From assembly GCA_021797355.1 (NCBI GenBank), contig JAJZZX010000002.1, forward strand, positions 62,001 through 126,000: a DNA stretch of 64,000 bases, read 5' to 3'. Within the stretch, counting starts at the first letter, position 1. The number at the start of each line of letters is the position of its first letter. The position numbers and the translations under genes are program-made. Under the pieces are notes generated by a model. That model was not told the origin of the DNA, did no database searches, and saw only the letters and a program-made list of their open reading frames with translations. Origin of the DNA: Thermoplasmata archaeon (GTDB lineage Archaea; Thermoplasmatota; Thermoplasmata; Thermoplasmatales; Thermoplasmataceae). Below, in pieces: positions 1 to 64,000 of this stretch.

Positions 1-1487
1 GCCAGGACCTCAGGCTTGAGCCCGAATACAGCCTCTTGCAGCGCATAGGGGTAGAGGTACATCTTCTTTATGAGCCTGCTTTCGCACTCATCATAATGGC
101 TGGATAAGTCCCCTCTGGATTCCTGGGCCTTCCGAAGTATGCTTGCAGCCCTGGCGTAGGAATACATAATGAACGGAGCCGAATCCCCCTCCAGGCTGAG
201 TGCTTCTGACCACTTAAAGACCATCTGCTTGTTTGCGTTGAGCTTGCCTATGTGGAACCTTACCGCAGAGACGGCAACGGCGTTGGCTATTTCCTGCAGC
301 CTGTCCTCAGGGAGGTCTGGCCTTTTTGCCTTCACCACACTGAGGGCTTCCTCCCGAGCCCGGTCAATGAGCTCGTCTGCTGTGACTATGTTTCCCCCCC
401 TTGTGGTCATCTTGCCAGTTTCAAGAGAGACATATGAGTAGAAGACGAAATCCATCCTGGCCTCCTTTTCAAGGAGATTCTTCATTACGTATTTTATGTG
501 CCTGGCGTGCTCCTTGTGGTTCTCTCCAAGAACATCGATAATCCAGTCGAAATTTTCCATCTTGTAAAGGTGATATGCAATGTCTCTTGAGAAGTAGAGC
601 GAGGTCCCATCGTTTCTTGTCAGGAACATCTTTCTGTCGCCGCTCTGCACATAGAGGGCACCATCCTCTTCACGGATGTGTTCAGAAAGCTGCTCAAGGA
701 CCTTCTTCACGTCACCATTGCGTATGAAATCTGATTCCCAAGTATAATCGTCGATCCTTATGCCAAGTTTCTCCAGGGTGCTGTTTATGCTGCCAAGAAT
801 TACGGAGCATATGTTCCTTATGCTGTCCATTATCTGTGGATTCCCACTTTCGTATTCCCGCAATACCTGATCAACATCTTTCTCTGCATCTGGGTTGCGC
901 TCTGTCTCCTGGTGCATCTCCTGGTATGCCTTCAGCAGGTTCTCAGTGGTCAATGGCTTGTTGCCGGCAAATCTTCTGTATCCGGCATAGAGGGAGGCCA
1001 CCTGCCTTCCGGAATCATTGATGAAGTACTGGGTGGTAACACGATACCCATATCTCTGCAGGAGCTTTGCAAGGGCATCCCCTATTATGGAGTTTCTGAT
1101 CCTGCCAATATGTATCGGCCCGGTGGGGTTGGTGCTGGTATGCTCCACAGAGACCCTCTCTGGGTCCTGGAACACGTCTGGATATCGCCCTGTGCCATCC
1201 AACTCTGCGCTGATGGCTTTCATGAGCATCGCAGTGCTGAGGCGGAAATTGATATATCCTCCCAACACCTCAATTGATTCTATATAGCCCCCAGGAAGAA
1301 GCTCTTTCTTGATATCTTCAGCCAGTTTTCCCGCCTCTACACTATGCGATTTCATAAGGCTGAAGGCGCGAAGTGTCAGGTCGCCATGGCCACTCCTGTC
1401 CAGGGTCAGGTCTGTCTCCCTGACATCACTGTATATTGCGGCAATGCCGTCAAGAATCATCTTCCTGTAATCATTGAAAAGAAGCAT
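1..1487 (-). CDS. argS: Arginyl-tRNA synthetase (3' end cut by window edge)
   Basis: This class I synthetase charges tRNA-Arg in the cytoplasm. The reading frame starts at the ATG complementary to 1485-1487 (MLLFNDYRKM) and stays open to base 1, so the C-terminus is missing. The HIGH-type signature appears as HTSTNPTGPIHIGR, encoded near 1105-1155. The KMSK-like loop reads GKMTTRGGN near 390-425. The last visible part, PFIMYSYARA, is the start of the anticodon-binding helical domain typical of ArgRS. The ATG was chosen because a TATA-like box lies 22 bases upstream (1509-1518), as in other leaderless genes of this window. The dehydroquinate-synthase-like gene upstream on the same strand ends 60 bases away, but argS appears to have its own promoter. 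The identification is certain; only the last part of the protein is unseen. Confidence 0.96.
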   Translation of the reverse strand, partial: MLLFNDYRKMILDGIAAIYSDVRETDLTLDRSGHGDLTLRAFSLMKSHSVEAGKLAEDIKKELLPGGYIESIEVLGGYINFRLSTAMLMKAISAELDGTGRYPDVFQDPERVSVEHTSTNPTGPIHIGRIRNSIIGDALAKLLQRYGYRVTTQYFINDSGRQVASLYAGYRRFAGNKPLTTENLLKAYQEMHQETERNPDAEKDVDQVLREYESGNPQIMDSIRNICSVILGSINSTLEKLGIRIDDYTWESDFIRNGDVKKVLEQLSEHIREEDGALYVQSGDRKMFLTRNDGTSLYFSRDIAYHLYKMENFDWIIDVLGENHKEHARHIKYVMKNLLEKEARMDFVFYSYVSLETGKMTTRGGNIVTADELIDRAREEALSVVKAKRPDLPEDRLQEIANAVAVSAVRFHIGKLNANKQMVFKWSEALSLEGDSAPFIMYSYARAASILRKAQESRGDLSSHYDECESRLIKKMYLYPYALQEAVFGLKPEVL

Positions 1488-1508
1488 ACACGCCAGTATT
1501 GGTTGGTG

Positions 1509-1519
1509 ATAAATATATT
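1509..1519 (-). promoter_or_regulatory. TATA box of argS
   Basis: On the minus strand the sequence reads AATATATTTAT, 22 bases before the argS ATG. This is the usual spacing for a leaderless archaeal transcript. It supports an independent promoter for argS in the 60-base gap after the upstream gene. Confidence 0.55.
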
Positions 1520-1547
1520 GATCACTGGTGCCATCATGCCGGTGAGC

Positions 1548-2642
1548 TCAGGACGGGTTGAACTCGTAAAGTTCTGTATAAGAGCGAAGCAGGGAAAACA
1601 TGCGGTCCTTGCTTATGTCTATCTCCTGCCCTACACCCACTTCAAGGGGAATATGCAGCTTTATGACGGCGTTGTCGCCGGGAAAATGCTCGTTAATCTT
1701 CTTCAGGACATTATCCAGTCCAGCCTCCTTCACCAGGGACCGGCGAATGCCAAATTTCTCCATGGGCTCTGATATTCTCTCCCTCTGATCCTTGACCGAT
1801 ATCCCTGACCTTTCAGCAAGGAAAAGCTCCAGAAACATTCCTGTTGCAATATAGCTCCCATAGGGCACCCTGTCATGGAATATCTCTCCCAGTATGTTGC
1901 CCATGGTGAGCCCGAAATTCATGAGCCCCCTCCCATTCCTTTTCTGGGTCGAAACAAATTCAGTGCGCAGCCTGAGGCTCTTGCTTATGAGGCGGCACAT
2001 GGCATCACTCTGCCTGAAGGCCTTTAGATCCTCCAGCGACTGCATCATGCTTATTATGGAGTGGTCAGCAACAATGCCATATCGTATCATCTCGGCAATC
2101 CCATCCTTCATCTCATCGTTTGTGCCTGACTTTGAATAGAATGAATCCTCTATTACCTCGGTGGGCGTGGCCCTGCTGCATATTACATCATCATGGCTGG
2201 AGAAGTTGATCCCGGCCAGGCCTGAAACAGAGTTGCTAACCTGCGCAAGAAGGGTGGTGGGCACAGGGACGTAATCCGTGCCTCCCCTGTATGTGGCTGC
2301 AACGAATCCTGAAAGATCAAGTACCTCGCCGCAACCCACAGCAATTATGAGAGAATCCTGGGAAGCGTTCCTGTCTATGAGTACCTTTACAATCTTCTGG
2401 TAGTTCCTGACGTTCTTCAGGTTGTCCCCCTCATTTAGAGTTATCTTGGTTAGTTCCCCCCTTATTCCATCCAGATCAGGAATATGCGATGCGAACCGGT
2501 CAGCAGCGGAGCTGCCTGTAACCAAGACAACACTGTCATACTGCCTTGCGGCATCAAGGATACGGTCAGTGGTGTCTTCTCCTATAATCACCGGAACATC
2601 CTGCGAATTTATGGAAACTGTTATCCTCTCAGGAGGTTTCAC
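1548..2642 (-). CDS. 3-dehydroquinate synthase-like protein with lost metal ligands
   Basis: The 364-residue protein has the fold signatures of 3-dehydroquinate synthase (AroB), the second shikimate step: GCGEVLDLSGFVAATYRGG (104-122) and VPVPTTLLAQV (125-135). Several residues that define the active site are changed. The motif DSSVGGK reads SNSVSGL (136-142), so the catalytic lysine is leucine. The next lysine motif, GKN, reads HDD (150-152). In the metal-binding set, Glu184 (AEMIRYG) is kept, but LNFGHT reads MNFGLT (His to Leu245) and the LHGEAVAIGM motif reads PYGSYIATGM (His to Tyr261). What is seen is full length and an open frame, so this is not a pseudogene. I infer a non-canonical or non-catalytic paralogue; true AroB activity seems unlikely. 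The start is GTG with GGAG a few bases upstream and a TATA box at 2678-2687. Confidence 0.75.
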   Translation of the reverse strand: MKPPERITVSINSQDVPVIIGEDTTDRILDAARQYDSVVLVTGSSAADRFASHIPDLDGIRGELTKITLNEGDNLKNVRNYQKIVKVLIDRNASQDSLIIAVGCGEVLDLSGFVAATYRGGTDYVPVPTTLLAQVSNSVSGLAGINFSSHDDVICSRATPTEVIEDSFYSKSGTNDEMKDGIAEMIRYGIVADHSIISMMQSLEDLKAFRQSDAMCRLISKSLRLRTEFVSTQKRNGRGLMNFGLTMGNILGEIFHDRVPYGSYIATGMFLELFLAERSGISVKDQRERISEPMEKFGIRRSLVKEAGLDNVLKKINEHFPGDNAVIKLHIPLEVGVGQEIDISKDRMFSLLRSYTELYEFNPS

Positions 2643-2779
2643 TATCTCCGGTCACCGATAATGTATGTCTTATCTTCAATATAAAGATATTCTGATTTTT
2701 CACCTGATCAGGTGAAGCCCATGCCATTCACTCATCAAGAACTTTTTAATACGCGCCACAAATTCCTGAGGCAACTTAG
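2643..2779. promoter_or_regulatory. Divergent promoter region with central 18-bp palindrome
   Basis: This 137-base region separates the dehydroquinate-synthase-like gene (leftward) from the GH15 gene (rightward). The leftward TATA-like box CTTTATATTG lies at 2678-2687 and the rightward box TTTTTAATA at 2743-2751. Between them, at 2699-2716, is the perfect palindrome TTCACCTGATCAGGTGAA. Its position between two divergent TATA boxes is what a dimeric regulator's operator would occupy. The palindrome is directly visible; its role is inferred. Confidence 0.5.
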
Positions 2780-4636
2780 ATGGCATTTCAGGGTGCACGC
2801 AAGTTCAAGGATCTTGGAAGGGACGGTTATCTCAGAATATCAAGCCATGGAATGATAGCAAGCAACAGGACAGCAGCTTTGGTGGGCCTCAACGGAACAA
2901 TCGACTGGGCATGCCTTCCAAATTTTGATTCTCCACCTGTATTCGATTCAATCCTTGACAAGAACCGCGGAGGTTATTTTTCCATCCATCCCCATGATAC
3001 GGACAACCTTGAGGTGATTCAATCCTACAAGGAACTCACCAATGTTCTTCTAACAGAATTCATCAGGGATGGCAGGATAATTCTAAGGTTAACTGACTTT
3101 ATACCGACCTCGGATTATTCAACAATAAGCTTCCCGGAAATACACAGGCTGGTTGAGACCATGTCTGACGACGTTGAGGTCGACGTGGGCTTCAGGGCCA
3201 CAATAGATTATGGCAGACGCAAGCCCATCATAGAGCAGCGCAAGAACGGCTTCATCTTCAGGTACCGTAACACAAAGGTTGGAATCGTTAGCGAAATCCC
3301 CCTCGCCAGGGATTCGGATCATGTTTCCGGTTCCCAGAAGATACCAAGAAGGACATCACGCTGGATCGTTGCACTGTACGGCATGTCACATCTTGATTCA
3401 ATTTCAGACTACAAGTCATACCAGCGGCTTGAGGACACCATTGACTACTGGCAGAAGTGGAGCAACTCCACAACATACAGGGGGTTATACAACAATGATG
3501 TGAACAGGTCTGCACTTACACTAAAGGGCCTGTTCTTCGAGCCAACAGGACTCATGGTCGCCGCACCAACCACAAGCCTTCCGGAGTGCATTGGCGGCGA
3601 GAGGAACTGGGACTACCGTTTCGCATGGATCAGGGATACGGCCTATGTCATCGAATCGCTCTCCTTGATTGGATATACGCGGGAGGCAACAAAGTTCCTC
3701 TACGATATGATGGAGAAGATAGAACATGACGGCAGGATCAGGACAATATACCAGATAAATCAGGATGCCAGCCTGGAGGAGATGGAGCTCGATTACGAAG
3801 GCTATATGGGGTCAAGGCCCGTGAGGATAGGGAACAAGGCTGCAGATCAGCTCCAGATTGACCAGATGGGTTCAATCATCAATGCAATATGTGCACTCAG
3901 TGACGCCGGCGGTGTCATAAATTCTTATCTGTGGAACTTCGTCGGCGACACACTTGAGAAACTTTCTCATCTGTGGAGGTCCCCGGATTCCAGCATATGG
4001 GAATTCAGGAATGAGCCAAGACACTACGTATACTCCAAGGTTGTCTCATGGGCTGCGTTCAACAATGCCATAGAAATGGGCAAATTCCAGGGACTCTCAG
4101 GGCCTTACAGGAGATGGAGGGCAGTGGCTGACGAGATAAAGGAGGATATCCTGGCCAACGGTTTCAATGAGGACATCAACAGCTTCTCCCAGTATTACGG
4201 ATCAACGGAGACAGATGCATCTCTCCTGCGTATGCCACTGCTTGGATTCCTTCCGCCAGATGATCCAAGGATTATTGGCACTGTCAGCAGGATCGAGCAT
4301 GATCTGAGGGTCACTGACCACCTTTTCAGGCGCTACAGGCTTGACGATGGCCTGAGGGGGGAGGACAATGCCTTCCTCCTCCTGTCATTCTGGTATGTTG
4401 ATGTCCTGATACAGATGGGAAGGATTGATGAGGCGAAATTGATCTTCGAGTCAATACTGGACAGGGGTAACCATGTGGGACTTTTCTCTGAGGAGATAGA
4501 CTTCAGGACTGGCGATCAGCTGGGCAATTTCCCCCAGGCGATCACGCACCTCGGCGTCATAAGCGTAGCTGTGCACCTGAACAACGCCTTCAAGGAGAGG
4601 CAGAATTCAATAAAGCGCCGCCAGTACCAGAAATAG
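2780..4636 (+). CDS. GH15 glycoside hydrolase (glucoamylase/trehalase type)
   Basis: The 618-residue protein belongs to glycoside hydrolase family 15. It opens with the N-terminal beta-sandwich signature HGMIASNRTAALVGLNGTID and carries the (alpha/alpha)6-barrel motif GGERNWDYRFAWIRD near residue 275, where the Trp-Asp-Tyr-Arg run lines the sugar pocket. The motif QIDQMGSIINA and the C-terminal GLFSEEIDFRTGDQLGNFPQ contain the expected catalytic glutamate region. Family members in Thermoplasmatales include both glucoamylases and trehalases, so the substrate could be maltooligosaccharide or trehalose; the sequence alone does not decide. No signal peptide is seen, so the enzyme is probably cytoplasmic. 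A TATA box at 2743-2751 places transcription start just before the ATG. Confidence 0.9.
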   Translation: MAFQGARKFKDLGRDGYLRISSHGMIASNRTAALVGLNGTIDWACLPNFDSPPVFDSILDKNRGGYFSIHPHDTDNLEVIQSYKELTNVLLTEFIRDGRIILRLTDFIPTSDYSTISFPEIHRLVETMSDDVEVDVGFRATIDYGRRKPIIEQRKNGFIFRYRNTKVGIVSEIPLARDSDHVSGSQKIPRRTSRWIVALYGMSHLDSISDYKSYQRLEDTIDYWQKWSNSTTYRGLYNNDVNRSALTLKGLFFEPTGLMVAAPTTSLPECIGGERNWDYRFAWIRDTAYVIESLSLIGYTREATKFLYDMMEKIEHDGRIRTIYQINQDASLEEMELDYEGYMGSRPVRIGNKAADQLQIDQMGSIINAICALSDAGGVINSYLWNFVGDTLEKLSHLWRSPDSSIWEFRNEPRHYVYSKVVSWAAFNNAIEMGKFQGLSGPYRRWRAVADEIKEDILANGFNEDINSFSQYYGSTETDASLLRMPLLGFLPPDDPRIIGTVSRIEHDLRVTDHLFRRYRLDDGLRGEDNAFLLLSFWYVDVLIQMGRIDEAKLIFESILDRGNHVGLFSEEIDFRTGDQLGNFPQAITHLGVISVAVHLNNAFKERQNSIKRRQYQK

Positions 4637-4682
4637 CCGTTTTGAGCTCATTTTCTCATTTTGCACGGGCATATCTCCCCCA

Positions 4683-4690
4683 TTTATATA
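4683..4690 (+). promoter_or_regulatory. TATA box of the PolB2 operon
   Basis: The sequence TTTATATA lies 22 bases before the ATG at 4712, fitting a leaderless first gene. It favours the 4712 start over an in-frame ATG further upstream at 4661, which would lie before the promoter. Confidence 0.6.
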
Positions 4691-4711
4691 CCGGGCCACA
4701 TAATCATCAAC

Positions 4712-5125
4712 ATGCACGGCCCATTGAAGGTATTTTCCACCGACAGATTCATGGCAGAGAACGTAACAAGCATGATTGACCAGTACGATGCCGCCAGGGT
4801 TCACCTCCTCATATCTGACGGCATAATGGTGGATTTCAGGCACGCCTTTCCCCCTGTCGCCAGGAAGTCCATAATTGTACAGAGGGTGCTGACGTCATAC
4901 CAACTCCAGAAGATACTGATGGATTCAGACAACAGCCCACACTATATCGCGCTGGCATCGGAAGTCATCAATTCATGGTACGCATCGGTTGTTTCCGGCA
5001 TATATGACATAATGAGGATAAAATCATATTATCATGGCTGCCCCATCCACCTTAACATAATCGGCGATCCCGGCGTAATGGCAAGGTATCTGGGCGCCAG
5101 GAAGATAGGGCTGGAGGCGTACTGA
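4712..5125 (+). CDS. Degenerate RecA/RadA-like protein, first gene of PolB2 operon
   Basis: This 137-residue protein has no recognisable catalytic motif, but its order of strands and helices can be laid against RadA. The segment LKVFSTDRFMAENV sits where RadA has its Walker A loop, without the GxGKT. VHLLISDGIMVDFR matches [28 protein letters not shown] matches [32 protein letters not shown] matches [14 protein letters not shown], and CPIHLNIIGDPG matches [10 protein letters not shown] infer a shortened, ATPase-dead RecA-family paralogue. From memory, PolB2-type polymerases in archaea are found next to RecA-family proteins, which fits this place in the operon. A role as a polymerase accessory factor, comparable in idea to bacterial ImuA, is plausible but unproven. 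The next gene starts one base after this stop codon. Confidence 0.6.
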   Translation: MHGPLKVFSTDRFMAENVTSMIDQYDAARVHLLISDGIMVDFRHAFPPVARKSIIVQRVLTSYQLQKILMDSDNSPHYIALASEVINSWYASVVSGIYDIMRIKSYYHGCPIHLNIIGDPGVMARYLGARKIGLEAY

Positions 5126-5126
5126 C

Positions 5127-5354
5127 ATGGGACGGAGCATCCCCACAGCACGCCAGGTCATGGAGAACCTCTCCAGGGACATTATGAGGATGGCCGATCT
5201 CATGCAGTCAGGGGACGCAGACATTCTTAAGCAGATCATAATGCTTGGAAAGAAACACTCGGCAGAGATCTCCTATTCCGGCATTGATCCGTACCTTGGC
5301 TTTGTCCTGTCAATTCTCTTGGAGGTATGCCGCAAATCATGCCAGGAGGGGTGA
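5127..5354 (+). CDS. Small helical protein of PolB2 operon
   Basis: The 75-residue product is predicted by eye to be almost wholly alpha-helical: a helix starting PTARQVMENLSRDIMRMADL, a second around DILKQIIMLGKK and a third around LGFVLSILLEVCRK. I recognise no known domain name. It starts one base after the preceding stop and ends three bases before the polymerase ATG, so it is surely co-transcribed with both. The tight spacing implies that it acts with the polymerase and the RecA-like protein, perhaps as a bridging subunit; this is inference. Its 3' end contains a strong Shine-Dalgarno sequence, GGAGGGGTGAT, for the polymerase gene. Confidence 0.75.
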   Translation: MGRSIPTARQVMENLSRDIMRMADLMQSGDADILKQIIMLGKKHSAEISYSGIDPYLGFVLSILLEVCRKSCQEG

Positions 5355-5357
5355 TCC

Positions 5358-7370
5358 ATGGCTGGATCAATTATCAACGCAACTGGATCAGACAGGATAT
5401 GGATCTGGCAGCTTCATGGGAACAGGATTTACAGGAAGCCATACACCAACAGGAGCTGGATATTTGTCTCAGGGGATTCCTATGATCTGGATTTCCTCGC
5501 AAAACAACTTGATGCCTCCTCATCATTCATGTATGAATGGGATACAAGGGCCAGCATCTATGGCCGGCTGGACGGAATCAGGGTCATCGCATATCCCAGC
5601 TCAATGCGTGACCTGTCAGCCATGATCATGGACATTGGATCAGGAAGGAAATATTCAATATTCAACGCTGACATTGATCCTGTTCTGCGCTTTATGGCAG
5701 AGAGGAACCTGCAGTTCTTTTCGCTGGCTGATCCACTGGACAGCGATCCCCATATTGAGTGGGCATTCATAGGCGGAAGATCATGCCTGGGCATTCCATG
5801 CAGCCTGCAGGTGGGGAGGAGGCATTTTGGCAGGATAGATTCCGATGCCTTATATGAGGCATACAGGGCAATAACAGATAACATTGTAATAATATACGAC
5901 AACAGGGACAATTTCTTCAGCAGGATACTTGGCATGATGCTGGACTCTGGGTACAGGCTTCCGCGCATATCCACACATGGGGGATCAACTTACCAGTCTT
6001 ACGGGCAGAGCCATTACAGCAACCCGCGCATAACAATGGAAGGGAAGATATGCATAGAATCAGGATCTTTCTCGTATGCTGAAACAGGCCTGGAAGGACT
6101 CATTGAGATATCAAGGACATCTGGCCTGCCAATTGAAACAGCATCAATGGTAACCACAGGCACAGCTGTGTCCGCAATGGAAGAATCCTTTGCAGTGTCC
6201 AGGAATATACTGATCCCGCTGCGGAAGGACGACCATGAGGGGGAGAAGGACGTGGACACACTAATAAGCACCGACAGTGGAGGCCTTGTTCTGCAGCCTG
6301 AGCCTGGCATATATACCAATGTTCATGAGGTTGATTTCTCCTCAATGTACCCCAGTATAATGGTACGGTACAACATGTCGCCGGAGACCATTGGCAGATA
6401 TGGCGACCTGGCTGTTCACGGCACGCCATACAGGATATCCATGAGCAGGCCAGGCTTCCTGGCATCAGCCCTGAGGCATCTTCTTGAAAGGAGGCTTTTC
6501 TACAAGTCCGTGAAGGGAAGGTCAGAGATATTCGCAAGGAGGGATGCGGCCCTGAAATGGATGCTACTGACATCATTCGGCTACACAGGCTACAAGAATG
6601 CAAAATTCGGGAAAATCGAGATACATGAATCAATAACTGCCATGGGTAGGTGGGCACTGGCAGCATCAATCCGGATAGCAAGGCTGCATGGGTTCACTCC
6701 TGTGCATGGCATAGTGGATTCCCTCTGGCTCTCCGGATCTGGCGACATGGGCTCAGCACTGAAAGATATTGAGGCAGAGACAGGCATAGGGATAGTGGAG
6801 GATGGATACTACAGGTGGATTGTGTTCATGCCGGCCAGGTCTGGCATGGGTGCACTGAACAGGTACATGGGCCTCAGGCATGACGGGACCATGAAGGTCA
6901 GGGGCCTTCATATAAGGAGAAGGGACATGCCCCCTGTGGTTAGGAAATTCCAGTCAGATGCAATAGACATACTCAGGGAATGCCGCACACCAGATGACAT
7001 ATGGAACGCCAGGGATCGCATCAGGAAACTGGAATCCGTGTATCTTTCATCACTTGGAAGCGTCTCAAGATCTGATCTTGTCGTGCCAGTACACATTACA
7101 AGGCACATTGAGGATTATTCGGTTGAAAATCTGCAGAGGATGATTCTGAGGTCGGCGGAATCACAGGGGTATGCCATAAACCCAGGATCGCGCATAGGTG
7201 CTGTCGTCGTTGATCACTCCAGAGGTGTGGTCGATCTTGACGGATCGCACAATGGCATCGACAGGGAATTCTACAGAAGGATTCTGAGGATGTCATTTGA
7301 GCCAATTGAATATGTGGTCAACATAAGTCGGCCCCGTGGCAGGCACATGGATCTGTTCAGTTTCTCCTGA
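5358..7370 (+). CDS. Divergent B-family DNA polymerase (PolB2-like)
   Basis: The 670-residue protein keeps the overall B-family plan but is shorter than the replicative enzyme in this window (799). Motif A is well kept: VDFSSMYPSIMVRYN, with the metal-binding Asp at residue 326. Motif B reads KWMLLTSFGYTG (from Lys400), where active enzymes have KxxxNSxYG, so the asparagine is threonine. Motif C reads HGIVDSLW (450-457) in place of YGDTDS; the second aspartate (454) is kept and the first is isoleucine. In the exonuclease region the Exo I, II and III acidic residues cannot be found; only a weak relic of Exo II (YDNRDNFF) is visible. I infer a proofreading-deficient polymerase that is either very specialised or catalytically weak. 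From memory, the PolB2 family was first called inactivated, and a Sulfolobus member was later tied to damage tolerance. Its 3' end overlaps the convergent cdc6 gene by 14 bases. Confidence 0.85.
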   Translation: MAGSIINATGSDRIWIWQLHGNRIYRKPYTNRSWIFVSGDSYDLDFLAKQLDASSSFMYEWDTRASIYGRLDGIRVIAYPSSMRDLSAMIMDIGSGRKYSIFNADIDPVLRFMAERNLQFFSLADPLDSDPHIEWAFIGGRSCLGIPCSLQVGRRHFGRIDSDALYEAYRAITDNIVIIYDNRDNFFSRILGMMLDSGYRLPRISTHGGSTYQSYGQSHYSNPRITMEGKICIESGSFSYAETGLEGLIEISRTSGLPIETASMVTTGTAVSAMEESFAVSRNILIPLRKDDHEGEKDVDTLISTDSGGLVLQPEPGIYTNVHEVDFSSMYPSIMVRYNMSPETIGRYGDLAVHGTPYRISMSRPGFLASALRHLLERRLFYKSVKGRSEIFARRDAALKWMLLTSFGYTGYKNAKFGKIEIHESITAMGRWALAASIRIARLHGFTPVHGIVDSLWLSGSGDMGSALKDIEAETGIGIVEDGYYRWIVFMPARSGMGALNRYMGLRHDGTMKVRGLHIRRRDMPPVVRKFQSDAIDILRECRTPDDIWNARDRIRKLESVYLSSLGSVSRSDLVVPVHITRHIEDYSVENLQRMILRSAESQGYAINPGSRIGAVVVDHSRGVVDLDGSHNGIDREFYRRILRMSFEPIEYVVNISRPRGRHMDLFSFS

Positions 7371-8469
7371 TCAGGGCCTCTACCTTTTCCTGCAATACAG
7401 ATATAGGAATGTCATTAATGCCTATGAGCTTGGAGACGCCCTGACGGTCCCCCCTCCCAATGACTCTTCCCTCCACTATCCCAAGATTCTCAAGCCTCTT
7501 CACTGCCCTGTATATGGCTGTGTTCTCCCTTACAGGTATGCCATACTGTTCCGAGATTACCCTCATTCCGTCAAGGACACATGACATGCTGGTGCTCGGC
7601 TCATCCACAAGGCAGTGGCAGATGGAGAGAAGAACTGCAAGATCAAGCGGATCAAGCTCATTGAGCTTGCTCTCCGTAACGTAAGGATTAATCATGGACT
7701 GGGCAGCCCTTACATCCTCAATGGACAGTTCAGTGCCGTTCCTGTACTCACAAACGTAGGCTGACTTCTGCAGAAGCTCAATGGCCACCCTTGCGCTCCC
7801 GAATGGCTGTGCCACATGGCCTATGTATCTCTTCACGTCGCTGTCAACGGACCCCTGGACAAGAGCCAGTCTGGCCCTTTCCTCTATTATTGTGGTGAGT
7901 TCCTCCTCAGAGTACCTGTTGAAAAGTATGCTCGAAAACACCCCCAGGGATTTCCTGTCCCTCTCGGTCATGTATATGGACGGGTCCTCCATGGACACAA
8001 GAATGGTGGAGACTGGAGTGGAATAGATCTCCCTTGCCCTAAGAAGGTTGTACAGCCCATCCCTCTCAAACTTTATCAGGTTGGTAGCCTCGTCTATTAT
8101 TACAACCATATTTTTTCCGCTCTTGTCTATGGCCCTGTTGAGGAACCTGAATATGTCACTGTATGAAAGGTTCCTGGCTGCGGAGACTTTCCCGACCCTG
8201 TACATGACATCCAGCAGGAGTGCCCTGAGGTTGGTGAAGGAGAGGGCATTCTCATAGGCAATGGTGAATGATTTTTCCTCCCGTGCCAAGTATTTCATTG
8301 TTGAGGTCTTTCCGGTGCCAGAATCGCCGAAGGCAACCAGGTTTGCGGAAATGCCTGATCTCAGAGGCTCCAGCATAACCTTCCTTATGGTGTCAATCTG
8401 GGTATCCCTGAACCGCAGCCTCTGCGGAACATACGAAAAATCAAGGGCATCAGGATTCCTTACTATCAA
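7357..8469 (-). CDS. cdc6: Cdc6/Orc1 family origin-binding AAA+ ATPase
   Basis: This 370-residue protein would recognise replication origins and help load the MCM helicase. The Walker A motif is GDSGTGKT (48-55) and Walker B is VVIIDEATN (122-130). Arginine-containing sensor regions follow (FNRYSEEEL and PFGSARVAIELL), and a C-terminal winged helix is visible around ENTAIYRAVKRLENLGIVEG. The N-terminal NPDALDFSYVPQRLRFRD is typical of archaeal Cdc6. The start is TTG, since no ATG or GTG is available near that motif. A run of T followed by ATTGG (8493-8503, minus strand) lies at TATA distance. It shares a strand with the radical SAM gene 41 bases upstream and converges on the PolB2-like gene. 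I see no repeated origin-recognition box in the short upstream gap. Confidence 0.93.
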   Translation of the reverse strand: MIVRNPDALDFSYVPQRLRFRDTQIDTIRKVMLEPLRSGISANLVAFGDSGTGKTSTMKYLAREEKSFTIAYENALSFTNLRALLLDVMYRVGKVSAARNLSYSDIFRFLNRAIDKSGKNMVVIIDEATNLIKFERDGLYNLLRAREIYSTPVSTILVSMEDPSIYMTERDRKSLGVFSSILFNRYSEEELTTIIEERARLALVQGSVDSDVKRYIGHVAQPFGSARVAIELLQKSAYVCEYRNGTELSIEDVRAAQSMINPYVTESKLNELDPLDLAVLLSICHCLVDEPSTSMSCVLDGMRVISEQYGIPVRENTAIYRAVKRLENLGIVEGRVIGRGDRQGVSKLIGINDIPISVLQEKVEALIRRN

Positions 8470-8510
8470 CAGTGAGAGAATTGGGTACCAATAAAAAAAG
8501 TTTGGAGTGC

Positions 8511-10190
8511 CTAAGCACCGCTCATGGCAGCAAGCGAGTGGAATTCATTCTTCTGGTCAAGACCCCACCTCTTGACCTTCTCTATGTCCACACCCTTCTT
8601 CTTTGCCATGGATTCAACGAACTTCATCATCAGGAGCCCACCCCCGGATATGATTGAGCCGGTTCCAAGCCTGGCAAATATATTTCCGTGGGCATCCCTG
8701 AAGCCGTCCCTGGAGGCCATCTTGGCAAGATGCCTGTATGAAGCATAGTATACTGCCAGCTGGTCCGCCGTAAGCACATCGGTGTTCAGCTCCCTGGACT
8801 TGATCCTTCCCAGCGGAACGTTGACAAGCGGGGTAACGGTGAACTCGAAAGGCCTACCATGAGCATAGGAATTGCTCAGCCTGTTGACCATTGCTATGGT
8901 GTCCCACATGTCCTCCACAGTTTCGCCCTCCTGGCCAACCTGTATGGTGAATGCAGGCCTCCAGTAGTTAGTGGTCTCAACAAACACTCCCTGCCAGACG
9001 ATCTCCTGCCACGTGCCATCCGGACCAATCCTCAGGGGAAGCGTCTTGTTAGGCATGTGCTTCTTCGCCAGTTCATCGCTCCCTGTCTCTACGCCAGTCT
9101 GGATGCCTATCCAGTTCCTTGGGCCGGTCCTGAGTATCTTGGAAAGTTTTTCCATCATCTCAGGGTATCCGGCAGGAATGGAGATCCTCCCGTGGGTGGG
9201 ATTGGATGTCTTTATGCCGGGAACGCTTATGGCGGCTGAAAAGAGTTCAGACAGCGCCTCCTCGTTTGGAGCGAACATTGCTCCATGCTTGTATCCGAAT
9301 ATCTCATCAGAGTGGAGCCAGGCGTTGTCTATTCCACCGCGCTGGTTTACCTTTATCTCATTTACTATGCGTTCCACTGAATTGTACCTCAGGGGCCTGA
9401 GGGTAACCTCGCAGAAGTCGCACCCTACTCCGCATCCCCTCATGACTTCAACCATCCCCTTCATGGATGGGTTCACTATCTCAGGTATATCCTCAAGCCT
9501 GGGATATGCAGATTTAGTTATTCCCCTGGCTATGAAAAGGTCATCCTTCTTGACTACCTTCCTGAAATTGTCATCATACGTCATGTATCCCCTGTGGAAG
9601 AGGGTGCTGTCAATGCTGTCCTCAGCGATCTGATCAAATAGCGTCTCCGCAATATCGTCTATCTCTCCCTGCACTATGTAGTCAAAATGATATTTTTCTA
9701 TCTCATCCCTTAGTATCGTGAATTCCCATACCCCGGGGCCACCAACCACAAGCTTTGCCTTCTTGCCGGCCCTAACTGCATTAATTCTGGCTATGAGTGC
9801 GTCCCACTCCTTCCTGACCCACGCCATCATCTCCCCGCCAAAGAGGGCGTAGTATGACATTGTGGTCGGGCCAATTCCAAGAGGGTCCATGGTGGAGACG
9901 CCTATGACCTTCGTATCATCCGTGATGAAGCGCTCAAGATAGTCCTCATGGGCCACTGCAACATCTTTCTTGGGAAACTTTCTGAGCAGAGCTGCCTCGA
10001 TCTTCCTCAGGGCATATGGGGCAAATACTGCCTCGCCATTGGGATGCGCCGGAGGGGCCGGCCCCTTGAGGAATCTGTATACTGGCCCAGGCACGGCCTG
10101 CCCTGGGGCACAGGGCAGGAAATCAAGAAGCGGAAAATTTCTGTATTCATAACTTAACGTGGAATCTGATACCAGTACGAACTTGGTCAT
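8511..10190 (-). CDS. B12-binding-type radical SAM protein, candidate lipid-modifying enzyme
   Basis: The 559-residue protein has an N-terminal region of the cobalamin-binding type and then a radical SAM core. The iron-sulfur motif is CGVGCDFC (CxxxCxxC), in MRGCGVGCDFCEV near residue 260. Before it, KLVVGGPGVWEFT and DYIVQGEIDDI are typical of B12-binding radical SAM proteins. GIQTGVETGSDELAKKHMPN is part of the SAM-binding barrel. Archaeal enzymes of this shape include the GDGT ring synthases and the tetraether synthase of membrane lipid synthesis. Thermoplasmatales make cyclised tetraethers, so that role is plausible, but the family contains many unrelated enzymes and I cannot assign the substrate. 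The ATG has AGGAG ten bases upstream and an AATATTTAT box at 10231-10240. Confidence 0.8.
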   Translation of the reverse strand: MTKFVLVSDSTLSYEYRNFPLLDFLPCAPGQAVPGPVYRFLKGPAPPAHPNGEAVFAPYALRKIEAALLRKFPKKDVAVAHEDYLERFITDDTKVIGVSTMDPLGIGPTTMSYYALFGGEMMAWVRKEWDALIARINAVRAGKKAKLVVGGPGVWEFTILRDEIEKYHFDYIVQGEIDDIAETLFDQIAEDSIDSTLFHRGYMTYDDNFRKVVKKDDLFIARGITKSAYPRLEDIPEIVNPSMKGMVEVMRGCGVGCDFCEVTLRPLRYNSVERIVNEIKVNQRGGIDNAWLHSDEIFGYKHGAMFAPNEEALSELFSAAISVPGIKTSNPTHGRISIPAGYPEMMEKLSKILRTGPRNWIGIQTGVETGSDELAKKHMPNKTLPLRIGPDGTWQEIVWQGVFVETTNYWRPAFTIQVGQEGETVEDMWDTIAMVNRLSNSYAHGRPFEFTVTPLVNVPLGRIKSRELNTDVLTADQLAVYYASYRHLAKMASRDGFRDAHGNIFARLGTGSIISGGGLLMMKFVESMAKKKGVDIEKVKRWGLDQKNEFHSLAAMSGA

Positions 10191-11534
<1,344 letters not shown>

Positions 11535-11691
11535 ATGATCACTGCGGAAAGATGCAGCAAATAGCTTGCTTCCAGCAGGCATTAAATGGCAGGGAATCCC
11601 TTCCATCGAATTGAAGGGCACCTGGCCATCCCATGGGCTTAATCCTGTTAAACTGCTAAATATAATAACAAATGTCATATTAACATCTGGT

Positions 11692-12252
11692 ATGTTAGTG
11701 ATACCCTCAAGCGCCGGTGCATTCACTGCCACACAGGGAAGCCCCATCCCTGGATCATACGGGGATTTGGCCATTTTCCTGGCCATAATTGCACTCATTG
11801 TTGTAAGGAGAATAATAAGGGGAATCTACGGAAGGCGGTACAGTACGGGAAGGGTTCTGTTCCTGCCAGTTTTCTACATCGTGCTCACACTTGCATTCGT
11901 GCTCTTCCTTGACTCTGGAAACCAATACTTCTACTACATCCTGCTGCTAATACCAGCTGGCCTAGTAGCAGGCCTCAGGGTTGGCGGCGGGGCCAGCTTC
12001 TTCCTGAAAAATGGTGAGGTCTATTACAAGAGATCCCCATATATAATGGTATTCTGGCTGGTCTCGTATATTGCGCGCCTAATACTGCTCTTCCTGTATC
12101 CAACAAACCTGGAAATAGCATTCGCTGTGGATGCAGTCCTAGCAATAACTGCCGGGCTTATCGTGGGGGAGGCCATACATCTCATAGAGGGCAGGAAAGC
12201 CTTCAAGCCCCAGATGGAAGACGAAAATGAGCGGTTTGTGATAAACCAGTGA
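11692..12252 (+). CDS. Multi-pass membrane protein, unknown function
   Basis: The 186-residue protein has about five or six hydrophobic segments (near YGDLAIFLAIIALIVV, VLFLPVFYIVLTLAFVLFL, YFYYILLLIPAGLVAGL, MVFWLVSYIARLILLFL and IAFAVDAVLAITAGLIVG). The motif RRIIRGIYGRRYSTGRVLFL after the first segment, with arginines at the membrane edge, recalls the CcdC/DUF1453 kind of membrane protein, but that is a weak likeness. The start at 11692 is preferred because AAATATAATA lies at 11658-11667, the right distance for a leaderless mRNA; frames starting earlier would include the promoter. A tail of acidic residues ends the protein in the cytoplasm. Confidence 0.75.
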   Translation: MLVIPSSAGAFTATQGSPIPGSYGDLAIFLAIIALIVVRRIIRGIYGRRYSTGRVLFLPVFYIVLTLAFVLFLDSGNQYFYYILLLIPAGLVAGLRVGGGASFFLKNGEVYYKRSPYIMVFWLVSYIARLILLFLYPTNLEIAFAVDAVLAITAGLIVGEAIHLIEGRKAFKPQMEDENERFVINQ

Positions 12253-12304
12253 AGCCAGGCCGTATGCCATTGGTCAATTGTTTCCAGGAGCTGGCGGCAA
12301 TTCC

Positions 12305-12979
12305 ATGAGAGCACATGCTGGCATAAGGCCTTCTGCAATGATGGCCATATCCGCAGGCTATGTGCCGTCAGGAATAGCATATGGTGCCATAGCCACCACA
12401 CTTCATGTGCCAGTTTATGTTACCTTGGCCCTGTCTGCGCTGGTGTATTCCGGCGCTGTCCAGTCTGCATTTCTAGGCTTCTGGACCATAGGGCTTGATC
12501 CAGGCGCACTTCTTCTCACGGCATTTCTTCTCAATCTTCGCCATACCTTTTACGGCCCCCATATTGGAAGCATCAGGGGAGACCTGCGGTTGAAAGACAT
12601 ACTTGCCATATCTCCGCTGCTAACCGATGAGGTATATGCTCTGTCGGTGAGCGAACCCCCCATCCCGGCAGGCTCTGTGCGTGCACTCAGCATTTACGCC
12701 TACATCAACTGGGTTGGTTCATCCGCAATTGGTTCCTTGGCGGCAATAGCACTCCCCGCAAGAGTTGACCTTGCCATGGCAATCGCTCTCCCGGCACTCT
12801 TCCTGGCCCTGCTCGTGCCCAAGGTGGCTGACCGCTCAACAGCCATCGCGGCAGCATCATCCGGTGCAATTGCTGTGGCTATCAGGCTTATGGGGCTCCA
12901 GTCATATTTCATAATACTCCCAATAGCTGTCGGAGCTGCAGCAGGCTTCTTTGCCATAAGTAGGAGGCGAAAGCCATGA
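12305..12979 (+). CDS. azlC: AzlC family branched-chain amino acid exporter, large subunit
   Basis: The 224-residue protein is the large subunit of an AzlCD exporter, which moves branched-chain amino acids or related compounds out of the cell. The family signature is seen at GYVPSGIAYGAIA, followed by ALVYSGAVQSAFLG and the motif LNLRHTFYG. Six or more hydrophobic helices are visible. The ATG at 12305 was chosen over a TTG 27 bases earlier because the family begins close to the first helix. The stop codon overlaps the start of the AzlD gene as ATGA, which shows translational coupling of the two subunits. Confidence 0.9.
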   Translation: MRAHAGIRPSAMMAISAGYVPSGIAYGAIATTLHVPVYVTLALSALVYSGAVQSAFLGFWTIGLDPGALLLTAFLLNLRHTFYGPHIGSIRGDLRLKDILAISPLLTDEVYALSVSEPPIPAGSVRALSIYAYINWVGSSAIGSLAAIALPARVDLAMAIALPALFLALLVPKVADRSTAIAAASSGAIAVAIRLMGLQSYFIILPIAVGAAAGFFAISRRRKP

Positions 12980-13266
12980 TTATAATTGCCATTATAGCTC
13001 TGCTTGCAGCACTGAGCCTCCTTCAGAGGCTTCTGCCGTGGATCCTCATGTCAAGACTGCACGGACGGAAGGGGGCACAGGAACTCTTCAACCTCTTTGC
13101 TGTGTCCGCATTTGCCACACTGGCCGTCTATAACGTGACTGCAATCAGCTTTTCATCCATCCTTTCGCTTGCAGCTGCAGTGGCGATTGCAGTGAAGACA
13201 AGGAACCTGGGATACGCTGTGCTATGTGCCATTGCAATATCGCTGGCATTATCCTATAGGCCGTAA
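12976..13266 (+). CDS. azlD: AzlD family exporter small subunit
   Basis: This 96-residue, three-to-four-helix membrane protein is the usual partner of AzlC. The motif LQRLLPWILMSRL matches the AzlD pattern, in which a helix is followed by a conserved RxxP(F/W). The gene overlaps azlC by four bases (ATGA), so both are made from one transcript in a set ratio. A gene-free stretch of about 200 bases follows, in which I see nothing recognisable. Confidence 0.88.
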   Translation: MIIIAIIALLAALSLLQRLLPWILMSRLHGRKGAQELFNLFAVSAFATLAVYNVTAISFSSILSLAAAVAIAVKTRNLGYAVLCAIAISLALSYRP

Positions 13267-13475
13267 TAGGAATGACCGCCACAGATCTTGCAGTGTTGAC
13301 AAGCTCATCCGGATACTATCGCTCATGCCACAGCCCCGGACAGGAGGTATTTTAACCTGATAAGGCACCAAGCAGGAAGGGTGTGGATGGAAAAAGCCCC
13401 AGGAATAAACATGGCACTGTCCATTAAGCATGAGCCCCCAGTTCTACGGCTAGGATGCCGGATGTATGGTAGTTT

Positions 13476-14432
13476 TTATTGCGGCTGGGCATCCTGATCC
13501 AGGGATTCCACATCCATGACATAGTGGATGTCAAGTTCCCAGTCAGGGAATTTCTTTATGGCCTCCTTCATGGTATTGAAGAAATCCGGAAGGACAACCC
13601 TCGGAACGACAGTGGAGAAGTAGAACGTCTTTCCATGAAGCTTCTGCGGCATCCCCAGTGTTATTGTGAAGTTCTCGGACGCCTGCTTCACGAAGAACTC
13701 GATGATTGGATTGGAGAATGATGTCTCATAAATCCGATCCTTCTGTGATATCTCTGTAACAAAGGAATTCTTGTCAGTGAGTAGGGTGTGCTCATCATAG
13801 TATACCGCCCTTATCTCGTCTCCGAGCAGATACTTCATCTCCCTTGTCCAGCTGACGCCGAGATTCAAGATGACGGGGTCATTGGTTATGTTCATGAATG
13901 ATGGTGGAACGGAGCTTGTGATCTCCACATACTTCAGAGGAGTGATCTGCGACAGCTCCATGAATGACTGGATGGCCCCCCCGCTTGGCCCTATATACTG
14001 GATAGCGTAGCGGTCGAAGTCCATGAACCCGGATCTCAGCGCATGGGTAACCTTGGTCTCATCATTGGAATGGAACCTGAAGTATACATAACAGTACCCA
14101 TCTTGGATGACAACCCCATCCACAACAACAGAAGGTACACCATTGAGCCCCTTGAAGCCTTCAAGGAATTTTGTGCCGGTAAGCTCTATCCTGAACATCA
14201 CCGCATCCCTCGTCTGCCTTATGTCGAATTTTTCAAGGTCTCTGAGATCATCCTGATCAAAGGGGTACTGCTTATCCAAGTTGACAATGGCATATCCGCC
14301 ATCCCTTGTAACTCTTACCCTCACAACCATTGGAACATTATGCTTCAGTGAAAAATCCAGAACCGGAGAATCCACAGAGAATGAAAACACGACCAGCCTG
14401 TCAAGCCTGTTGTTGATCTCTTCAATAATCAT
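13476..14432 (-). CDS. Thermoplasmata-type protein of unknown function
   Basis: I do not recognise this 318-residue protein. It has no signal peptide, membrane span, cysteine cluster or nucleotide-binding loop. It reads as a mixed alpha/beta soluble protein with alternating hydrophobic strands, such as RLVVFSFSVDSPVLDFSL, VPMVVRVRVTRDG and VVDGVVIQDGYCYVYFRF. The middle contains LKYVEITSSVPPSF and a Trp-rich piece LNLGVSWTREMKYLLGDE. A proline-rich stretch and an acidic, glutamine-containing tail end it. Codon use and GC match the neighbours, so it looks native rather than recently acquired. The ATG has no Shine-Dalgarno sequence. Confidence 0.7.
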   Translation of the reverse strand: MIIEEINNRLDRLVVFSFSVDSPVLDFSLKHNVPMVVRVRVTRDGGYAIVNLDKQYPFDQDDLRDLEKFDIRQTRDAVMFRIELTGTKFLEGFKGLNGVPSVVVDGVVIQDGYCYVYFRFHSNDETKVTHALRSGFMDFDRYAIQYIGPSGGAIQSFMELSQITPLKYVEITSSVPPSFMNITNDPVILNLGVSWTREMKYLLGDEIRAVYYDEHTLLTDKNSFVTEISQKDRIYETSFSNPIIEFFVKQASENFTITLGMPQKLHGKTFYFSTVVPRVVLPDFFNTMKEAIKKFPDWELDIHYVMDVESLDQDAQPQ

Positions 14433-14510
14433 CAGGAGGATTAAGCACCTGGTGGCTTAAAAATTATCCATCCGGCTTGCCGCTTCACTGAAACTGGCCA
14501 AATATTGCCA

Positions 14511-15140
14511 TTATGCACTGGATTCAAGGAAATCCTCAACTGCGTCAAAGAACTCATCAGGCCTGTCAATATAAGCGGGATGCCTCGCGCCCTCTATGAT
14601 CCTTAGCCTTGATCCTTTTACCAATGCTGAATATTCGGGTCCAAGAGATACTGGCACCACTGAATCTTGTGAACCCCAGACAAAGAGCACCGGCCTCAAA
14701 ATCTTCCTTAGGTCGTCCTTTCTGCCCTCTATCCATGCAGGTGCCACGGCTATGACTTTGTCCACCATTTCCGGGGTCTCGATGGCAAAGGAAATTGCCA
14801 TCCCTCCGCCCATCGATGCCCCAAGAACACTTAGCCTGCCGAGGCCAACAGCCTCAGCATAGTCATGAATGAAGAGGGCTCCATTGCCTATGATCCCCCT
14901 CTGTATTGCATATCTTTCCGAAATCGGCGACATGCCAAATCCAGGATAGTCCGGGGAGTAGACGTTGTATCCCAGGTGTGGCAGCCTTGAGAATGCACCC
15001 ACATTCTGCCAGTCCTTTGACGTGAACGACCAGCCGTGCAGGAGTACAATATTCCTGGTGTTGCCTTTCATTATTGAGTATCTATGGAAAACCCTGGAAC
15101 CGGAAACTTCAACAAAGCCTTCAGCAATTTCTCCAGCCAT
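14511..15140 (-). CDS. Alpha/beta hydrolase
   Basis: The 209-residue protein is a compact alpha/beta hydrolase. The oxyanion motif is LLHGWSFTSKDW and the nucleophile elbow GASMGGG. The acid lies in WGSQDSVVP and the histidine in GARHPAYIDRPDEF. The cap domain is almost absent: only about 15 residues separate strand 6 (VIAVAPAW) from the next core segment, so the active site would be open. The ATG at 15140 was chosen over a TTG 15 bases earlier. The substrate cannot be told. It is followed on the same strand by the unknown 318-residue gene. Confidence 0.88.
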   Translation of the reverse strand: MAGEIAEGFVEVSGSRVFHRYSIMKGNTRNIVLLHGWSFTSKDWQNVGAFSRLPHLGYNVYSPDYPGFGMSPISERYAIQRGIIGNGALFIHDYAEAVGLGRLSVLGASMGGGMAISFAIETPEMVDKVIAVAPAWIEGRKDDLRKILRPVLFVWGSQDSVVPVSLGPEYSALVKGSRLRIIEGARHPAYIDRPDEFFDAVEDFLESSA

Positions 15141-15207
15141 AATATGGGATTGCAATGATGAATTTCTAAATGACGGCTCTCATTTCCAACGGAATGTTTG
15201 ACGATTA

Positions 15208-16851
15208 TCAGTGGCGCCTGACCATGTATCTGAGATTCATTCTTGTTCCCGAGTAGATCAGCGGGGGCGTCTCCTTCAAATCAGGCGCTATATTGGGCTT
15301 GAATTCCATCCTTTCCAGTATATCCCTGTCAATATCTATTCCGGGTGCAACCTCGTCAAGCCTCAGCCCGCTTGGAGTCAGTGTGAAGACGCATCTTTCA
15401 GTGAAGTACCTGACAACCTTGGAATACTTCACGGCCTGGCTTCCGCTGAAGAATATCTTGTAAACATTATCCACGAATTTCATCGTATCGCCATCCTTGA
15501 GTATGCGCAGCTTTCCGTTTTCAACGGAAATATCACTCTTCCCGGCTGTGAACGTTCCGGCGAAGAACACCCTGGGCGTCCCCTCAGCGATGACGGGAAA
15601 TCCACCAGGTCCGGTGAGCATTGACGGAAGATAGGAGGGGTTGACATTTCCGCTTCTGTCGACTTGCAGGAATCCAAGCGAGGCAGTGTCTATTATGCCA
15701 CCCTCATAGTTGGAGAACATGTCAGGGATTGTTGAAAGGGCAAATGCGCCCATGGAGATGCCAAAATCTGCCCCGGTGAGTGCGATTCCTCCCCAGGGGC
15801 CGGATTCCACAACGCTAACGATATCCCTTGACAGGCCCTCGTCAGAAATGATGCCGGAAAGTATGGCCGGAACTCCCACCCCCAGGTTTATGAGTATGGG
15901 CGCCCCCTCCTGGTTCAGCAGGTCGATAAGATCCAGTGCAACACGCCTGGCAATTATATCGTGTATTGGTGATTTTGGCCTATTCCCAATTTCAGAAAGT
16001 ATGTGGTCGGTGTTCTCGGGATTCACCCTGAAGCATGCCCTGGGATCGTACTCAAACGAGCTAGCCTGCCAGTGGTACTTGGCAGGAGACTGGACAACAT
16101 AATCAACAAGTGGATAGGGGACCTCAACCTGCCTTGGGGAAAAAGTGCTTCCCTGGACAACCCTCTTAACCTGGGCAATCACAATGCCCGGACCAGGCCG
16201 TGCCTTGGTTGCCTGTGCAATGCTCATGACAGTACCTCTTATGGGCTCATCCTCCATGCTGAGGTTGCCGAGACGGTCAGTGGATGTTACCCTGATGAGT
16301 GCAACCTGTGGTTTAGGTGCCCGGTAGATGAGGAAATTTTCACTCGAAAAATCGATCTTGGTAACACTGCAGACGCTCTCTTTCCTGGCGCTTTCGTTGA
16401 GTGCGCCGGAATCCTGATCAGGGTCCAGGAAGGTGCCGATCCCTATTTTTGTCAGCAGACCCGGCCTCCCTGAGGCAATCTCCCTGAACCAGTATGCAGT
16501 GACACCAATTGGCCAGCCGTATACAGGGAATTTATCCTCAAGGGTCATCTTCTGCAGGTATGGCGAAAAGCCCATGAACGGAACGAGCATTCCCCGTATG
16601 AAGCTGTAGTCGCCCGTCTCGTGCATGTCCTTGAGGACTATGTCAAGCGCTCTGCCGGGAGATGCGGGCAAAGCATCAGTTTCAATAAATAGTGACCTGG
16701 GATGGCCCGTGGCCCTGTATTTCCGGTAAAGCTCGAGAATAAGGTATTCAGGCGTAGTCGCGAGATTGAAGCCTGACACTCCAAGAACATGACCGTCATG
16801 CACCTCTTCAAGATAGCCTGTATCCCCTTCAAGCGAGAGCTCCGGACGCAT
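15208..16851 (-). CDS. Acyl-CoA:carboxylate CoA-transferase (fused alpha/beta subunits)
   Basis: The 547-residue protein is a family I CoA-transferase with both halves in one chain, like propionate or acetate CoA-transferases (YdiF type). The first half carries GVSGFNLATTPEYLI, the second half INLGVGVPAIL. The catalytic glutamate lies in VVESGPWGG, near residue 335. The reaction passes CoA between an acyl-CoA and a free acid through a glutamyl-CoA intermediate. Which acids are used cannot be told; breakdown of amino acids or of fatty acids would fit an organism living on peptides. It stands on the same strand as, and 67 bases before, the alpha/beta hydrolase gene. Confidence 0.9.
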   Translation of the reverse strand: MRPELSLEGDTGYLEEVHDGHVLGVSGFNLATTPEYLILELYRKYRATGHPRSLFIETDALPASPGRALDIVLKDMHETGDYSFIRGMLVPFMGFSPYLQKMTLEDKFPVYGWPIGVTAYWFREIASGRPGLLTKIGIGTFLDPDQDSGALNESARKESVCSVTKIDFSSENFLIYRAPKPQVALIRVTSTDRLGNLSMEDEPIRGTVMSIAQATKARPGPGIVIAQVKRVVQGSTFSPRQVEVPYPLVDYVVQSPAKYHWQASSFEYDPRACFRVNPENTDHILSEIGNRPKSPIHDIIARRVALDLIDLLNQEGAPILINLGVGVPAILSGIISDEGLSRDIVSVVESGPWGGIALTGADFGISMGAFALSTIPDMFSNYEGGIIDTASLGFLQVDRSGNVNPSYLPSMLTGPGGFPVIAEGTPRVFFAGTFTAGKSDISVENGKLRILKDGDTMKFVDNVYKIFFSGSQAVKYSKVVRYFTERCVFTLTPSGLRLDEVAPGIDIDRDILERMEFKPNIAPDLKETPPLIYSGTRMNLRYMVRRH

Positions 16852-16925
16852 TGTGATCTGGTGACTATGGGAGAAGCAGATAAAAAGGATATGCCTGATT
16901 GGTAAGTTAGGGGAAATGCAGGGGA

Positions 16926-17492
16926 TCAGGCCCTGGAATTGTATATGAGGTTGCTGAGGTGCTCAAGTATCTTGACTGCATATTCCTGTTTTGCAGTAAG
17001 GATAATCTCCGTGTCAAACCTGTATATCTTTTCTATGTTGACCTTCTGCAGCATAAGGTATTCCACAACAAAGAGAGTAAGACCTGGGCTTCTTGAAGCC
17101 TCGTCTGGGAGCTCTATCCTTATGAGCGCTAGATCACCATCGTCCATCTGGCCCATCAAGCACTTGAACCCTTTAGGGGTCCGTACTGCCACTATTGCAT
17201 TATCATCGATCTCACGGGGAGATGATACCAGCTTTTCCTTGTATTTGTAATCCAGAGACAGCTTGGAATTCTTCAGAAGATCTATCTGCTTCCCCCACGT
17301 CATCTCAGGCTTTATCTGAGTGAGGCTCTTGACAAGTGTGTTGATCTTGACGCTCTTTTCTGTCATGCTTTCCACGGTGGGCTGTATCTTCCTGGCAAGG
17401 TTGGCATAGTTGACCAGCCCGCTCTTGATCATCGTTGCATACAGGGGATTTTCCTGCACAACGAGTTTCACAGCATCGTTTATTTTAGTCAT
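16926..17492 (-). CDS. Putative archaeal regulator with HTH-like and ACT-like parts
   Basis: The 188-residue protein starts with the pattern DAVKLVVQENPLYATMIKSG followed by LVNYANLARKIQP. In archaeal proteins of this pattern a helical N-terminal part is joined to a small-molecule-binding, ACT-like C-terminal part. Here the C-terminal half contains the alternating strand and helix pieces NAIVAVRTP, DLALIRIELP and EIILTAKQEYAVKILEHL, which would suit such a fold. I infer a regulator of amino acid metabolism, but no ligand is suggested. The start at 17492 was chosen because the extra 23 residues before it, in an AT-rich stretch, look like promoter sequence read through. Confidence 0.6.
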   Translation of the reverse strand: MTKINDAVKLVVQENPLYATMIKSGLVNYANLARKIQPTVESMTEKSVKINTLVKSLTQIKPEMTWGKQIDLLKNSKLSLDYKYKEKLVSSPREIDDNAIVAVRTPKGFKCLMGQMDDGDLALIRIELPDEASRSPGLTLFVVEYLMLQKVNIEKIYRFDTEIILTAKQEYAVKILEHLSNLIYNSRA

Positions 17493-17585
17493 ATATATGT
17501 AATAATTACCATGTTTATGAATTTCACCACTCATGCTGAAGATACTGCACTTTAACACCAAGAGCGGCTGGAATGGCGGATTCGG

Positions 17586-18488
17586 ATGCTTACAGGATCA
17601 TCGGTCTTATATCCACGGCCAGAATCACCTTTCCAGTTGAGGGAAATCAAGTTTCTCATACCTTATGTTGTATTCACGGCCTTTTCATATTTCTTTGCCA
17701 AGAATGGGTTTCTGTACGCATCTCCACTTGTTTTCATGGCACTTAGGTACCTGATTGCAGGTGCAATACTGCTTGGCATGTCAAAACGGATCATTATTTC
17801 CAGGCAGCTACTTTTCCTATCGGCCGTAACTGTAACCAGCACAGTCTTCTGGGCATACGGCTTGTTATATGTATCGCCTTCGGAATCGGCAGTACTGAGC
17901 TATTCAATGCCCCTATTCTCCTTGCCCATAGCCTTCTTGCTTGTTTCGGAAAAACCTTCCCGCATGGAGATAGCCGGCATAATCGTCGGTTTTGCCGGTG
18001 TGTTCATATATGGAATACCTCTGCTTGCAGGATTCACCCTTGTGGGGATGATACTTACAATCGTCAATGCATTCTTCTGGGGGACTTTCACAGTGTTCTA
18101 CAGGAAGCTTAGGGACCATGATCCCATAGCTGTGAACGCCACGCAGTTTCTCATCGGGGCGGCAATAATGTTCGCTCTCAGTCCGCTGGATTTCAAGATA
18201 CACATAACAGTGCCGTTCCTTGAGGACCTCATATGGATGGCAACACTTGGAGGGGCACTGCAGTTCCTGCTATGGAACTACATGATAAGGATGAGCCGCG
18301 TAAACAGGATTACGGTACTGGCATTCAGCGTCCCAATATTTACCGTAGTGCTCGAGGCGGTAATGACCGGGAAGGTACCGGAAATATTCTCAACCGCAGG
18401 CGTTGCGGTAATGTTCCTGGGAATATTCCTATCAAGGCTCAGGGGAGGAATATCATCGGTGGTGCCAGAGGGAGCTGCTGAAAGGTGA
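17586..18488 (+). CDS. EamA/DMT family transporter
   Basis: The 300-residue protein has ten hydrophobic helices arranged as two EamA repeats, the mark of the drug/metabolite transporter superfamily. The first repeat includes FTAFSYFFAKNGFLYASP, and the sequence PLFSLPIAFLLVSEKPS closes it. The second repeat starts near GMILTIVNAFFWGTFTVFYR and ends with EAVMTGKVPE and GVAVMFLGIFLSRL. It probably exports or imports a small metabolite across the cell membrane. The start could also be slightly later, just before the first helix. A second member of this family is found at 51.5-52.4 kb. Confidence 0.88.
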   Translation: MLTGSSVLYPRPESPFQLREIKFLIPYVVFTAFSYFFAKNGFLYASPLVFMALRYLIAGAILLGMSKRIIISRQLLFLSAVTVTSTVFWAYGLLYVSPSESAVLSYSMPLFSLPIAFLLVSEKPSRMEIAGIIVGFAGVFIYGIPLLAGFTLVGMILTIVNAFFWGTFTVFYRKLRDHDPIAVNATQFLIGAAIMFALSPLDFKIHITVPFLEDLIWMATLGGALQFLLWNYMIRMSRVNRITVLAFSVPIFTVVLEAVMTGKVPEIFSTAGVAVMFLGIFLSRLRGGISSVVPEGAAER

Positions 18489-18516
18489 ATTCTTTACGGC
18501 AAAATATACACAATGA

Positions 18517-18693
18517 TTAATCACCTTCCCTGGTATTCATAGAACGGCGGTCATATTGGCTGATCCGGTCTCTCGCCAACTTGTGCTTGCCAATACCTCT
18601 CTTGCTTTTGATATCATCAGCAGCACTGGCCAAAACAGTGTCAAGATCCTCCTGTTTAAAATCCTGTGCCCCTTTGTTAATGTTTATGGTCAA
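18517..18693 (-). CDS. Tiny charged protein of accessory island
   Basis: This 58-residue frame starts at a TTG (18691-18693) and reads MTININKGAQDFKQ, then a helical, acidic middle (EDLDTVLASAADDIK) and a basic tail (HKLARDRISQYDRRS). The mix of charged residues and the regular amphipathic pattern look like a real soluble protein rather than a chance frame. It is the third of three small frames in a row on this strand. No Shine-Dalgarno sequence is seen, the TTG start is uncertain, and the true start may be an unusual codon or the N-terminus may be lost. I do not recognise a family. Confidence 0.42.
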   Translation of the reverse strand: MTININKGAQDFKQEDLDTVLASAADDIKSKRGIGKHKLARDRISQYDRRSMNTREGD

Positions 18694-18713
18694 ATTGCCT
18701 ATATTTCGATTAT

Positions 18714-18833
18714 TTATGCTAATTTTTCATTAGGTGAATTAAAGTTGATATCTTTTGTTTCCGGTTCTACCTTCAGCCAAGAAACGCCCCTCTTTATTAA
18801 TTTTAAAAGCGTTTGAATTAAAGCGAGCGTCAT
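18714..18833 (-). CDS. Tiny basic/amphipathic protein of accessory island
   Basis: This 39-residue frame begins MTLALIQTLLKLIKRGVSWL and ends with an acidic, Asn-rich tail. The start ATG lies eight bases after the stop of the 75-residue gene, which suggests co-transcription. The N-terminal half would form a short amphipathic helix that could lie on a membrane. No homologue comes to mind. With so short a frame the call rests mostly on position and spacing. Confidence 0.35.
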   Translation of the reverse strand: MTLALIQTLLKLIKRGVSWLKVEPETKDINFNSPNEKLA

Positions 18834-18841
18834 TGGAACGG

Positions 18842-19069
18842 CTACTCTTCATTCATTTCTACCTCTGAAATATCCGTTATAAGAGCTAGAGAACCGGGTA
18901 CAATACCCTTTACATCGCTGACTTTAATACCTGTTGTTCCGTCAATGGAAGTTGCGTTTTTACCATCAATTTTGAGATAACCGTCGGCAGTAATTCTGAA
19001 ACCCATTCCAGCGAGTATTTCCTGCTTTTCAAGCCCTTCGATTTTAATCCACTGTTTTACAGTGTTCAT
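18842..19069 (-). CDS. Small protein of accessory island, unknown function
   Basis: The 75-residue protein reads as an all-beta domain, with repeated strand and turn units such as ITADGYLKIDGKN and TTGIKVSDVKGIVPG, and ends in an acidic tail. It has a clear Shine-Dalgarno sequence (AAGGTGA) six bases before the ATG and a TATA-like stretch (AGTTTTAAGT) at 19083-19092. Six TGCA motifs stand directly behind that promoter. The gene is AT-richer than its neighbours and lies between a transporter and a decayed gene next to tRNA-Glu. I infer that it belongs to an accessory element of viral or plasmid type; the function is unknown. Confidence 0.65.
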   Translation of the reverse strand: MNTVKQWIKIEGLEKQEILAGMGFRITADGYLKIDGKNATSIDGTTGIKVSDVKGIVPGSLALITDISEVEMNEE

Positions 19070-19097
19070 AAATTCACCTTTGACTTAAAACTAAATC

Positions 19098-19164
19098 TTG
19101 CATTTTCTTGCACTGTTGCAACCAGTTATGCAATTAATGGTATTTATTTTCACCTGCATTGCAT
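19098..19164. promoter_or_regulatory. Cluster of six TGCA motifs upstream of small-gene cluster
   Basis: TGCA cores occur at 19099, 19109, 19117, 19129, 19156 and 19161, within 67 bases. The first two are in the same ten-base context (CTTGCA at 19097 and 19107). The fourth, ATGCAA, is the reverse complement of the first, TTGCAT, and the last two form TGCATTGCAT. The cluster sits just upstream of the leftward TATA-like box of the 75-residue gene. A repeated binding site for a regulator is the simplest reading. Confidence 0.45.
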
Positions 19165-19218
19165 AAATTAGATTAATTTCCCAATTCAGAAGGCAATTAG
19201 CCAAACCAGATCTAAGGA

Positions 19219-19328
19219 ATATTTAAACATCTCCCCCTCATCATCATACTGAACTTATCGGGAAGCGTAAGCCATATTCTTGCCCAGTAAGCTGGGCTTT
19301 CCATTTCCCCGATGGCGGAGGAAACCTC
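19219..19328 (+). promoter_or_regulatory. Promoter and structured leader of decayed membrane-protein gene
   Basis: A TATA box, ATATTTAAA, lies at 19219-19227. The likely transcript starts near 19250 and has about 80 bases before the start codon, which is long for this genome. In it, GCCCAG (19282-19287) and CTGGGC (19292-19297) form a perfect hairpin with a four-base loop. Outer arms ATCGGGAA (19257-19264) and TTCCCCGAT (19305-19313) can pair around it. The Shine-Dalgarno GGAGG (19316-19320) follows at once, so folding could control translation. It matches no riboswitch class I know. Confidence 0.45.
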
Positions 19329-19982
19329 ATGTTCCGAACAAAGGGAAAGAATCCTGAAAAGAGGAAATGTAACAACCCCAACTGGTCTCATGGCACATTC
19401 CTCCTTCTGGCGTCACAGCGGTCTAAGCCGTAGTTCGTCATAATGCATTACACAGTAGTGCTGACCCAGGGAATTGTTGCGCCTGCAATACTCATGGGAG
19501 CAATAGTATGGGCGATGGTGGATTTCTCCACTCCCTCTGGAAGGAGTATTGAAGACCTTCTAATCCGCATCATACCGGCATTCATCATAGGGGCATTCAT
19601 AGGGGTTTCCTTGGATACATGTTCAACTTCGGGAAGTTCGTGGTTGAACCAGCATTCAACGGAAAACTCGATGGGATGCTGATCATATTCATTGTTGCAA
19701 TCCTGATTGTGCCTATGGGATCAGGCCTCGGTGGTCTGTCTGTTGCGGGGCATGATAGCTCGCATGTGCTGTAGGATGAGAGCTCAGTTGTATACATCAC
19801 CGGTTTATCGGTGTAATCCTGCTGTTAGTATCTGCATTCATGGAGATATCTGTGGATGACATCTCGCTGAACTTGGGTGCCATTGCGGCAGGCAACAATT
19901 GAGGCAGGAAGGCATCATAGGTATATCTAAACTCAGGAAGTTTGCAGGCAGAATGGTGGGATTCAGGAGGCGAAGAAGTTGA
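19329..19982 (+). pseudogene. Decayed multi-pass membrane protein gene
   Basis: With a good Shine-Dalgarno sequence the frame starts MFRTKGKNPEKRKCNNPNWS. It is stopped by TAG at 19431 and goes on in the same frame as FVIMHYTVVLTQGIVAPAIL. At the GGGG run 19602-19605 the frame must change by one base (as if one G was lost) to continue as GFLGYMFNFGKFVVEPAF. A second TAG stands at 19772. Further one-base shifts, at ACCGG near 19800 and at GCAGG near 19892, restore FIGVILLLVSAFMEISV and then QEGIIGISKLRKFAGRMV, ending at TGA 19980-19982 before a T-run. The joined product would be about 217 residues with four or five membrane helices. Two amber codons and three shifts at G runs argue for a dead gene; sequencing error is less likely because no other gene here is disrupted. 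Confidence 0.7.
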
Positions 19983-20021
19983 GCTTTTTTCTAAGGCAAA
20001 TTCCAGCAGATCTGGACATGA

Positions 20022-20096
20022 TGCTCCGACCGGGATTTGGACCCGGGTCGTCGGCTCGAAAGGCCGATATGCTTGGCCGGACTACACCATCGGAGC
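20022..20096 (-). tRNA. tRNA-Glu (anticodon TTC)
   Basis: The 75-base gene folds into a full cloverleaf. The acceptor stem pairs GCTCCGA with TCGGAGC and the discriminator is A. The anticodon stem TCGGC/GCCGA closes the loop CTTTCGA, giving anticodon TTC, which reads glutamate codons. The T stem is CCGGG/CCCGG around TCCAAAT. CCA is not encoded. A TATA-like stretch on the minus strand (near 20118-20130) lies at promoter distance. The gene follows pelota on the same strand and abuts the decayed gene; I found no duplicated 3' end that would mark an integration site. Confidence 0.95.
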
Positions 20097-20154
20097 AGAA
20101 CACTCCGTAAAGCCACATAGTTATATGTATTTTGTTGCCAGCTAACCTTGGGAT

Positions 20155-21192
20155 TCATGAAATCCTGTATCTCAGTATGGCGCAGTATCCGCCAAAACTT
20201 GACACAATTTTTCCCGGATCAGTGCCCACGCTCACAATATGGACGTTTGTAGAATAATTGTGGGCGAGGTCTACCATTGCCCCCCCCTCCTCGGTTCGGA
20301 ATTTTACCTCAGATATGAGCAGTGTCTCAACGGCTCCAGCTTGCAGGCTCCTTTGCACCTCAGATATGCCGTAAGCCGCAAGTCCGTCTGTCTTCAGGTG
20401 TTTCAGAAATGATTCAACAAGCCTGCTCTCATCAGATATTCTGAGATTCCTGAAGAGGGCATCAGATTCCTGGCTGTTCAGGAACTCCCATACCGCCCCT
20501 GCATCTGATCTGGTGGTTGGAAACGTAAGAACTTGGAATTTCAGGGAGCCATAGGACCTAAATGCTTTAATCAGCTTCTCCCTAGTGAAGCCAGCCCCAA
20601 GAATTACTATTGTACTACCCTCCGGGAACATTTTCCTGGCAGAATCTATGACCTCCCTGAGATACTGGGTTTCACTGAAGTCGCTCTCATAATCCTTACC
20701 CGGCCTGTGGGAGTCAATTTTGCCAAGGCTCTGAAGCCCATAAGATTTCAACATAACGAGCTGTGCGGCCTCATCATCAATGGTTATAAAGTAAAATTTT
20801 TGGGAGTATGTGTTATCTGTGGCTTCTGCAAGGAGCTTTCTTTGGGTCTCAGACCAATTCTGCTTCACAAGATCGAAACTGTCTCCTGGGGAAATGTTAA
20901 AAGACTGGTGCAGTCCTAGGGTCTCATCCGGGCCTGCCACGATAGTACCAAGAATCCTGAGGGTGCTAGAGAAGTCCTGGAAATCTACAGATTCAACTTT
21001 GACAGTTACTGTTACAGGCTTTCTCTGGGTCTCTTTTGATCTGTTGATGTCCTGCTGCTTTTCCACCCTTCTCAGGACTGTCATCCTTACCATGTCATCC
21101 GGCGATATGATATTACGCAGGTACCAAAGATCATCATCTGAATCTACATGCACTGAAACCCAGTCGCCTTCATGATCGCCTAATAACTTCAC
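20155..21192 (-). CDS. pelA: Pelota (Dom34), ribosome rescue factor
   Basis: The 345-residue protein is archaeal pelota. It enters the A site of stalled ribosomes and, with aEF1A and ABCE1, splits them. The N-terminal Sm-like domain ends with a stretch on nucleic-acid binding (VTVTVKVESVDFQDFSSTLR and GTIVAGPDETLGLHQSF). The central domain begins with FITIDDEAAQLVML, and the C-terminal eRF1-like domain includes AAYGISEVQRSLQAGAVETLL. The start codon is GTG and overlaps the stop of the Mut7-C gene as GTGA. Its partner ABCE1 is also in the window (54.3-56.1 kb). Confidence 0.95.
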   Translation of the reverse strand: MKLLGDHEGDWVSVHVDSDDDLWYLRNIISPDDMVRMTVLRRVEKQQDINRSKETQRKPVTVTVKVESVDFQDFSSTLRILGTIVAGPDETLGLHQSFNISPGDSFDLVKQNWSETQRKLLAEATDNTYSQKFYFITIDDEAAQLVMLKSYGLQSLGKIDSHRPGKDYESDFSETQYLREVIDSARKMFPEGSTIVILGAGFTREKLIKAFRSYGSLKFQVLTFPTTRSDAGAVWEFLNSQESDALFRNLRISDESRLVESFLKHLKTDGLAAYGISEVQRSLQAGAVETLLISEVKFRTEEGGAMVDLAHNYSTNVHIVSVGTDPGKIVSSFGGYCAILRYRIS

Positions 21193-21686
21193 GGCTTCTC
21201 ACCATGGTGTCCTGTGATTTCATTCAACCTATCCATTATGGAAAAATAATGCGAACCCTCCCAGTAAATTTTGCCACAGTTCCTGCATACATAAACATGG
21301 TCATGAAGCTTTTTCACACCCTCGGGCAAGCTTTCCATAATGTTGCTATCGCTTGTTTTCTCCAGCGGACCATTGCAGAGGGGGCATCTTGAGAAGTACC
21401 TGCTCCTGTCAGGAGGGTATAATGATATGAATTCCCGAAGCTGGCTATGATAGTCATCATTCCGGATAAAGACGGACGGACTGTATCTGTGGGAAAGTTC
21501 ATCATCTCTAGTTATGAGGACGAGATTTTCCCTCTGGCAGATTTCAATTATGTCATTGTCATTCATGTCTGATGTGGCATACTGTACATCATATCCCATG
21601 AGTCTGAGCCATCTGCAGAACTTTCCCAGCATGCTGTCTGCGTAGAACCTCACTTTATTTGTCCATCCATCTGCCTGAAACGTCAT
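21189..21686 (-). CDS. Mut7-C family RNase-like protein with zinc ribbon
   Basis: The 165-residue protein has the Mut7-C (PIN-related) RNase domain: RFYADSMLGKFCRWLRLMGY carries the first Asp, and VLITRDDELSHRY the acidic pair. The C-terminal part holds two cysteine pairs, CPLCN and CRNCG, which would bind zinc. Proteins of this kind are thought to act on RNA. It lies between ubiX and pelA and overlaps both genes, so all three are made from one message. The link with the rescue factor pelota hints at a role in clearing stalled mRNA, but this is inference from position. Confidence 0.88.
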   Translation of the reverse strand: MTFQADGWTNKVRFYADSMLGKFCRWLRLMGYDVQYATSDMNDNDIIEICQRENLVLITRDDELSHRYSPSVFIRNDDYHSQLREFISLYPPDRSRYFSRCPLCNGPLEKTSDSNIMESLPEGVKKLHDHVYVCRNCGKIYWEGSHYFSIMDRLNEITGHHGEKP

Positions 21687-22218
21687 TGTCTATACCCATT
21701 AGATCGAGTACCCGGGACACGACAAAATTGATCATGTCATCAACAGTTTTCGGCTTGGTATAATATCCAGGCATGGCAGGAGCAACAATGGCCCCCGCTT
21801 GCGAAATCTTCAGCATATTCTCTATGTATATGGTGCTCAGAGGCATTTCTCTTGGCACCAGCACCATTCTTCTGCGTTCCTTGAGAGATACTGCTGCAAC
21901 TCTCGTGATCAGGGTGTCAGCCATGCCTGATGCCATTCTAGCCAGTGTTGTGTTTGAGCAAGGAATGATGGCAAAACTCCTGAATCTGAAAGAGCCTGAG
22001 CTAATAGGAGCAGCAAGGTCAGAATCATCGTAAAGATGCTCAGAAACCTTCCTGAAATCATCCATGCTGAACTCAGTCTCAGCCTTCATAACCCTTTTAG
22101 CACCGTCAGAGACTATCAGATGGCGGTCATACCCTTCAAGGGCTGTCAAAAGGCGCATTGCCAGCACAGTTCCTGATGCTCCGGTGACCCCTACTAAAAC
22201 CCTTTTGTCCCAGTTCAA
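21655..22218 (-). CDS. ubiX: UbiX-type flavin prenyltransferase
   Basis: The 187-residue protein makes prenylated FMN, the cofactor of UbiD-type decarboxylases, from FMN and dimethylallyl phosphate. The N-terminal FMN-binding loop is GVTGASGTVLAMRLL. Further family motifs are IIPCSNTTLARMASG, RRMVLVPREMPLSTI and the C-terminal PAMPGYYTKP. The start is TTG; no ATG fits, and the residues after it match the family start. The TATA box GATTATATACC lies at about 22245-22255. No UbiD gene is seen in the window. The 3' end overlaps the Mut7-C gene by 32 bases. Confidence 0.93.
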   Translation of the reverse strand: MNWDKRVLVGVTGASGTVLAMRLLTALEGYDRHLIVSDGAKRVMKAETEFSMDDFRKVSEHLYDDSDLAAPISSGSFRFRSFAIIPCSNTTLARMASGMADTLITRVAAVSLKERRRMVLVPREMPLSTIYIENMLKISQAGAIVAPAMPGYYTKPKTVDDMINFVVSRVLDLMGIDNDVSGRWMDK

Positions 22219-22286
22219 GTTATTTCCATGAAATATGGTGAGAAGGTATATAATCCTGCCAACGGCAGGGAAAAACTGTTGCGCAA

Positions 22287-22862
22287 TCAGCGCTTACGGT
22301 TGAAGTAGAAGTACAGTACAAACATTCCAGCGAAGATCGCAACAATTATTGCCGCATCCCTGTAGTCTGTAAGAATGGAGGCAACACGTGGCTTTGACCA
22401 GGTAAAGCCAGGATAAGCTCCACTATCCAGGGCCTTTAGGTTCGTGAGATGTGTTCCGCCGCTTGTTACCTGTGAGGTTTCATTGGCAACCATCCAGAAG
22501 GCCTTCGTGAAATTCTGTACGCTTGGGAATCCTAGGGTTGAAAGGGCAAGTACAAGCTGCATTCCGTAAGGATTCAGGCCGGAGTATGACAGATCAAATA
22601 CTATTAGGTCCTGCGTTGTGTTGGAACTCCAGTTGTAAGAAACGAAGGATTTGTTGTCTATTATGTCTGAGAAGAAGCTCTGCCATTCCGTATTGTCTAT
22701 GGTATAGTAGGTGGTAGTCCCATTGATGTAGTATGTCATTGACGGCAGGCTGGAAGGTGGAGGATTGAGCGTGGGAATGCTGGCGCTCGAGACGAACGGG
22801 GCAAGAGCAAGCACAGCCACCAGTGCAATTGCAAGGAAAGATGTTGTTCTGTCACTGAACAT
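22287..22862 (-). CDS. Secreted, membrane-anchored glycoprotein
   Basis: The 191-residue protein starts with a signal peptide (FLAIALVAVLALAPFVSSAS) and ends with a single membrane helix (AAIIVAIFAGMFVLYFYF) and the basic tail NRKR. The outer part of about 135 residues holds several Asn-X-Ser/Thr sites, for example NGT, NKS, NWS, NTT and NFT, so it is probably N-glycosylated. The topology is that of a small surface protein held by its C-terminus. The fold and the role are unknown. It stands alone, with its own AT-rich promoter region upstream. Confidence 0.8.
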   Translation of the reverse strand: MFSDRTTSFLAIALVAVLALAPFVSSASIPTLNPPPSSLPSMTYYINGTTTYYTIDNTEWQSFFSDIIDNKSFVSYNWSSNTTQDLIVFDLSYSGLNPYGMQLVLALSTLGFPSVQNFTKAFWMVANETSQVTSGGTHLTNLKALDSGAYPGFTWSKPRVASILTDYRDAAIIVAIFAGMFVLYFYFNRKR

Positions 22863-23497
22863 GAGAACCTATCCGAGCCCAATAGGAAATTTGCTAAATA
22901 AGTTTTTCACTTGTCCAATTAATAAATAGGAATGCACACCGACATGCTTCGCTGGAGCTAGCCAGGTTCAAGGTGTGTAGCTCATGGAATGGGACGCAGA
23001 AAAAATGATTAGGGGCTTGTATGAGCCACATCCAGGCAAAGATATAAAATTCTGGGGATGAAGCCCATTGGCGCTAATGTTTTCACATGGGCTGTTTTTT
23101 GCGTGAAAGAAACGCCAGATAACCACTGAATATCTGAATCTTCCTTGCAGGTTGCATTCCATGAAAATGCCAGGGAAATATGTTAATGAGATTATCATTT
23201 CCATATTAGTACGTGATTCAGCATTCATGAGCAGGGGCGTAAGGCATGGCTAGCATGTACACTGCCTTGCAAGCATATTAAGTGCACTTCGCACATGGCA
23301 ATTCAATTGCCTATTTTACAGTCATCAGCAGGCGGGATTTATCCATAATTGTGGCAGAATTTTGCACAAGACTGGCATTTCTCTTAAACATGGATGAGGC
23401 ATCCATTTCGCTGGCCCAAGTTCCGTATCTTCAACAATAAGTGCCAAAGGGATGGAAACATTATTACCAGAAGATAACAGTGTGAGGCTTTCAACTG
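22863..23497. other. Gene-poor region with possible gene remnants
   Basis: No intact gene is seen in these 635 bases. Two short rightward frames have protein-like content: 22984-23061 (25 residues, with RGLYEPHPGKDIKFWG) and 23161-23253 (30 residues, with GKYVNEIIISILVRDSAFM). They could be pieces of one decayed gene. A leftward frame of 86 residues overlaps them but looks like chance. There is no tRNA, no CRISPR-like repeat and no insertion-sequence end that I can see. Confidence 0.35.
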
Positions 23498-26400
23498 TCA
23501 ACCTTTCATTTTTGGAGGCATCAGGTACTCATTTCCATCTGGATCCATTGAAATCTGAAGCACCCCTGAGCTGAGAAGCCTTTCAATTGCCTTTCTGGCA
23601 GCTGATTTCCTGATCCTGCTGCGCCTTATTTCCCGCAAGATGCTTCTCATGCTTGATCCCTTCATAGAAAGTACTATGCCTTCAGCCGATGCCTCGTCGT
23701 ATCTGAATGTGTATCTGTACACAACGGATACGGCTGCAAGAGTCCCTAGAGCAATCAACTCGGGCAAGAAGCCGGGGACAAAAATGGTCTCACTGGCAGT
23801 ATATATGTGTCCCTGGAATGTGGCAGACAGCGTGATGTGATGAAATCCTGGCATGAGGAAGACGTGAACGCCTGAGCCGGCAAGGTATTTTCCGTCAACG
23901 TACCAACTGAACTGCATATTTTGCAGATATTTGCCGTTATCAATGGGATATAGGTAACCGAACCCCATGAACATGGAGTCGCCAATTTTCAGGGAAGTTA
24001 TCTCCGGGTAATACTCAACAGAGATGTTTGATATCTGGCTCTCATTCTGGTTTCCTGCCCAGTCTGCAGCAAGGAGACTCAGATTGTAAATTCCATCAGA
24101 GTGGAAAGTTACAGAGACTGTGGACTCATGCAGAGTCGAATGGAAAACAGATGTTCCATTTGAGAGCACTACCGAGACAGATACATTCAGCGGATCAATG
24201 ATACTGTAAGAAAAACGCAGAGTATCTGTACTCACAAGGACATTTTCAGCTGAACCGATGGCAATCTCTGGCCTTGACTCCCAGGAATATATGGTGGAAT
24301 TGCTGTATGCAACTGCCCCCCAAATGCTGCGTCCTCTGATTGCGAGGGAGTACGTCGTATCTGGGTTGGGAAGCTGGATTGGCACCTCGGTAATATTTCC
24401 GGATAGGGAACCATTCTTCCATGCAGCAGAATAGGAATATGTCACATTGGCAGTGGAATGTGCATTTATGCCGATCAATGTCGTATTGAGGTAAATTATC
24501 CCACTGGGCAGGGAGCCCATGTAGGGCATGCTGTTATTCACGCTGAACTCCATTACCTTGGATGAGCTCAGGCCACTCATCCCAGTAGCATTCACATCAA
24601 GGGTATAGCTGCCGTTTCCATGAAACAACCCCGATGATCTCCCCAGGTCAAGGTTGGCAAATATTCCCGTAAAATGCCAAGATCCAATGGTGTTACCGTC
24701 AAATATCAATGAGAATGAGATAAGAGCGGATACGTTCGTTGTTGCAAGGAGGTTAAGATTATGATAAGGAGAATCGGTGTAGAAAGAGAGATAGCTATTA
24801 GCTGGAAGTGACACTGAAAGTCTAGGGGAATAGGCTTCCACGGTAAAATGCCTCTCTGCTACCGTAACATTGGTGCCGTCCAGGAGTTCAGCAAGAATAA
24901 TGACCGTATGATTGCCGTTCCCGGCATCCAGTTCCGTGCTGTTTCCTGTCGTAATATGAGACTGAGAGATGTTTCCTGTCTGCAAGATTATTACATAACC
25001 TGATGCGTTGCTCACCTTAGGCCAGGAAAGCCTGAACGTTCCTGAGGGAAGGAACGTTCCGTTGGAAATGCTCACCGTCCCAGTGCCGATTCCCCCTTCT
25101 ATGGCGTCAAACCTGAACCTGTAGGTGTGTAAGATTCCAAAAGGATCACTATAATTCAGGTTTATTGTGAAATTACCAATCTCACCGGTAAGCTGGAAGC
25201 TGAAAGAGTCGGCATGGAATGTTTCCCATGATCCTCCGGCAGACAGGTTTGTGTATCCCCCTGCCGGAACTCCGCTGATAACGAACTCAAAGGTCTGGTT
25301 AGTGGAGACGTAAGAGCCATTGCCGGGAGTCACTGAAACAGCAGGATGCAAGGTGTCTATTTCTATATATTCAGAAGCGCTCTGGCTGTATCCAGCAGCA
25401 TTTTTAGCTAACAGGCTGAGTTCGTAAGTTCCAGATGTCAGGCCTGTCACATTAACATCAACATTTCCATCATTAGCCAATACATGAGTGCCATTGAGAT
25501 ACGCATATACTGAGTATTCCAAGGAAGTCGACACATTGTATGGCACGGAGAAATTGGCCGTTTCAACGTGTACATCAGAAAGTGAAACAGAGATGCCATA
25601 AGGCGAGAGGGGAACATTCTTGGTATATAAGATATAGATGGTTCCATTGGCCGCCAGGGCCATGTTTGAAAAATTCTGTCCCATCCATATTCCCGTGACA
25701 TTGCTGACCGAAATGTCCGTCTGGACAGTCCGGTTTCCCATCAGGTATATGAGACCACTACCGGATACGGCGTACGAAACGATACCGCTTCCATTCCAGT
25801 TCTGCGGATCAGTAACCATGACTCTACCGTTATAATTTATGAAAAAAGACGCTTCCGGGGAAGAACTCATTGAAATAACTGACTGCATTGATTCATCGCC
25901 AGTGATGTTACTCTCTACGGATAATCCAGCTGTGGGATAGATGCCGGTATCAGACAGGGAAAACCCATGTACAGCGCTGTAGCTGAAATAATAGAAGCGG
26001 CCACTGCTGCTGTTCATTATTGTGCCGGTTAGGCTGCTGACGTTGAGCCTGGCTTCCACGATTGATACGTATGATCCCCCGCAGTATATCTTTTCAACAG
26101 CTCCTGAAGTTAGGTTTACAGAAAGAAGATCAGGTCCAGATACCACGGCCAACTGGCCTCCAATGGAATATGCCGATACGATATCATATGGAAGTGTGCC
26201 TACATTTATTTTCTCTAGGGAGAGTGTGGTAAAATTCACAACTTCAATGAAGGAGGATGACTGGTTGTGCTCAATGATTCCGTATGAAGTTGAATTGTAA
26301 AATGCAACGAACCTTGCATTTTCCATGACGGGCATTGCCGGATACATGCTGACTGTGCTGTTCTCGTAATTCCAATAGCCTATGGAAGAATTTTGGCCTG

Positions 26401-27226
26401 ATCCAAGGAAGAAAACGTCGTTGTCAGCAATGCTGAGGAATGGATTTGTGATTATGCCGGCATTCCCGGTTAGGTCGCCGGAATCTATCGTGAAGTATGA
26501 CAGGCTCGACATGTTTGCACTGGTGAATCCAGAATTCGAGCTACTGAAACTGATGCTATAGAGCGTGACGTTTGCTTCGTAGCCTCCAACGGAAAGCGTT
26601 AATGGGCCTGCTGTGAAGTTGTCATTCAGCTGCACAACATAAGGGAAGCTGCCTGACGCATTGTAGCCATTTTCTATGGAGAAGAAACCTTTCCCTGGAT
26701 TCTGTTGATTCCACGAGAACTCTGCAGTATAGTATGATGACTGTAAAGGATCGCTTCCAATCTTAGTGCTGTCTTTTCCCTGGAGATACTGATCTCCACC
26801 GCCGTGTGGCCCAATTGAGTAATGCATCAGCTCTATTCCCTGCTGCCAGATTATGAAGTTATCCTCTGTGCTGACAGTATTGAAGTTATCATTCCATGAA
26901 AATGTAAGCTTAATGCTGGAATTGGATGTTGCATTTATTGTCATGTTGAAGTATTCCGGAGATTGTGGTGTCACAGTCTCCACTGATACATTCATTCCAG
27001 GCGCAGGGGTGCTTGGCTCTACTGCGAAGGAAGAGTAGCTGTTTGTCTTTGAGCTGGAAAAACCAATCCATGATGCGTTTGAGGGATATGTTCCATACGG
27101 CAATGCTGTGAAGTTATAACTGTGAGATTCCTGAACAGCCAATATCTGGTTTCCGCTCGATCCTTGTGGTAAAAATACCAGAAATGGTATAATTAGTATA
27201 ATTATAATTAATATATGTTTTTGCAT
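23498..27226 (-). CDS. Giant surface glycoprotein with cytoplasmic winged-helix tail
   Basis: The 1242-residue protein begins with a signal peptide (ILIIIILIIPFLVFLPQG). The outside part has dozens of Asn-X-Ser/Thr sites. Its first half has short repeating strand units with alternating small residues (for example SIGGQLAVVSGPDLLSVNLT), like a beta-propeller. The second half looks like a chain of Ig- or fibronectin-type domains (for example LTSGTYELSLLAKNAAGYSQ). One membrane helix follows near residues 1153-1174 (LPELIALGTLAAVSVVYRYT). The last 68 residues are basic and fit a winged helix-turn-helix: GSSMRSILREIRRSRIRKSA, then ARKAIERLLSSGVLQISM, then a hairpin. So a large extracellular sensor or adhesin may be joined to a DNA-binding domain in one chain. 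The promoter is shared divergently with gap. Confidence 0.8.
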   Translation of the reverse strand: MQKHILIIIILIIPFLVFLPQGSSGNQILAVQESHSYNFTALPYGTYPSNASWIGFSSSKTNSYSSFAVEPSTPAPGMNVSVETVTPQSPEYFNMTINATSNSSIKLTFSWNDNFNTVSTEDNFIIWQQGIELMHYSIGPHGGGDQYLQGKDSTKIGSDPLQSSYYTAEFSWNQQNPGKGFFSIENGYNASGSFPYVVQLNDNFTAGPLTLSVGGYEANVTLYSISFSSSNSGFTSANMSSLSYFTIDSGDLTGNAGIITNPFLSIADNDVFFLGSGQNSSIGYWNYENSTVSMYPAMPVMENARFVAFYNSTSYGIIEHNQSSSFIEVVNFTTLSLEKINVGTLPYDIVSAYSIGGQLAVVSGPDLLSVNLTSGAVEKIYCGGSYVSIVEARLNVSSLTGTIMNSSSGRFYYFSYSAVHGFSLSDTGIYPTAGLSVESNITGDESMQSVISMSSSPEASFFINYNGRVMVTDPQNWNGSGIVSYAVSGSGLIYLMGNRTVQTDISVSNVTGIWMGQNFSNMALAANGTIYILYTKNVPLSPYGISVSLSDVHVETANFSVPYNVSTSLEYSVYAYLNGTHVLANDGNVDVNVTGLTSGTYELSLLAKNAAGYSQSASEYIEIDTLHPAVSVTPGNGSYVSTNQTFEFVISGVPAGGYTNLSAGGSWETFHADSFSFQLTGEIGNFTINLNYSDPFGILHTYRFRFDAIEGGIGTGTVSISNGTFLPSGTFRLSWPKVSNASGYVIILQTGNISQSHITTGNSTELDAGNGNHTVIILAELLDGTNVTVAERHFTVEAYSPRLSVSLPANSYLSFYTDSPYHNLNLLATTNVSALISFSLIFDGNTIGSWHFTGIFANLDLGRSSGLFHGNGSYTLDVNATGMSGLSSSKVMEFSVNNSMPYMGSLPSGIIYLNTTLIGINAHSTANVTYSYSAAWKNGSLSGNITEVPIQLPNPDTTYSLAIRGRSIWGAVAYSNSTIYSWESRPEIAIGSAENVLVSTDTLRFSYSIIDPLNVSVSVVLSNGTSVFHSTLHESTVSVTFHSDGIYNLSLLAADWAGNQNESQISNISVEYYPEITSLKIGDSMFMGFGYLYPIDNGKYLQNMQFSWYVDGKYLAGSGVHVFLMPGFHHITLSATFQGHIYTASETIFVPGFLPELIALGTLAAVSVVYRYTFRYDEASAEGIVLSMKGSSMRSILREIRRSRIRKSAARKAIERLLSSGVLQISMDPDGNEYLMPPKMKG

Positions 27227-27324
27227 AGTTTAATGAAATGCACTAGAGAGCAGGATCATATAAAAAATATCCATCATGAGGTACAGTTTAATGCTTATAT
27301 CCACAGAGGCAATGGTGTATCATC

Positions 27325-28338
27325 ATGATCAAGGTAGGCATCAACGGATACGGAACAATCGGGCGCCGAGTAGCATATGCAGTGAGGCAGCAGAAGGACA
27401 TGGTTGTCACCGGAATAGTGAAAACAAAGCCGGACTACGTGGCACAGGCAGCCGCAAGGGACTTCAGGATTTTCACTCCTGATGGAAAGGCCGCTGATGC
27501 CTTCAGCAAGGCAGGCGTTCCAGTGGCTGGTACGCTTGAAAACCTCATTGATGATTCCGACATAATTGTCGATGCTACCCCTGAAGGCATGGGGGCCATT
27601 AACCTGGAGCTTTACCGCAAGCACCGAATTAAGGCGCTTTTCCAGGGCGGCGAGGAACATGAAATGGTTCAGGCATCATTCAACGCATATTCCAATTTCA
27701 GCGAATCCTGGGGAAAGGACTATGTGAGGGTTGTATCCTGCAACACCACTGCGCTGGCCAGGACAGTGACATCTGTAAGGAAGGATTTTGGCGTAAGGCA
27801 TGTAAGCGCAACACTCATAAGGAGGGCTACAGACCCAAATGACAGCTCCAAAGGGCCAATCAACGCTTTGGAGCCAAGCCTTAAGTTCCCATCGCACCAC
27901 GCTCCAGACCTGAAGACAGTTATTGGCAACGTTGACGTAGAGACTGTGGCAGTTAAGGCGCCCACAACGCTGATGCACGTCCATGTAGTGCAGCTTGAAC
28001 TGGAAAAGCCGGCAGATTCAGCTAAAGTTATTGAGGCTATGGGCAAATATTCAAGAATACTCCTCGTCTCAGGTAAAGCCGGCATGCAGTCCACTGCCCA
28101 GATCATGGACATGGCGAGGGAGAGGGGCAGGGACAGATCTGACCTTTATGAGATAGCTGTCTGGAAAGAAAGCGTAAACTTAAAGGGACAGAAACTCAAT
28201 TACATACAGGCTGTTCATCAGGAAAGTGATGTGGTGCCCGAAAATGTGGACGCAATTAGGGCAATGTTCCAGACCATGGACAGGGACAAATCCATCTCTG
28301 AAACTGATAAGACGCTAAACATTGGAAATAAGGTGTAA
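27325..28338 (+). CDS. gap: Glyceraldehyde-3-phosphate dehydrogenase, archaeal type II
   Basis: This 337-residue NAD(P)-dependent enzyme converts glyceraldehyde 3-phosphate and phosphate to 1,3-bisphosphoglycerate, and would run in gluconeogenesis in this group. The Rossmann motif is [14 protein letters not shown] at the N-terminus and the catalytic Cys139 lies in [11 protein letters not shown], the form used by the archaeal class. The TATA-like box GCTTATATCC lies at about 27291-27300, so the mRNA is probably leaderless. Two bases separate its stop from the radA start, which makes one transcript likely. Confidence 0.96.
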
Positions 28339-28340
28339 TA

Positions 28341-29306
28341 ATGGTCGAAAGCAAAGAGCAGAAGAAATTCACAATAGAGGATCTACCTGGTGTTGGAGAA
28401 GCCACCGCTGAGAAGCTCAGGGAGAATGGATATGACGACATCATGACAATTGCCGTGGCATCGCCAAAGGACCTTTCTGACGTTGCAGGAATCGCCGAAG
28501 GCAGTGCCTCTAAGATCATTGCGGCCGCAAGGAAATATGCGGATGTAGGGAATTTTGAGACTGGTGAGGAGATACTGGAAAGAAGGAAGGAGGTCTCCAG
28601 GCTCACAACTGGAAGCAAGAACCTGGACAACCTTCTGGGAGGGGGCTTCGAGACGCAGTCCATTACTGAGTTCTTCGGGGAATTCGGTTCCGGGAAGACA
28701 CAGATAATGCACCAGGCCGCTGTGAATGCCACAATGCCCGTAGAGGATGGTGGTTTTGATTCTGATGTCCTCATAATTGACACGGAAAACACTTTTCGCC
28801 CTGAAAGGATAATACAGATGGCCAAATTCAGGAATCTTGATCCGGACAGGGTACTAAAGCGAATCCATGTAGCCAGGGCATACAACTCCCACCACCAGAT
28901 CCTTCTGGCAGAAAGGGCATCAGAGCTGGCAAAAGAGTTTCCCATAAGGCTCCTCATCGTTGATTCGCTGACCTCGCACTTCAGGTCTGAGTACATGGGC
29001 AGGGGTTCACTGTCAGAGAGACAGCAGTTGCTTAACCGGCACATGCATGAGCTCCTGAAATTCGGCACAATAAACAATGCAGTCATAGCCGTTACAAACC
29101 AGGTATCGGCCAGGCCGGACGTGTTCTTCGGCGACCCAACTGCCCCTATTGGCGGAAACATAGTGGGCCATACAGCCACTTTCAGGATCTATTTGAGGAA
29201 GAGCAAAGGTGGAAAGAGGATTGCACGGCTAATAGACTCTCCGTATCTTCCGGAGGGAGAAACGGTGATTCAGATAACAGAAGACGGAGTCTTAGACGGC
29301 GTTTAA
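28341..29306 (+). CDS. radA: RadA recombinase
   Basis: The 321-residue protein is the archaeal RecA/Rad51 recombinase, which coats single-stranded DNA and drives strand exchange. The N-terminal helix-hairpin-helix domain includes [20 protein letters not shown]. The ATPase core has Walker A GEFGSGKT (113-120), Walker [13 protein letters not shown] and the DNA-binding loop region [20 protein letters not shown]. The FxxA-like linker needed for filament assembly would lie between the two domains. It is intact in all points where the short RadA-like gene of the PolB2 operon is not, and makes a useful contrast to it. Confidence 0.98.
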
Positions 29307-29318
29307 TGAGAAAGGGCG

Positions 29319-29834
29319 ATGTGGAAATATATTAATGACAACTTTGGGAAGTATCCATCACAGATAAAGGTGCTGAGGAAGCTCATATCCCTGGGGCTCT
29401 CAGTCAGGAAGGATCACGAGGATGTGCCAAGGATATACTGCGATGACGTTGAGGTAAAGGCGTCAGCAGTGGCACAGGCTCTTGACGTTGACAGGCGTGC
29501 TGTTCTTGAGATACTCAGGAAGATAGTGGAGGATCCTCAGCTTGCCAGGTTCTATTCAGACCTGCGGCCCGTTCCGGACTTCGGTGTCGTTAGTTCGAGG
29601 CTGGGGATGGGCGTTATACAGATTGTGCCAACGGCTGCGTCCCAGCCTGGAATTATCGCAGGAGTTTCACAAATTATTGCCAGGGAGAACATAAGCATAA
29701 GGCAGGTGATCGTTGACGATCCTGAGCTTGTGGACAACCCCAAAGCAACAATTGTCACTGACAGCCCCATTCCAGGGCATCTGCTTTCAGATCTAAAGAA
29801 GATAAGTGGTGTGGAGGCCGTGGTGATCCTCTAG
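29319..29834 (+). CDS. Predicted amino acid metabolism regulator with ACT domain
   Basis: The 171-residue protein fits the archaeal family with an N-terminal DNA-binding-like part and a C-terminal ACT domain. The N-terminal part WKYINDNFGKYPSQIKVLRK is followed by a helix-turn-helix-like piece, VKASAVAQALDVDRRAVLEI. The ACT part reads GVIQIVPTAASQPGIIAGVS and IRQVIVDDPELVDNPKATIV, ending [16 protein letters not shown] domains bind amino acids, so it probably senses one. It follows radA by 12 bases and its last bases overlap the convergent purK gene. Confidence 0.8.
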   Translation: MWKYINDNFGKYPSQIKVLRKLISLGLSVRKDHEDVPRIYCDDVEVKASAVAQALDVDRRAVLEILRKIVEDPQLARFYSDLRPVPDFGVVSSRLGMGVIQIVPTAASQPGIIAGVSQIIARENISIRQVIVDDPELVDNPKATIVTDSPIPGHLLSDLKKISGVEAVVIL

Positions 29835-30916
29835 TATATGAGGAAATCCTCCAGCCTCTCTCCATACAGTATTTCCATTAGGGATCGAATCTTTTCCTCG
29901 ACACCTTCAGCTGTTCCTGAAACCACGTTAACGTGGCCCACTTTCCTTCTAGGCCTTATCCCTGCTTTTCCGTACCAGTATACCTGGGTACCTTGGACGG
30001 CAAGAATCCTGGACATCATATCATGGTCTATTTCTCTCCCAATGATATTCAGTATTCCAGAAGGAACGAAGAGCTGCGGCTCTGGAACAGGCAGGCCACT
30101 TATGGCCCGCACATGCTGCTCAAACTGCGATATTGAGGAGCCAAGGAGTGTGTGGTGTCCTGAATTGTGAACCCTGGGAGAAAACTCATTTACAAGTGGC
30201 CTTCCATTCTTTATGAAGAATTCAACGCCAATCGTTCCAACATAATGGAGCCTGTCAAGCAGCGATGAGACTATCTCCCTCATCCCAAAATCATCCATGG
30301 GCGCTACATTGTAGAGCAGCATGCCCTTGGAGTTTACATTCTTGGAGGCCAAGTGGAAAGCCTTTCTGCCATCAACATCCCTGGAGGCGATTACGGAAGC
30401 CTCTGTATCATATGCAACAAATTCTTCCACAACATACCTGTCCTCAGGCATCCCTGGAGGAATCTTGCCGTCAGTGATTATATATTGGCCCTTCCCGTCA
30501 TAGCCGCCAGTGGTCGACTTTGCCACAGCCTTGTGAAACCTGTCTATCTCACCGGCAATATGATCGATCGAATCTGCCACGAAGAACCTGGCCACGGGAA
30601 ATCCATTCCTCTGCAGGAATATCTTTTCCTTTGAGCGATCCCTCTTCAGCATCACAGGTTCCATTCCGGGCAGGAGTTTTCCCTGCCTATCAGCATATTC
30701 AAGGACCCTGTCGTCAACGTGCTCGAATTCATAGGTCACAACATCGCTTTCATCCACGAATTCCCTGTACTGGTCATAGCGGAATCCCCGATCTGCATCC
30801 CGGAGGCCCGGATAGTCAAGATCACGGTCAATGGCGTTGAAGTGGTAACCCAGCTTTCTTCCCTGGTTTATCATCATCCAGCCAAGTTGCCCACCTCCGG
30901 CTATCCCTATTTTCAT
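29831..30916 (-). CDS. purK: 5-(carboxyamino)imidazole ribonucleotide synthase
   Basis: The 361-residue ATP-grasp enzyme joins bicarbonate to AIR to make N5-CAIR in purine synthesis. The N-terminal motif is [14 protein letters not shown]. The ATP-grasp centre contains [17 protein letters not shown], and the C-terminal part [15 protein letters not shown] holds metal ligands. It follows purE with an ATGA overlap, so the next enzyme of the path is made from the same message. Its 3' end meets the convergent ACT-regulator gene. Confidence 0.96.
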
Positions 30917-31386
30917 TCCAGTTTCTCCCCGAGAACCTTTGAAGTCTGCCTTTCCATGTATTCTTTCATCTTCCGCGCTATTTCTGGATACTTCACTGCC
31001 AGTATCCTTGCTGCAAGAAGCCCAGCATTTCTGGCATTGCCTATGGCAACCGTTGCCACAGGAACCCCGGCTGGCATCTGGACAATTGACAGCAGGGAGT
31101 CCAAGCCATTCAGGTTTCGTGTTGGGACAGGCACACCGATGACGGGCAGAGATGTGAGAGCTGCGGTCATTCCAGGTAGATGTGCAGCTCCACCGGCACC
31201 GGCAATTATTACTTCAATTCCGTTCTTCTCGGCATTTCTTGCATATTCATACATCAGGTCCGGAGTCCGGTGGGCCGACACAATTCGGTATTCCACTTCA
31301 ATGCCGAACTCCCTCAGCGCCGAGATGGCCTCCGCCATATGTTCATAATCACTGCTGCTGCCCATTATAACTCCCACTTTTGCCAT
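30913..31386 (-). CDS. purE: N5-CAIR mutase
   Basis: The 157-residue protein rearranges N5-CAIR to CAIR in purine synthesis. The N-terminal nucleotide-binding motif is [18 protein letters not shown], and the class motif [13 protein letters not shown] contains the catalytic histidine. [17 protein letters not shown] is the substrate-binding loop. It starts with ATG and overlaps purK by four bases; the pair forms a small operon. Confidence 0.97.
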
Positions 31387-31428
31387 GGCATGAAATTTGT
31401 AATTCGTATAAAAGGAGTCAGAGTACCA

Positions 31429-32496
31429 TCATTCAATCCTGCCACTGCCCATAGCTTCCATAATTTCAATGGCAGAAGCCGTCCTGTGGCCTGAAGCCTT
31501 TCTTATCCTGTTCATTATGCCAAGGCCATACCCGGTCTCAGGGAAGGGATGTATCACTCCAAGCTCATAACTGCCGCTGTCCAGATAACGAAATGAGGAA
31601 AATATCCTGGATCCGACCTGCCTTAGATCGCTGAATGGGCCAAGATCATACCTCTCCTTAGTGCTGCCATCCAGCAGCTCGCTGCATCCAATGAAAAGCA
31701 CATTATGCTTGTCTGGGCTGCTCCGGAGAAGGGAAACGAACTCCTCAACATTTCTCATGAGGAAAAGTGGCCTGGTGGGAGCATAGTGCCTGTATTTCAT
31801 GCCCGGAGTTAGTGCCACTTCGCTTTCAGCTGTTCCCCTGGCAGCATCCGTTATCTCAATATGGCCGAACACCGCTTCAAGGTCTTCGATCCTGGCAGAA
31901 CCTGACCGCAGGATACGGTAAGGCCTGGCTGTCAGATCAATTATGGTAGATTCTATTCCATATGCTGTCCGGCCGGAATCATATATGAGGTCCACCCTTC
32001 CAGACATTTCAGCTATGGCATCGGCTGAATCCGTAATGCTTGGCCTGGTGGAAAGGTTGGCGCTTGGTGCAGCTATTGGGACCCCAGCAGAATCAATAAG
32101 TGCAAGTGCCAGGGGATTGTCAGGCATCCTTACAGCCACAGTATCCAGGCCAGCGGTCACGGAATCAGGGACTGTAGGCTGCTTTCTCAAGAGCACTGTC
32201 AGTGGGCCGGGCCAGAAGCTCATTATCTTTGATCTCAGGTCGCTGCTGTCAACCACCGCAACCCTGTCCAGCATATCCGGGGAGGAGATGTGCAATATGA
32301 GAGGATTGTCAGCAGGGCGGTTCTTTGCCATGAATATCTTCAAGCAGGCTTCCCCATTCAGGCCATCCGCCCCAAGGCCATAAACTGTCTCCGTGGGGAA
32401 GATGACCGTGCCTCCGGCCCTTATTATGGAGGCTCCTGCCATGACCGCCTCCCTGTCAGGATTGTCCTGGTCAGCCCTGACTATTCTTGTATACAT
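31429..32496 (-). CDS. sua5: L-threonylcarbamoyladenylate synthase (Sua5)
   Basis: The 355-residue protein makes threonylcarbamoyl-AMP from threonine, bicarbonate and ATP, the first step of the t6A37 modification of tRNA. The YrdC domain shows GGTVIFPTETVYGLGADG, KNRPADNPLILH and PSANLSTRPSI. The extra C-terminal domain, from about residue 235, marks the long Sua5 form (MKYRHYAPTRPLFL at the linker). The gene lies upstream of purE on the same strand, 42 bases away. The divergent ThDP-enzyme gene starts 135 bases off. Confidence 0.96.
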   Translation of the reverse strand: MYTRIVRADQDNPDREAVMAGASIIRAGGTVIFPTETVYGLGADGLNGEACLKIFMAKNRPADNPLILHISSPDMLDRVAVVDSSDLRSKIMSFWPGPLTVLLRKQPTVPDSVTAGLDTVAVRMPDNPLALALIDSAGVPIAAPSANLSTRPSITDSADAIAEMSGRVDLIYDSGRTAYGIESTIIDLTARPYRILRSGSARIEDLEAVFGHIEITDAARGTAESEVALTPGMKYRHYAPTRPLFLMRNVEEFVSLLRSSPDKHNVLFIGCSELLDGSTKERYDLGPFSDLRQVGSRIFSSFRYLDSGSYELGVIHPFPETGYGLGIMNRIRKASGHRTASAIEIMEAMGSGRIE

Positions 32497-32631
32497 TTGA
32501 TGCCTGCCTAATGCTTAACTTCACTATTATCTTAGTGCTCAGGCCAGAACAAGCATCCCCTATTGGTGCCACAATGAAATAAGCGAAGCCCATCTCATAA
32601 AGTTAATGAATGATCACCGACATGCTACACT

Positions 32632-34287
32632 ATGTCGGAAACTGTCGCAGACCTAATAATCGGCGGACTTGCATCATCAGGCGTTAAGAGAATATTTGGG
32701 CTCCCAGGCGATTCGCTGAACCCTCTGATGGACGCCCTGAGGCGCGACAGGAGAATTGAGTTCATACAGGTAAGGCACGAGGAGGGTGCAGCACTGGCAG
32801 CATCTTTCCAGTCAAAATATACCGGTGAACTCTCTGTTTGCATGGGAACTTCAGGCCCCGGTTCCATCCATCTCCTGAACGGCCTGTATGACGCAAAGAT
32901 GGAGTCCATGCCGGTGCTTGCACTCACAGGCCAGATTGAGACAGACCTCCTTGGGACTGACTACTTCCAGGAGGTGGACATGATGCATCTCTATAGCGAT
33001 GTCTCTGTTTACCAGCAGAGAATAACAAACCCGGAATCAGCCCATGCCATACTGAGGCGTGCTATCTTCGAGGCAAGGACGCATACCGGTGTTGCCCACC
33101 TGGATCTGCCGGTTGATGTGCTGAGGATGCCGGCAAGAATTCCTGCGAACCTTGGCATGACCGAGCCCCCAGAAAGGGATGAGAGGCCCAGCCTCTCTGC
33201 AGTCCAGGAAATGATAGACGGAAGCCAGAAGCCAGTCATAATGTATGGCCGGGGATGCACAGGACTCTCCCGGCAACTCTCCGATCTATCTGAGAGAATA
33301 GGTGCACCTCTAATATATGCACTGAATGGCAAGGGGATAATCCCGGATTCAGATCCACGTGTCATGGGCGGCCTGGGCCTTCTAGGGACAAAGGCCTCAG
33401 TGGATGCCCTTAAGAATGCCGATCTAGTAATCCTCATTGGGACATCATTCCCATACGTCCAGTTCATGCCCGAGCATGTAAGATTCATTCAGGTGGACAG
33501 GAACCCCCTAAACATAGGGAAGAGAGTCAGTCCTGATGCATACTGCGTCTGTAGTGCGGAATATTTCCTCAAGAGTATCGCTGTAAAAGAAAAGAGGGAT
33601 AAATATTACCTGCAGCTCTCGGATTCCAAGAAGAAATGGGTTGCACAAATGCAGGACGACGAGAAGGCCGGTCCCGGAAAGCTAAGGCCTGAGGCGGTGG
33701 CAGCGTCCCTTGCAGTTAACCTTCCTCCTGGCACAATAGTTCTTGGAGATACGGGCAATGTGACAGTCTGGGTTGCAAGAAACATGAGGATGGAGACTGA
33801 GCACAGGTTCCTGTTCTCTTCCTGGCTGGGAACAATGGGTGCAGGGATCCCTGGCTCCGTTGGTGTCTCCTTTGCATCTGGAATGCCAGTGCTGGCAGTA
33901 GTTGGAGACGGCAGCTTCGCAATGACCATGATGGAACTAATAACAGCAAAGAAGTATGATAGGCCCGTAAAGATAGCAGTATTCAACAACTCAAAGCTTG
34001 GCATGATAAAATTCGAGGAAGAGGTCATGGGTTACCCTGAATTTGGTGTAGACCTTCTGAATCCAGATTTCCAGAAAATTGCCCAGAGCATGGGCATCCA
34101 GGGCTTCTCCGTGGAAAATGCGAAGGATCTTGATGCAACAGTCAAGTCATTCTTGAACTGTGATGGGCCGGCTGTCCTCAACGCCTTCGTTGACCCTGAC
34201 GAGAAACCAATGCCTCCAAAACTTACTTTCGAGCAGGCAAAGGGATATGTAACATCCATACTTAGGGAAAAACTGGGATCAATATGA
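32632..34287 (+). CDS. Thiamine-diphosphate enzyme, pyruvate oxidase-like
   Basis: The 551-residue protein has the three-domain plan of the pyruvate oxidase/acetolactate synthase family. The pyrimidine-binding part has GLPGDSLNPLMDAL and the activating glutamate in QVRHEEGAALAASF. The ThDP motif is VVGDGSFAMTMMELITA to FNNSKLGMIKFEEE. The phrase LLNPDFQKIAQSMG and the end KLTFEQAKGYVTSILREKL are close to pyruvate oxidase (PoxB type), which decarboxylates pyruvate to acetate. Acetolactate synthase is the alternative, but no small regulatory subunit is nearby. It is transcribed away from sua5. Confidence 0.88.
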   Translation: MSETVADLIIGGLASSGVKRIFGLPGDSLNPLMDALRRDRRIEFIQVRHEEGAALAASFQSKYTGELSVCMGTSGPGSIHLLNGLYDAKMESMPVLALTGQIETDLLGTDYFQEVDMMHLYSDVSVYQQRITNPESAHAILRRAIFEARTHTGVAHLDLPVDVLRMPARIPANLGMTEPPERDERPSLSAVQEMIDGSQKPVIMYGRGCTGLSRQLSDLSERIGAPLIYALNGKGIIPDSDPRVMGGLGLLGTKASVDALKNADLVILIGTSFPYVQFMPEHVRFIQVDRNPLNIGKRVSPDAYCVCSAEYFLKSIAVKEKRDKYYLQLSDSKKKWVAQMQDDEKAGPGKLRPEAVAASLAVNLPPGTIVLGDTGNVTVWVARNMRMETEHRFLFSSWLGTMGAGIPGSVGVSFASGMPVLAVVGDGSFAMTMMELITAKKYDRPVKIAVFNNSKLGMIKFEEEVMGYPEFGVDLLNPDFQKIAQSMGIQGFSVENAKDLDATVKSFLNCDGPAVLNAFVDPDEKPMPPKLTFEQAKGYVTSILREKLGSI

Positions 34288-34347
34288 ACGGAACATTACA
34301 ATAAATCCCGAATCATTTATTAATTGTTAGACACTCTGCACATTTGC

Positions 34348-36732
34348 ATGAGGATTGAGAAATATAGTATTTATTTGAACATAGATTTTCAGAAGCTTGA
34401 ATACAGCGGCCAAGAGAGCATCACGGTCAGCGGTCAAGGGGAGAAATTCTTCCTGAATTCAGTTAATATTGAAATCCAGGAAATTTCATCGGCTGGAAAG
34501 AAGATAGACTTCTCCATTGATGAAAAGGAAGAGGCCGTAAAGACAGACCACATCCTCAATGGTACAGAGACCGTTGAGGTAAAATTCAGGGCAAAGGTTA
34601 GCGAGTCGCTGATGGGCCTCTATGTTGCTAGGTACGGAAAAGAACACATGCTGACTACACAGTTTGAGTCCACTGGGGCGAGGCAGGCATTCCCATGCGT
34701 GGATGATCCGCTTCACAAGGCGGTTTTTTCAGTCTCCCTCGAGATTGATTCCGGCCTTGATGCCATATCCAACATGCCTCCAGCGAGGACTGATGAGAAG
34801 GGAGGCAGGAAGGTGGTGGTATTCAGCGATACTCCAAGGATGTCAACGTACCTTCTTTACATAGGGGTGGGTAAATTTGAAAGCATGTCAAGGAAAATCA
34901 GGAACATTGATGGGTACCTGACGGCACCACAGGGCAGGCTCAGAACCACTGATTTCCCTCTTGTGGAGGCGGATCACGTCATTGCAAAGTTTGAGGACTA
35001 CTACGCCATAAAATATGCACTTCCCAAGCTCCACCTCATATCTGTCCCGGAATTCGGGGCAGGGGCAATGGAGAACTGGGGGGCCATCACGTTCAGGGAG
35101 ATTGTAATCCTTGTCAGCGAGAAGACAAGCGCTTCCGTAAAGCAGAGGGTATCAGAAGTCGTCGCGCACGAGATTGCGCACCAGTGGTTTGGGGATCTTG
35201 TCACAATGGAGTGGTGGAACGATCTCTGGCTCAATGAGAGCTTTGCCACATTCATGTCTTTCAAGATGGTGGACGAGCTGCACCCCGACTGGTACATGTG
35301 GGCAAATTTCTTCATGACGGAAACAGCAGGAGCACTGAGTGGAGACTCGCTGGAGAATTCACATCCAATTGAGGCCGAGGTAAGGACTCCCGACGACGTG
35401 GCTCAGATCTTCGACGAGATAAGCTACGGCAAGGGTGCCAGCATACTGAGGATGATCGAGGGTTACGTGGGCCAGGAGAACTTCAGGAACGGCATAAGAA
35501 AATACCTCAGTGATCATGCATATGGAAACGCAAAGGGATCAGATTTATGGAATGCCATAGAGCAGGCATCAGGCCTTCCAGTATCAAGGATAATGGAGTC
35601 GTGGGTCAAGAGGATGGGCTACCCCGTAATAAAGGTCAGGAGGAACGGCGATAAGCTTGAGCTCAAACAGGAGAGATTCCTTCTTCTGGGGAAGCCTTCC
35701 GGTGAAACATGGCCTGTCCCCCTCACTGTGGTCAGGGAGAACGGAATAGAATCCGCCCTGATGGAATCGGCCTCCATGCAGATTGAGTCAGCAAGATTCG
35801 TAAAGCTCAATTCAAGGAGTTCAGGATTCTACAGGACATTATATGATGAGGAGAGCATGGATGTAATAAGGAAGCACTTCAAAAAACTAGATTACATGGA
35901 CGTTCTTGGTCTCTTGACGGACGGATTCGCCCTGCTGAAGGCAGGCATAATAACCCTTGACAGGTACCTGTCAGATCTTTCCACCTATATGATGAATGTG
36001 CACCCATCGGTGGTTCAGGAGATAAGCGGGGAGCTGCTGACACTAAATCTTGTCATGCCAGGAAGAGCGAAACTCAAGGATACGGCTGTCCAGTACCTCA
36101 GGAAAAGGCTGTCGGAGCTGGGACGGCGCAGGAAGGATGAGCCCGAATCAACATCCGTACTCAGGGAGGCAGTCAGCATGGCACTTTCGATCCTGGACGA
36201 TGCATATGCTCAGGAGATGGGGCGTGAATTCACTAGCTTCAGCGACGTGGATTCGGACCTTAAGGCTGCAGTGGCAATAGGGTTTGCAAGATCAACCAAC
36301 AACATTGAAAAACTTGTGGATGCACTGAAATCTTCAGAATCCGATGAGGACAGCCTCAAGATAATGATGGGTCTGGCATTCCTCAGTGGAAAGGAAAACC
36401 ACAGGAGATACCTTGACATGGCAAAGGACGGGACAGTGAAGAAGCAGGATGTCCTGAGAGTTTATGGTTACATGGCAATGAATCCCGATGCAAGGGAAGA
36501 CGTCTTCAATGCCCTGGAAGAGGCCATATCCATCATGGAGAAGTATTTTGAAGGCACAGGCTACACCGGCATGATGCTTGAGAATGTTGTGCCTTATGTG
36601 GGGCTGGGCAGGGAAGATGCCATATCGTCACGCCTTAAGTCCCTTGAGAAGCCATCATTCAGCAAGGGTGTCAGAAAGAGCCTCGAGAATTTGGAAGTTT
36701 ACTCCAGGCTGCTGAAGGGAGCTGGGAACTGA
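34348..36732 (+). CDS. M1 zinc aminopeptidase, tricorn factor F2-like
   Basis: The 794-residue metallopeptidase trims N-terminal residues from the short peptides released by tricorn. It carries the exopeptidase motif GAMEN (239-243) and the zinc site HEIAH (274-278) with the third ligand Glu297 in WLNESFATF. The C-terminal third is a helical cap. The ATG at 34348 lies 24 bases after TTTATTAAT, so the mRNA is probably leaderless; an earlier TTG would start within the promoter. It is followed directly by the F3 gene. Calling it F2-like rather than F3 is by exclusion, because the second copy looks closer to F3. Three tracts are almost identical to that gene. Confidence 0.9.
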   Translation: MRIEKYSIYLNIDFQKLEYSGQESITVSGQGEKFFLNSVNIEIQEISSAGKKIDFSIDEKEEAVKTDHILNGTETVEVKFRAKVSESLMGLYVARYGKEHMLTTQFESTGARQAFPCVDDPLHKAVFSVSLEIDSGLDAISNMPPARTDEKGGRKVVVFSDTPRMSTYLLYIGVGKFESMSRKIRNIDGYLTAPQGRLRTTDFPLVEADHVIAKFEDYYAIKYALPKLHLISVPEFGAGAMENWGAITFREIVILVSEKTSASVKQRVSEVVAHEIAHQWFGDLVTMEWWNDLWLNESFATFMSFKMVDELHPDWYMWANFFMTETAGALSGDSLENSHPIEAEVRTPDDVAQIFDEISYGKGASILRMIEGYVGQENFRNGIRKYLSDHAYGNAKGSDLWNAIEQASGLPVSRIMESWVKRMGYPVIKVRRNGDKLELKQERFLLLGKPSGETWPVPLTVVRENGIESALMESASMQIESARFVKLNSRSSGFYRTLYDEESMDVIRKHFKKLDYMDVLGLLTDGFALLKAGIITLDRYLSDLSTYMMNVHPSVVQEISGELLTLNLVMPGRAKLKDTAVQYLRKRLSELGRRRKDEPESTSVLREAVSMALSILDDAYAQEMGREFTSFSDVDSDLKAAVAIGFARSTNNIEKLVDALKSSESDEDSLKIMMGLAFLSGKENHRRYLDMAKDGTVKKQDVLRVYGYMAMNPDAREDVFNALEEAISIMEKYFEGTGYTGMMLENVVPYVGLGREDAISSRLKSLEKPSFSKGVRKSLENLEVYSRLLKGAGN
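35404..35598 (+). repeat. Near-identical tract shared with F3 gene (copy 1)
   Basis: These 195 bases match 37825-38019 with a single difference (codon AGT against AAT). The flanks, also coding, are far more diverged. Two shorter matching tracts lie at the same offset of 2421 bases: 35026-35100 with 37447-37521 (one difference) and 35173-35258 with 37594-37679 (one difference). The pattern suggests gene conversion between the tandem copies. Confidence 0.85.
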
Positions 36733-39150
36733 ATGGCAGCCCAGAAACAGGCCTCGCCTCCAAAGGATGTGAATATTGAGAACTACTCAATAAAGCTCAA
36801 CATTGACAGCAGCAGGCTTGCATACACAGGAACGGAAGAGATACTCTTCACATCGGCAGATGGGAACCTGAAGCTTGATTCAGTTGATCTTTCAGTCACG
36901 GCTGCATTCCTTGACGGAAGGAAGGCTGATATGGTGGACCTCAGGGAAACACAGTCTATCATGGTGCGGTGCACTCCTGGGAAGCAGTCCCTGCTGAGGC
37001 TTGAATTCAATGGCGCTATTCCAAAGCTGCTTACTGGCCTATACCATGCAAGGTCGCAGTCCGGGGATGTGTTCACCACACAGTTTGAATCAAACGGAGC
37101 CAGGAGGGCTTTCCCGTGCCTGGACAATCCTGCATACAAGGCAACATTCGACCTTACGCTGGAAATTGACAGGGACCTGGACGCAATATCCAACATGCCC
37201 GTTAGGTCTCTCACAGAATCAGAGGGTAGAAAGACAGTCTCGTTCCAGAGGACGCCAAGAATGTCCACCTATCTTCTTTACATCGGCGTCGGAAAATTCG
37301 ATTCAAGGACATTCAGGCATGGGAACGTGGACATAATACTGACTGCGCCCCGTGGGCAGCTGACCAGCTCTGATTTTCCCTTCGAGATTGCTGCAGGGGT
37401 GCTGGACCTTTATGAGGAATATTTCGGCATTCCATACATGCTGCCGAAGCTCCACCTCATATCTGTCCCGGAATTCGGGGCAGGCGCAATGGAGAACTGG
37501 GGGGCCATCACGTTCAGGGAAATTTACCTCTCCATTGACGAATCTACAGGGTCTTCTAACTACAAGAGCATCGCTGAGGTAATAGCCCATGAAATTGCGC
37601 ACCAGTGGTTTGGGGATCTTGTCACAATGGAGTGGTGGAACGATCTCTGGCTCAACGAGAGCTTTGCCACATTCATGTCATATAAAATGATAAACACAAT
37701 AAAGCCCCAGTGGGATGCCATTGGCGATCTAATCAACCTGCGTACCGAAGGGGCACTTAAAAATGATGCCCTCAGGCATTCCCATCCCATAGATGCCAAG
37801 GTCAGGGACCCGGAGGAAATAGCACAGATCTTCGACGAGATAAGCTACGGCAAGGGTGCCAGCATACTGAGGATGATCGAGGGTTACGTGGGCCAGGAGA
37901 ACTTCAGGAACGGCATAAGAAAATACCTCAATGATCATGCATATGGAAACGCAAAGGGATCAGATTTATGGAATGCCATAGAGCAGGCATCAGGCCTTCC
38001 AGTATCAAGGATAATGGAGGCGTGGATAAGGAAGAAGGGGTATCCAGTCGTCACTGCTGGCAAAGAGGGGGACAAAATCAGCCTTGCACAGGAACAGTTC
38101 CTGCTAGAACCAGGCAAGACCGAAGAGACGTGGCCAATCCCGCTCACAATAGTGAGGGAGGGGGAGATCGAATCCAGGCTGATGGAATCGAAATCTTTCC
38201 AGATAAATTCCGAAGGCTTCTTGAAACTTAACAGGGATTTTTCCGGATTCTACAGGGCAGCCTACGACCAGCCCCTCTTTTCAACAATTGCAGAAAGGGC
38301 TGCCTCGCTGAGCAGCTATGACCTATGGGGCATCGCAAACGATCTCATGGCAATGCTCCAGTCCGGCAGGATGGATTTTCAAACATACATTTCCAGGATG
38401 AGAAGCATATGGGAAACCAGGCATCCACTTGTGATACAGGAGATAAACAGCCAGCTCCAGTACCTGCTCCTCATCAGCCCGGACAGCAGCCGAGTAAGGG
38501 AAGCAATAAATGCCTTCACAGGCATCCAGATTCCTTACCTGGGGGAAAAGAAACCCAATGAGGAGATAAATGTATCAATTGCAAGGGCAGCGGTGCAATT
38601 CACTCGTTCACTTGTTGACAGGGAGTATGCTGCATCGCTTGCCTCGAGTTTCCAGGACTATTTCTCCCAGGACCCTGACATGAGGTCTGCTATTGCCATA
38701 TCATTTGCAAGGATTCATGGAGACTTTCCCGCAATGAAGAATGTACTTGACAGGTGCAATACCGACGAAGACAGGACGAAGATAATCTCTGCAATGGGGT
38801 GGGCAGGCAGGACTGGGAGCTTAAATGCAGCCCTTGAACTCATACGCATTGGAGGCATAAAGAGGCAGGACACAGCAAGGTTCTATACTGCAGCGGCAGC
38901 CTGCCCGGAGTCTAGGGAGTTCATGACGCAGAACTTTGACTTCATGATAAAGCAGCTTAGGGAGGTGTTTACCGGCTCACGAACCCCTTCCAGGACAATA
39001 GAGGCCACAGTTCCTTTCCTGGGACTCGAGAGAGAGGGCGAGATCAGGCAGATTCTAAGGGGCTACACAGGAACTGATATCCAGACCGGGATCAGGAAAG
39101 CACTGGAGCTTCTTTCAATAAACCTCAGGATAAAAAAAATGTTGAGGTGA
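36733..39150 (+). CDS. M1 zinc aminopeptidase, tricorn factor F3
   Basis: The 805-residue enzyme is a second M1 aminopeptidase, which would complete the trimming of tricorn products. It has GAMEN (251-255), the zinc site HEIAH (286-290) and Glu309. The C-terminal motifs GSRTPSRTIEATVPFLGLE and the ending KALELLSINLRIKKML resemble the T. acidophilum F3 as I recall it. The start ATG follows the F2-like stop with no gap, so the pair is one operon. The copy is the product of tandem duplication, and three tracts have been made alike again by recombination. Confidence 0.93.
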   Translation: MAAQKQASPPKDVNIENYSIKLNIDSSRLAYTGTEEILFTSADGNLKLDSVDLSVTAAFLDGRKADMVDLRETQSIMVRCTPGKQSLLRLEFNGAIPKLLTGLYHARSQSGDVFTTQFESNGARRAFPCLDNPAYKATFDLTLEIDRDLDAISNMPVRSLTESEGRKTVSFQRTPRMSTYLLYIGVGKFDSRTFRHGNVDIILTAPRGQLTSSDFPFEIAAGVLDLYEEYFGIPYMLPKLHLISVPEFGAGAMENWGAITFREIYLSIDESTGSSNYKSIAEVIAHEIAHQWFGDLVTMEWWNDLWLNESFATFMSYKMINTIKPQWDAIGDLINLRTEGALKNDALRHSHPIDAKVRDPEEIAQIFDEISYGKGASILRMIEGYVGQENFRNGIRKYLNDHAYGNAKGSDLWNAIEQASGLPVSRIMEAWIRKKGYPVVTAGKEGDKISLAQEQFLLEPGKTEETWPIPLTIVREGEIESRLMESKSFQINSEGFLKLNRDFSGFYRAAYDQPLFSTIAERAASLSSYDLWGIANDLMAMLQSGRMDFQTYISRMRSIWETRHPLVIQEINSQLQYLLLISPDSSRVREAINAFTGIQIPYLGEKKPNEEINVSIARAAVQFTRSLVDREYAASLASSFQDYFSQDPDMRSAIAISFARIHGDFPAMKNVLDRCNTDEDRTKIISAMGWAGRTGSLNAALELIRIGGIKRQDTARFYTAAAACPESREFMTQNFDFMIKQLREVFTGSRTPSRTIEATVPFLGLEREGEIRQILRGYTGTDIQTGIRKALELLSINLRIKKMLR
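37825..38019 (+). repeat. Near-identical tract shared with F2-like gene (copy 2)
   Basis: This is the second copy of the 195-base tract described at 35404-35598; 194 bases are the same. It codes for the segment QIFDEISYGKGASILRMIEG and what follows. Confidence 0.85.
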
Positions 39151-39151
39151 A

Positions 39152-40462
39152 TCAGAATGCCCTGCTTATGTTGACATTATCAACAAGCACGTAGGGCATA
39201 CTTGACGGTGCTATTTCCTCCCACCATTTCACGTTCTTTGCCTCCCTGGAGATCTCACGCACCCCGGAAAGTATGCTTGTGACGGAATCACTGATCCTTA
39301 TGCCTGACACGCTGCCCGAAATCTCACCATTTTTCACAAGGAAAACACCATCCCTGGGAACAGTAGAAAAGACTCCGTTCCTGTAATCCTGGAACCTTGT
39401 GTACCAGGAATTTCCAATCAGGAGACCATCCCCCATATCCTCAAGAATCTTTTTGTATCCCCTCCTGCCAGCGTCCAGCTGCAGCTGCCATGATCGGGGT
39501 GATATTATTCCTGCATTGGCAGTGGTCTTCACCCCAGCGCGTGAAGCAGTTGAATAAGAATGCAGATAACTTTTCAGGACCCCTCCGGATATGATGTCGA
39601 TCCTCGCAGTTGCTGTACCTTCTTCGTCGCACAGCCTGGCGCCAACGCCGTTGAAGTCAAGAGGGCTGTCATGAAGATTGAATCCAGGGAAGGACACCTC
39701 CTTTCCCAGGAGATCTGAAAAGCAGCTGAGCCCTGTTTCAACAGAATAGTACGAGAGGAATCCTGAGCTGTACGTCAGGATGTTTCCCATAACGTATGGG
39801 GAAAGGAGAACTCTATGCCTGCCAGGTTCCACGTCAGCCTTCTGTTGAGCAAGAGAAGCGGTTTCTGCTGCTTCAGCGCCAAGCCTCTCCATGGTACTGC
39901 TGTCAACATTCGCCTCAATGCCGAAATGCTGCGCTTCCTGCCCGGTGAAGTTTCCGCGGAATGCCCTGATCACTGCCTCAATGCCCCCCGTCTCATAGCT
40001 GCACCTGTTGTGGTCGGTCATAACGGTAACAGCGGAACGCCTGTTGTAAACGAGGCCTGCCACCCTCTCTGAACCTGAGGCCAGCGAACCGTTGATCATG
40101 GCACTGGCAAGATCCTCGATATCAACATCAGAGCTCCTGGCACGGGGCATGCCACTATAGCTCTGTGGCTCTGGGTTCAGGGAGCTGAATGATGGGTTTT
40201 CAGGAGTCCTTGCGGCAATCTCCTTCAGCCTTGCCACTGCTGAATCAAGCGCTGAAGCATCCTTTATTACCGTGGAAACGGTCCTGCCGTTTGTTTCGGC
40301 GAAAACTGAAATGGATTCTTCGTTCCAGTGGTTGTGCAGGTCCTTGGTATTTGAGGAGAATCGAACCTGGTCAACATTTTCCTGAACCAGTTCCAGAGCC
40401 ACCTGCCTGAAGCCTTCCGCGTGAAGTCTCCTGAAGAGCTGGTCAAGGATATCATCCGTCAC
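39152..40462 (-). CDS. tldE: TldE/PmbA family metalloprotease partner
   Basis: The 436-residue protein is the non-catalytic partner of the TldD/TldE protease, which forms a closed heterodimer acting on small or unfolded peptides. It has no HExxxH. Family motifs include VLLSPYVMGNILTYSSGFLS, FPGFNLHDSPLD and GVFLVKNGEISGSVSGIRIS. The start is GTG and overlaps the tldD stop as GTGA. Its 3' end converges on the F3 gene with a one-base gap, so three sets of peptidases lie side by side. Confidence 0.94.
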   Translation of the reverse strand: MTDDILDQLFRRLHAEGFRQVALELVQENVDQVRFSSNTKDLHNHWNEESISVFAETNGRTVSTVIKDASALDSAVARLKEIAARTPENPSFSSLNPEPQSYSGMPRARSSDVDIEDLASAMINGSLASGSERVAGLVYNRRSAVTVMTDHNRCSYETGGIEAVIRAFRGNFTGQEAQHFGIEANVDSSTMERLGAEAAETASLAQQKADVEPGRHRVLLSPYVMGNILTYSSGFLSYYSVETGLSCFSDLLGKEVSFPGFNLHDSPLDFNGVGARLCDEEGTATARIDIISGGVLKSYLHSYSTASRAGVKTTANAGIISPRSWQLQLDAGRRGYKKILEDMGDGLLIGNSWYTRFQDYRNGVFSTVPRDGVFLVKNGEISGSVSGIRISDSVTSILSGVREISREAKNVKWWEEIAPSSMPYVLVDNVNISRAF

Positions 40463-41844
40463 TGTATGTACACCCCCCTAAGCCTCATGTGTGGGCCCCC
40501 CATCCACACGTCCACTCCCTGCTCCGGATCACCCTTACCGCACATGCCGGCGCTGAATTCTAGATCACGGCCCACTGCGTCTACAGCGCTGTAGAATTTT
40601 ATTGTATTTGTCTCTATGACCGGCCTTCGAACCCTTCCTGATATGTCACCATTTGTTATGAGGTAGGCCTCCTTCCCCACGTATTTCTCATTGAACCTCA
40701 TATCGTCAATGTTCCATTCCGTGAAGGATTTTATGTAGATACCCCTGCGTATACCTTCAAAGAGTTCATCAAACTTGTAATCACCAGGTTTAATGTAAGT
40801 GGTGCTCATCCTGGCAAGCGGCTCCATGTCCCACGATGATGACCTGCCACCGGCATTGGAACCCTTTCCAATCATGGATGCGCTTTCCCTGTTTAGGATG
40901 AATTCGTCTGTGTAGCCATTTCTGTACAGGTACCTCTTCCTGGATGGGACACCTTCGTCATCATACCTGTAATATCCGAAGCTCCCCTCCATTGAGGGAT
41001 CATCGATGACGCTAACAGCATCAGAGCCAATCTTGTAGGGGAAGGTCTTGCCGGTAAGAAACGATTCCCCGGCCAGGGCACCCTCCCGCCCCACTATTCT
41101 GTCATACTCTGTAGGGTGGCCGCAGGATTCATGCGCCACAATTCCTGATATTTCCGGCCCCACAATTATGTCGAACTTCCCCGGGTTGGGGCGCGGTGCT
41201 GATGCGCTTTCATGGAGATCCCTTACATCCGCTGTAATCCTGTCCTCAAGGTTAAGGGTCTCAAGGTACTCATATCCAGACGATGATCCGAATTCCTTGG
41301 TTGACTGCTCAAATTCGCCATTATCCACAACGCCTATCATGTAGAAATAGAAAACCCTTGAAATGTCGCCACGGACATCACTTCCCAGTGAGTTGATATA
41401 GCGCTGCCTTATTCTCTTGTCCTGGACTGCATTTACCCTTACCGTGGCTCCGGCGCCTGCCATGATCCTGTCAAATTCCCTGACCATGGCCACCCTGTCC
41501 TCTATTGAGGTGTCCTCTATCTTCTTTCTCTGCTTCACGGACCATGTGTCCTTGATGGGTTTGCCTTCCCATATGCCGGCTTTTCCCGGCCTCTGGGAAT
41601 GTTTCAGGGCGATATCAATTGCTTCTTTAAGGCGGCCCCAATCTTCCCTGTCGGAATAGGCCATGGCTATGCTGCTGTTGATGACTCTGACCGCATAGCC
41701 GCTTTCTGTATCGAAGTTGAGCCCCTCGAACTGTGAATTCCTGTAGGCAAGGTCATTTGTGCTGATCTCCATGAACCTTGCCTCGGCATACCTTGATTTT
41801 GACGAGGCATACTCCATTGCCTTGTCTAGAAGCTCTCCACTCAT
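40459..41844 (-). CDS. tldD: TldD metalloprotease
   Basis: The 461-residue protein is the zinc-bearing subunit. The metal motif is HESCGH near residue 235, in IVAHESCGHPTEYD, with the third ligand expected in the C-terminal part (RLRGVYIQ follows at the end; the cysteine ligand would lie in FSAGMCGKGDPEQG). The start at 41844 overlaps the stop of the CBS-domain gene as ATGA; upstream in-frame codons lie within that gene. It is followed by tldE with a GTGA overlap. Confidence 0.95.
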   Translation of the reverse strand: MSGELLDKAMEYASSKSRYAEARFMEISTNDLAYRNSQFEGLNFDTESGYAVRVINSSIAMAYSDREDWGRLKEAIDIALKHSQRPGKAGIWEGKPIKDTWSVKQRKKIEDTSIEDRVAMVREFDRIMAGAGATVRVNAVQDKRIRQRYINSLGSDVRGDISRVFYFYMIGVVDNGEFEQSTKEFGSSSGYEYLETLNLEDRITADVRDLHESASAPRPNPGKFDIIVGPEISGIVAHESCGHPTEYDRIVGREGALAGESFLTGKTFPYKIGSDAVSVIDDPSMEGSFGYYRYDDEGVPSRKRYLYRNGYTDEFILNRESASMIGKGSNAGGRSSSWDMEPLARMSTTYIKPGDYKFDELFEGIRRGIYIKSFTEWNIDDMRFNEKYVGKEAYLITNGDISGRVRRPVIETNTIKFYSAVDAVGRDLEFSAGMCGKGDPEQGVDVWMGGPHMRLRGVYIQ

Positions 41845-42947
41845 TGCTGCCTCTCCTTCTCCTTCCTCAGGCGGTTCTCGTAAGTCTCGAAGATGCGCGC
41901 AATGCACTTTCCGAAGTTCCAGTCATAGTCGCTTATAGACATATTTACGCTTCCACCGAAAAGTTTCGTCCGCACAGAATACTTGATTCTCCCCTCTGAA
42001 TGATATTTTGCAACATGGACGTTGAATGTTCCGGACTTTATGCCGGCAAGCTTGGCAATCCTGGCCAAGAATTTTTCAGCCTCAAAGTATATTATATCAT
42101 ACAGGTCATCATCATAGGGCCCTAGGCCTGACACCTGTATGAGAACACCCTCCCTCTTCCTGCCAGCCTCAATAGTGTTGATAATGTCATAAACATCCAG
42201 GACACCAACGACCATTCCAGAGTCATCAGTGACGGGAAGTACATGGCTCCTGTTCTGTATTAGCATTGCCGCCGCATCCTCAATATAGGCCACCGGCTTG
42301 ATGCTGAACGGCTCAGACATAAGCGATTTGACCTTCACCTCAAGCTTTTCAGGGTTTCCCGCAAAATCACGCCGTCCATGCTTCTCCTTGCCAGAGAGTA
42401 TGGCATCCCCAGTCAGATCGTCCACCCTCAGAACGCCGGTCAGCTTCCCGTTTCCGTCCGTTACCGGTATCTCGGATTCATCCAGCCCCCTCACCTTTTC
42501 CAAGGCTTTTTCAAGCGTTTCATCTTCCAGCGCAACAATAGGGTCATCACTCATTATCTCTGATACCTTTACTGCCCTGGGAGGGACGATGGAGGAGATA
42601 TTCTTCAGCACATCAGTTCTCGAAACAAGGCCAATCAGGAGCCCTTTCTGTACAACTGGCAGGGCTGGCAGGCCGGTCTCCTTGAACAGCCTTATGGCAG
42701 TGTTCAGGTTTTCCCCGGGAGTTAGCTTAGGCGTTCTGACCATCACGCTGTCAACCTTTGATCCAGGAAATATGCTCCTTCTCCGGAGTATCTCCCGATA
42801 GCTGATCATGCCAAGATATCTCTTGCCTGACAGAACAGGAACCTGGTGTATGCCGGTATCCCTCATCCTTGAAAGGGCTTCCGCCACAGTTTCGCTGCTG
42901 CTTACAGTCACAAGGTCCCTGGAGACCATCACGTCACTGACCTTCAT
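41841..42947 (-). CDS. Four-CBS-domain protein with HPF/RaiA-like C-terminal domain
   Basis: The protein of about 368 residues starts with four CBS domains: MKVSDVMVSRDLVTV, DSVMVRTPKLTPGENLNTA, VSEIMSDDPIVALEDETLEK and VKSLMSEPFSIKPVAYIED each open one. CBS pairs bind adenine nucleotides. The last 100 residues follow the beta-alpha-beta-beta-beta-alpha order of ribosome hibernation factors (HPF/RaiA): IQVSGLGP, then helix LYDIIYFEAEKFLARI, then strands FNVHVAKYH, IKYSVRTKL and VNMSISDYD, then helix FGKCIARIFETYENRL. I infer a nucleotide-sensing ribosome-associated protein. The ATG was preferred to an in-frame GTG nine bases earlier. It lies in one run with glyA, tldD and tldE. Confidence 0.8.
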   Translation of the reverse strand: MKVSDVMVSRDLVTVSSSETVAEALSRMRDTGIHQVPVLSGKRYLGMISYREILRRRSIFPGSKVDSVMVRTPKLTPGENLNTAIRLFKETGLPALPVVQKGLLIGLVSRTDVLKNISSIVPPRAVKVSEIMSDDPIVALEDETLEKALEKVRGLDESEIPVTDGNGKLTGVLRVDDLTGDAILSGKEKHGRRDFAGNPEKLEVKVKSLMSEPFSIKPVAYIEDAAAMLIQNRSHVLPVTDDSGMVVGVLDVYDIINTIEAGRKREGVLIQVSGLGPYDDDLYDIIYFEAEKFLARIAKLAGIKSGTFNVHVAKYHSEGRIKYSVRTKLFGGSVNMSISDYDWNFGKCIARIFETYENRLRKEKERQQ

Positions 42948-42948
42948 C

Positions 42949-44127
42949 TTAGGCACCTGTATAGTGTATTGATAATCCCTTAATTAGTTCACTGACTTCA
43001 CTCCTGACATCTTCACCTGCAATCGACCGGGATATGAGCCTGGCGACAGCGCCCATATTGGAATATCCCATCCTTGATATCTCGGAGGTGCCAATTCTTC
43101 CTTCCCGGTCAATGATTATTCCGGAAGCTTCGAGCTTTCTTGAGATTTCGGCAGGAGTCAGCCCCATGTTCCTGTATCTTTGGGCGTCAAGGGCAACCTG
43201 GTGCGTCTCGGAGAACCAGGGCGAAAATCTAACCCAGACGCCTGCATCAAGCAGTTCCTTTCCAAGATCCCTTGAATTTTTCACAACCATGGATGCGTAT
43301 TCCCTGCCATGTTTCTTCATCTCCTCAAGGGCGACTCCCAAAGCGGCAACCCTGGAAGGGTGGTAGTTATCCATGGTTCTCCAGGTAACATTCTTCCTGA
43401 TCCTCCTGAAGATATCCTCGTTGTTGGTCAAAATGATTCCGCCCTGCGGACCAAAGAATGATTTATGGGTAGATCCGTAGAGGACATCGCAGTACTTCAT
43501 TGCATCCGCCTGGAATGCTTCGCCGGCTATGAGTCCCATTACATGAGATCCGTCATAGGCGAGGTATGAGTTGTAAGCATCACACAGTTCACGAATAGGC
43601 TTCAGTTCATAGTGTTTCAGGAAGAACGACTGCCCAAGGACAACAAGAGAGGGATTTGTCCCTTTCATAGATTTCTCCAAGGCAGAAAGATCTATTTCCT
43701 GCCTATCCTGGTTATAGGGTATGTCATAATTCTGGTAGCCAAGCATCTGCGGTAGATATCCGTTCTGGTATCCAGTGTAGCCCCCGTCTTTCTCGGATAA
43801 GGACATCATGTTCTCCCTTTTCTTCAGTATTGAGAGCATCACCATTTCGGCAGCTATATGTCCTCCAATTGGCCTGACCTCGGCAAATTTTGCTCCGTAG
43901 ACTTCGGCTGCAAGCCTCTCAGTTTCATGCAGTATCTCGTCAGCGTACCTTGATCCGCCATATGCATCCCCGTCCCTGGGGTCAAGCACAAGGGAGTACC
44001 TTGATGCCAGGTCTGAGGAGAGCGCCTCCCTTGCCATGGGGCTCATTATGTTCTCTGAAGCCTGGAGATTCAGGACACTGGACCTGTATTCATTGTGCTT
44101 CCTTACAATATCTATAATCTTGCCCAA
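42949..44127 (-). CDS. glyA: Serine hydroxymethyltransferase
   Basis: The 392-residue PLP enzyme interconverts serine and glycine with a pterin one-carbon carrier. Motifs are LNLQASENIMSP, DAYGGSRYADE and the PLP lysine in GSTHKSFFGPQGG. It is a divergent archaeal form; bacterial enzymes read TTTTHKTLRGPRGG at the lysine. The start is probably the TTG at 44127, because GGAGG lies just before it and CTTAAATAC (about 44180-44190) gives a transcript with a short leader. An in-frame TTG at 44169 would lie too near the transcription start. The stop is close to the CBS-protein start. Confidence 0.92.
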   Translation of the reverse strand: MGKIIDIVRKHNEYRSSVLNLQASENIMSPMAREALSSDLASRYSLVLDPRDGDAYGGSRYADEILHETERLAAEVYGAKFAEVRPIGGHIAAEMVMLSILKKRENMMSLSEKDGGYTGYQNGYLPQMLGYQNYDIPYNQDRQEIDLSALEKSMKGTNPSLVVLGQSFFLKHYELKPIRELCDAYNSYLAYDGSHVMGLIAGEAFQADAMKYCDVLYGSTHKSFFGPQGGIILTNNEDIFRRIRKNVTWRTMDNYHPSRVAALGVALEEMKKHGREYASMVVKNSRDLGKELLDAGVWVRFSPWFSETHQVALDAQRYRNMGLTPAEISRKLEASGIIIDREGRIGTSEISRMGYSNMGAVARLISRSIAGEDVRSEVSELIKGLSIHYTGA

Positions 44128-44276
44128 ACCATCTTCCTCCTGCAAAATTGTGCAGAATGCTCCAAACAATACATAATGCCGTATTTAAGGTTCACTTTAA
44201 CCTGTTGAAATGTGCAGATAAGCCACAGCAAGGTCAAAGGAACACATATATCTCTTAATGCGCATTATCACATGAA

Positions 44277-46676
44277 ATGAAGATCAGGATGCGAATACTG
44301 GTTGCCTCATACAGACGGTCAGATATAGCAGTAGAGCTGTACGGCCGCACGGATCAGGGGAAATCAGTCACGGCCCTGTATTTCGGCTTCCTACCTTACT
44401 TTGATCTCGTAGAGCCTGGAAACGCCTGCCTCATGTCATATCGCAGGGACGAGCAGTATGTGCGGGAGGAGAACAGGAGGCTCTGGGTGGATGGTGTCGA
44501 CAGGGAGGTTACCAGAATTTATGTCAAATCGCCATGGCTTGTCCCCCAGTTAAGGGAGAAGTGTCCAGGTGTGCAGGTGCTTGCAGCAGATATACCGTTC
44601 CATCACAGGTTCATATACGATATGGACCTTGGATCTTGCGTTGAGATAGATGGTGATGAAATACCAGAGGAAAAGAAGAACTACACTACAGAATACGTTA
44701 TCAGGATATCCTCAATATCAAACATCCCGGAGTTCAATCCGCCCCTTAAGATAATGAGCTTTGACATAGAAAATGCAATCCAGAAAGGGCAGGACGAGGA
44801 GTATGGGCAGATATTTGTCATAGGTTACTCAATATCCGACGGCCAGAGCAAGGAGACTGGCCACGTAACTGGCAAGGAAAAGGACTTGCTTAGGGACTTT
44901 GTGCGAATTGTAAATGAAAAGGATCCAGACCTGATCACCGGATACAACATTGACGGCTACGATCTTCCGGTGCTGAAGTACAGGATGGACCGCAATGGCG
45001 TTAGGTTCAGCATCGGCCGTGACTTCGAGCAGCCACACCGGATTCAGGGGCAGTACTGGCGCCTGCATGGCAGGATAATATCCGACACCTGGTGGGGAGT
45101 GAAGAAGATACTTCATCCAAAGAGCGAAACCCTGAATTATGTGGCAAGGGAGCTTCTTGGCGAGGGAAAGGACAACATAAACAGGCTCAAGATAGAGGAG
45201 GAGTGGGCTACAAGGCCTGATGAGGTGATCAGGTACTGTATCAAGGACGCCGATCTTACACTGAGAATCTTCCAGAAGATCAGGCTTGTCGATAGAAATA
45301 TGTACATAAGCACTGTTGCCAAACTTCCGCTGGACGATGTTACTAACGGAGGCACAAGCAACTACGTGGATTCCCTCCTCATAAGGAAGGCAGACAGGGA
45401 GGGCATAGGCGTGCCCATGACGAAGCACAACTACAAGGAGGCCCCAATTGAGGGAGGCTATGTACACAGCATAGGCGCAGGAATTTACGATTACGTAGTG
45501 GTACTGGATTTCAAGAGCATGTATCCCTCAATGATCATGAAATACAACATATGCTTCACCACATATAGCCCAAACGGCGAAATAGTTGCCCCCAACGGGG
45601 TAAGGTTTCTGTCCCGGGAGAAGAGGGAAGGGCTGGTGCCACGGCTGCTGCGCGACCTCATGGAACAGAGGGATGCAGTAAAGAGGCAGATGAAGTCCGC
45701 AACTGGAGAAGAGGCAGAGTACCTTGACGGGGTGCAGGGCGCCATCAAGATACTCATGAACACATTCTACGGTGTCCTGGCATCATCATTCTACCGGTTC
45801 ACCAATCTTGAGATAGGCAGCGCTGTTACGGCCTTTGCCCGGAAAACCATCACCTCACTGATAGAAAAGCTGAAGAAGGAAAATTATCGGGTAATCTATG
45901 GCGATACTGACAGCATATTCATTGAATCAGGGGCAAAGTCAGATTCGGAGGCAGTCAAGTTCGGTGCAGGCCTCAGTGAAAGGATATCACGCGAGGAGGG
46001 CGTCACCGTTGAGTTTGAGAAGGTCATGGATCCATTATTTTCTCATGGAGCCAAGAAGCGATATGCAGGGAGGATCGTCTATCCGGAATCCCAGAAGGGT
46101 GAGATCCTTGTGAGGGGATACGAAGTGAGGAGGACGGACTCTTTTGACCTGCAGAGTGAGGCTCTTTCAAAGGTATTCGACCTGGTGCTTGGCAGGAACA
46201 TAGAGGGAGCAGTGGAGTTCAAGCGGGATATTGTGGAGAGGATCAGGCGGGGCGATCCTTCAATTGACATTGAAAAGCTTGTAATTTCCAGGACAGTCAA
46301 GGATTTTAAGTCCTACAAGGAGGAGAAGTCCCTGGCAAACGTCCGTGTGGCAAAGATGCTCATGGAGAGGGGGGAAACGTTCATTCCAGGGATGAAGGTC
46401 TCATGGATTGTCACCAACAGCAGAAAGACACCCCAGGAGGTGGAGCCATACATCGACGGCGTGCAGTTCCAGGGGAAACCTGACTGGGAATATTACGCCC
46501 GCCGTGTTGAGGAGACCCTGGACAGGGTGCTTGAGGGCATAGCGGAGGATTACGTATCATCGGAGAGCCAGGTAAACCTCCTGGATTTCCATGGCAATGA
46601 TGGAAAAGGGATCAATGGAGCCAGTGAAGGCTCGAAGGAGGGGAAGAATAAGCAGTCTAGCCTTTTCGAATTCTGA
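44277..46676 (+). CDS. polB: Replicative B-family DNA polymerase (PolB1)
   Basis: The 799-residue polymerase has all active-site motifs. The proofreading exonuclease shows Exo I SFDIEN (Asp163), Exo II GYNIDGYDLP and Exo III YCIKDADLT. The polymerase has motif A DFKSMYPSMIMKYN (Asp411), motif B KILMNTFYGVLASS and motif C YGDTDSIF (541-548). The tail LLDFHG... and the ending QSSLFEF fit a PCNA-binding (PIP) box. It is the intact counterpart to the PolB2-like gene at 5.4-7.4 kb. It ends two bases before the convergent dehydrogenase gene. Confidence 0.98.
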   Translation: MKIRMRILVASYRRSDIAVELYGRTDQGKSVTALYFGFLPYFDLVEPGNACLMSYRRDEQYVREENRRLWVDGVDREVTRIYVKSPWLVPQLREKCPGVQVLAADIPFHHRFIYDMDLGSCVEIDGDEIPEEKKNYTTEYVIRISSISNIPEFNPPLKIMSFDIENAIQKGQDEEYGQIFVIGYSISDGQSKETGHVTGKEKDLLRDFVRIVNEKDPDLITGYNIDGYDLPVLKYRMDRNGVRFSIGRDFEQPHRIQGQYWRLHGRIISDTWWGVKKILHPKSETLNYVARELLGEGKDNINRLKIEEEWATRPDEVIRYCIKDADLTLRIFQKIRLVDRNMYISTVAKLPLDDVTNGGTSNYVDSLLIRKADREGIGVPMTKHNYKEAPIEGGYVHSIGAGIYDYVVVLDFKSMYPSMIMKYNICFTTYSPNGEIVAPNGVRFLSREKREGLVPRLLRDLMEQRDAVKRQMKSATGEEAEYLDGVQGAIKILMNTFYGVLASSFYRFTNLEIGSAVTAFARKTITSLIEKLKKENYRVIYGDTDSIFIESGAKSDSEAVKFGAGLSERISREEGVTVEFEKVMDPLFSHGAKKRYAGRIVYPESQKGEILVRGYEVRRTDSFDLQSEALSKVFDLVLGRNIEGAVEFKRDIVERIRRGDPSIDIEKLVISRTVKDFKSYKEEKSLANVRVAKMLMERGETFIPGMKVSWIVTNSRKTPQEVEPYIDGVQFQGKPDWEYYARRVEETLDRVLEGIAEDYVSSESQVNLLDFHGNDGKGINGASEGSKEGKNKQSSLFEF

Positions 46677-46678
46677 GC

Positions 46679-47557
46679 CTATTTGGTGTACTCACTTACG
46701 TCAACCCTGTGTTCAGCCTTACCCTGCAGATAGAGCTTGACATTGGCGCATGCCCTCATCAGTGCCGATTCCATTGAATCCTGGGATATGCCGGCCACAT
46801 GAGGCGTCAGTACTGCATTTTCAGGCAGCGGAAGTTTGACTTCAGGCTCATTCCACCAGACATCGGTCAGATAGGCAACTTCCCTGTGGGAAGACAAGTA
46901 GTCCCTCATGCTCTGCTCATGCACAATGTCTGCCCGGGCAACGTTCACTATCATGGTACCGTGGAAACGGGAGAGAAGCTCCCTGCCCACCATGTTCCTG
47001 GTGCTTGCAGTCAGGGGCAGTCCTATTATTATGACATCCGATTTTTCCATCAGAATTTCAGGGCTGGACTCGAAGCTGTCCGCTATGCCATCCTCTTTCG
47101 GCGATCTGGTGTATGCCAGCACTTTCATTCCCAACCCTTTCGCTATGCGCCCGCAACTTCTGCCGATGCCGCCGTACCCCAGGACTCCAAGAGTGCGGCC
47201 AAAAAGGGAATAAACGGGCTCTTTTCTGTAGGTCCCATTCCTGATCATGGAATTGAAATGGCAGATCCTGTTGGAATGCTCCAGTATGAGGGCGAAAGCA
47301 TGCTGAGCTACAGAATCCGAGAAAGCACCGGCGTTGCTGAAGAACTCAACGCCAGGTGGAAACTTGGCGAAATCTATGTGGTCAACGCCCGCTGAGATGG
47401 TCTGGACAGCCTTGAGCCGGGTAGTGGGGACAAATCCGCGCATTCCTATCTGTATATCAGCGTCATCAGGTCTGTTTACAGTAACAGGTATTCCAGCTAT
47501 TTCAGAGCATCTTGAAGCAGTCTCTTCCGGAATGTCAAGGAGTATTGTCGCCTTCAT
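46679..47557 (-). CDS. D-isomer specific 2-hydroxyacid dehydrogenase
   Basis: The 292-residue NAD-dependent enzyme has the Rossmann motif TLGVLGYGGIGRSCGRIAKG. Catalytic residues are expected at Arg in VNVARADIVHEQ, Glu in WWNEPEVKLPLP and His in LTPHVAGIS. Members reduce 2-oxoacids (glyoxylate, phosphohydroxypyruvate, hydroxypyruvate and others); no SerA-type ACT domain is present, so serine synthesis is not clearly shown. The gene converges on polB and has its own promoter near 47560-47600. Confidence 0.92.
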   Translation of the reverse strand: MKATILLDIPEETASRCSEIAGIPVTVNRPDDADIQIGMRGFVPTTRLKAVQTISAGVDHIDFAKFPPGVEFFSNAGAFSDSVAQHAFALILEHSNRICHFNSMIRNGTYRKEPVYSLFGRTLGVLGYGGIGRSCGRIAKGLGMKVLAYTRSPKEDGIADSFESSPEILMEKSDVIIIGLPLTASTRNMVGRELLSRFHGTMIVNVARADIVHEQSMRDYLSSHREVAYLTDVWWNEPEVKLPLPENAVLTPHVAGISQDSMESALMRACANVKLYLQGKAEHRVDVSEYTK

Positions 47558-47592
47558 GATCCATGATATTCGGAACAGGTAAAATGATTGCC

Positions 47593-48009
47593 CTACCGCG
47601 TTCCAGGGTCGCCAACCAAGTCCAGCAGCTTGCCAAGCTGCGACATTCTGCTCTCCTTGTCGGAAGCCCGCCTTAATTCAAGCTCCCTGATAATGGAAAG
47701 CTGGAACTCATGCACGACGTTACCGTCAGCAGGGCTGCTGAATGCCACTGATGCATGCCCTATCCTGATCGACGTTACAGCCAGGCAGATTAATGGCTCC
47801 CCAATCCTGATTCTGACTGTTGCCGGCCATCCCAGCTCCGCCGACACCAGCGGCATGGCAGAATAAACATAGCTTGCCTTTCCTTTCTCTGAAATTGCAT
47901 GGTATGATGGATCAGAGGAGGGCAGGAAGCCCCCCACTGACAACACATCACTCCTGCCTTCTCCTGTGAGATATGTTAGCAGGACATTGCAAGCTTCGTT
48001 AGCATTCAA
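47593..48009 (-). CDS. Small third gene of MoxR/VWA operon
   Basis: I do not recognise this 138-residue protein. It seems soluble, with a helical start (NEACNVLLTYLTGEGRSDVL), a beta-rich middle (PATVRIRIGEPLICLAV and GHASVAFSSP) and a helical end (SIIRELELRRASDKESRM). The start is a TTG overlapping the VWA gene's stop (TTGA), so it is translated together with it. In MoxR systems a third gene often codes for a partner or a substrate adaptor. Confidence 0.7.
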   Translation of the reverse strand: MNANEACNVLLTYLTGEGRSDVLSVGGFLPSSDPSYHAISEKGKASYVYSAMPLVSAELGWPATVRIRIGEPLICLAVTSIRIGHASVAFSSPADGNVVHEFQLSIIRELELRRASDKESRMSQLGKLLDLVGDPGTR

Positions 48010-49181
48010 GCAAAATCACCATAGCTGTAATTGATGCCGTAGGGTGCCGGAAGGTCGGTTGAGATGCATATTAGCGGGAAAGCAGGTTCCTTGTCAGGGA
48101 AGATGGCCCTCCCGTCTGTCAGGATAAAAACAGGCCTCCCATCCACATCAGCAGAAAGTGCCCTGAAAAGGGTGGTGAAATCGGTCCCTCCGTTCCCATG
48201 CCTGATCTTCTCCGGAACCCTGTTCTGGCAGGAAAGCATCTCCCGGTGCACAGCGTCAGCATCAGCCTGTATGTATTCCACTTCGTCCCCCGGATTGAGC
48301 CCGGATCCGAGGGAAGCAATTTCCTCCCAGAACTGCCCGGCTGTCTCTGGGGATATGGATGCTGAGACATCCATCACAACAACAGCCCGTGCTACCATGT
48401 TCCGCTTGTAGGGCAGGTATAAGCCGGAATCAAGGTATTTACGGTTAAATCTCCTCAATGATGGGATTCCTGGAGCAGGAACCAGGAATGGATCAAGGAG
48501 CCTCTCCCATGGTATGATGGGCATCCGGCCACCTCCAATGAAGAGGCTGGCTGGTAACGAACGCTTCCCTGCCATTGTTTCAACAAGCCTTGCAGATGCC
48601 AGTATTTCCCTCATTTTAGGCGAATAAAGCCCCTGCGAATCGCTCTCCCTCGTGCTATTCATTGCTTCAAGGATAATTTCTTTCCGAATTCCAGTCGAGG
48701 CGCTGATCCTATCAGCAGACTCAATGATTGATAGATTATCCTCTCCAGAACAGCGGAACCCAGTTCCTGCATTACCAGACATCTTCCAGAGTTCAGAGTA
48801 AACCTCCTCCACAGACATTCCTGAATATATTCTTGAATAGGGGACAGATGGAATCCCAGAGGCAAGCCCGCTCTCCTGGAGGATAACCCCGGTAACTATC
48901 TCGCTGGCCAGGCTCCAGAGACGCCTGTCCCTGGAACCGCGCCTGTTCCAGTGGGCAAGCGCAGACCTGAGTATCTCCCTCGCAAGTTCATAGGTGCATT
49001 GATTCAGCGGCGATTGGGCAACAAATAGGGGGTCGTATCGAAGAACCCCGTGGGAGAATGAAAAGCCTTGCACAGTTGAATCAGGCTCCATACGTATGGA
49101 AGAGGCTACAGACCCGAAGAAAGGATGCTCAAGGAGCAGCCTTGCCTTGATGTATGCAAGGGTCCGGTCACCGTTCCTCAT
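48006..49181 (-). CDS. VWA-like metallopeptidase-type protein (MoxR partner)
   Basis: The 391-residue protein has a C-terminal von Willebrand A-like domain with the MIDAS motif DVSASIS, and later TDGRAIFPDKEP. The N-terminal part (YIKARLLLEHPFFGSVASSI and CTYELAREILRSALAHWNRR) is like the peptidase-like domain often fused to VWA proteins of the DUF2201 type. The pair with MoxR ATPase is a widespread chaperone-like module that inserts metals or folds protein complexes. The ATG at 49181 was preferred to GTG at 49190; both overlap the end of the ATPase gene. Confidence 0.85.
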   Translation of the reverse strand: MRNGDRTLAYIKARLLLEHPFFGSVASSIRMEPDSTVQGFSFSHGVLRYDPLFVAQSPLNQCTYELAREILRSALAHWNRRGSRDRRLWSLASEIVTGVILQESGLASGIPSVPYSRIYSGMSVEEVYSELWKMSGNAGTGFRCSGEDNLSIIESADRISASTGIRKEIILEAMNSTRESDSQGLYSPKMREILASARLVETMAGKRSLPASLFIGGGRMPIIPWERLLDPFLVPAPGIPSLRRFNRKYLDSGLYLPYKRNMVARAVVVMDVSASISPETAGQFWEEIASLGSGLNPGDEVEYIQADADAVHREMLSCQNRVPEKIRHGNGGTDFTTLFRALSADVDGRPVFILTDGRAIFPDKEPAFPLICISTDLPAPYGINYSYGDFA

Positions 49182-50205
49182 CTGCAACACCCATTATGGC
49201 GTGGAACCTCTCCACGTTGCTGATAAGAAAATAATTCTGCATGAGCGCCTGCCTCCCCACCGTACGCATGAGCATGCCAACTCCGAGTGCAGCATACTCA
49301 TCGTTCATGCTGAAAAGTGCCCTGAGGCATCCTGTGAGCATTTCAGGCTTTCTGGAAGCAAGCTTGGCGAGTCCACTCACTATAAGGTATTTTTCAGATG
49401 CGTCCATGCTTTCAGACAGCCTTCCAGTGTCCCCGGCAGCAATTGCCTCAATGTCAGGGAGTCTGCCTGCCAGCCTTATGAAATGAATGAATTCCGCGCC
49501 TGCATCCTCTCCAATCATTCCCATTATGGCATTCTCCAGGGTCTTTCCTGTAAGTGATGTTATTGCGTGATTCACACCTGTAGCCCAGAGCCGCGGCGTG
49601 ATCAGAATGTCACCCTGATCCCTGTACAGCCACCTGTTCTGGTCGTTCTTCTCCATATACTGGAGGAATGATATTATCCTGTTGTCCACCCCGGCAGTTA
49701 TGGCCCAAGAGGCCCAGTCGTCAATATCCGGCACAAGCTCATAGTGGCCGCCAGTGAACCTGCTGTAAAGGCCCGCTGGCATCTGGTTGGAAATGCTCCT
49801 GTGGGAGGGAAGGTTTGACGCCGCTACAAAATGCATCCATCCATCAGGCACTTTGTAATCTTCAATGGCTCCGTCGTTTATAAGCTGGAAGATAAGACCC
49901 TGTATGGACGTCCTGGCATGGGTAAGCTCGTCCAGGAACCAGATTCCTGAACCTTCCCGTGGAAGCTTGGCATACTTTACGAATTCCATGCCCCTCTCAG
50001 TACGCATTGGAATTCCGAGAAAATCACTCTCCTCATAGTAATTGAGCCTCATGTCCAGCAAAGGCATTCCGAGTGAGGATGCCGCTTCCCTTACTATATG
50101 GGATTTTCCTATGCCGGGTGCTCCCCAGATCATGATAGGCAGCCTTCCCTTGACAGCAACCTCCACTATTATTTCCCTCAGTTCACCTGATCTGACTCGC
50201 TTCAT
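49168..50205 (-). CDS. MoxR-type AAA+ ATPase
   Basis: The 345-residue ATPase has Walker A GAPGIGKS near residues 26-33 and Walker B IWFLDELTHA near residue 92. The insert with ASNLPSHRSISNQMPAGLYS, followed by RFTGGHYEL, is the sensor 1 and arginine-finger region. It is the first gene of a three-gene operon with a VWA protein and a small protein, with overlaps at both joints. The set is like RavA/ViaA or other MoxR systems, whose clients differ. Nothing nearby names the client. Confidence 0.92.
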   Translation of the reverse strand: MKRVRSGELREIIVEVAVKGRLPIMIWGAPGIGKSHIVREAASSLGMPLLDMRLNYYEESDFLGIPMRTERGMEFVKYAKLPREGSGIWFLDELTHARTSIQGLIFQLINDGAIEDYKVPDGWMHFVAASNLPSHRSISNQMPAGLYSRFTGGHYELVPDIDDWASWAITAGVDNRIISFLQYMEKNDQNRWLYRDQGDILITPRLWATGVNHAITSLTGKTLENAIMGMIGEDAGAEFIHFIRLAGRLPDIEAIAAGDTGRLSESMDASEKYLIVSGLAKLASRKPEMLTGCLRALFSMNDEYAALGVGMLMRTVGRQALMQNYFLISNVERFHAIMGVADEER

Positions 50206-50292
50206 GATCGAGATCGATCAATTTAATAGCGTATAAAAGGCATTTGTCTTCACCTTGGTCAGGGTTTTTAATACCTGCAGGCATGGCCCTAT

Positions 50293-51441
50293 GTGCATGA
50301 TGTCATAGTCTGCGGTTCCGGCCCGGCAGGGTCATATCTGTCGCATGTGCTTGCATCAGAAGGCTATGATGTTGTCAACCTTGAGGAGCATGGGGAAATA
50401 GGAAGGCCTGTGGAATGCACAGGAGTTGTCACATCCCGGGTGTTCTCATATGTAAAGAGCAGCTCCATCGCCAACAGGGTGCGGGGAGCTCATGTGTATT
50501 TTCCCGGTGGCGGCGAGATAAGCATAGGAAAATCCGAGGAGACCATTGTCATTTACAGGGATTCATTCGACAGGGATGTTGCCGCAATGGCTGTGGCATC
50601 AGGCGCAGATGTCCGGCTCAGCAGCCGCGTATTGTCCGTGGCGGCTTCGGAAGATGGCGCAACTGTAAGATTCAGGAGCGGCGGAAACATTCGTGAGGAG
50701 AGGGCAAGGATCGTTGTGGGAGCAGATGGGGCCAACAGCATAGTCAGGAAAGACCTATACGGCATAAGGCCGTCTAGGATGGTATCGACCTATCAGGTTG
50801 ACGCCGCTGTAAGGCTTGATGATCAGGACAGTGTTTCGGTATACCTGGGCAGCGGGACATCACACGGCTTCTTTGCCTGGGCAGTGCCCACAGGTGACAT
50901 AACGCGGATAGGCCTGGGCACAACGGGGAAAGGTGCCAGAAACCTTTTCGCAAACCTGGAGAAACGATTCCCTCCTAACAGGATCCTGGGCATTACCGGC
51001 GGCCCGATCCCAATTGCCTATGTCCCCAGGACATACGGAAACAGGAGCATACTTGTAGGCGATGCGGCCGGCATTGTCAAGCCCCTCACAGGTGGCGGAA
51101 TTTACACTGGCGTCGTCTCCGCCCACCATGCCGCGAGGGCAATATCAGAGGCGCTTGATCAGGAGGACTACTCAGAATCATTCCTGGCCAGATACCAGAA
51201 ATACTGGAAGGGCCAGCTAGGGAGAGAACTATGGATGGACGGCATAATCCAGCGGGTATTCGCTGGACTTGGCGACAGGGCGCTTGATGGCATTTACAGG
51301 ATGATATCCTCCCCAAAAGCTGTCTCCCTGATAAACAGTGTCGGGGATATTGACTATCCATCAAAGCTTGTGATCACTCTCATTCTAAGGCATCCATGGA
51401 TTCTTGCCAATTTTTTCAGGAGAAGCCCCAATTCTGAATGA
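50293..51441 (+). CDS. Geranylgeranyl reductase family FAD-dependent oxidoreductase
   Basis: The 382-residue flavoprotein has the FAD-binding motif VCGSGPAGSYLSHVL, the second motif VVGADGANSIVRKDL and the third SILVGDAAGIVKPLTGGGI. These define the family of the archaeal enzymes which saturate geranylgeranyl chains of membrane lipids. The substrate motif is FFAWAVPTGDITRIGLG. It is more divergent than the main Thermoplasma lipid reductase, as I recall that one, so it may act on another isoprenoid. The start is GTG; no ATG fits. GTTTTTAATACC at about 50263-50274 is the likely TATA box, so the mRNA is leaderless or nearly so. Confidence 0.85.
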   Translation: MHDVIVCGSGPAGSYLSHVLASEGYDVVNLEEHGEIGRPVECTGVVTSRVFSYVKSSSIANRVRGAHVYFPGGGEISIGKSEETIVIYRDSFDRDVAAMAVASGADVRLSSRVLSVAASEDGATVRFRSGGNIREERARIVVGADGANSIVRKDLYGIRPSRMVSTYQVDAAVRLDDQDSVSVYLGSGTSHGFFAWAVPTGDITRIGLGTTGKGARNLFANLEKRFPPNRILGITGGPIPIAYVPRTYGNRSILVGDAAGIVKPLTGGGIYTGVVSAHHAARAISEALDQEDYSESFLARYQKYWKGQLGRELWMDGIIQRVFAGLGDRALDGIYRMISSPKAVSLINSVGDIDYPSKLVITLILRHPWILANFFRRSPNSE

Positions 51442-51502
51442 AGAAAGCTCCAGGAAGTTCCCGGAACTGTTAAATCCGTCCTGGATATGGCTGCGGAGGC
51501 AT

Positions 51503-52393
51503 ATGGACAAGCGCACCTTCTACATGATTATGCTTCTTGTTGTCACATTCTTCTGGGGGGTGACATTTCCCATTATTAAGGATGCCCTTGTTTATGTGAG
51601 CCCGGACGCTTTCCTGGCATTCAGATTCCTAATTGCATCCGGCATCATGGCGGTAATGGCCAGGAAGGGAGGCTTGCTGGCTAAAAAGAATACAATCATT
51701 ACAGGTCTGATTGCAGGTTTCCTCCTCTTTCTGGGATACTACTTCCAGACAGTTGGCCTGGAATATACAAGTGCAGCTGCATCCGGGATAATTACAGGCA
51801 TATATGTGGTCATACTGCCGCTGATCTCTTTCCTCTATCTGAGGCAGAGGGTCTCAAGGATGGATATTGTCGCTTCAGTAATGGCTTTTTCCGGCCTGAT
51901 AATAATGTCAGCCACCTCAGGAGCTGGAAGCGGTAGCAGGCTTGGGGATGCACTGACCCTTGTCTGTGGGGTTGCATACGCTGTGCAGATAGCGTACGTA
52001 TCCAAGCACACCAGGAACCTTGATTCGTACGGTTTCACCTTTTACCAGATAGTTGGCGTCACAATATTCTCGTTTATTGCCATTCCCATATCTCCTGGCG
52101 GGATTGGGACCATCAACGGGTATGTAATATTCGCCATGGTCTTTACTGCAGTGTTCGGAAGCATTTTTGCATACTACGTCTCGACAATTGCCCTGATATA
52201 TGTTGAACCAACTACAGCGGGCATAATATATGTGGGGGAGCCTGTGTTTGCCGCCATCTCGGCAGTTGTGATATCACACGAGATTCTGGGGGTTCCTGTA
52301 ATCATCGGCGGCACAGTCATGGTATTAGCAATGCTTGTCACCTCGCTTGACAAGCACCTGCAGCGGAAGCGCGACAGGGCAGATCAGTCTTGA
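51503..52393 (+). CDS. EamA/DMT family transporter
   Basis: The 296-residue protein has ten membrane helices and two EamA repeats. The first opens MIMLLVVTFFWGVTFPIIKD, typical of the family, and includes the region GYYFQTVGLEYTSAAASGII. The second repeat includes ALTLVCGVAYAVQIAYVSKH and ends with GEPVFAAISAVVISHEILG. The ATG at 51503 lies just before the first helix and was preferred to a start within the end of the previous gene. It ends ten bases inside the convergent tgtA gene. Confidence 0.9.
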   Translation: MDKRTFYMIMLLVVTFFWGVTFPIIKDALVYVSPDAFLAFRFLIASGIMAVMARKGGLLAKKNTIITGLIAGFLLFLGYYFQTVGLEYTSAAASGIITGIYVVILPLISFLYLRQRVSRMDIVASVMAFSGLIIMSATSGAGSGSRLGDALTLVCGVAYAVQIAYVSKHTRNLDSYGFTFYQIVGVTIFSFIAIPISPGGIGTINGYVIFAMVFTAVFGSIFAYYVSTIALIYVEPTTAGIIYVGEPVFAAISAVVISHEILGVPVIIGGTVMVLAMLVTSLDKHLQRKRDRADQS

Positions 52394-54294
52394 TCACCAC
52401 CTTTGGCCTCCCCCTCGGATGATCCGCGATGGATCTTGACGGCGACTCCAGTCCGATAATCCCTCATTTCCCTGCCTGAAACTGAAGCCTTGCCAACTGC
52501 AACCAGATCATCATCCGGACCCACGACAAGAACTTCGTTGCCCGCTATTATGTCAGGATCACATGCTGTTATGAACTTGAAGAACACATTATATCCCTTT
52601 GCGTTGAACTCTGCACTGTCCCTGGTGACCTTTACCCTGTTAAGCATGCCGGGAGAAATGGAATGGAGGCGCCTTGCCCCCTCAATGCCAAGGGTGAAGA
52701 AGCCGTCGTGCGACCTCAGGGTTGCAAGAAGGCTGCCATGCAGAATTACACTCCTGATCCTGCCGGTTGAACGCGATACGCGCACCTCAGTGCTGTCAGG
52801 AAAAAGACCATCCCCCATTCCGGGGCCAAACTGGTAGTCTGCCACCCTCCTGACCTTCTCCAGCCTGAATTCCCTCACCGCATCGTGATGAGGTGGAGAG
52901 CCTGCGCCTACGGCACTCTCCAGGTATCTGGTGAACTCAGAGGATTCAAGGCCCGATGTTATCATCTGCTGGAATGGGTAGGTCTCGTCGAGCTCAACAG
53001 GTATAAGGCGGTTGTTCCAAGGGATCAGGAAACGATGGGACGAAGCCTCATATTCGGCAATGAATTCCGGCCCATGGGGCCTGCCAGGATGCCAGTTTTC
53101 CCTTGATAGCACGCGGGTGCAGCCTCCCAAGCTTTCCATAATTCTCGGAATGTTTCGGTCCATCCTGCAGAAATACGGGCTTTTCTCCGTGTAGTGGTCG
53201 AAGTAGAAGAAGGTGCTCTTCTTGGAAAGATCCTCAAAGCGTTCCAGGGTGCCTGAGTAATCCAGCAGCCGCAGGAATGCCCTGAAGAGATACGGATGCG
53301 ATCTGGCCCTTGCCTCAACATACTGCCAAAGCCTCTGCTGGAATATCTGCTCCCTTATCTCCGACAGTTCATTGAACACCGCTGCAAGGTTATGCATGGC
53401 CAGGACCCTGAACCTTTCCTCCTTTGGCAGGTTCCTTACCTCCTGTACCGTGTATTTTCCGTAGGCGGGGCTCCATCTGGGGAAGCTGCTTATCCTTGAG
53501 AGGTCCCTCGATCCATCTGGAAAGAGCATCCTCCCATCCCTGGCGTACTTCACATAGGATGCAGAATCAAACACGTCAACGCCCATGAGGACAGCCATTC
53601 CCATGAACATGGGGTGTCCACCGCCAAAAAGGTGAACGGGCTTGGAAAAATCGGCATTTGTCCTTGATGCCATGATAACGTCAACAAGATCGTCATACCG
53701 GTAATTCTCAAGCAGGGGGACAACTCCTCCTATTGGGAGGTATCCTGCCTGTGTCGAGCTCATTAACTCTGCTGAAAGTTTTCTGAGATCCTTATGAAGG
53801 GACCCCTGTATAGGCCCTGCAAGTATCATGTCTTCAACCGGTGGAAGGCTAGCTATCCGCCTGTGCGTCTCCATGACGGCCTCCTTTGCCTTATCATAGG
53901 AGAATTCAGGCTCAGAAAATATGTCAAGGATGGTCCCAATGTCGCTGCCTATCTTTCTTTGGAACTCTACGATTTCCAGATTGTCGAACTCAATGTCAGA
54001 ATACACATGGCTCTGGAAAGTCCCACTGTCTGTCATTATGGGGCCGTCGAACCCCAGAAGCGAGTGAACCCCATGCTTCTCTGCTTTCTCGCGCAGGGCC
54101 TGATTCCTCCTTATTATGTAGCTGTTGGTTATGAAGGTCCTGGCCCCAAGATCAACCATCTCCCTGATGGCCAACGTCGGCAGGTTCGGGTTAACAACAG
54201 GCATTATGGTGGGAGTATCGATGACTCCGTGCTTTGTGCTGAACCTGCCTATCCTGGCCAGGCCATCCCTGTGCAATAATTCAAATCCATCCAC
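52384..54294 (-). CDS. tgtA: Archaeosine tRNA-guanine transglycosylase
   Basis: The 636-residue protein exchanges guanine at position 15 of tRNA for preQ0, the first step in making archaeosine. The catalytic core is a TIM barrel with IMTDSGTFQSH (nucleophile and binding Asp region) and LFGGGHPMFMGMAVLMGVDV. The zinc site and C1/C2 domains follow, and the last about 75 residues are a PUA domain (EVLVVGPDDDLVAVGKA) that binds the tRNA end. Full length for the family. It shares a strand with RLI, upstream. Confidence 0.96.
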   Translation of the reverse strand: MDGFELLHRDGLARIGRFSTKHGVIDTPTIMPVVNPNLPTLAIREMVDLGARTFITNSYIIRRNQALREKAEKHGVHSLLGFDGPIMTDSGTFQSHVYSDIEFDNLEIVEFQRKIGSDIGTILDIFSEPEFSYDKAKEAVMETHRRIASLPPVEDMILAGPIQGSLHKDLRKLSAELMSSTQAGYLPIGGVVPLLENYRYDDLVDVIMASRTNADFSKPVHLFGGGHPMFMGMAVLMGVDVFDSASYVKYARDGRMLFPDGSRDLSRISSFPRWSPAYGKYTVQEVRNLPKEERFRVLAMHNLAAVFNELSEIREQIFQQRLWQYVEARARSHPYLFRAFLRLLDYSGTLERFEDLSKKSTFFYFDHYTEKSPYFCRMDRNIPRIMESLGGCTRVLSRENWHPGRPHGPEFIAEYEASSHRFLIPWNNRLIPVELDETYPFQQMITSGLESSEFTRYLESAVGAGSPPHHDAVREFRLEKVRRVADYQFGPGMGDGLFPDSTEVRVSRSTGRIRSVILHGSLLATLRSHDGFFTLGIEGARRLHSISPGMLNRVKVTRDSAEFNAKGYNVFFKFITACDPDIIAGNEVLVVGPDDDLVAVGKASVSGREMRDYRTGVAVKIHRGSSEGEAKGGDQD

Positions 54295-54306
54295 GACTGG
54301 TTGATG

Positions 54307-56079
54307 TCAGCCTGAATAATAGTAGTTTCCAGTCTCTCTCTGGCTCTTGTCAAGCCTGCTATCCAGTTTGTTGATTCGAGGCCTCTTTGTCACTGCGTCC
54401 CGCCTGAAGGTGACTCCAGCCTCCTTTAGGAAAAGGTTCATGCCATCCTTCATGGGCAGCGGTCCCATTGAAACTCCAGATTTGCCAGGTTCGCCGCTGA
54501 AAACAATAAGGGCATCCGATATTAGGTCGATCAGGTACACATCATGGTCTATGACGAAAGCGCTCTTCTTGTTGTTCTCCATAACTCTCCTTATTATCCT
54601 GGCCGCAGACATCCTGTATGCACTGTCAAGGTGAGCGGATGGCTCGTCAAGTATGTACAGGTCAGCTTCGCGGGCAAGCGTGAGCGCTATTGAAACTCTC
54701 TGCAGCTCCCCACCGGACAGGTCCTGCACATGGCCATCCATAAGGGAATCTATCTCCAGTGGCTTAAGTATCTCGTTCTTGACCATTGGGCTGTCCCACC
54801 TTTCGCCCAGCCCCTGAATGAGAAGTTCAGATACGGTTCCCTGAAAATCGGACGATATGTACTGGGGCTTGTATGAAATCTTCAGAGTTCTTGAAACTGA
54901 ACCGGTTGTAGGAGTGAGCTGCCCCGCAAGGATCTTGGCAAAGGTAGATTTTCCAAGGGCATTCCTCCCTAAGACTCCGATTACTTCTCCTGAACGAATT
55001 ACGCCATCATGGACACGAAGAGTGAAACCTTCCAGTTCAACGGAAAGCTGGTTCCATGATGCAACTTCCGCACCTGAGGAAGTTCTTCTTGCGGATTTTT
55101 CCTGGAAATCAATGGAATAATTCCTGATCCTGACATTTTCCTCCCTGAGGTAACCCTCGAGGAAAGAGTTTACTGCCTTGTTGCTGGTTCTTGGCTCGCT
55201 TATAATGCCATATGTCCCGCTCTGCCCATATACTATGTGTACGCTGTCGGCCAGCCAGTCCATGAGTGCCAGATCATGCTCCACTATCATTACTGTCCTT
55301 GTCTTGGAAAGTTCCTGTATGATTCCAGCTATCTTTATCCTTTCAGCCACGTCAAGGTATGAAGACATCTCGTCAAAGAGGTATATATCAGCATCCTTAA
55401 GCAGTGTCATGGCTATGGCAAACTTCTGGAGCTCACCTCCGGAGCAGGACTTCACGTCCTTGTCCATGGACCCGGATAGTGATAGTCTTGACACAATGCT
55501 GTCCAGTTTTCCCTGTGGATCACTCCTCCTTAGTACTTCGCCTATGGTGCCGCTGACAACCTTGGGGATGAGATCTACATTCTGATCCTTGAGTACGGCT
55601 TTCTTCTTCTGGTCATACAGGTCCCTGAAATAATCACCCATGACAGAGGTCGCAAAATGCTGCACAACTCCCTCTCTTGTGGCAGGTTCATTGTACTTTC
55701 CAAAATTTGGAATAAGGAGGCCGGAAAGAATCTTAAGTGTTGTGCTCTTTCCCATCCCGTTCTGGCCAAGAATGGCAGTTACTTTTCCCTTCTCCAGAAC
55801 AGGGAGAGAATAAAGCCTGAATGAATTAAGCCCGTACTGGTGCGTTATGTCAGAATTCAGCTCATCCGGCAGGCTAACTATCTTTATTGCACCGAATGGG
55901 CACCTGTGCACACAGATTCCACAACCTATGCAGAGTGGTTCGTTAATTACGGGCTGCTCATCATTGACCGGAAACTCTATGGTTGGAGTCCCGCTTCGCA
56001 CAGGCGGACAGAAATACTGGCATTCATGGTGGCATCTCTTTGGATGGCACCTCTCACGGTCAAGAACTGCAATATGCAA
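54307..56079 (-). CDS. ABCE1/RLI ribosome recycling ATPase
   Basis: The 590-residue protein splits ribosomes after termination or rescue. The N-terminal iron-sulfur domain has CHPKRCHHECQYFC and the ferredoxin motif CIGCGICVHRCPFGAI. The first ABC domain has Walker A GQNGMGKSTT and the signature CSGGELQ; the second has GRNALGKSTF and LSGGELQR. The hinge region lies between. The start is TTG (56077-56079) and the first residues, MHIAVLDRERC, match the family. It would act with pelota, also in the window. Confidence 0.97.
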   Translation of the reverse strand: MHIAVLDRERCHPKRCHHECQYFCPPVRSGTPTIEFPVNDEQPVINEPLCIGCGICVHRCPFGAIKIVSLPDELNSDITHQYGLNSFRLYSLPVLEKGKVTAILGQNGMGKSTTLKILSGLLIPNFGKYNEPATREGVVQHFATSVMGDYFRDLYDQKKKAVLKDQNVDLIPKVVSGTIGEVLRRSDPQGKLDSIVSRLSLSGSMDKDVKSCSGGELQKFAIAMTLLKDADIYLFDEMSSYLDVAERIKIAGIIQELSKTRTVMIVEHDLALMDWLADSVHIVYGQSGTYGIISEPRTSNKAVNSFLEGYLREENVRIRNYSIDFQEKSARRTSSGAEVASWNQLSVELEGFTLRVHDGVIRSGEVIGVLGRNALGKSTFAKILAGQLTPTTGSVSRTLKISYKPQYISSDFQGTVSELLIQGLGERWDSPMVKNEILKPLEIDSLMDGHVQDLSGGELQRVSIALTLAREADLYILDEPSAHLDSAYRMSAARIIRRVMENNKKSAFVIDHDVYLIDLISDALIVFSGEPGKSGVSMGPLPMKDGMNLFLKEAGVTFRRDAVTKRPRINKLDSRLDKSQRETGNYYYSG

Positions 56080-56090
56080 GGCTGAAACAC

Positions 56091-56522
56091 CTAATTCATC
56101 TTCCAGTACTCATCCGGAATCTCATCATATATCTGGAAGTCCTGGTTCTTTACAACTTTTGGAGCGACAGATTTCATCCTTGAGAGCTCAATTATGCGGT
56201 GCACGTTGAGTATCCAGTAATGTATCCTCCACTCCCTTCCATCATAGAGGGTGGTTTCCTCTCTTTCAGTCTGTAGTATGCCTATGTCCTCCATTGTATA
56301 GAAAGCGTCCCTATCCTCAGGCTCCAGCATGTTGTCAATTACCCTGTCGTTGTACCCAAAAAAATTTATGAGATGCTCTGCAGCCTCAAAAGCCTCTTCC
56401 GGGCTCATGCTCCTGTTCTGGAGGCTCAAGCCCTTGCTGATGGCAATTGTGAGCTCCTCAACTGTAGTGTAATTCCTATGTTCATCATTGCCCCCAATGG
56501 GACCGTCCTCACTGTTTGCCAT
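56091..56522 (-). CDS. Archaeal protein of unknown function (DUF6015-like)
   Basis: The 143-residue acidic protein is helical with the pieces TTVEELTIAISKGLSLQNRS and PEEAFEAAEHLINFFGYNDR, then a winged-helix-like part (YTMEDIGILQTEREETTLYD and WRIHYWILNVHRIIEL). This fits small archaeal proteins seen next to RLI that may bind nucleic acid, but I am not certain of the family name. The start at 56522 was preferred because AAAGGGAA stands before it and the earlier frame crosses AT-rich promoter DNA. Twelve bases separate it from RLI, so the two are probably one operon. Confidence 0.75.
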   Translation of the reverse strand: MANSEDGPIGGNDEHRNYTTVEELTIAISKGLSLQNRSMSPEEAFEAAEHLINFFGYNDRVIDNMLEPEDRDAFYTMEDIGILQTEREETTLYDGREWRIHYWILNVHRIIELSRMKSVAPKVVKNQDFQIYDEIPDEYWKMN

Positions 56523-56606
56523 GTTGATTTCGTTCCCTTTAATCAAGTAAGTAATCCTAATTGTAATTTTATTAATAAGATTATCTGGAGATTGAAAAAT
56601 CAGCAT

Positions 56607-56627
56607 TATGCCATATAATATGGCATA
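56607..56627. promoter_or_regulatory. Perfect 21-bp palindrome in divergent promoter region
   Basis: Arms TATGCCATAT (56607-56616) and ATATGGCATA (56618-56627) are perfect reverse complements around one A. The site lies between the leftward DUF6015-like/RLI operon and the rightward folP gene. It is placed well for a dimeric regulator acting on both. The palindrome is seen directly; the function is inferred. Confidence 0.5.
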
Positions 56628-56736
56628 AAATTGTATTATTTTTCAATAATTCAAGTACAGATGCGCCATGTGAATGCAGGCATGATTGAAAGCGAATTTT
56701 ATCATGAATTAAATGCTGCTTTGCAATACTTTCGGC

Positions 56737-57753
56737 ATGGCTATTGACACATTTGCAATCCCTGCAAGATCAGCTTACCTCAAGGGCAATGGCGAAGAAC
56801 TCTTTGAGCTTTATTCCATAAGGAATATGGACTCAACAGAAGTGAGAGGTGAGGGGGCCATATCAATAGGGAACCGTGTGTTCAGGCGCTACATTGTGGA
56901 AAGGGGGTACCTTGAGAGCACACTTCCAGAGGAATACCTTCAAAACTTCAGGTTCAGCAAGATAAGGAAACAGAAAATTCCCCGCATAATGGCAATTGTG
57001 AACTCAACTCCGGATTCATTCTATCCAGGTTCGAGGCACAAGAATGCCAGCGAGAAGCTTGATGAAATAATGAAGAGCCTGCCTGACATAATTGACATTG
57101 GGGGAGAAAGCACGAGGCCGGGAAGCATTCCCGTGGCTGAAAGCGAGGAGATCGGTAGGATAACGCCCATAATGGATCATGTTACCTCCAACTGCAGTAT
57201 CCCGATTTCCCTTGACACAAGGCATCCGCAGGTGGCTCTTCATTTCATTGACAGCATATCAATCATTAACGACATAGGGGGATTCACAAATCCTGAAATG
57301 GTGAAGATCTGCTTGGAATACGGAAAGGACTGCATTGTAATGCATATGCGGGGAACCCCTGCAGACATGCAGAAATTCACGCAATATGACGATGTGGTTG
57401 CCGAGGTATCATATTTCCTGCAGAGCCAGGTGGCTGCACTTGTTAACGCAGGAGTCAGCAGGGAGAGAATTATCGTGGACCCTGGCATTGGATTTTCCAA
57501 GGACTTCAAAGGCAATCTATCCCTTCTGAAGAATGTCGATTCCCTGAGATTCGGTTATCCGATCCTCGTGGGACATTCAAGAAAGGGTTTCATAGGTGCT
57601 GTCACTGGCAGGCCAGTTGAGGAAAGGCTGGCTGGGACACTTTCAGTTTCTGCATATCTTGCCCAGCATGGTGCAGATATAGTAAGAGTTCACGATCCAG
57701 CACAAAACAGGGATGCAATGCTTATGATGATGGCCATGGAAGAAGCGGACTAG
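56737..57753 (+). CDS. folP: Dihydropteroate synthase-like protein
   Basis: The 338-residue protein has the dihydropteroate synthase TIM barrel: MAIVNSTPDSFYPGSR, then DIIDIGGESTRPGS and the C-terminal VGHSRKGFIGAVTG. The enzyme joins an aminobenzoate (or similar) part to a pterin. An N-terminal stretch of about 80 residues before the barrel is unusual and may be a small extra domain. In archaea this family also serves methanopterin-type carriers. The ATG at 56737 is preferred over one at 56713, since GAATTTTATC at about 56695-56704 is a likely TATA box. It ends four bases before the convergent fur gene. Confidence 0.88.
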   Translation: MAIDTFAIPARSAYLKGNGEELFELYSIRNMDSTEVRGEGAISIGNRVFRRYIVERGYLESTLPEEYLQNFRFSKIRKQKIPRIMAIVNSTPDSFYPGSRHKNASEKLDEIMKSLPDIIDIGGESTRPGSIPVAESEEIGRITPIMDHVTSNCSIPISLDTRHPQVALHFIDSISIINDIGGFTNPEMVKICLEYGKDCIVMHMRGTPADMQKFTQYDDVVAEVSYFLQSQVAALVNAGVSRERIIVDPGIGFSKDFKGNLSLLKNVDSLRFGYPILVGHSRKGFIGAVTGRPVEERLAGTLSVSAYLAQHGADIVRVHDPAQNRDAMLMMMAMEEAD

Positions 57754-57757
57754 GAAA

Positions 57758-58186
57758 TCAGCGGTCCGCCTCTTTCTTTCGGCAACTCCTGCAAACCCCC
57801 CTAAGTATAAGGCTAGCCTGCTTGATCTCATTGCCATCCCTGTCAACATCCTCAAGTAGAGATGCCTCGTCTATGTCCAGATCGTAAATATTGCCGCAGA
57901 CATCGCAGACAAAATTTCCATGGAACTTTGTATTGGTTTCAAACCATGTGGTACCGTTAACCTCCAGGGAATGGATTGTTCCGGCTGACTGCAGAGCCTT
58001 GAGGATGTTGTATACCGTTGCCAGCGTTATTGTAGGCTCTTCGCTCTTTATTGCGTTATAGATTGCCTCAGCTGTGAAATGGCCTGGGCTGTGACCCTTG
58101 ACGTAATCTATGACAGTGATCCTCTGCGGGGTTATTTTGTAGTTGGATCGTTTCAGGGAATTGATGTAGTACTCACGTTCAACCAT
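57758..58186 (-). CDS. Fur/PerR family metalloregulator
   Basis: The 142-residue regulator has the Fur-type winged helix (KITPQRITVIDYVKGHSPGH, then TLATVYNILKALQSAG) and a C-terminal dimer domain with the zinc pairs CDVCG and CRSC. HGNFVCDVCG holds ligands of the sensing site. It could sense iron, zinc or peroxide; the sequence does not decide. It stands divergent from cbiA; the 100-base AT-rich region between (58187-58288) may hold its operator. TTATTTATAA near 58216-58225 is a likely box for it. Confidence 0.93.
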   Translation of the reverse strand: MVEREYYINSLKRSNYKITPQRITVIDYVKGHSPGHFTAEAIYNAIKSEEPTITLATVYNILKALQSAGTIHSLEVNGTTWFETNTKFHGNFVCDVCGNIYDLDIDEASLLEDVDRDGNEIKQASLILRGVCRSCRKKEADR

Positions 58187-58288
58187 AATTCCGTATTTCC
58201 AATTAGTAGTTAAGATTTATTTATAATTTCTATGAGATCTGTACCTCAAAAGGTATCACATATATCAACGGCTGCACAATCAGGTGTC

Positions 58289-59557
58289 ATGAAACTTTTC
58301 GGGGTTGCGGCCCCCACAACCGGATCGGGGAAGACAAGCATCACTCTTGCAATCCTTTCCAGGCTCAGAAATGCAACCGCCTTCAAGATAGGCCCAGACT
58401 ATATAGACGGAGGCCTGTCATCTGCCATAACTGGGAACATGACATGGAACATTGACAGGTGGATACAGGGAAAGGCTTATTCCCAGGTGATACCAGCGGC
58501 TTCCCAGAAATATGACTTCGGTGTTGTCGAAGGGGTTATGGGTCTTAGAGATTCAGGATCGCCAGTTGATCTAAGCACTTATTTCTACTTCAGGAAATTC
58601 AGGATTCCGTATATTCTAGTGGTGGATGTATCCCGGATGGCAGAATCTGCGTACTACCTTGCCAGAGGATTCCTCGGCCCCCTCTCTCTGGGCGTGATAC
58701 TTAACAAGTATGGTTCAGAGAGGCATCTGGAAATGGTTTCTAGGCCTTTCAGGGAACACGGGATAAGAATATTAGGGGCGGTTCCTGGAAACAAGGAGTT
58801 CGCAATCCCCGAACGTCACCTTGGTCTCCACACAGCCTCTGAAATGACTGGCCTGAGGGAGAAAGCAGCAGCAATGTCAATCCACATAGATATGGGCTTC
58901 CTTGACGAATTGCCCGACAGGCAGTTTATTATTCCCAGTTACCATCAACCCAAATCAACGGGCAAAAGCATATGGGTGGCCCAGGATAAGGCATTCAATT
59001 TCTACTACGCCGATTCCCTAACATCCCTGGAGGGAATGGGTACCCTGAACTATTTTTCACCAATTGCAGGGGAGTATCCGGAAGACCCTGATTTGGTGTA
59101 TTTTGGAGGGGGTTATCCAGAGCTGTATCCCGGCGAGCTTTCCAGAAACGACAAGCTGCGCAGAATCATTGCTGACTTTTCCGAATCCCACGGGAATATA
59201 ATTGCAGAATGCGGTGGGCTGATGTACCTGGAAAAAGATATGGAAACCGATCAGGGGGTCTTTCCCATGGCTGGAATATTTCAGGGAAGAGTAAGGAAAA
59301 ACAGCAGGCTAACCCTTGGCTATACCAAGCTCCAAGCCAGGGAGGACACCTTACTATTCAGGAAGGGAGAAATTGCCATGGGGCATGAGTTCCATTACAG
59401 CACAATAGAGGATCAAGGGAAAAAGGCACTGCACAACATAATCGGCAAGGGAATCGACGGCGATGATGGGCTGGTTCTCAGGAACACCTTCGGATCGTAC
59501 TCGCACTTCTCACTTAGCCGGTATTCAAGAAGGCTGCGAAAGGCGCTGGATATTTAG
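58289..59557 (+). CDS. cbiA: Cobyrinate a,c-diamide synthase family
   Basis: The 422-residue protein amidates the a and c side chains of a corrinoid precursor, using glutamine and ATP. The N-terminal ATPase has Walker A APTTGSGKTS and KIGPDYIDGG. The C-terminal amidotransferase has the nucleophile in IIAECGGLMYLEKDM and a histidine in GHEFHYSTIED. The CfbB relatives act on Ni-sirohydrochlorin in methanogens, but no methanogenesis genes are seen. A CATATATC box at about 58258-58265 supports the ATG at 58289. Its stop overlaps the convergent wHTH gene by four bases. Confidence 0.92.
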   Translation: MKLFGVAAPTTGSGKTSITLAILSRLRNATAFKIGPDYIDGGLSSAITGNMTWNIDRWIQGKAYSQVIPAASQKYDFGVVEGVMGLRDSGSPVDLSTYFYFRKFRIPYILVVDVSRMAESAYYLARGFLGPLSLGVILNKYGSERHLEMVSRPFREHGIRILGAVPGNKEFAIPERHLGLHTASEMTGLREKAAAMSIHIDMGFLDELPDRQFIIPSYHQPKSTGKSIWVAQDKAFNFYYADSLTSLEGMGTLNYFSPIAGEYPEDPDLVYFGGGYPELYPGELSRNDKLRRIIADFSESHGNIIAECGGLMYLEKDMETDQGVFPMAGIFQGRVRKNSRLTLGYTKLQAREDTLLFRKGEIAMGHEFHYSTIEDQGKKALHNIIGKGIDGDDGLVLRNTFGSYSHFSLSRYSRRLRKALDI

Positions 59558-59907
59558 GGCTCTATCATATGGTCAAAGGATATCATGACCGCAATCCTAC
59601 TCCTGTAATCTTCAGCAATCTCGTTGACCGGCATCCTGAGCCTGTAAATTTTCCTGCTCCTCCCTTTACCAATGACATATTTCACATCCATTGAGATCAG
59701 GTAACCATCTCTGACAAGAGATTTCAGGCTTTCTGAAGCACGGGATGAACTCATTCCAAGATAAAGGGTAATCTCGGTGAGCCCAACGTCGCTGATCTGG
59801 TCCAGCATAGCCAGTATCTTAGCCTGGTTTCGCGTGAACTTGGCATCCCTGAGCATGCCATATACCTGATCCGCCCTCGCACTATCCAATTGCAAAAATA
59901 TTAACAT
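59554..59907 (-). CDS. Winged-helix transcriptional regulator
   Basis: The protein of about 117 residues has a clear winged helix: FTRNQAKILAMLDQISDVGL, recognition-like helix SSSRASESLKSLVRDGYL and wing ISMDVKYVIGKGRSRKIYRL. The family is close to MarR or TrmB-like regulators. The end has a basic-acidic helix DYRSRIAVMISFDHM. The start is not sure: GTTTAAATA at about 59914-59922 stands too near the ATG at 59907, so a start at TTG 59895, TTG 59889 or ATG 59856 is possible. It is divergent from hisS and converges on cbiA. Confidence 0.8.
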   Translation of the reverse strand: MLIFLQLDSARADQVYGMLRDAKFTRNQAKILAMLDQISDVGLTEITLYLGMSSSRASESLKSLVRDGYLISMDVKYVIGKGRSRKIYRLRMPVNEIAEDYRSRIAVMISFDHMIEP

Positions 59908-60004
59908 GATTGTATTTAAACATGTTGTCAGCATTGGTAAAAATTTGTCAGAATATCCATGGCCCCAGGTAATCAGCTTTATATGACAACTACATAGGGC
60001 ATTG

Positions 60005-61291
60005 ATGAAGTTCGAGAGCCTGAGGGGCTTCAGGGACATTTATCCGGAGGATGCTGAGCCAAGAGACAGAATGCTGTCGGAAATCAAAAAGGTGGCAAGA
60101 TCCTTCGGCTACCAGATAATAGATTTTCCCAGCGTAGAGCCGCTTGACCTGTACAGGATCAAGTCTGGCGAAGAGCTCGTAAGCCAGACATTTTCGTTTA
60201 CCGACAAGGGAGGGAGGGAAGTAACGCTTATACCAGAGGCCACACCATCCGTAGTAAGGATGCTGACGTCGAAAAAGGATCTTCCCAAGCCGGTCAGGTG
60301 GTTCAGCCTTCCAAAAATATGGAGATATGAAGAACCCCAATCCGGAAGGCTGAGGGAGCATGTGCAGTTCAATGCCGATATATTCGGCCTGGACACTCCA
60401 GAGGCGGATGCCGAGATAGTAGGCCTGGCCTGCACAATTCTTGATTCGCTGGGGCTAGCTGGCAACTATGAGATAAGGATCAACCACCGGAAACTGATGG
60501 ATGAAATTCTGCGTGCACTGGGCGTTGTGGACATTCCTAGGGTCTTTGGCATCATAGACAGGTTCAGGAAGATTGATCGCCAGGAATTCATGAACTCTCT
60601 TGGGGAAGCTGGGGTTTCTCAGGATTCCGCCAGGATCATAGAAAAGCTAGCATCAAGCAGGGTTAAGGCTGATGATTCTGCTGGGTTAATCCAGAGCCTC
60701 ATGGAAATGAACAATGATCTGAGGGAATCGCTCGAGAGGGTTGTATCAACAATCCGGATGATTTCCTATTACACTTCATCGGAAATTGTCATGGACTTTT
60801 CCACCGTAAGGGGCCTATCTTACTATACTGGCCTCGTCTTTGAGGCTTTTGACATCAGAGGCGAGCTGAGAGCCATTCTCGGAGGTGGAAGGTACAACGG
60901 CCTATCGTCACTAATCTCTGACCAGGATATTCCGGCCATAGGATTTGGCATGGGCGATGTTGTCCTCGAGCTTCTTCTAAAGAGAACAAACTTGTGGCAT
61001 AAGGACATTTCCGGAAACAGGTATTATGTTTGCACAGTTTCTGACGACGCAGCATCTTTTTCCCTCAAACTTTCCATCGACCTCAGGAAGAAGGGGGCGG
61101 ATGTCATCAGGGATATGGGGAAAAGGAGTCTCTCTGCCCAGCTCAGGTCAGCATCAGTAAATGGATGCAGTTATGCCATAATTCTGGGTACGAAAGAGGT
61201 TAGCACAGGGAGCATAACCATCAGGAACATGTCAGATGGCAGGCAGGAGGCCATAAGTATTGAAGAATTCCTCTCCTCCATCAAGAAGTAG
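60005..61291 (+). CDS. hisS: Histidyl-tRNA synthetase
   Basis: The 428-residue class II synthetase charges tRNA-His. Motif 1 lies near RLRGFRDIYPEDAEPRDRM (first residue read as S in this protein: SLRGFRDIYPED), motif 2 in FSLPKIWRYEEPQSGRLREH, and the His-binding motif in RGLSYYTGLVFEAFD. The anticodon domain begins near YYVCTVSDDAASFSL. A TTG just before the ATG was rejected. CTTTATATG at 59968-59976 gives a promoter at leaderless distance. Confidence 0.96.
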   Translation: MKFESLRGFRDIYPEDAEPRDRMLSEIKKVARSFGYQIIDFPSVEPLDLYRIKSGEELVSQTFSFTDKGGREVTLIPEATPSVVRMLTSKKDLPKPVRWFSLPKIWRYEEPQSGRLREHVQFNADIFGLDTPEADAEIVGLACTILDSLGLAGNYEIRINHRKLMDEILRALGVVDIPRVFGIIDRFRKIDRQEFMNSLGEAGVSQDSARIIEKLASSRVKADDSAGLIQSLMEMNNDLRESLERVVSTIRMISYYTSSEIVMDFSTVRGLSYYTGLVFEAFDIRGELRAILGGGRYNGLSSLISDQDIPAIGFGMGDVVLELLLKRTNLWHKDISGNRYYVCTVSDDAASFSLKLSIDLRKKGADVIRDMGKRSLSAQLRSASVNGCSYAIILGTKEVSTGSITIRNMSDGRQEAISIEEFLSSIKK

Positions 61292-61417
61292 CAGAATGTT
61301 CAACACATCTGCCGTGATGGCATGCTAAGGCAATGCAGGTCGGAATCTGGAAATTTATGCTGCCCTGTCAGAAAAAATTTATAAGAGCCGGCAAGTTTAG
61401 TGGTTGAGGGTGAGATT

Positions 61418-61651
61418 GTGTCCTTAGCGTTTGTTCTGATCAGCACAGTTCCGGGAAAGGAGCATGAAGTCTACAACAAGATTTCCAAGATTCAGTACGT
61501 GGTGGAAATTCATCCGCTGTTCGGTGAATACGATCTTATTGTGAAGATAGATGCTAAGGATTACAGCGAACTGGGAAAAATAGTAATTGAACAGATCAGG
61601 ACAATTGACGGGGTTATTGACACCAAAACCCTTACTGGCATAAAACTATGA
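61418..61651 (+). CDS. Stand-alone Lrp/AsnC ligand-binding (RAM) domain protein
   Basis: The 77-residue protein is only the effector-binding domain of Lrp/AsnC regulators, with no DNA-binding part. SLAFVLISTVPGKEHEVYNK starts it and FGEYDLIVKIDAKDYSELGK and IRTIDGVIDTKTL complete the ferredoxin-like fold. Such proteins bind amino acids and may modify full-length Lrp. The GTG at 61418 is favoured because GAGGGTGA lies right before it; GTG at 61400 would be without one. ATTTATAAG at 61377-61385 is the TATA box. Confidence 0.85.
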   Translation: MSLAFVLISTVPGKEHEVYNKISKIQYVVEIHPLFGEYDLIVKIDAKDYSELGKIVIEQIRTIDGVIDTKTLTGIKL

Positions 61652-61664
61652 GGTGCATGGCTTA

Positions 61665-61976
61665 ATGATAGTATTCGTACCGTGGGACTGGGAAGTGTTT
61701 TTGTTTGTTATTCTTGGGCTCTTGGCCCTATCGCTCTTTGTGCTAGGTGTGTTAACTGCATATTTCGGTAGCGGAAAGAGCAGGACGGTGGGCTCTCTGC
61801 TTCTTGTGGCTGGCATAGTTATTGGCATAGTAGTTGTCTATGTGGGACATTACAGTATGCCACAAATACACCTGTTGCAGAACGTCATCCTGGGAGCTGT
61901 ATTTTACATTTTAGCTGCCGTGATTGGCGTTGTAATAGGGTTGCTCATATTCCTCGGTGCCATAATGAAGACCTGA
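61665..61976 (+). CDS. Small three-helix membrane protein
   Basis: The 103-residue protein has three long hydrophobic helices: EVFLFVILGLLALSLFVLGV, GSLLLVAGIVIGIVVVYVG and FYILAAVIGVVIGLLIFLGA. The loops are short and one carries GSGKSRT, which is too short and misplaced to be a P-loop. GAGGTG at 61652-61657 is a reasonable ribosome-binding site for the ATG at 61665, and the gene lies 13 bases after the RAM-domain gene. The function is unknown. Confidence 0.7.
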   Translation: MIVFVPWDWEVFLFVILGLLALSLFVLGVLTAYFGSGKSRTVGSLLLVAGIVIGIVVVYVGHYSMPQIHLLQNVILGAVFYILAAVIGVVIGLLIFLGAIMKT

Positions 61977-62015
61977 TATGATCAGGCCTTAAGATCAATT
62001 TTTTCATATGGAATC

Positions 62016-62393
62016 ATGCTTTCAAAATCCAAAATTCTTTCAAACCTTCTTCTGGTTGCTGCACTTACCATACTGATCGGGGCAGCCATACTGAGGGCTG
62101 CTGGTCTTGTGCCAATGTACCTTACGTACCTGACGGTGCTGGCAGCCATCATAATTATTGCAGATGCTGTGTTTGTACGCAGGAACAGCAAAACAGCCGC
62201 CTGGATAGGGGTTGTCCTGGGAATTGCAGCCATTATTGCATCAACAAACCCTTCACACATTGCTGCCCTTGAGAGGTTTGGATCAGCACCGGCGCTAACA
62301 GCTGCCGATATTACAATGGTACTGGGTTTCTACATATTCCCCGCAGCCTATTTCATTCTGTTCTTTCTGTGGCGCTGGAACGCTGAACAATAA
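62016..62393 (+). CDS. Small four-helix membrane protein
   Basis: The 125-residue protein has four hydrophobic helices (near ILSNLLLVAALTILIGAAIL, YLTYLTVLAAIIIIADAVFV, AAWIGVVLGIAAIIAS and ITMVLGFYIFPAAYFILFFL). The charged start MLSKSKIL and the end WRWNAEQ are likely cytoplasmic. No family is recognised. It lies 39 bases after another small membrane protein gene on the same strand. Confidence 0.68.
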   Translation: MLSKSKILSNLLLVAALTILIGAAILRAAGLVPMYLTYLTVLAAIIIIADAVFVRRNSKTAAWIGVVLGIAAIIASTNPSHIAALERFGSAPALTAADITMVLGFYIFPAAYFILFFLWRWNAEQ

Positions 62394-62445
62394 ATGAAAA
62401 AATACTGGTAGGGGAAAGTATATAGGACTCAGTTCACATAGGGTT

Positions 62446-62769
62446 ATGTTGCCCTTGATAAGAACCTGTGCTGATTGCCATGGATCGGGATACATGGATA
62501 CCGAACATCCCGACATCTGCCCATCATGCATGGGTGTGGGAAGGTTCTATGAGGTCAGCACCGGAAGCAGCCACAAGGTTGATCTGAGGCGCACAAACAT
62601 CATCCTGTTGTTGATCGGCATGATCCTGGTGTCGCTTGTGATGGCAAGCGGCCAGATTAGGGTCCGCATCCTCATTATGGTGATTGCAATGTACATCTGG
62701 GCAACGATGCTTTCTGTGGAAGCATTCTTCGTACACGTTGGAAAAGTTTTAAGCAGGATCTTCATATAA
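62446..62769 (+). CDS. Membrane protein with DnaJ-type zinc motif
   Basis: The 107-residue protein has the cysteine set CADCHGSGYMD and CPSCMGVG in its first 32 residues, like one unit of the DnaJ zinc-binding domain (CxxCxGxG). Two membrane helices follow, TNIILLLIGMILVSLVMAS and ILIMVIAMYIWATMLSVEA, and a short basic end. No J domain is present. A zinc-bearing cytoplasmic head on a membrane anchor is inferred. AAAGTATATAGG at about 62414-62425 is its TATA box, and the leaderless start lies at 62446. Confidence 0.78.
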   Translation: MLPLIRTCADCHGSGYMDTEHPDICPSCMGVGRFYEVSTGSSHKVDLRRTNIILLLIGMILVSLVMASGQIRVRILIMVIAMYIWATMLSVEAFFVHVGKVLSRIFI

Positions 62770-62883
62770 TTAATTCTGTAGAGAAATTTTTTTCTGCGGG
62801 AATAAAAACCTAGTTTAAATATTGTCAGGCAATCTGGGATCAGATTTACCCTGTGGCAGAACCACGGGCTTCAAGTGTTTGCT

Positions 62884-64000
62884 ATGGTGTTCTTCGGTGC
62901 AATCGTCTGGAGCTACAACCTGAACGATCCTGATTTCCGGAAAGTCGTAATGGTGTCGCCCACAGAAATCCAATCTATGGCGGATTCAATCTCAGTCCAC
63001 AATGTTGTGCTGTCCACCTGCAACAGGGTGGAAATCTATTTCACTTCAAATGAGCCCCGCAGGGATAGCCTTCCCTTGGGCGGCATCAGACTTGATGAAG
63101 AGGATGCAATAAGGCACCTCTTCAGGGTTGCCTCCGGCCTCGAATCCATGTCTGTGGGAGAAAATGAGATACTTGCACAGCTGAAGGATGCCTATGAATC
63201 AGCCCGCTCCAGGGGGAGTGCGGACGGGACAATCTCCCTCATCTTCAGGAAGGCCATCAGCACAGGAAAGACAGTCAGAGAAAGAACCTCAATATCCAGG
63301 GGAAAAACCTCCATTCCGGTCATAGCAATCGACATAGCATCAAGGCACGTGAAAATTCCAGGATCCAGCATACTTGTAATTGGCACAGGCAACATGGCCG
63401 GAACCTTCATACGGTATATCTCTAAGATGAACCCTGGCAGAATAACTGTTGCCGGGAGAAATGCGGTAGCAGGAGAAGCTCTTGCCCGAGAAGCTGGAGG
63501 TTCTTTCCAGCATGTGGACTTGCTCCCATCACTAGTTGCAGGCCACGAAATTGTTATGGCTGCAACATCTTCCCACAGCATACTGGTCAACGCATCAATG
63601 GTAAGTAACGGCAGTCGCCAGGTCTTCATAGACATTTCAAACCCTGGCAACATAGATCCAGCCATAGCCACTATGCAGGGTAAAACCATTGTAAATCTCG
63701 CCGCCATTGAGCACGTAGTAGCAGTAAACAGAACCCAGAAGGCACAGGAGATACCAAGGGCTGAGAAGATAATAGAGGAAGAGGTTGGCAAGTTCTCAAA
63801 AAAACTCCTGGAGCTGCAGGCTGAGGAATATATATCAAGCTCATTTTCCTATGTTGAGGGTATAGCTTCCAAGGAAATTGAGAAATTCTTGCTCGAGCTC
63901 AGAAAAGGAAAGAACCCTGAGGAGCTAAGATCAAGGATGGTCAACTCTCTAACCAAGAAGATACTGAACCAGTATGGCACGGCTCTTAGGAGAGCCGCCC
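62884..64000 (+). CDS. hemA: Glutamyl-tRNA reductase (3' end cut by window edge)
   Basis: This enzyme reduces glutamyl-tRNA to glutamate-1-semialdehyde, the entry step to haem, sirohaem and B12. The frame is open from the ATG at 62884 to the right edge (372 residues seen). The catalytic Cys46 lies in VVLSTCNRVEIYF. The motif VASGLESMSVGENEILAQLK follows, then the NADPH-binding SILVIGTGNMAGTFIRYI and the family sequence ending in KILNQYGTALRRAA. Full-length GluTRs are about 400 residues, so little is missing. GTTTAAATA at 62813-62821 is the likely TATA box. With cbiA it shows a tetrapyrrole route. Confidence 0.95.
   Translation, partial: MVFFGAIVWSYNLNDPDFRKVVMVSPTEIQSMADSISVHNVVLSTCNRVEIYFTSNEPRRDSLPLGGIRLDEEDAIRHLFRVASGLESMSVGENEILAQLKDAYESARSRGSADGTISLIFRKAISTGKTVRERTSISRGKTSIPVIAIDIASRHVKIPGSSILVIGTGNMAGTFIRYISKMNPGRITVAGRNAVAGEALAREAGGSFQHVDLLPSLVAGHEIVMAATSSHSILVNASMVSNGSRQVFIDISNPGNIDPAIATMQGKTIVNLAAIEHVVAVNRTQKAQEIPRAEKIIEEEVGKFSKKLLELQAEEYISSSFSYVEGIASKEIEKFLLELRKGKNPEELRSRMVNSLTKKILNQYGTALRRAA

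Follow-up and report, generated by a model that had tools for sequence, protein, structure and literature searches.

A probable PolB2 mutasome operon in a Thermoplasmata archaeon and a candidate damage-response element upstream of it

What do three tightly packed genes with a divergent DNA polymerase do in an uncultured acidophile? We analysed a stretch of 64,000 nucleotides (the window) that belongs to a 1.74 Mb genome (G000); the named genomes closest to it come from Thermoplasmata metagenomes, and one of these is called Cuniculiplasma. The window sequence contains three ORFs on the + strand, at 4712–5125, 5127–5354, and 5358–7370. The gap between ORF1 and ORF2 is 1 base (5126), and that between ORF2 and ORF3 is 3 bases (5355–5357). 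A single TATA-like box, TTTATATA (4683–4690, + strand), serves the operon. It is located 21 bases upstream of the first ATG, a distance that fits a leaderless transcript. The original prediction, made from the sequence alone, had described a tightly spaced three-gene operon with one TATA box, and this layout was confirmed. The locus is very probably a PolB2 mutasome operon, encoding a translesion holoenzyme that is probably switched on by damage via a tandem element, with an Orc1/Cdc6 protein as the likely regulator. The PolB2–iRadA–PPB2 system has already been described (Makarova 2014, PMC4104785; Timinskas 2025, PMC11791011); therefore, the locus adds a member to a known kind of system.

The genes of iRadA, PPB2, and PolB2 are adjacent and co-directional in the window and in its relatives. 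The order iRadA–PPB2–PolB2 was kept in 22 of 25 genomes of the same family, and it is common to Thermoplasmata, methanogens, and some bacteria. The gene-order comparison across Thermoplasmata thus favored the predicted operon. For all three genes, dN/dS between same-genus genome pairs was 0.04–0.22, which indicates that all of them are under purifying selection and none is decaying. The same genes in the same order, together with these dN/dS values, ruled out chance or an assembly artefact. ORF1 had been called a relic, a misleading label because selection maintains the gene.

Several variations were observed around the operon. A trehalase-like GH15 gene (2780–4636) flanks it, and a B12-binding radical-SAM gene (8511–10190) lies beyond the Orc gene; same-length ORFs were found at both positions in same-genus genomes. 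In one relative, iRadA and PPB2 are fused into one protein of 216–219 aa (L017:3866–4525 = L077:4324–4971), a fusion of a type already reported. In G011, a 50% complete genome, PolB2 is split over several frames (L029:4659–6646), through sequencing error or true decay. On a bacterial metagenome contig (L136:1518–2111), a LexA-type repressor gene is located directly 5' of the PolB2 operon genes, as reported for bacteria.

ORF3 (5358–7370, + strand) encodes a B-family DNA polymerase of 670 aa. It matched Pfam PF00136 (B-family polymerase), and its score against NCBIfam NF004416 was 571 bits (curated cut-off 516). When 39 polymerases were placed in a tree, it grouped with 24 other PolB2-operon polymerases in a clade of 25 rows with a support of 100/100. 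The PolB3 of the same genome fell in the other clade. Motif A of ORF3 is intact (DFSSMYPSI, residues 326–334). Motif B is altered (KWMLLTSFGYTGY, residues 400–412), and so is motif C, which alignment placed at residues 450–455 (HGIVDS; 6705–6722, + strand). Compared with YGDTDS of PolB3, the first Asp of DTD is replaced by Ile, and the second Asp is kept. This substitution is the one described for PolB2 (PMC11791011). The divergent polymerase with altered motifs that had been predicted is indeed of the PolB2 type. Inspection of the PolB2 alignment by eye revealed no DIE exonuclease motif following the conserved NADI segment. The active PolB3 of the same genome is also located in the window, at about 45000–47000.

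The replaced Asp of motif C could mean that PolB2 is catalytically dead and that the complex of the three proteins has a structural or regulatory role at stalled forks or origins. An inactive PolB2 was first proposed from lost catalytic residues (PMC4104785), and the conserved Orc1/Cdc6 neighbor would suit such a role. However, no sequence in the PolB2 alignment has lost the motif A Asp, the motif B Lys, or the second Asp of motif C, and a PolB2 of Sulfolobus in which the first Asp is likewise substituted is reported to be an active extender (PMC8764526). We consider a dead polymerase very unlikely. Sulfolobus Dpo2 acts in damage tolerance and as an extender, and translesion extension activity is known for S. 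islandicus Dpo2 (PMC7390963 and PMC8764526 for the former, PMC8764526 for the latter). By analogy, the PolB2 of the window would be a translesion polymerase whose proofreading site no longer works, and it would most likely extend mispaired or lesion-terminated primers.

Two further segments of PolB2 may contact its partners. A TGTAVSAMEE segment (6156–6185, + strand) just before the DK-type motif was conserved in the alignment, with G268 and E275 invariant and T266 and T269 nearly invariant. A published model placed the iRadA-binding β–α element in this region of PolB2 (PMC11791011). The segment is a candidate for a contact with iRadA that resembles RadA oligomerisation. The second segment is a C-terminal PIP-like (PCNA-binding) tail, HMDLFSFS (7344–7367, + strand). 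PIP-like tails were found at the same place in PolB2 of relatives (QADLFSFS, QITLSKFF, QRVLTSFF, and RNLLDFFH), whereas in methanogens and Archaeoglobales it is iRadA that ends in such a motif, of the QTTLEVF type. The distribution of these putative clamp motifs agrees with the published rule that one partner, PolB2 or iRadA, carries the clamp motif. In this lineage, the PolB2 tail would bind PCNA.

ORF1 (4712–5125, + strand) encodes a protein of 137 aa, and no GxxxxGK[ST] P-loop (Walker A) was found in these 137 aa. It had been predicted to align with RadA without an ATP site. The missing ATP site was verified; the direct alignment was not, as hhalign of the window-type iRadA profile against RadA of the same order gave no match. 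The link to RadA runs through longer iRadAs and the predicted structure. In a chain of profiles, window-type iRadA matched methanogen and Archaeoglobales iRadA at 75–82% (E about 1e-5), the latter matched longer iRadAs at 97.8% (8e-13), and long iRadA matched RadA at 98.2% (4e-14). Reversed profiles and unrelated neighbors, used as controls, gave about 1% or less. Since the direct comparison was empty, the assignment rests on these intermediates and on the fold.

The 3D structure of iRadA was modeled using AlphaFold2 (pLDDT 89.4, pTM 0.85). Foldseek with this model returned BcsE as the best match, followed by RAD51, UvsX, and RecA. The TM-scores were only about 0.5–0.6, and the probability was 0.99–1.00 for the RAD51, UvsX, and RecA matches. 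The RecA fold expected for ORF1 was thus recovered by structure prediction. BcsE is another degenerate NTPase-like domain. Together with the empty direct comparison, this top match would fit an origin of ORF1 from another Rossmann-like or P-loop protein that was recruited to the operon in Thermoplasmatales. We regard that origin as very unlikely. Throughout the family, ORF1 occupies the place of iRadA in the operon, and RAD51, UvsX, and RecA are among its best folds. It also has the motif [VI]xR-x-[LF]T-x-x-Q[LF] in common with the longer iRadAs, which match RadA at 98%. Examined by eye, this motif reads IQRILTSYQLQKIL in the window's family, VQRVLTSYQLQKIL in the window, and VARAFTAYQL in long iRadAs, with a counterpart in RadA. 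Operon position, profile chain, and predicted fold identify ORF1 as iRadA. The active RadA of the same genome is encoded within the window at 28341–29297.

ORF2 (5127–5354, + strand) encodes a small protein of 75 aa that starts with MGRS. A profile built from close relatives found homologues at 71 of the 80 PolB2 loci of the genome collection, in Thermoplasmata, Archaeoglobales, methanogens, and bacteria. At most of the loci without a homologue, the polymerase is near a contig end. An xGR[TSN] start was present in 67 homologues, and G2 and R3 were invariant in 62 sequences. By its sequence, ORF2 is PPB2, formerly arCOG07300, with the MGR[ST] N-terminal arm of that family; arCOG07300 was named PPB2 in 2025 (Timinskas 2025, PMC11791011). 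The AlphaFold2 model contains four helices (pLDDT 93.4). Foldseek with this model found nothing significant, including no significant PDB neighbor. Pfam gave no match for iRadA or PPB2, and profiles of both found nothing significant among PDB sequences. The second protein is small and helical, as predicted; it is not undescribed, because it is PPB2.

How the three proteins may work together was considered in the light of known systems. A published in-silico study proposes exactly the mutasome-like complex that the original prediction had suggested by analogy (PMC11791011). In such a complex, iRadA, with a RecA fold and no ATPase, would dock on PolB2 through an interface like that of a RadA filament, and PPB2, probably a trimer, would put its conserved MGR arm in the cleft beside the DNA. 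The polymerase role and the geometry of the complex are inferred from published Sulfolobus work and from published models (PMC11791011, PMC8764526, PMC7390963); the present analysis contributes the genes, their order, the selection on them, the predicted iRadA fold, and the conservation of the operator. In the published modeling, PolB2 paired with RadA as a control reached a ranking score of 0.28.

The locus shares with the PolB2 (Dpo2)–iRadA–PPB2 mutasome of Sulfolobus islandicus and others (PMC11791011, PMC4104785) the gene order, the lost first Asp of motif C, the MGR[ST] start of PPB2, an ATPase-less RadA-like partner, and an Orc1/Cdc6 neighbor. It differs in that its iRadA has only 137 aa, with a RadA origin invisible to direct profile comparison, and in that the Orc gene is convergent. 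With this operon, a known archaeal translesion machine that has barely been tested is now recorded in an uncultured lineage of acidophiles, where its RadA partner is extremely reduced.

An analogy may also be drawn with the E. coli Pol V mutasome (UmuC, UmuD' dimer, and RecA), which likewise combines an error-prone polymerase, a small oligomeric partner with an N-terminal arm, and a RecA-fold partner. Unlike Pol V, the polymerase here is of the B family (PF00136) and not of the Y family, and the RecA-like partner is an inactive, dedicated subunit. We know of no homology between PPB2 and UmuD.

An Orc1/Cdc6 paralogue is encoded convergently at 7357–8469 (– strand). It matched TIGR02928 with 156 bits and contains Cdc6_lid and Cdc6_C domains. 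Its gene adjoins PolB2 in convergent orientation in 22 of 22 family genomes with the operon. The three family genomes without PolB2, one of them only 66% complete, also lacked this Orc, and only the other paralogue was kept (3/3). Because, within the family, this Orc and PolB2 are always present or absent together, it is the likely regulator of the polB2 operon. Loss of the whole block explains the shared absence as well as functional linkage would.

A tandem element, TCATTTTCTCATTTT (4648–4662, + strand), is located upstream of the TATA box and is a candidate damage-response operator. It consists of two CATTTT half-sites with an 8-base period, includes ATTTTC (= ANTTTC) at 4650–4655, and occurs once in the window. 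In 22 of 23 relatives, the best match was 45–56 bases 5' of the iRadA start, mostly 45–49. The summed match score over the 23 loci was 272, versus 204 ± 3.9 (maximum 214) for 200 dinucleotide shuffles. Across 41 genomes, 37 exact matches were among the matches listed, versus 1 for the reversed control. TCATTTTyTCATTTT or a degenerate form was present at all compared Thermoplasmatales loci except those of the f4 genomes; it was weak at L070, L071, L073, and L082. The element was absent from the upstream region of radA of this Thermoplasmata genome, where radA follows another gene. Upstream of the Orc gene, it was found at one locus only (L068), and upstream of the second Orc of family f3 it was not convincing. 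The element occurs together with a second Orc in families f1 and f3; f4 has PolB2 and one Orc without the element, and f2 has PolB2 and a second Orc with no clear element. That the element tracks the second Orc across families is suggestive only. Judged from sequence, DNA damage would probably switch the operon on through this element, with the convergently encoded Orc1/Cdc6 as the likely regulator.

A related box was found outside Thermoplasmatales. Of 16 other polB2 operons, most of them from methanogens, 15 had ANTTTC 54–59 bases 5' of iRadA (the null gave 0.6 on average and 3 at most), and ACTTTC occurred 70–83 bases 5' of radA in 15 of 15 genomes, in a test free of the selection made by the genome search described below; neither count takes account of genome relatedness. 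In the same zone, ACTTTC was found in none of 14 EF-1α and none of 13 radB upstream regions. The methanogen element, CACTTTCRC, shares its core with the damage hexamer of Sulfolobus, ANTTTC, and is located upstream of polB2 operons and radA. Searching four methanogen genomes with CACTTTCRCMCC returned radA and an RPA-like gene (the RPA call was made by eye). CACTTTCRC matches in two apparent methanogen tRNA genes and others inside ORFs were discounted. In methanogens (L226, L240, L242, L243, and L247–L262), CACTTTCRC-type boxes were observed before radA, an RPA-like OB-fold gene, and an Rpn-like nuclease gene.

T-rich tracts often occur close to archaeal promoters, and the upstream element might be a general strong-promoter feature of these AT-rich genomes instead of a damage operator. 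In one genome (G019), the same 15-mer also occurs within IS605 transposon copies; five of its nine exact matches were set aside as IS605 tnpB copies or repeats of these. However, neither dinucleotide shuffles nor the reversed pattern yielded the element, and the methanogen box precedes radA and is absent before EF-1α and radB. Similar motifs have also been connected with the induction of genes by UV, both in Sulfolobus (PMC5817253) and in Halobacterium (PMC2556686). We judge the promoter explanation unlikely and favor a damage operator.

The comparison with these UV-linked motifs shows both likeness and difference. The Sulfolobus UV-response hexamer ANTTTC is bound by Orc1-2 (PMC5817253, PMC9738581). 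As in this Sulfolobales Orc1-2/DDRE regulon, an ANTTTC core is located upstream of BRE/TATA, and an Orc1/Cdc6 paralogue is encoded beside the polB2 operon. Unlike the DDRE, the element here has tandem CATTTT half-sites with an 8-base period and is about 20 bases from the TATA box, ~10 bases further than in Sulfolobus, and its Orc regulator is only a candidate. If the transcript is leaderless, the half-sites are at about –62 and –54 relative to the transcription start, versus about –44 to –39 in Sulfolobus. According to the accessible part of PMC2556686, the Halobacterium UV-B motif TTTCACTTTCA, found upstream of radA1, is likewise a repeated TTTCA-type element about 50 bases 5' of start codons, and similar sequences occur upstream of radA in haloarchaea and Methanospirillum. 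That part makes no link of TTTCACTTTCA to polB2, Orc1/Cdc6, or the Sulfolobus ANTTTC, which is later work.

From sequence similarity, we infer that the Sulfolobus and Halobacterium damage motifs can be joined and extended to polB2 operons. This joining was not found in the literature searched, a search that most subscription papers lay outside. New relative to that literature are the conserved tandem/CACTTTCRC element and the co-occurrence of Orc1/Cdc6 with PolB2. The element looks like a damage-response switch common to distant archaea. We propose tentatively, as somewhat less than an even bet, that it governs the PolB2 mutasome, methanogen radA with some RPA-like genes, and undescribed small helical proteins of Thermoplasmata, as a counterpart of LexA/SOS. 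The element matters more than the operon. Little is understood of how damage responses are regulated outside Sulfolobales, and according to a review, halophilic archaea are believed to have no SOS response (PMC5626843). An archaeal SOS-like regulon becomes testable through a box that is conserved on polB2 operons and radA and is related to the UV-linked motifs, and the element and this possible damage regulon are worth following.

Other genes also carry the element. In G019, the 15-mer occurs with TCATTTACTCATTTTTCACA near the ends of repeated IS605/tnpB-like elements (L192–L195). In the window's genome, the element and a TATA box precede two paralogous 64-aa proteins (L185:2569–4107 and L184:4338–5907), which are candidate regulon members. 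One heads an operon with a 98-aa protein and a XerA-like integrase; the other is followed by a 58-aa protein and a radical-SAM enzyme. A further candidate is a 107-aa protein followed by a methyltransferase (L183:2282–3287), also preceded by the element and a TATA box. In relatives (L187, L196–L199, L201, and L202), the element is found in front of additional small proteins, 58–75 aa long and probably helical. Some share a GxxDxxxxQ...FxxFxxxLRDxI pattern and form no clear family. These 58–75 aa proteins could be damage-induced.
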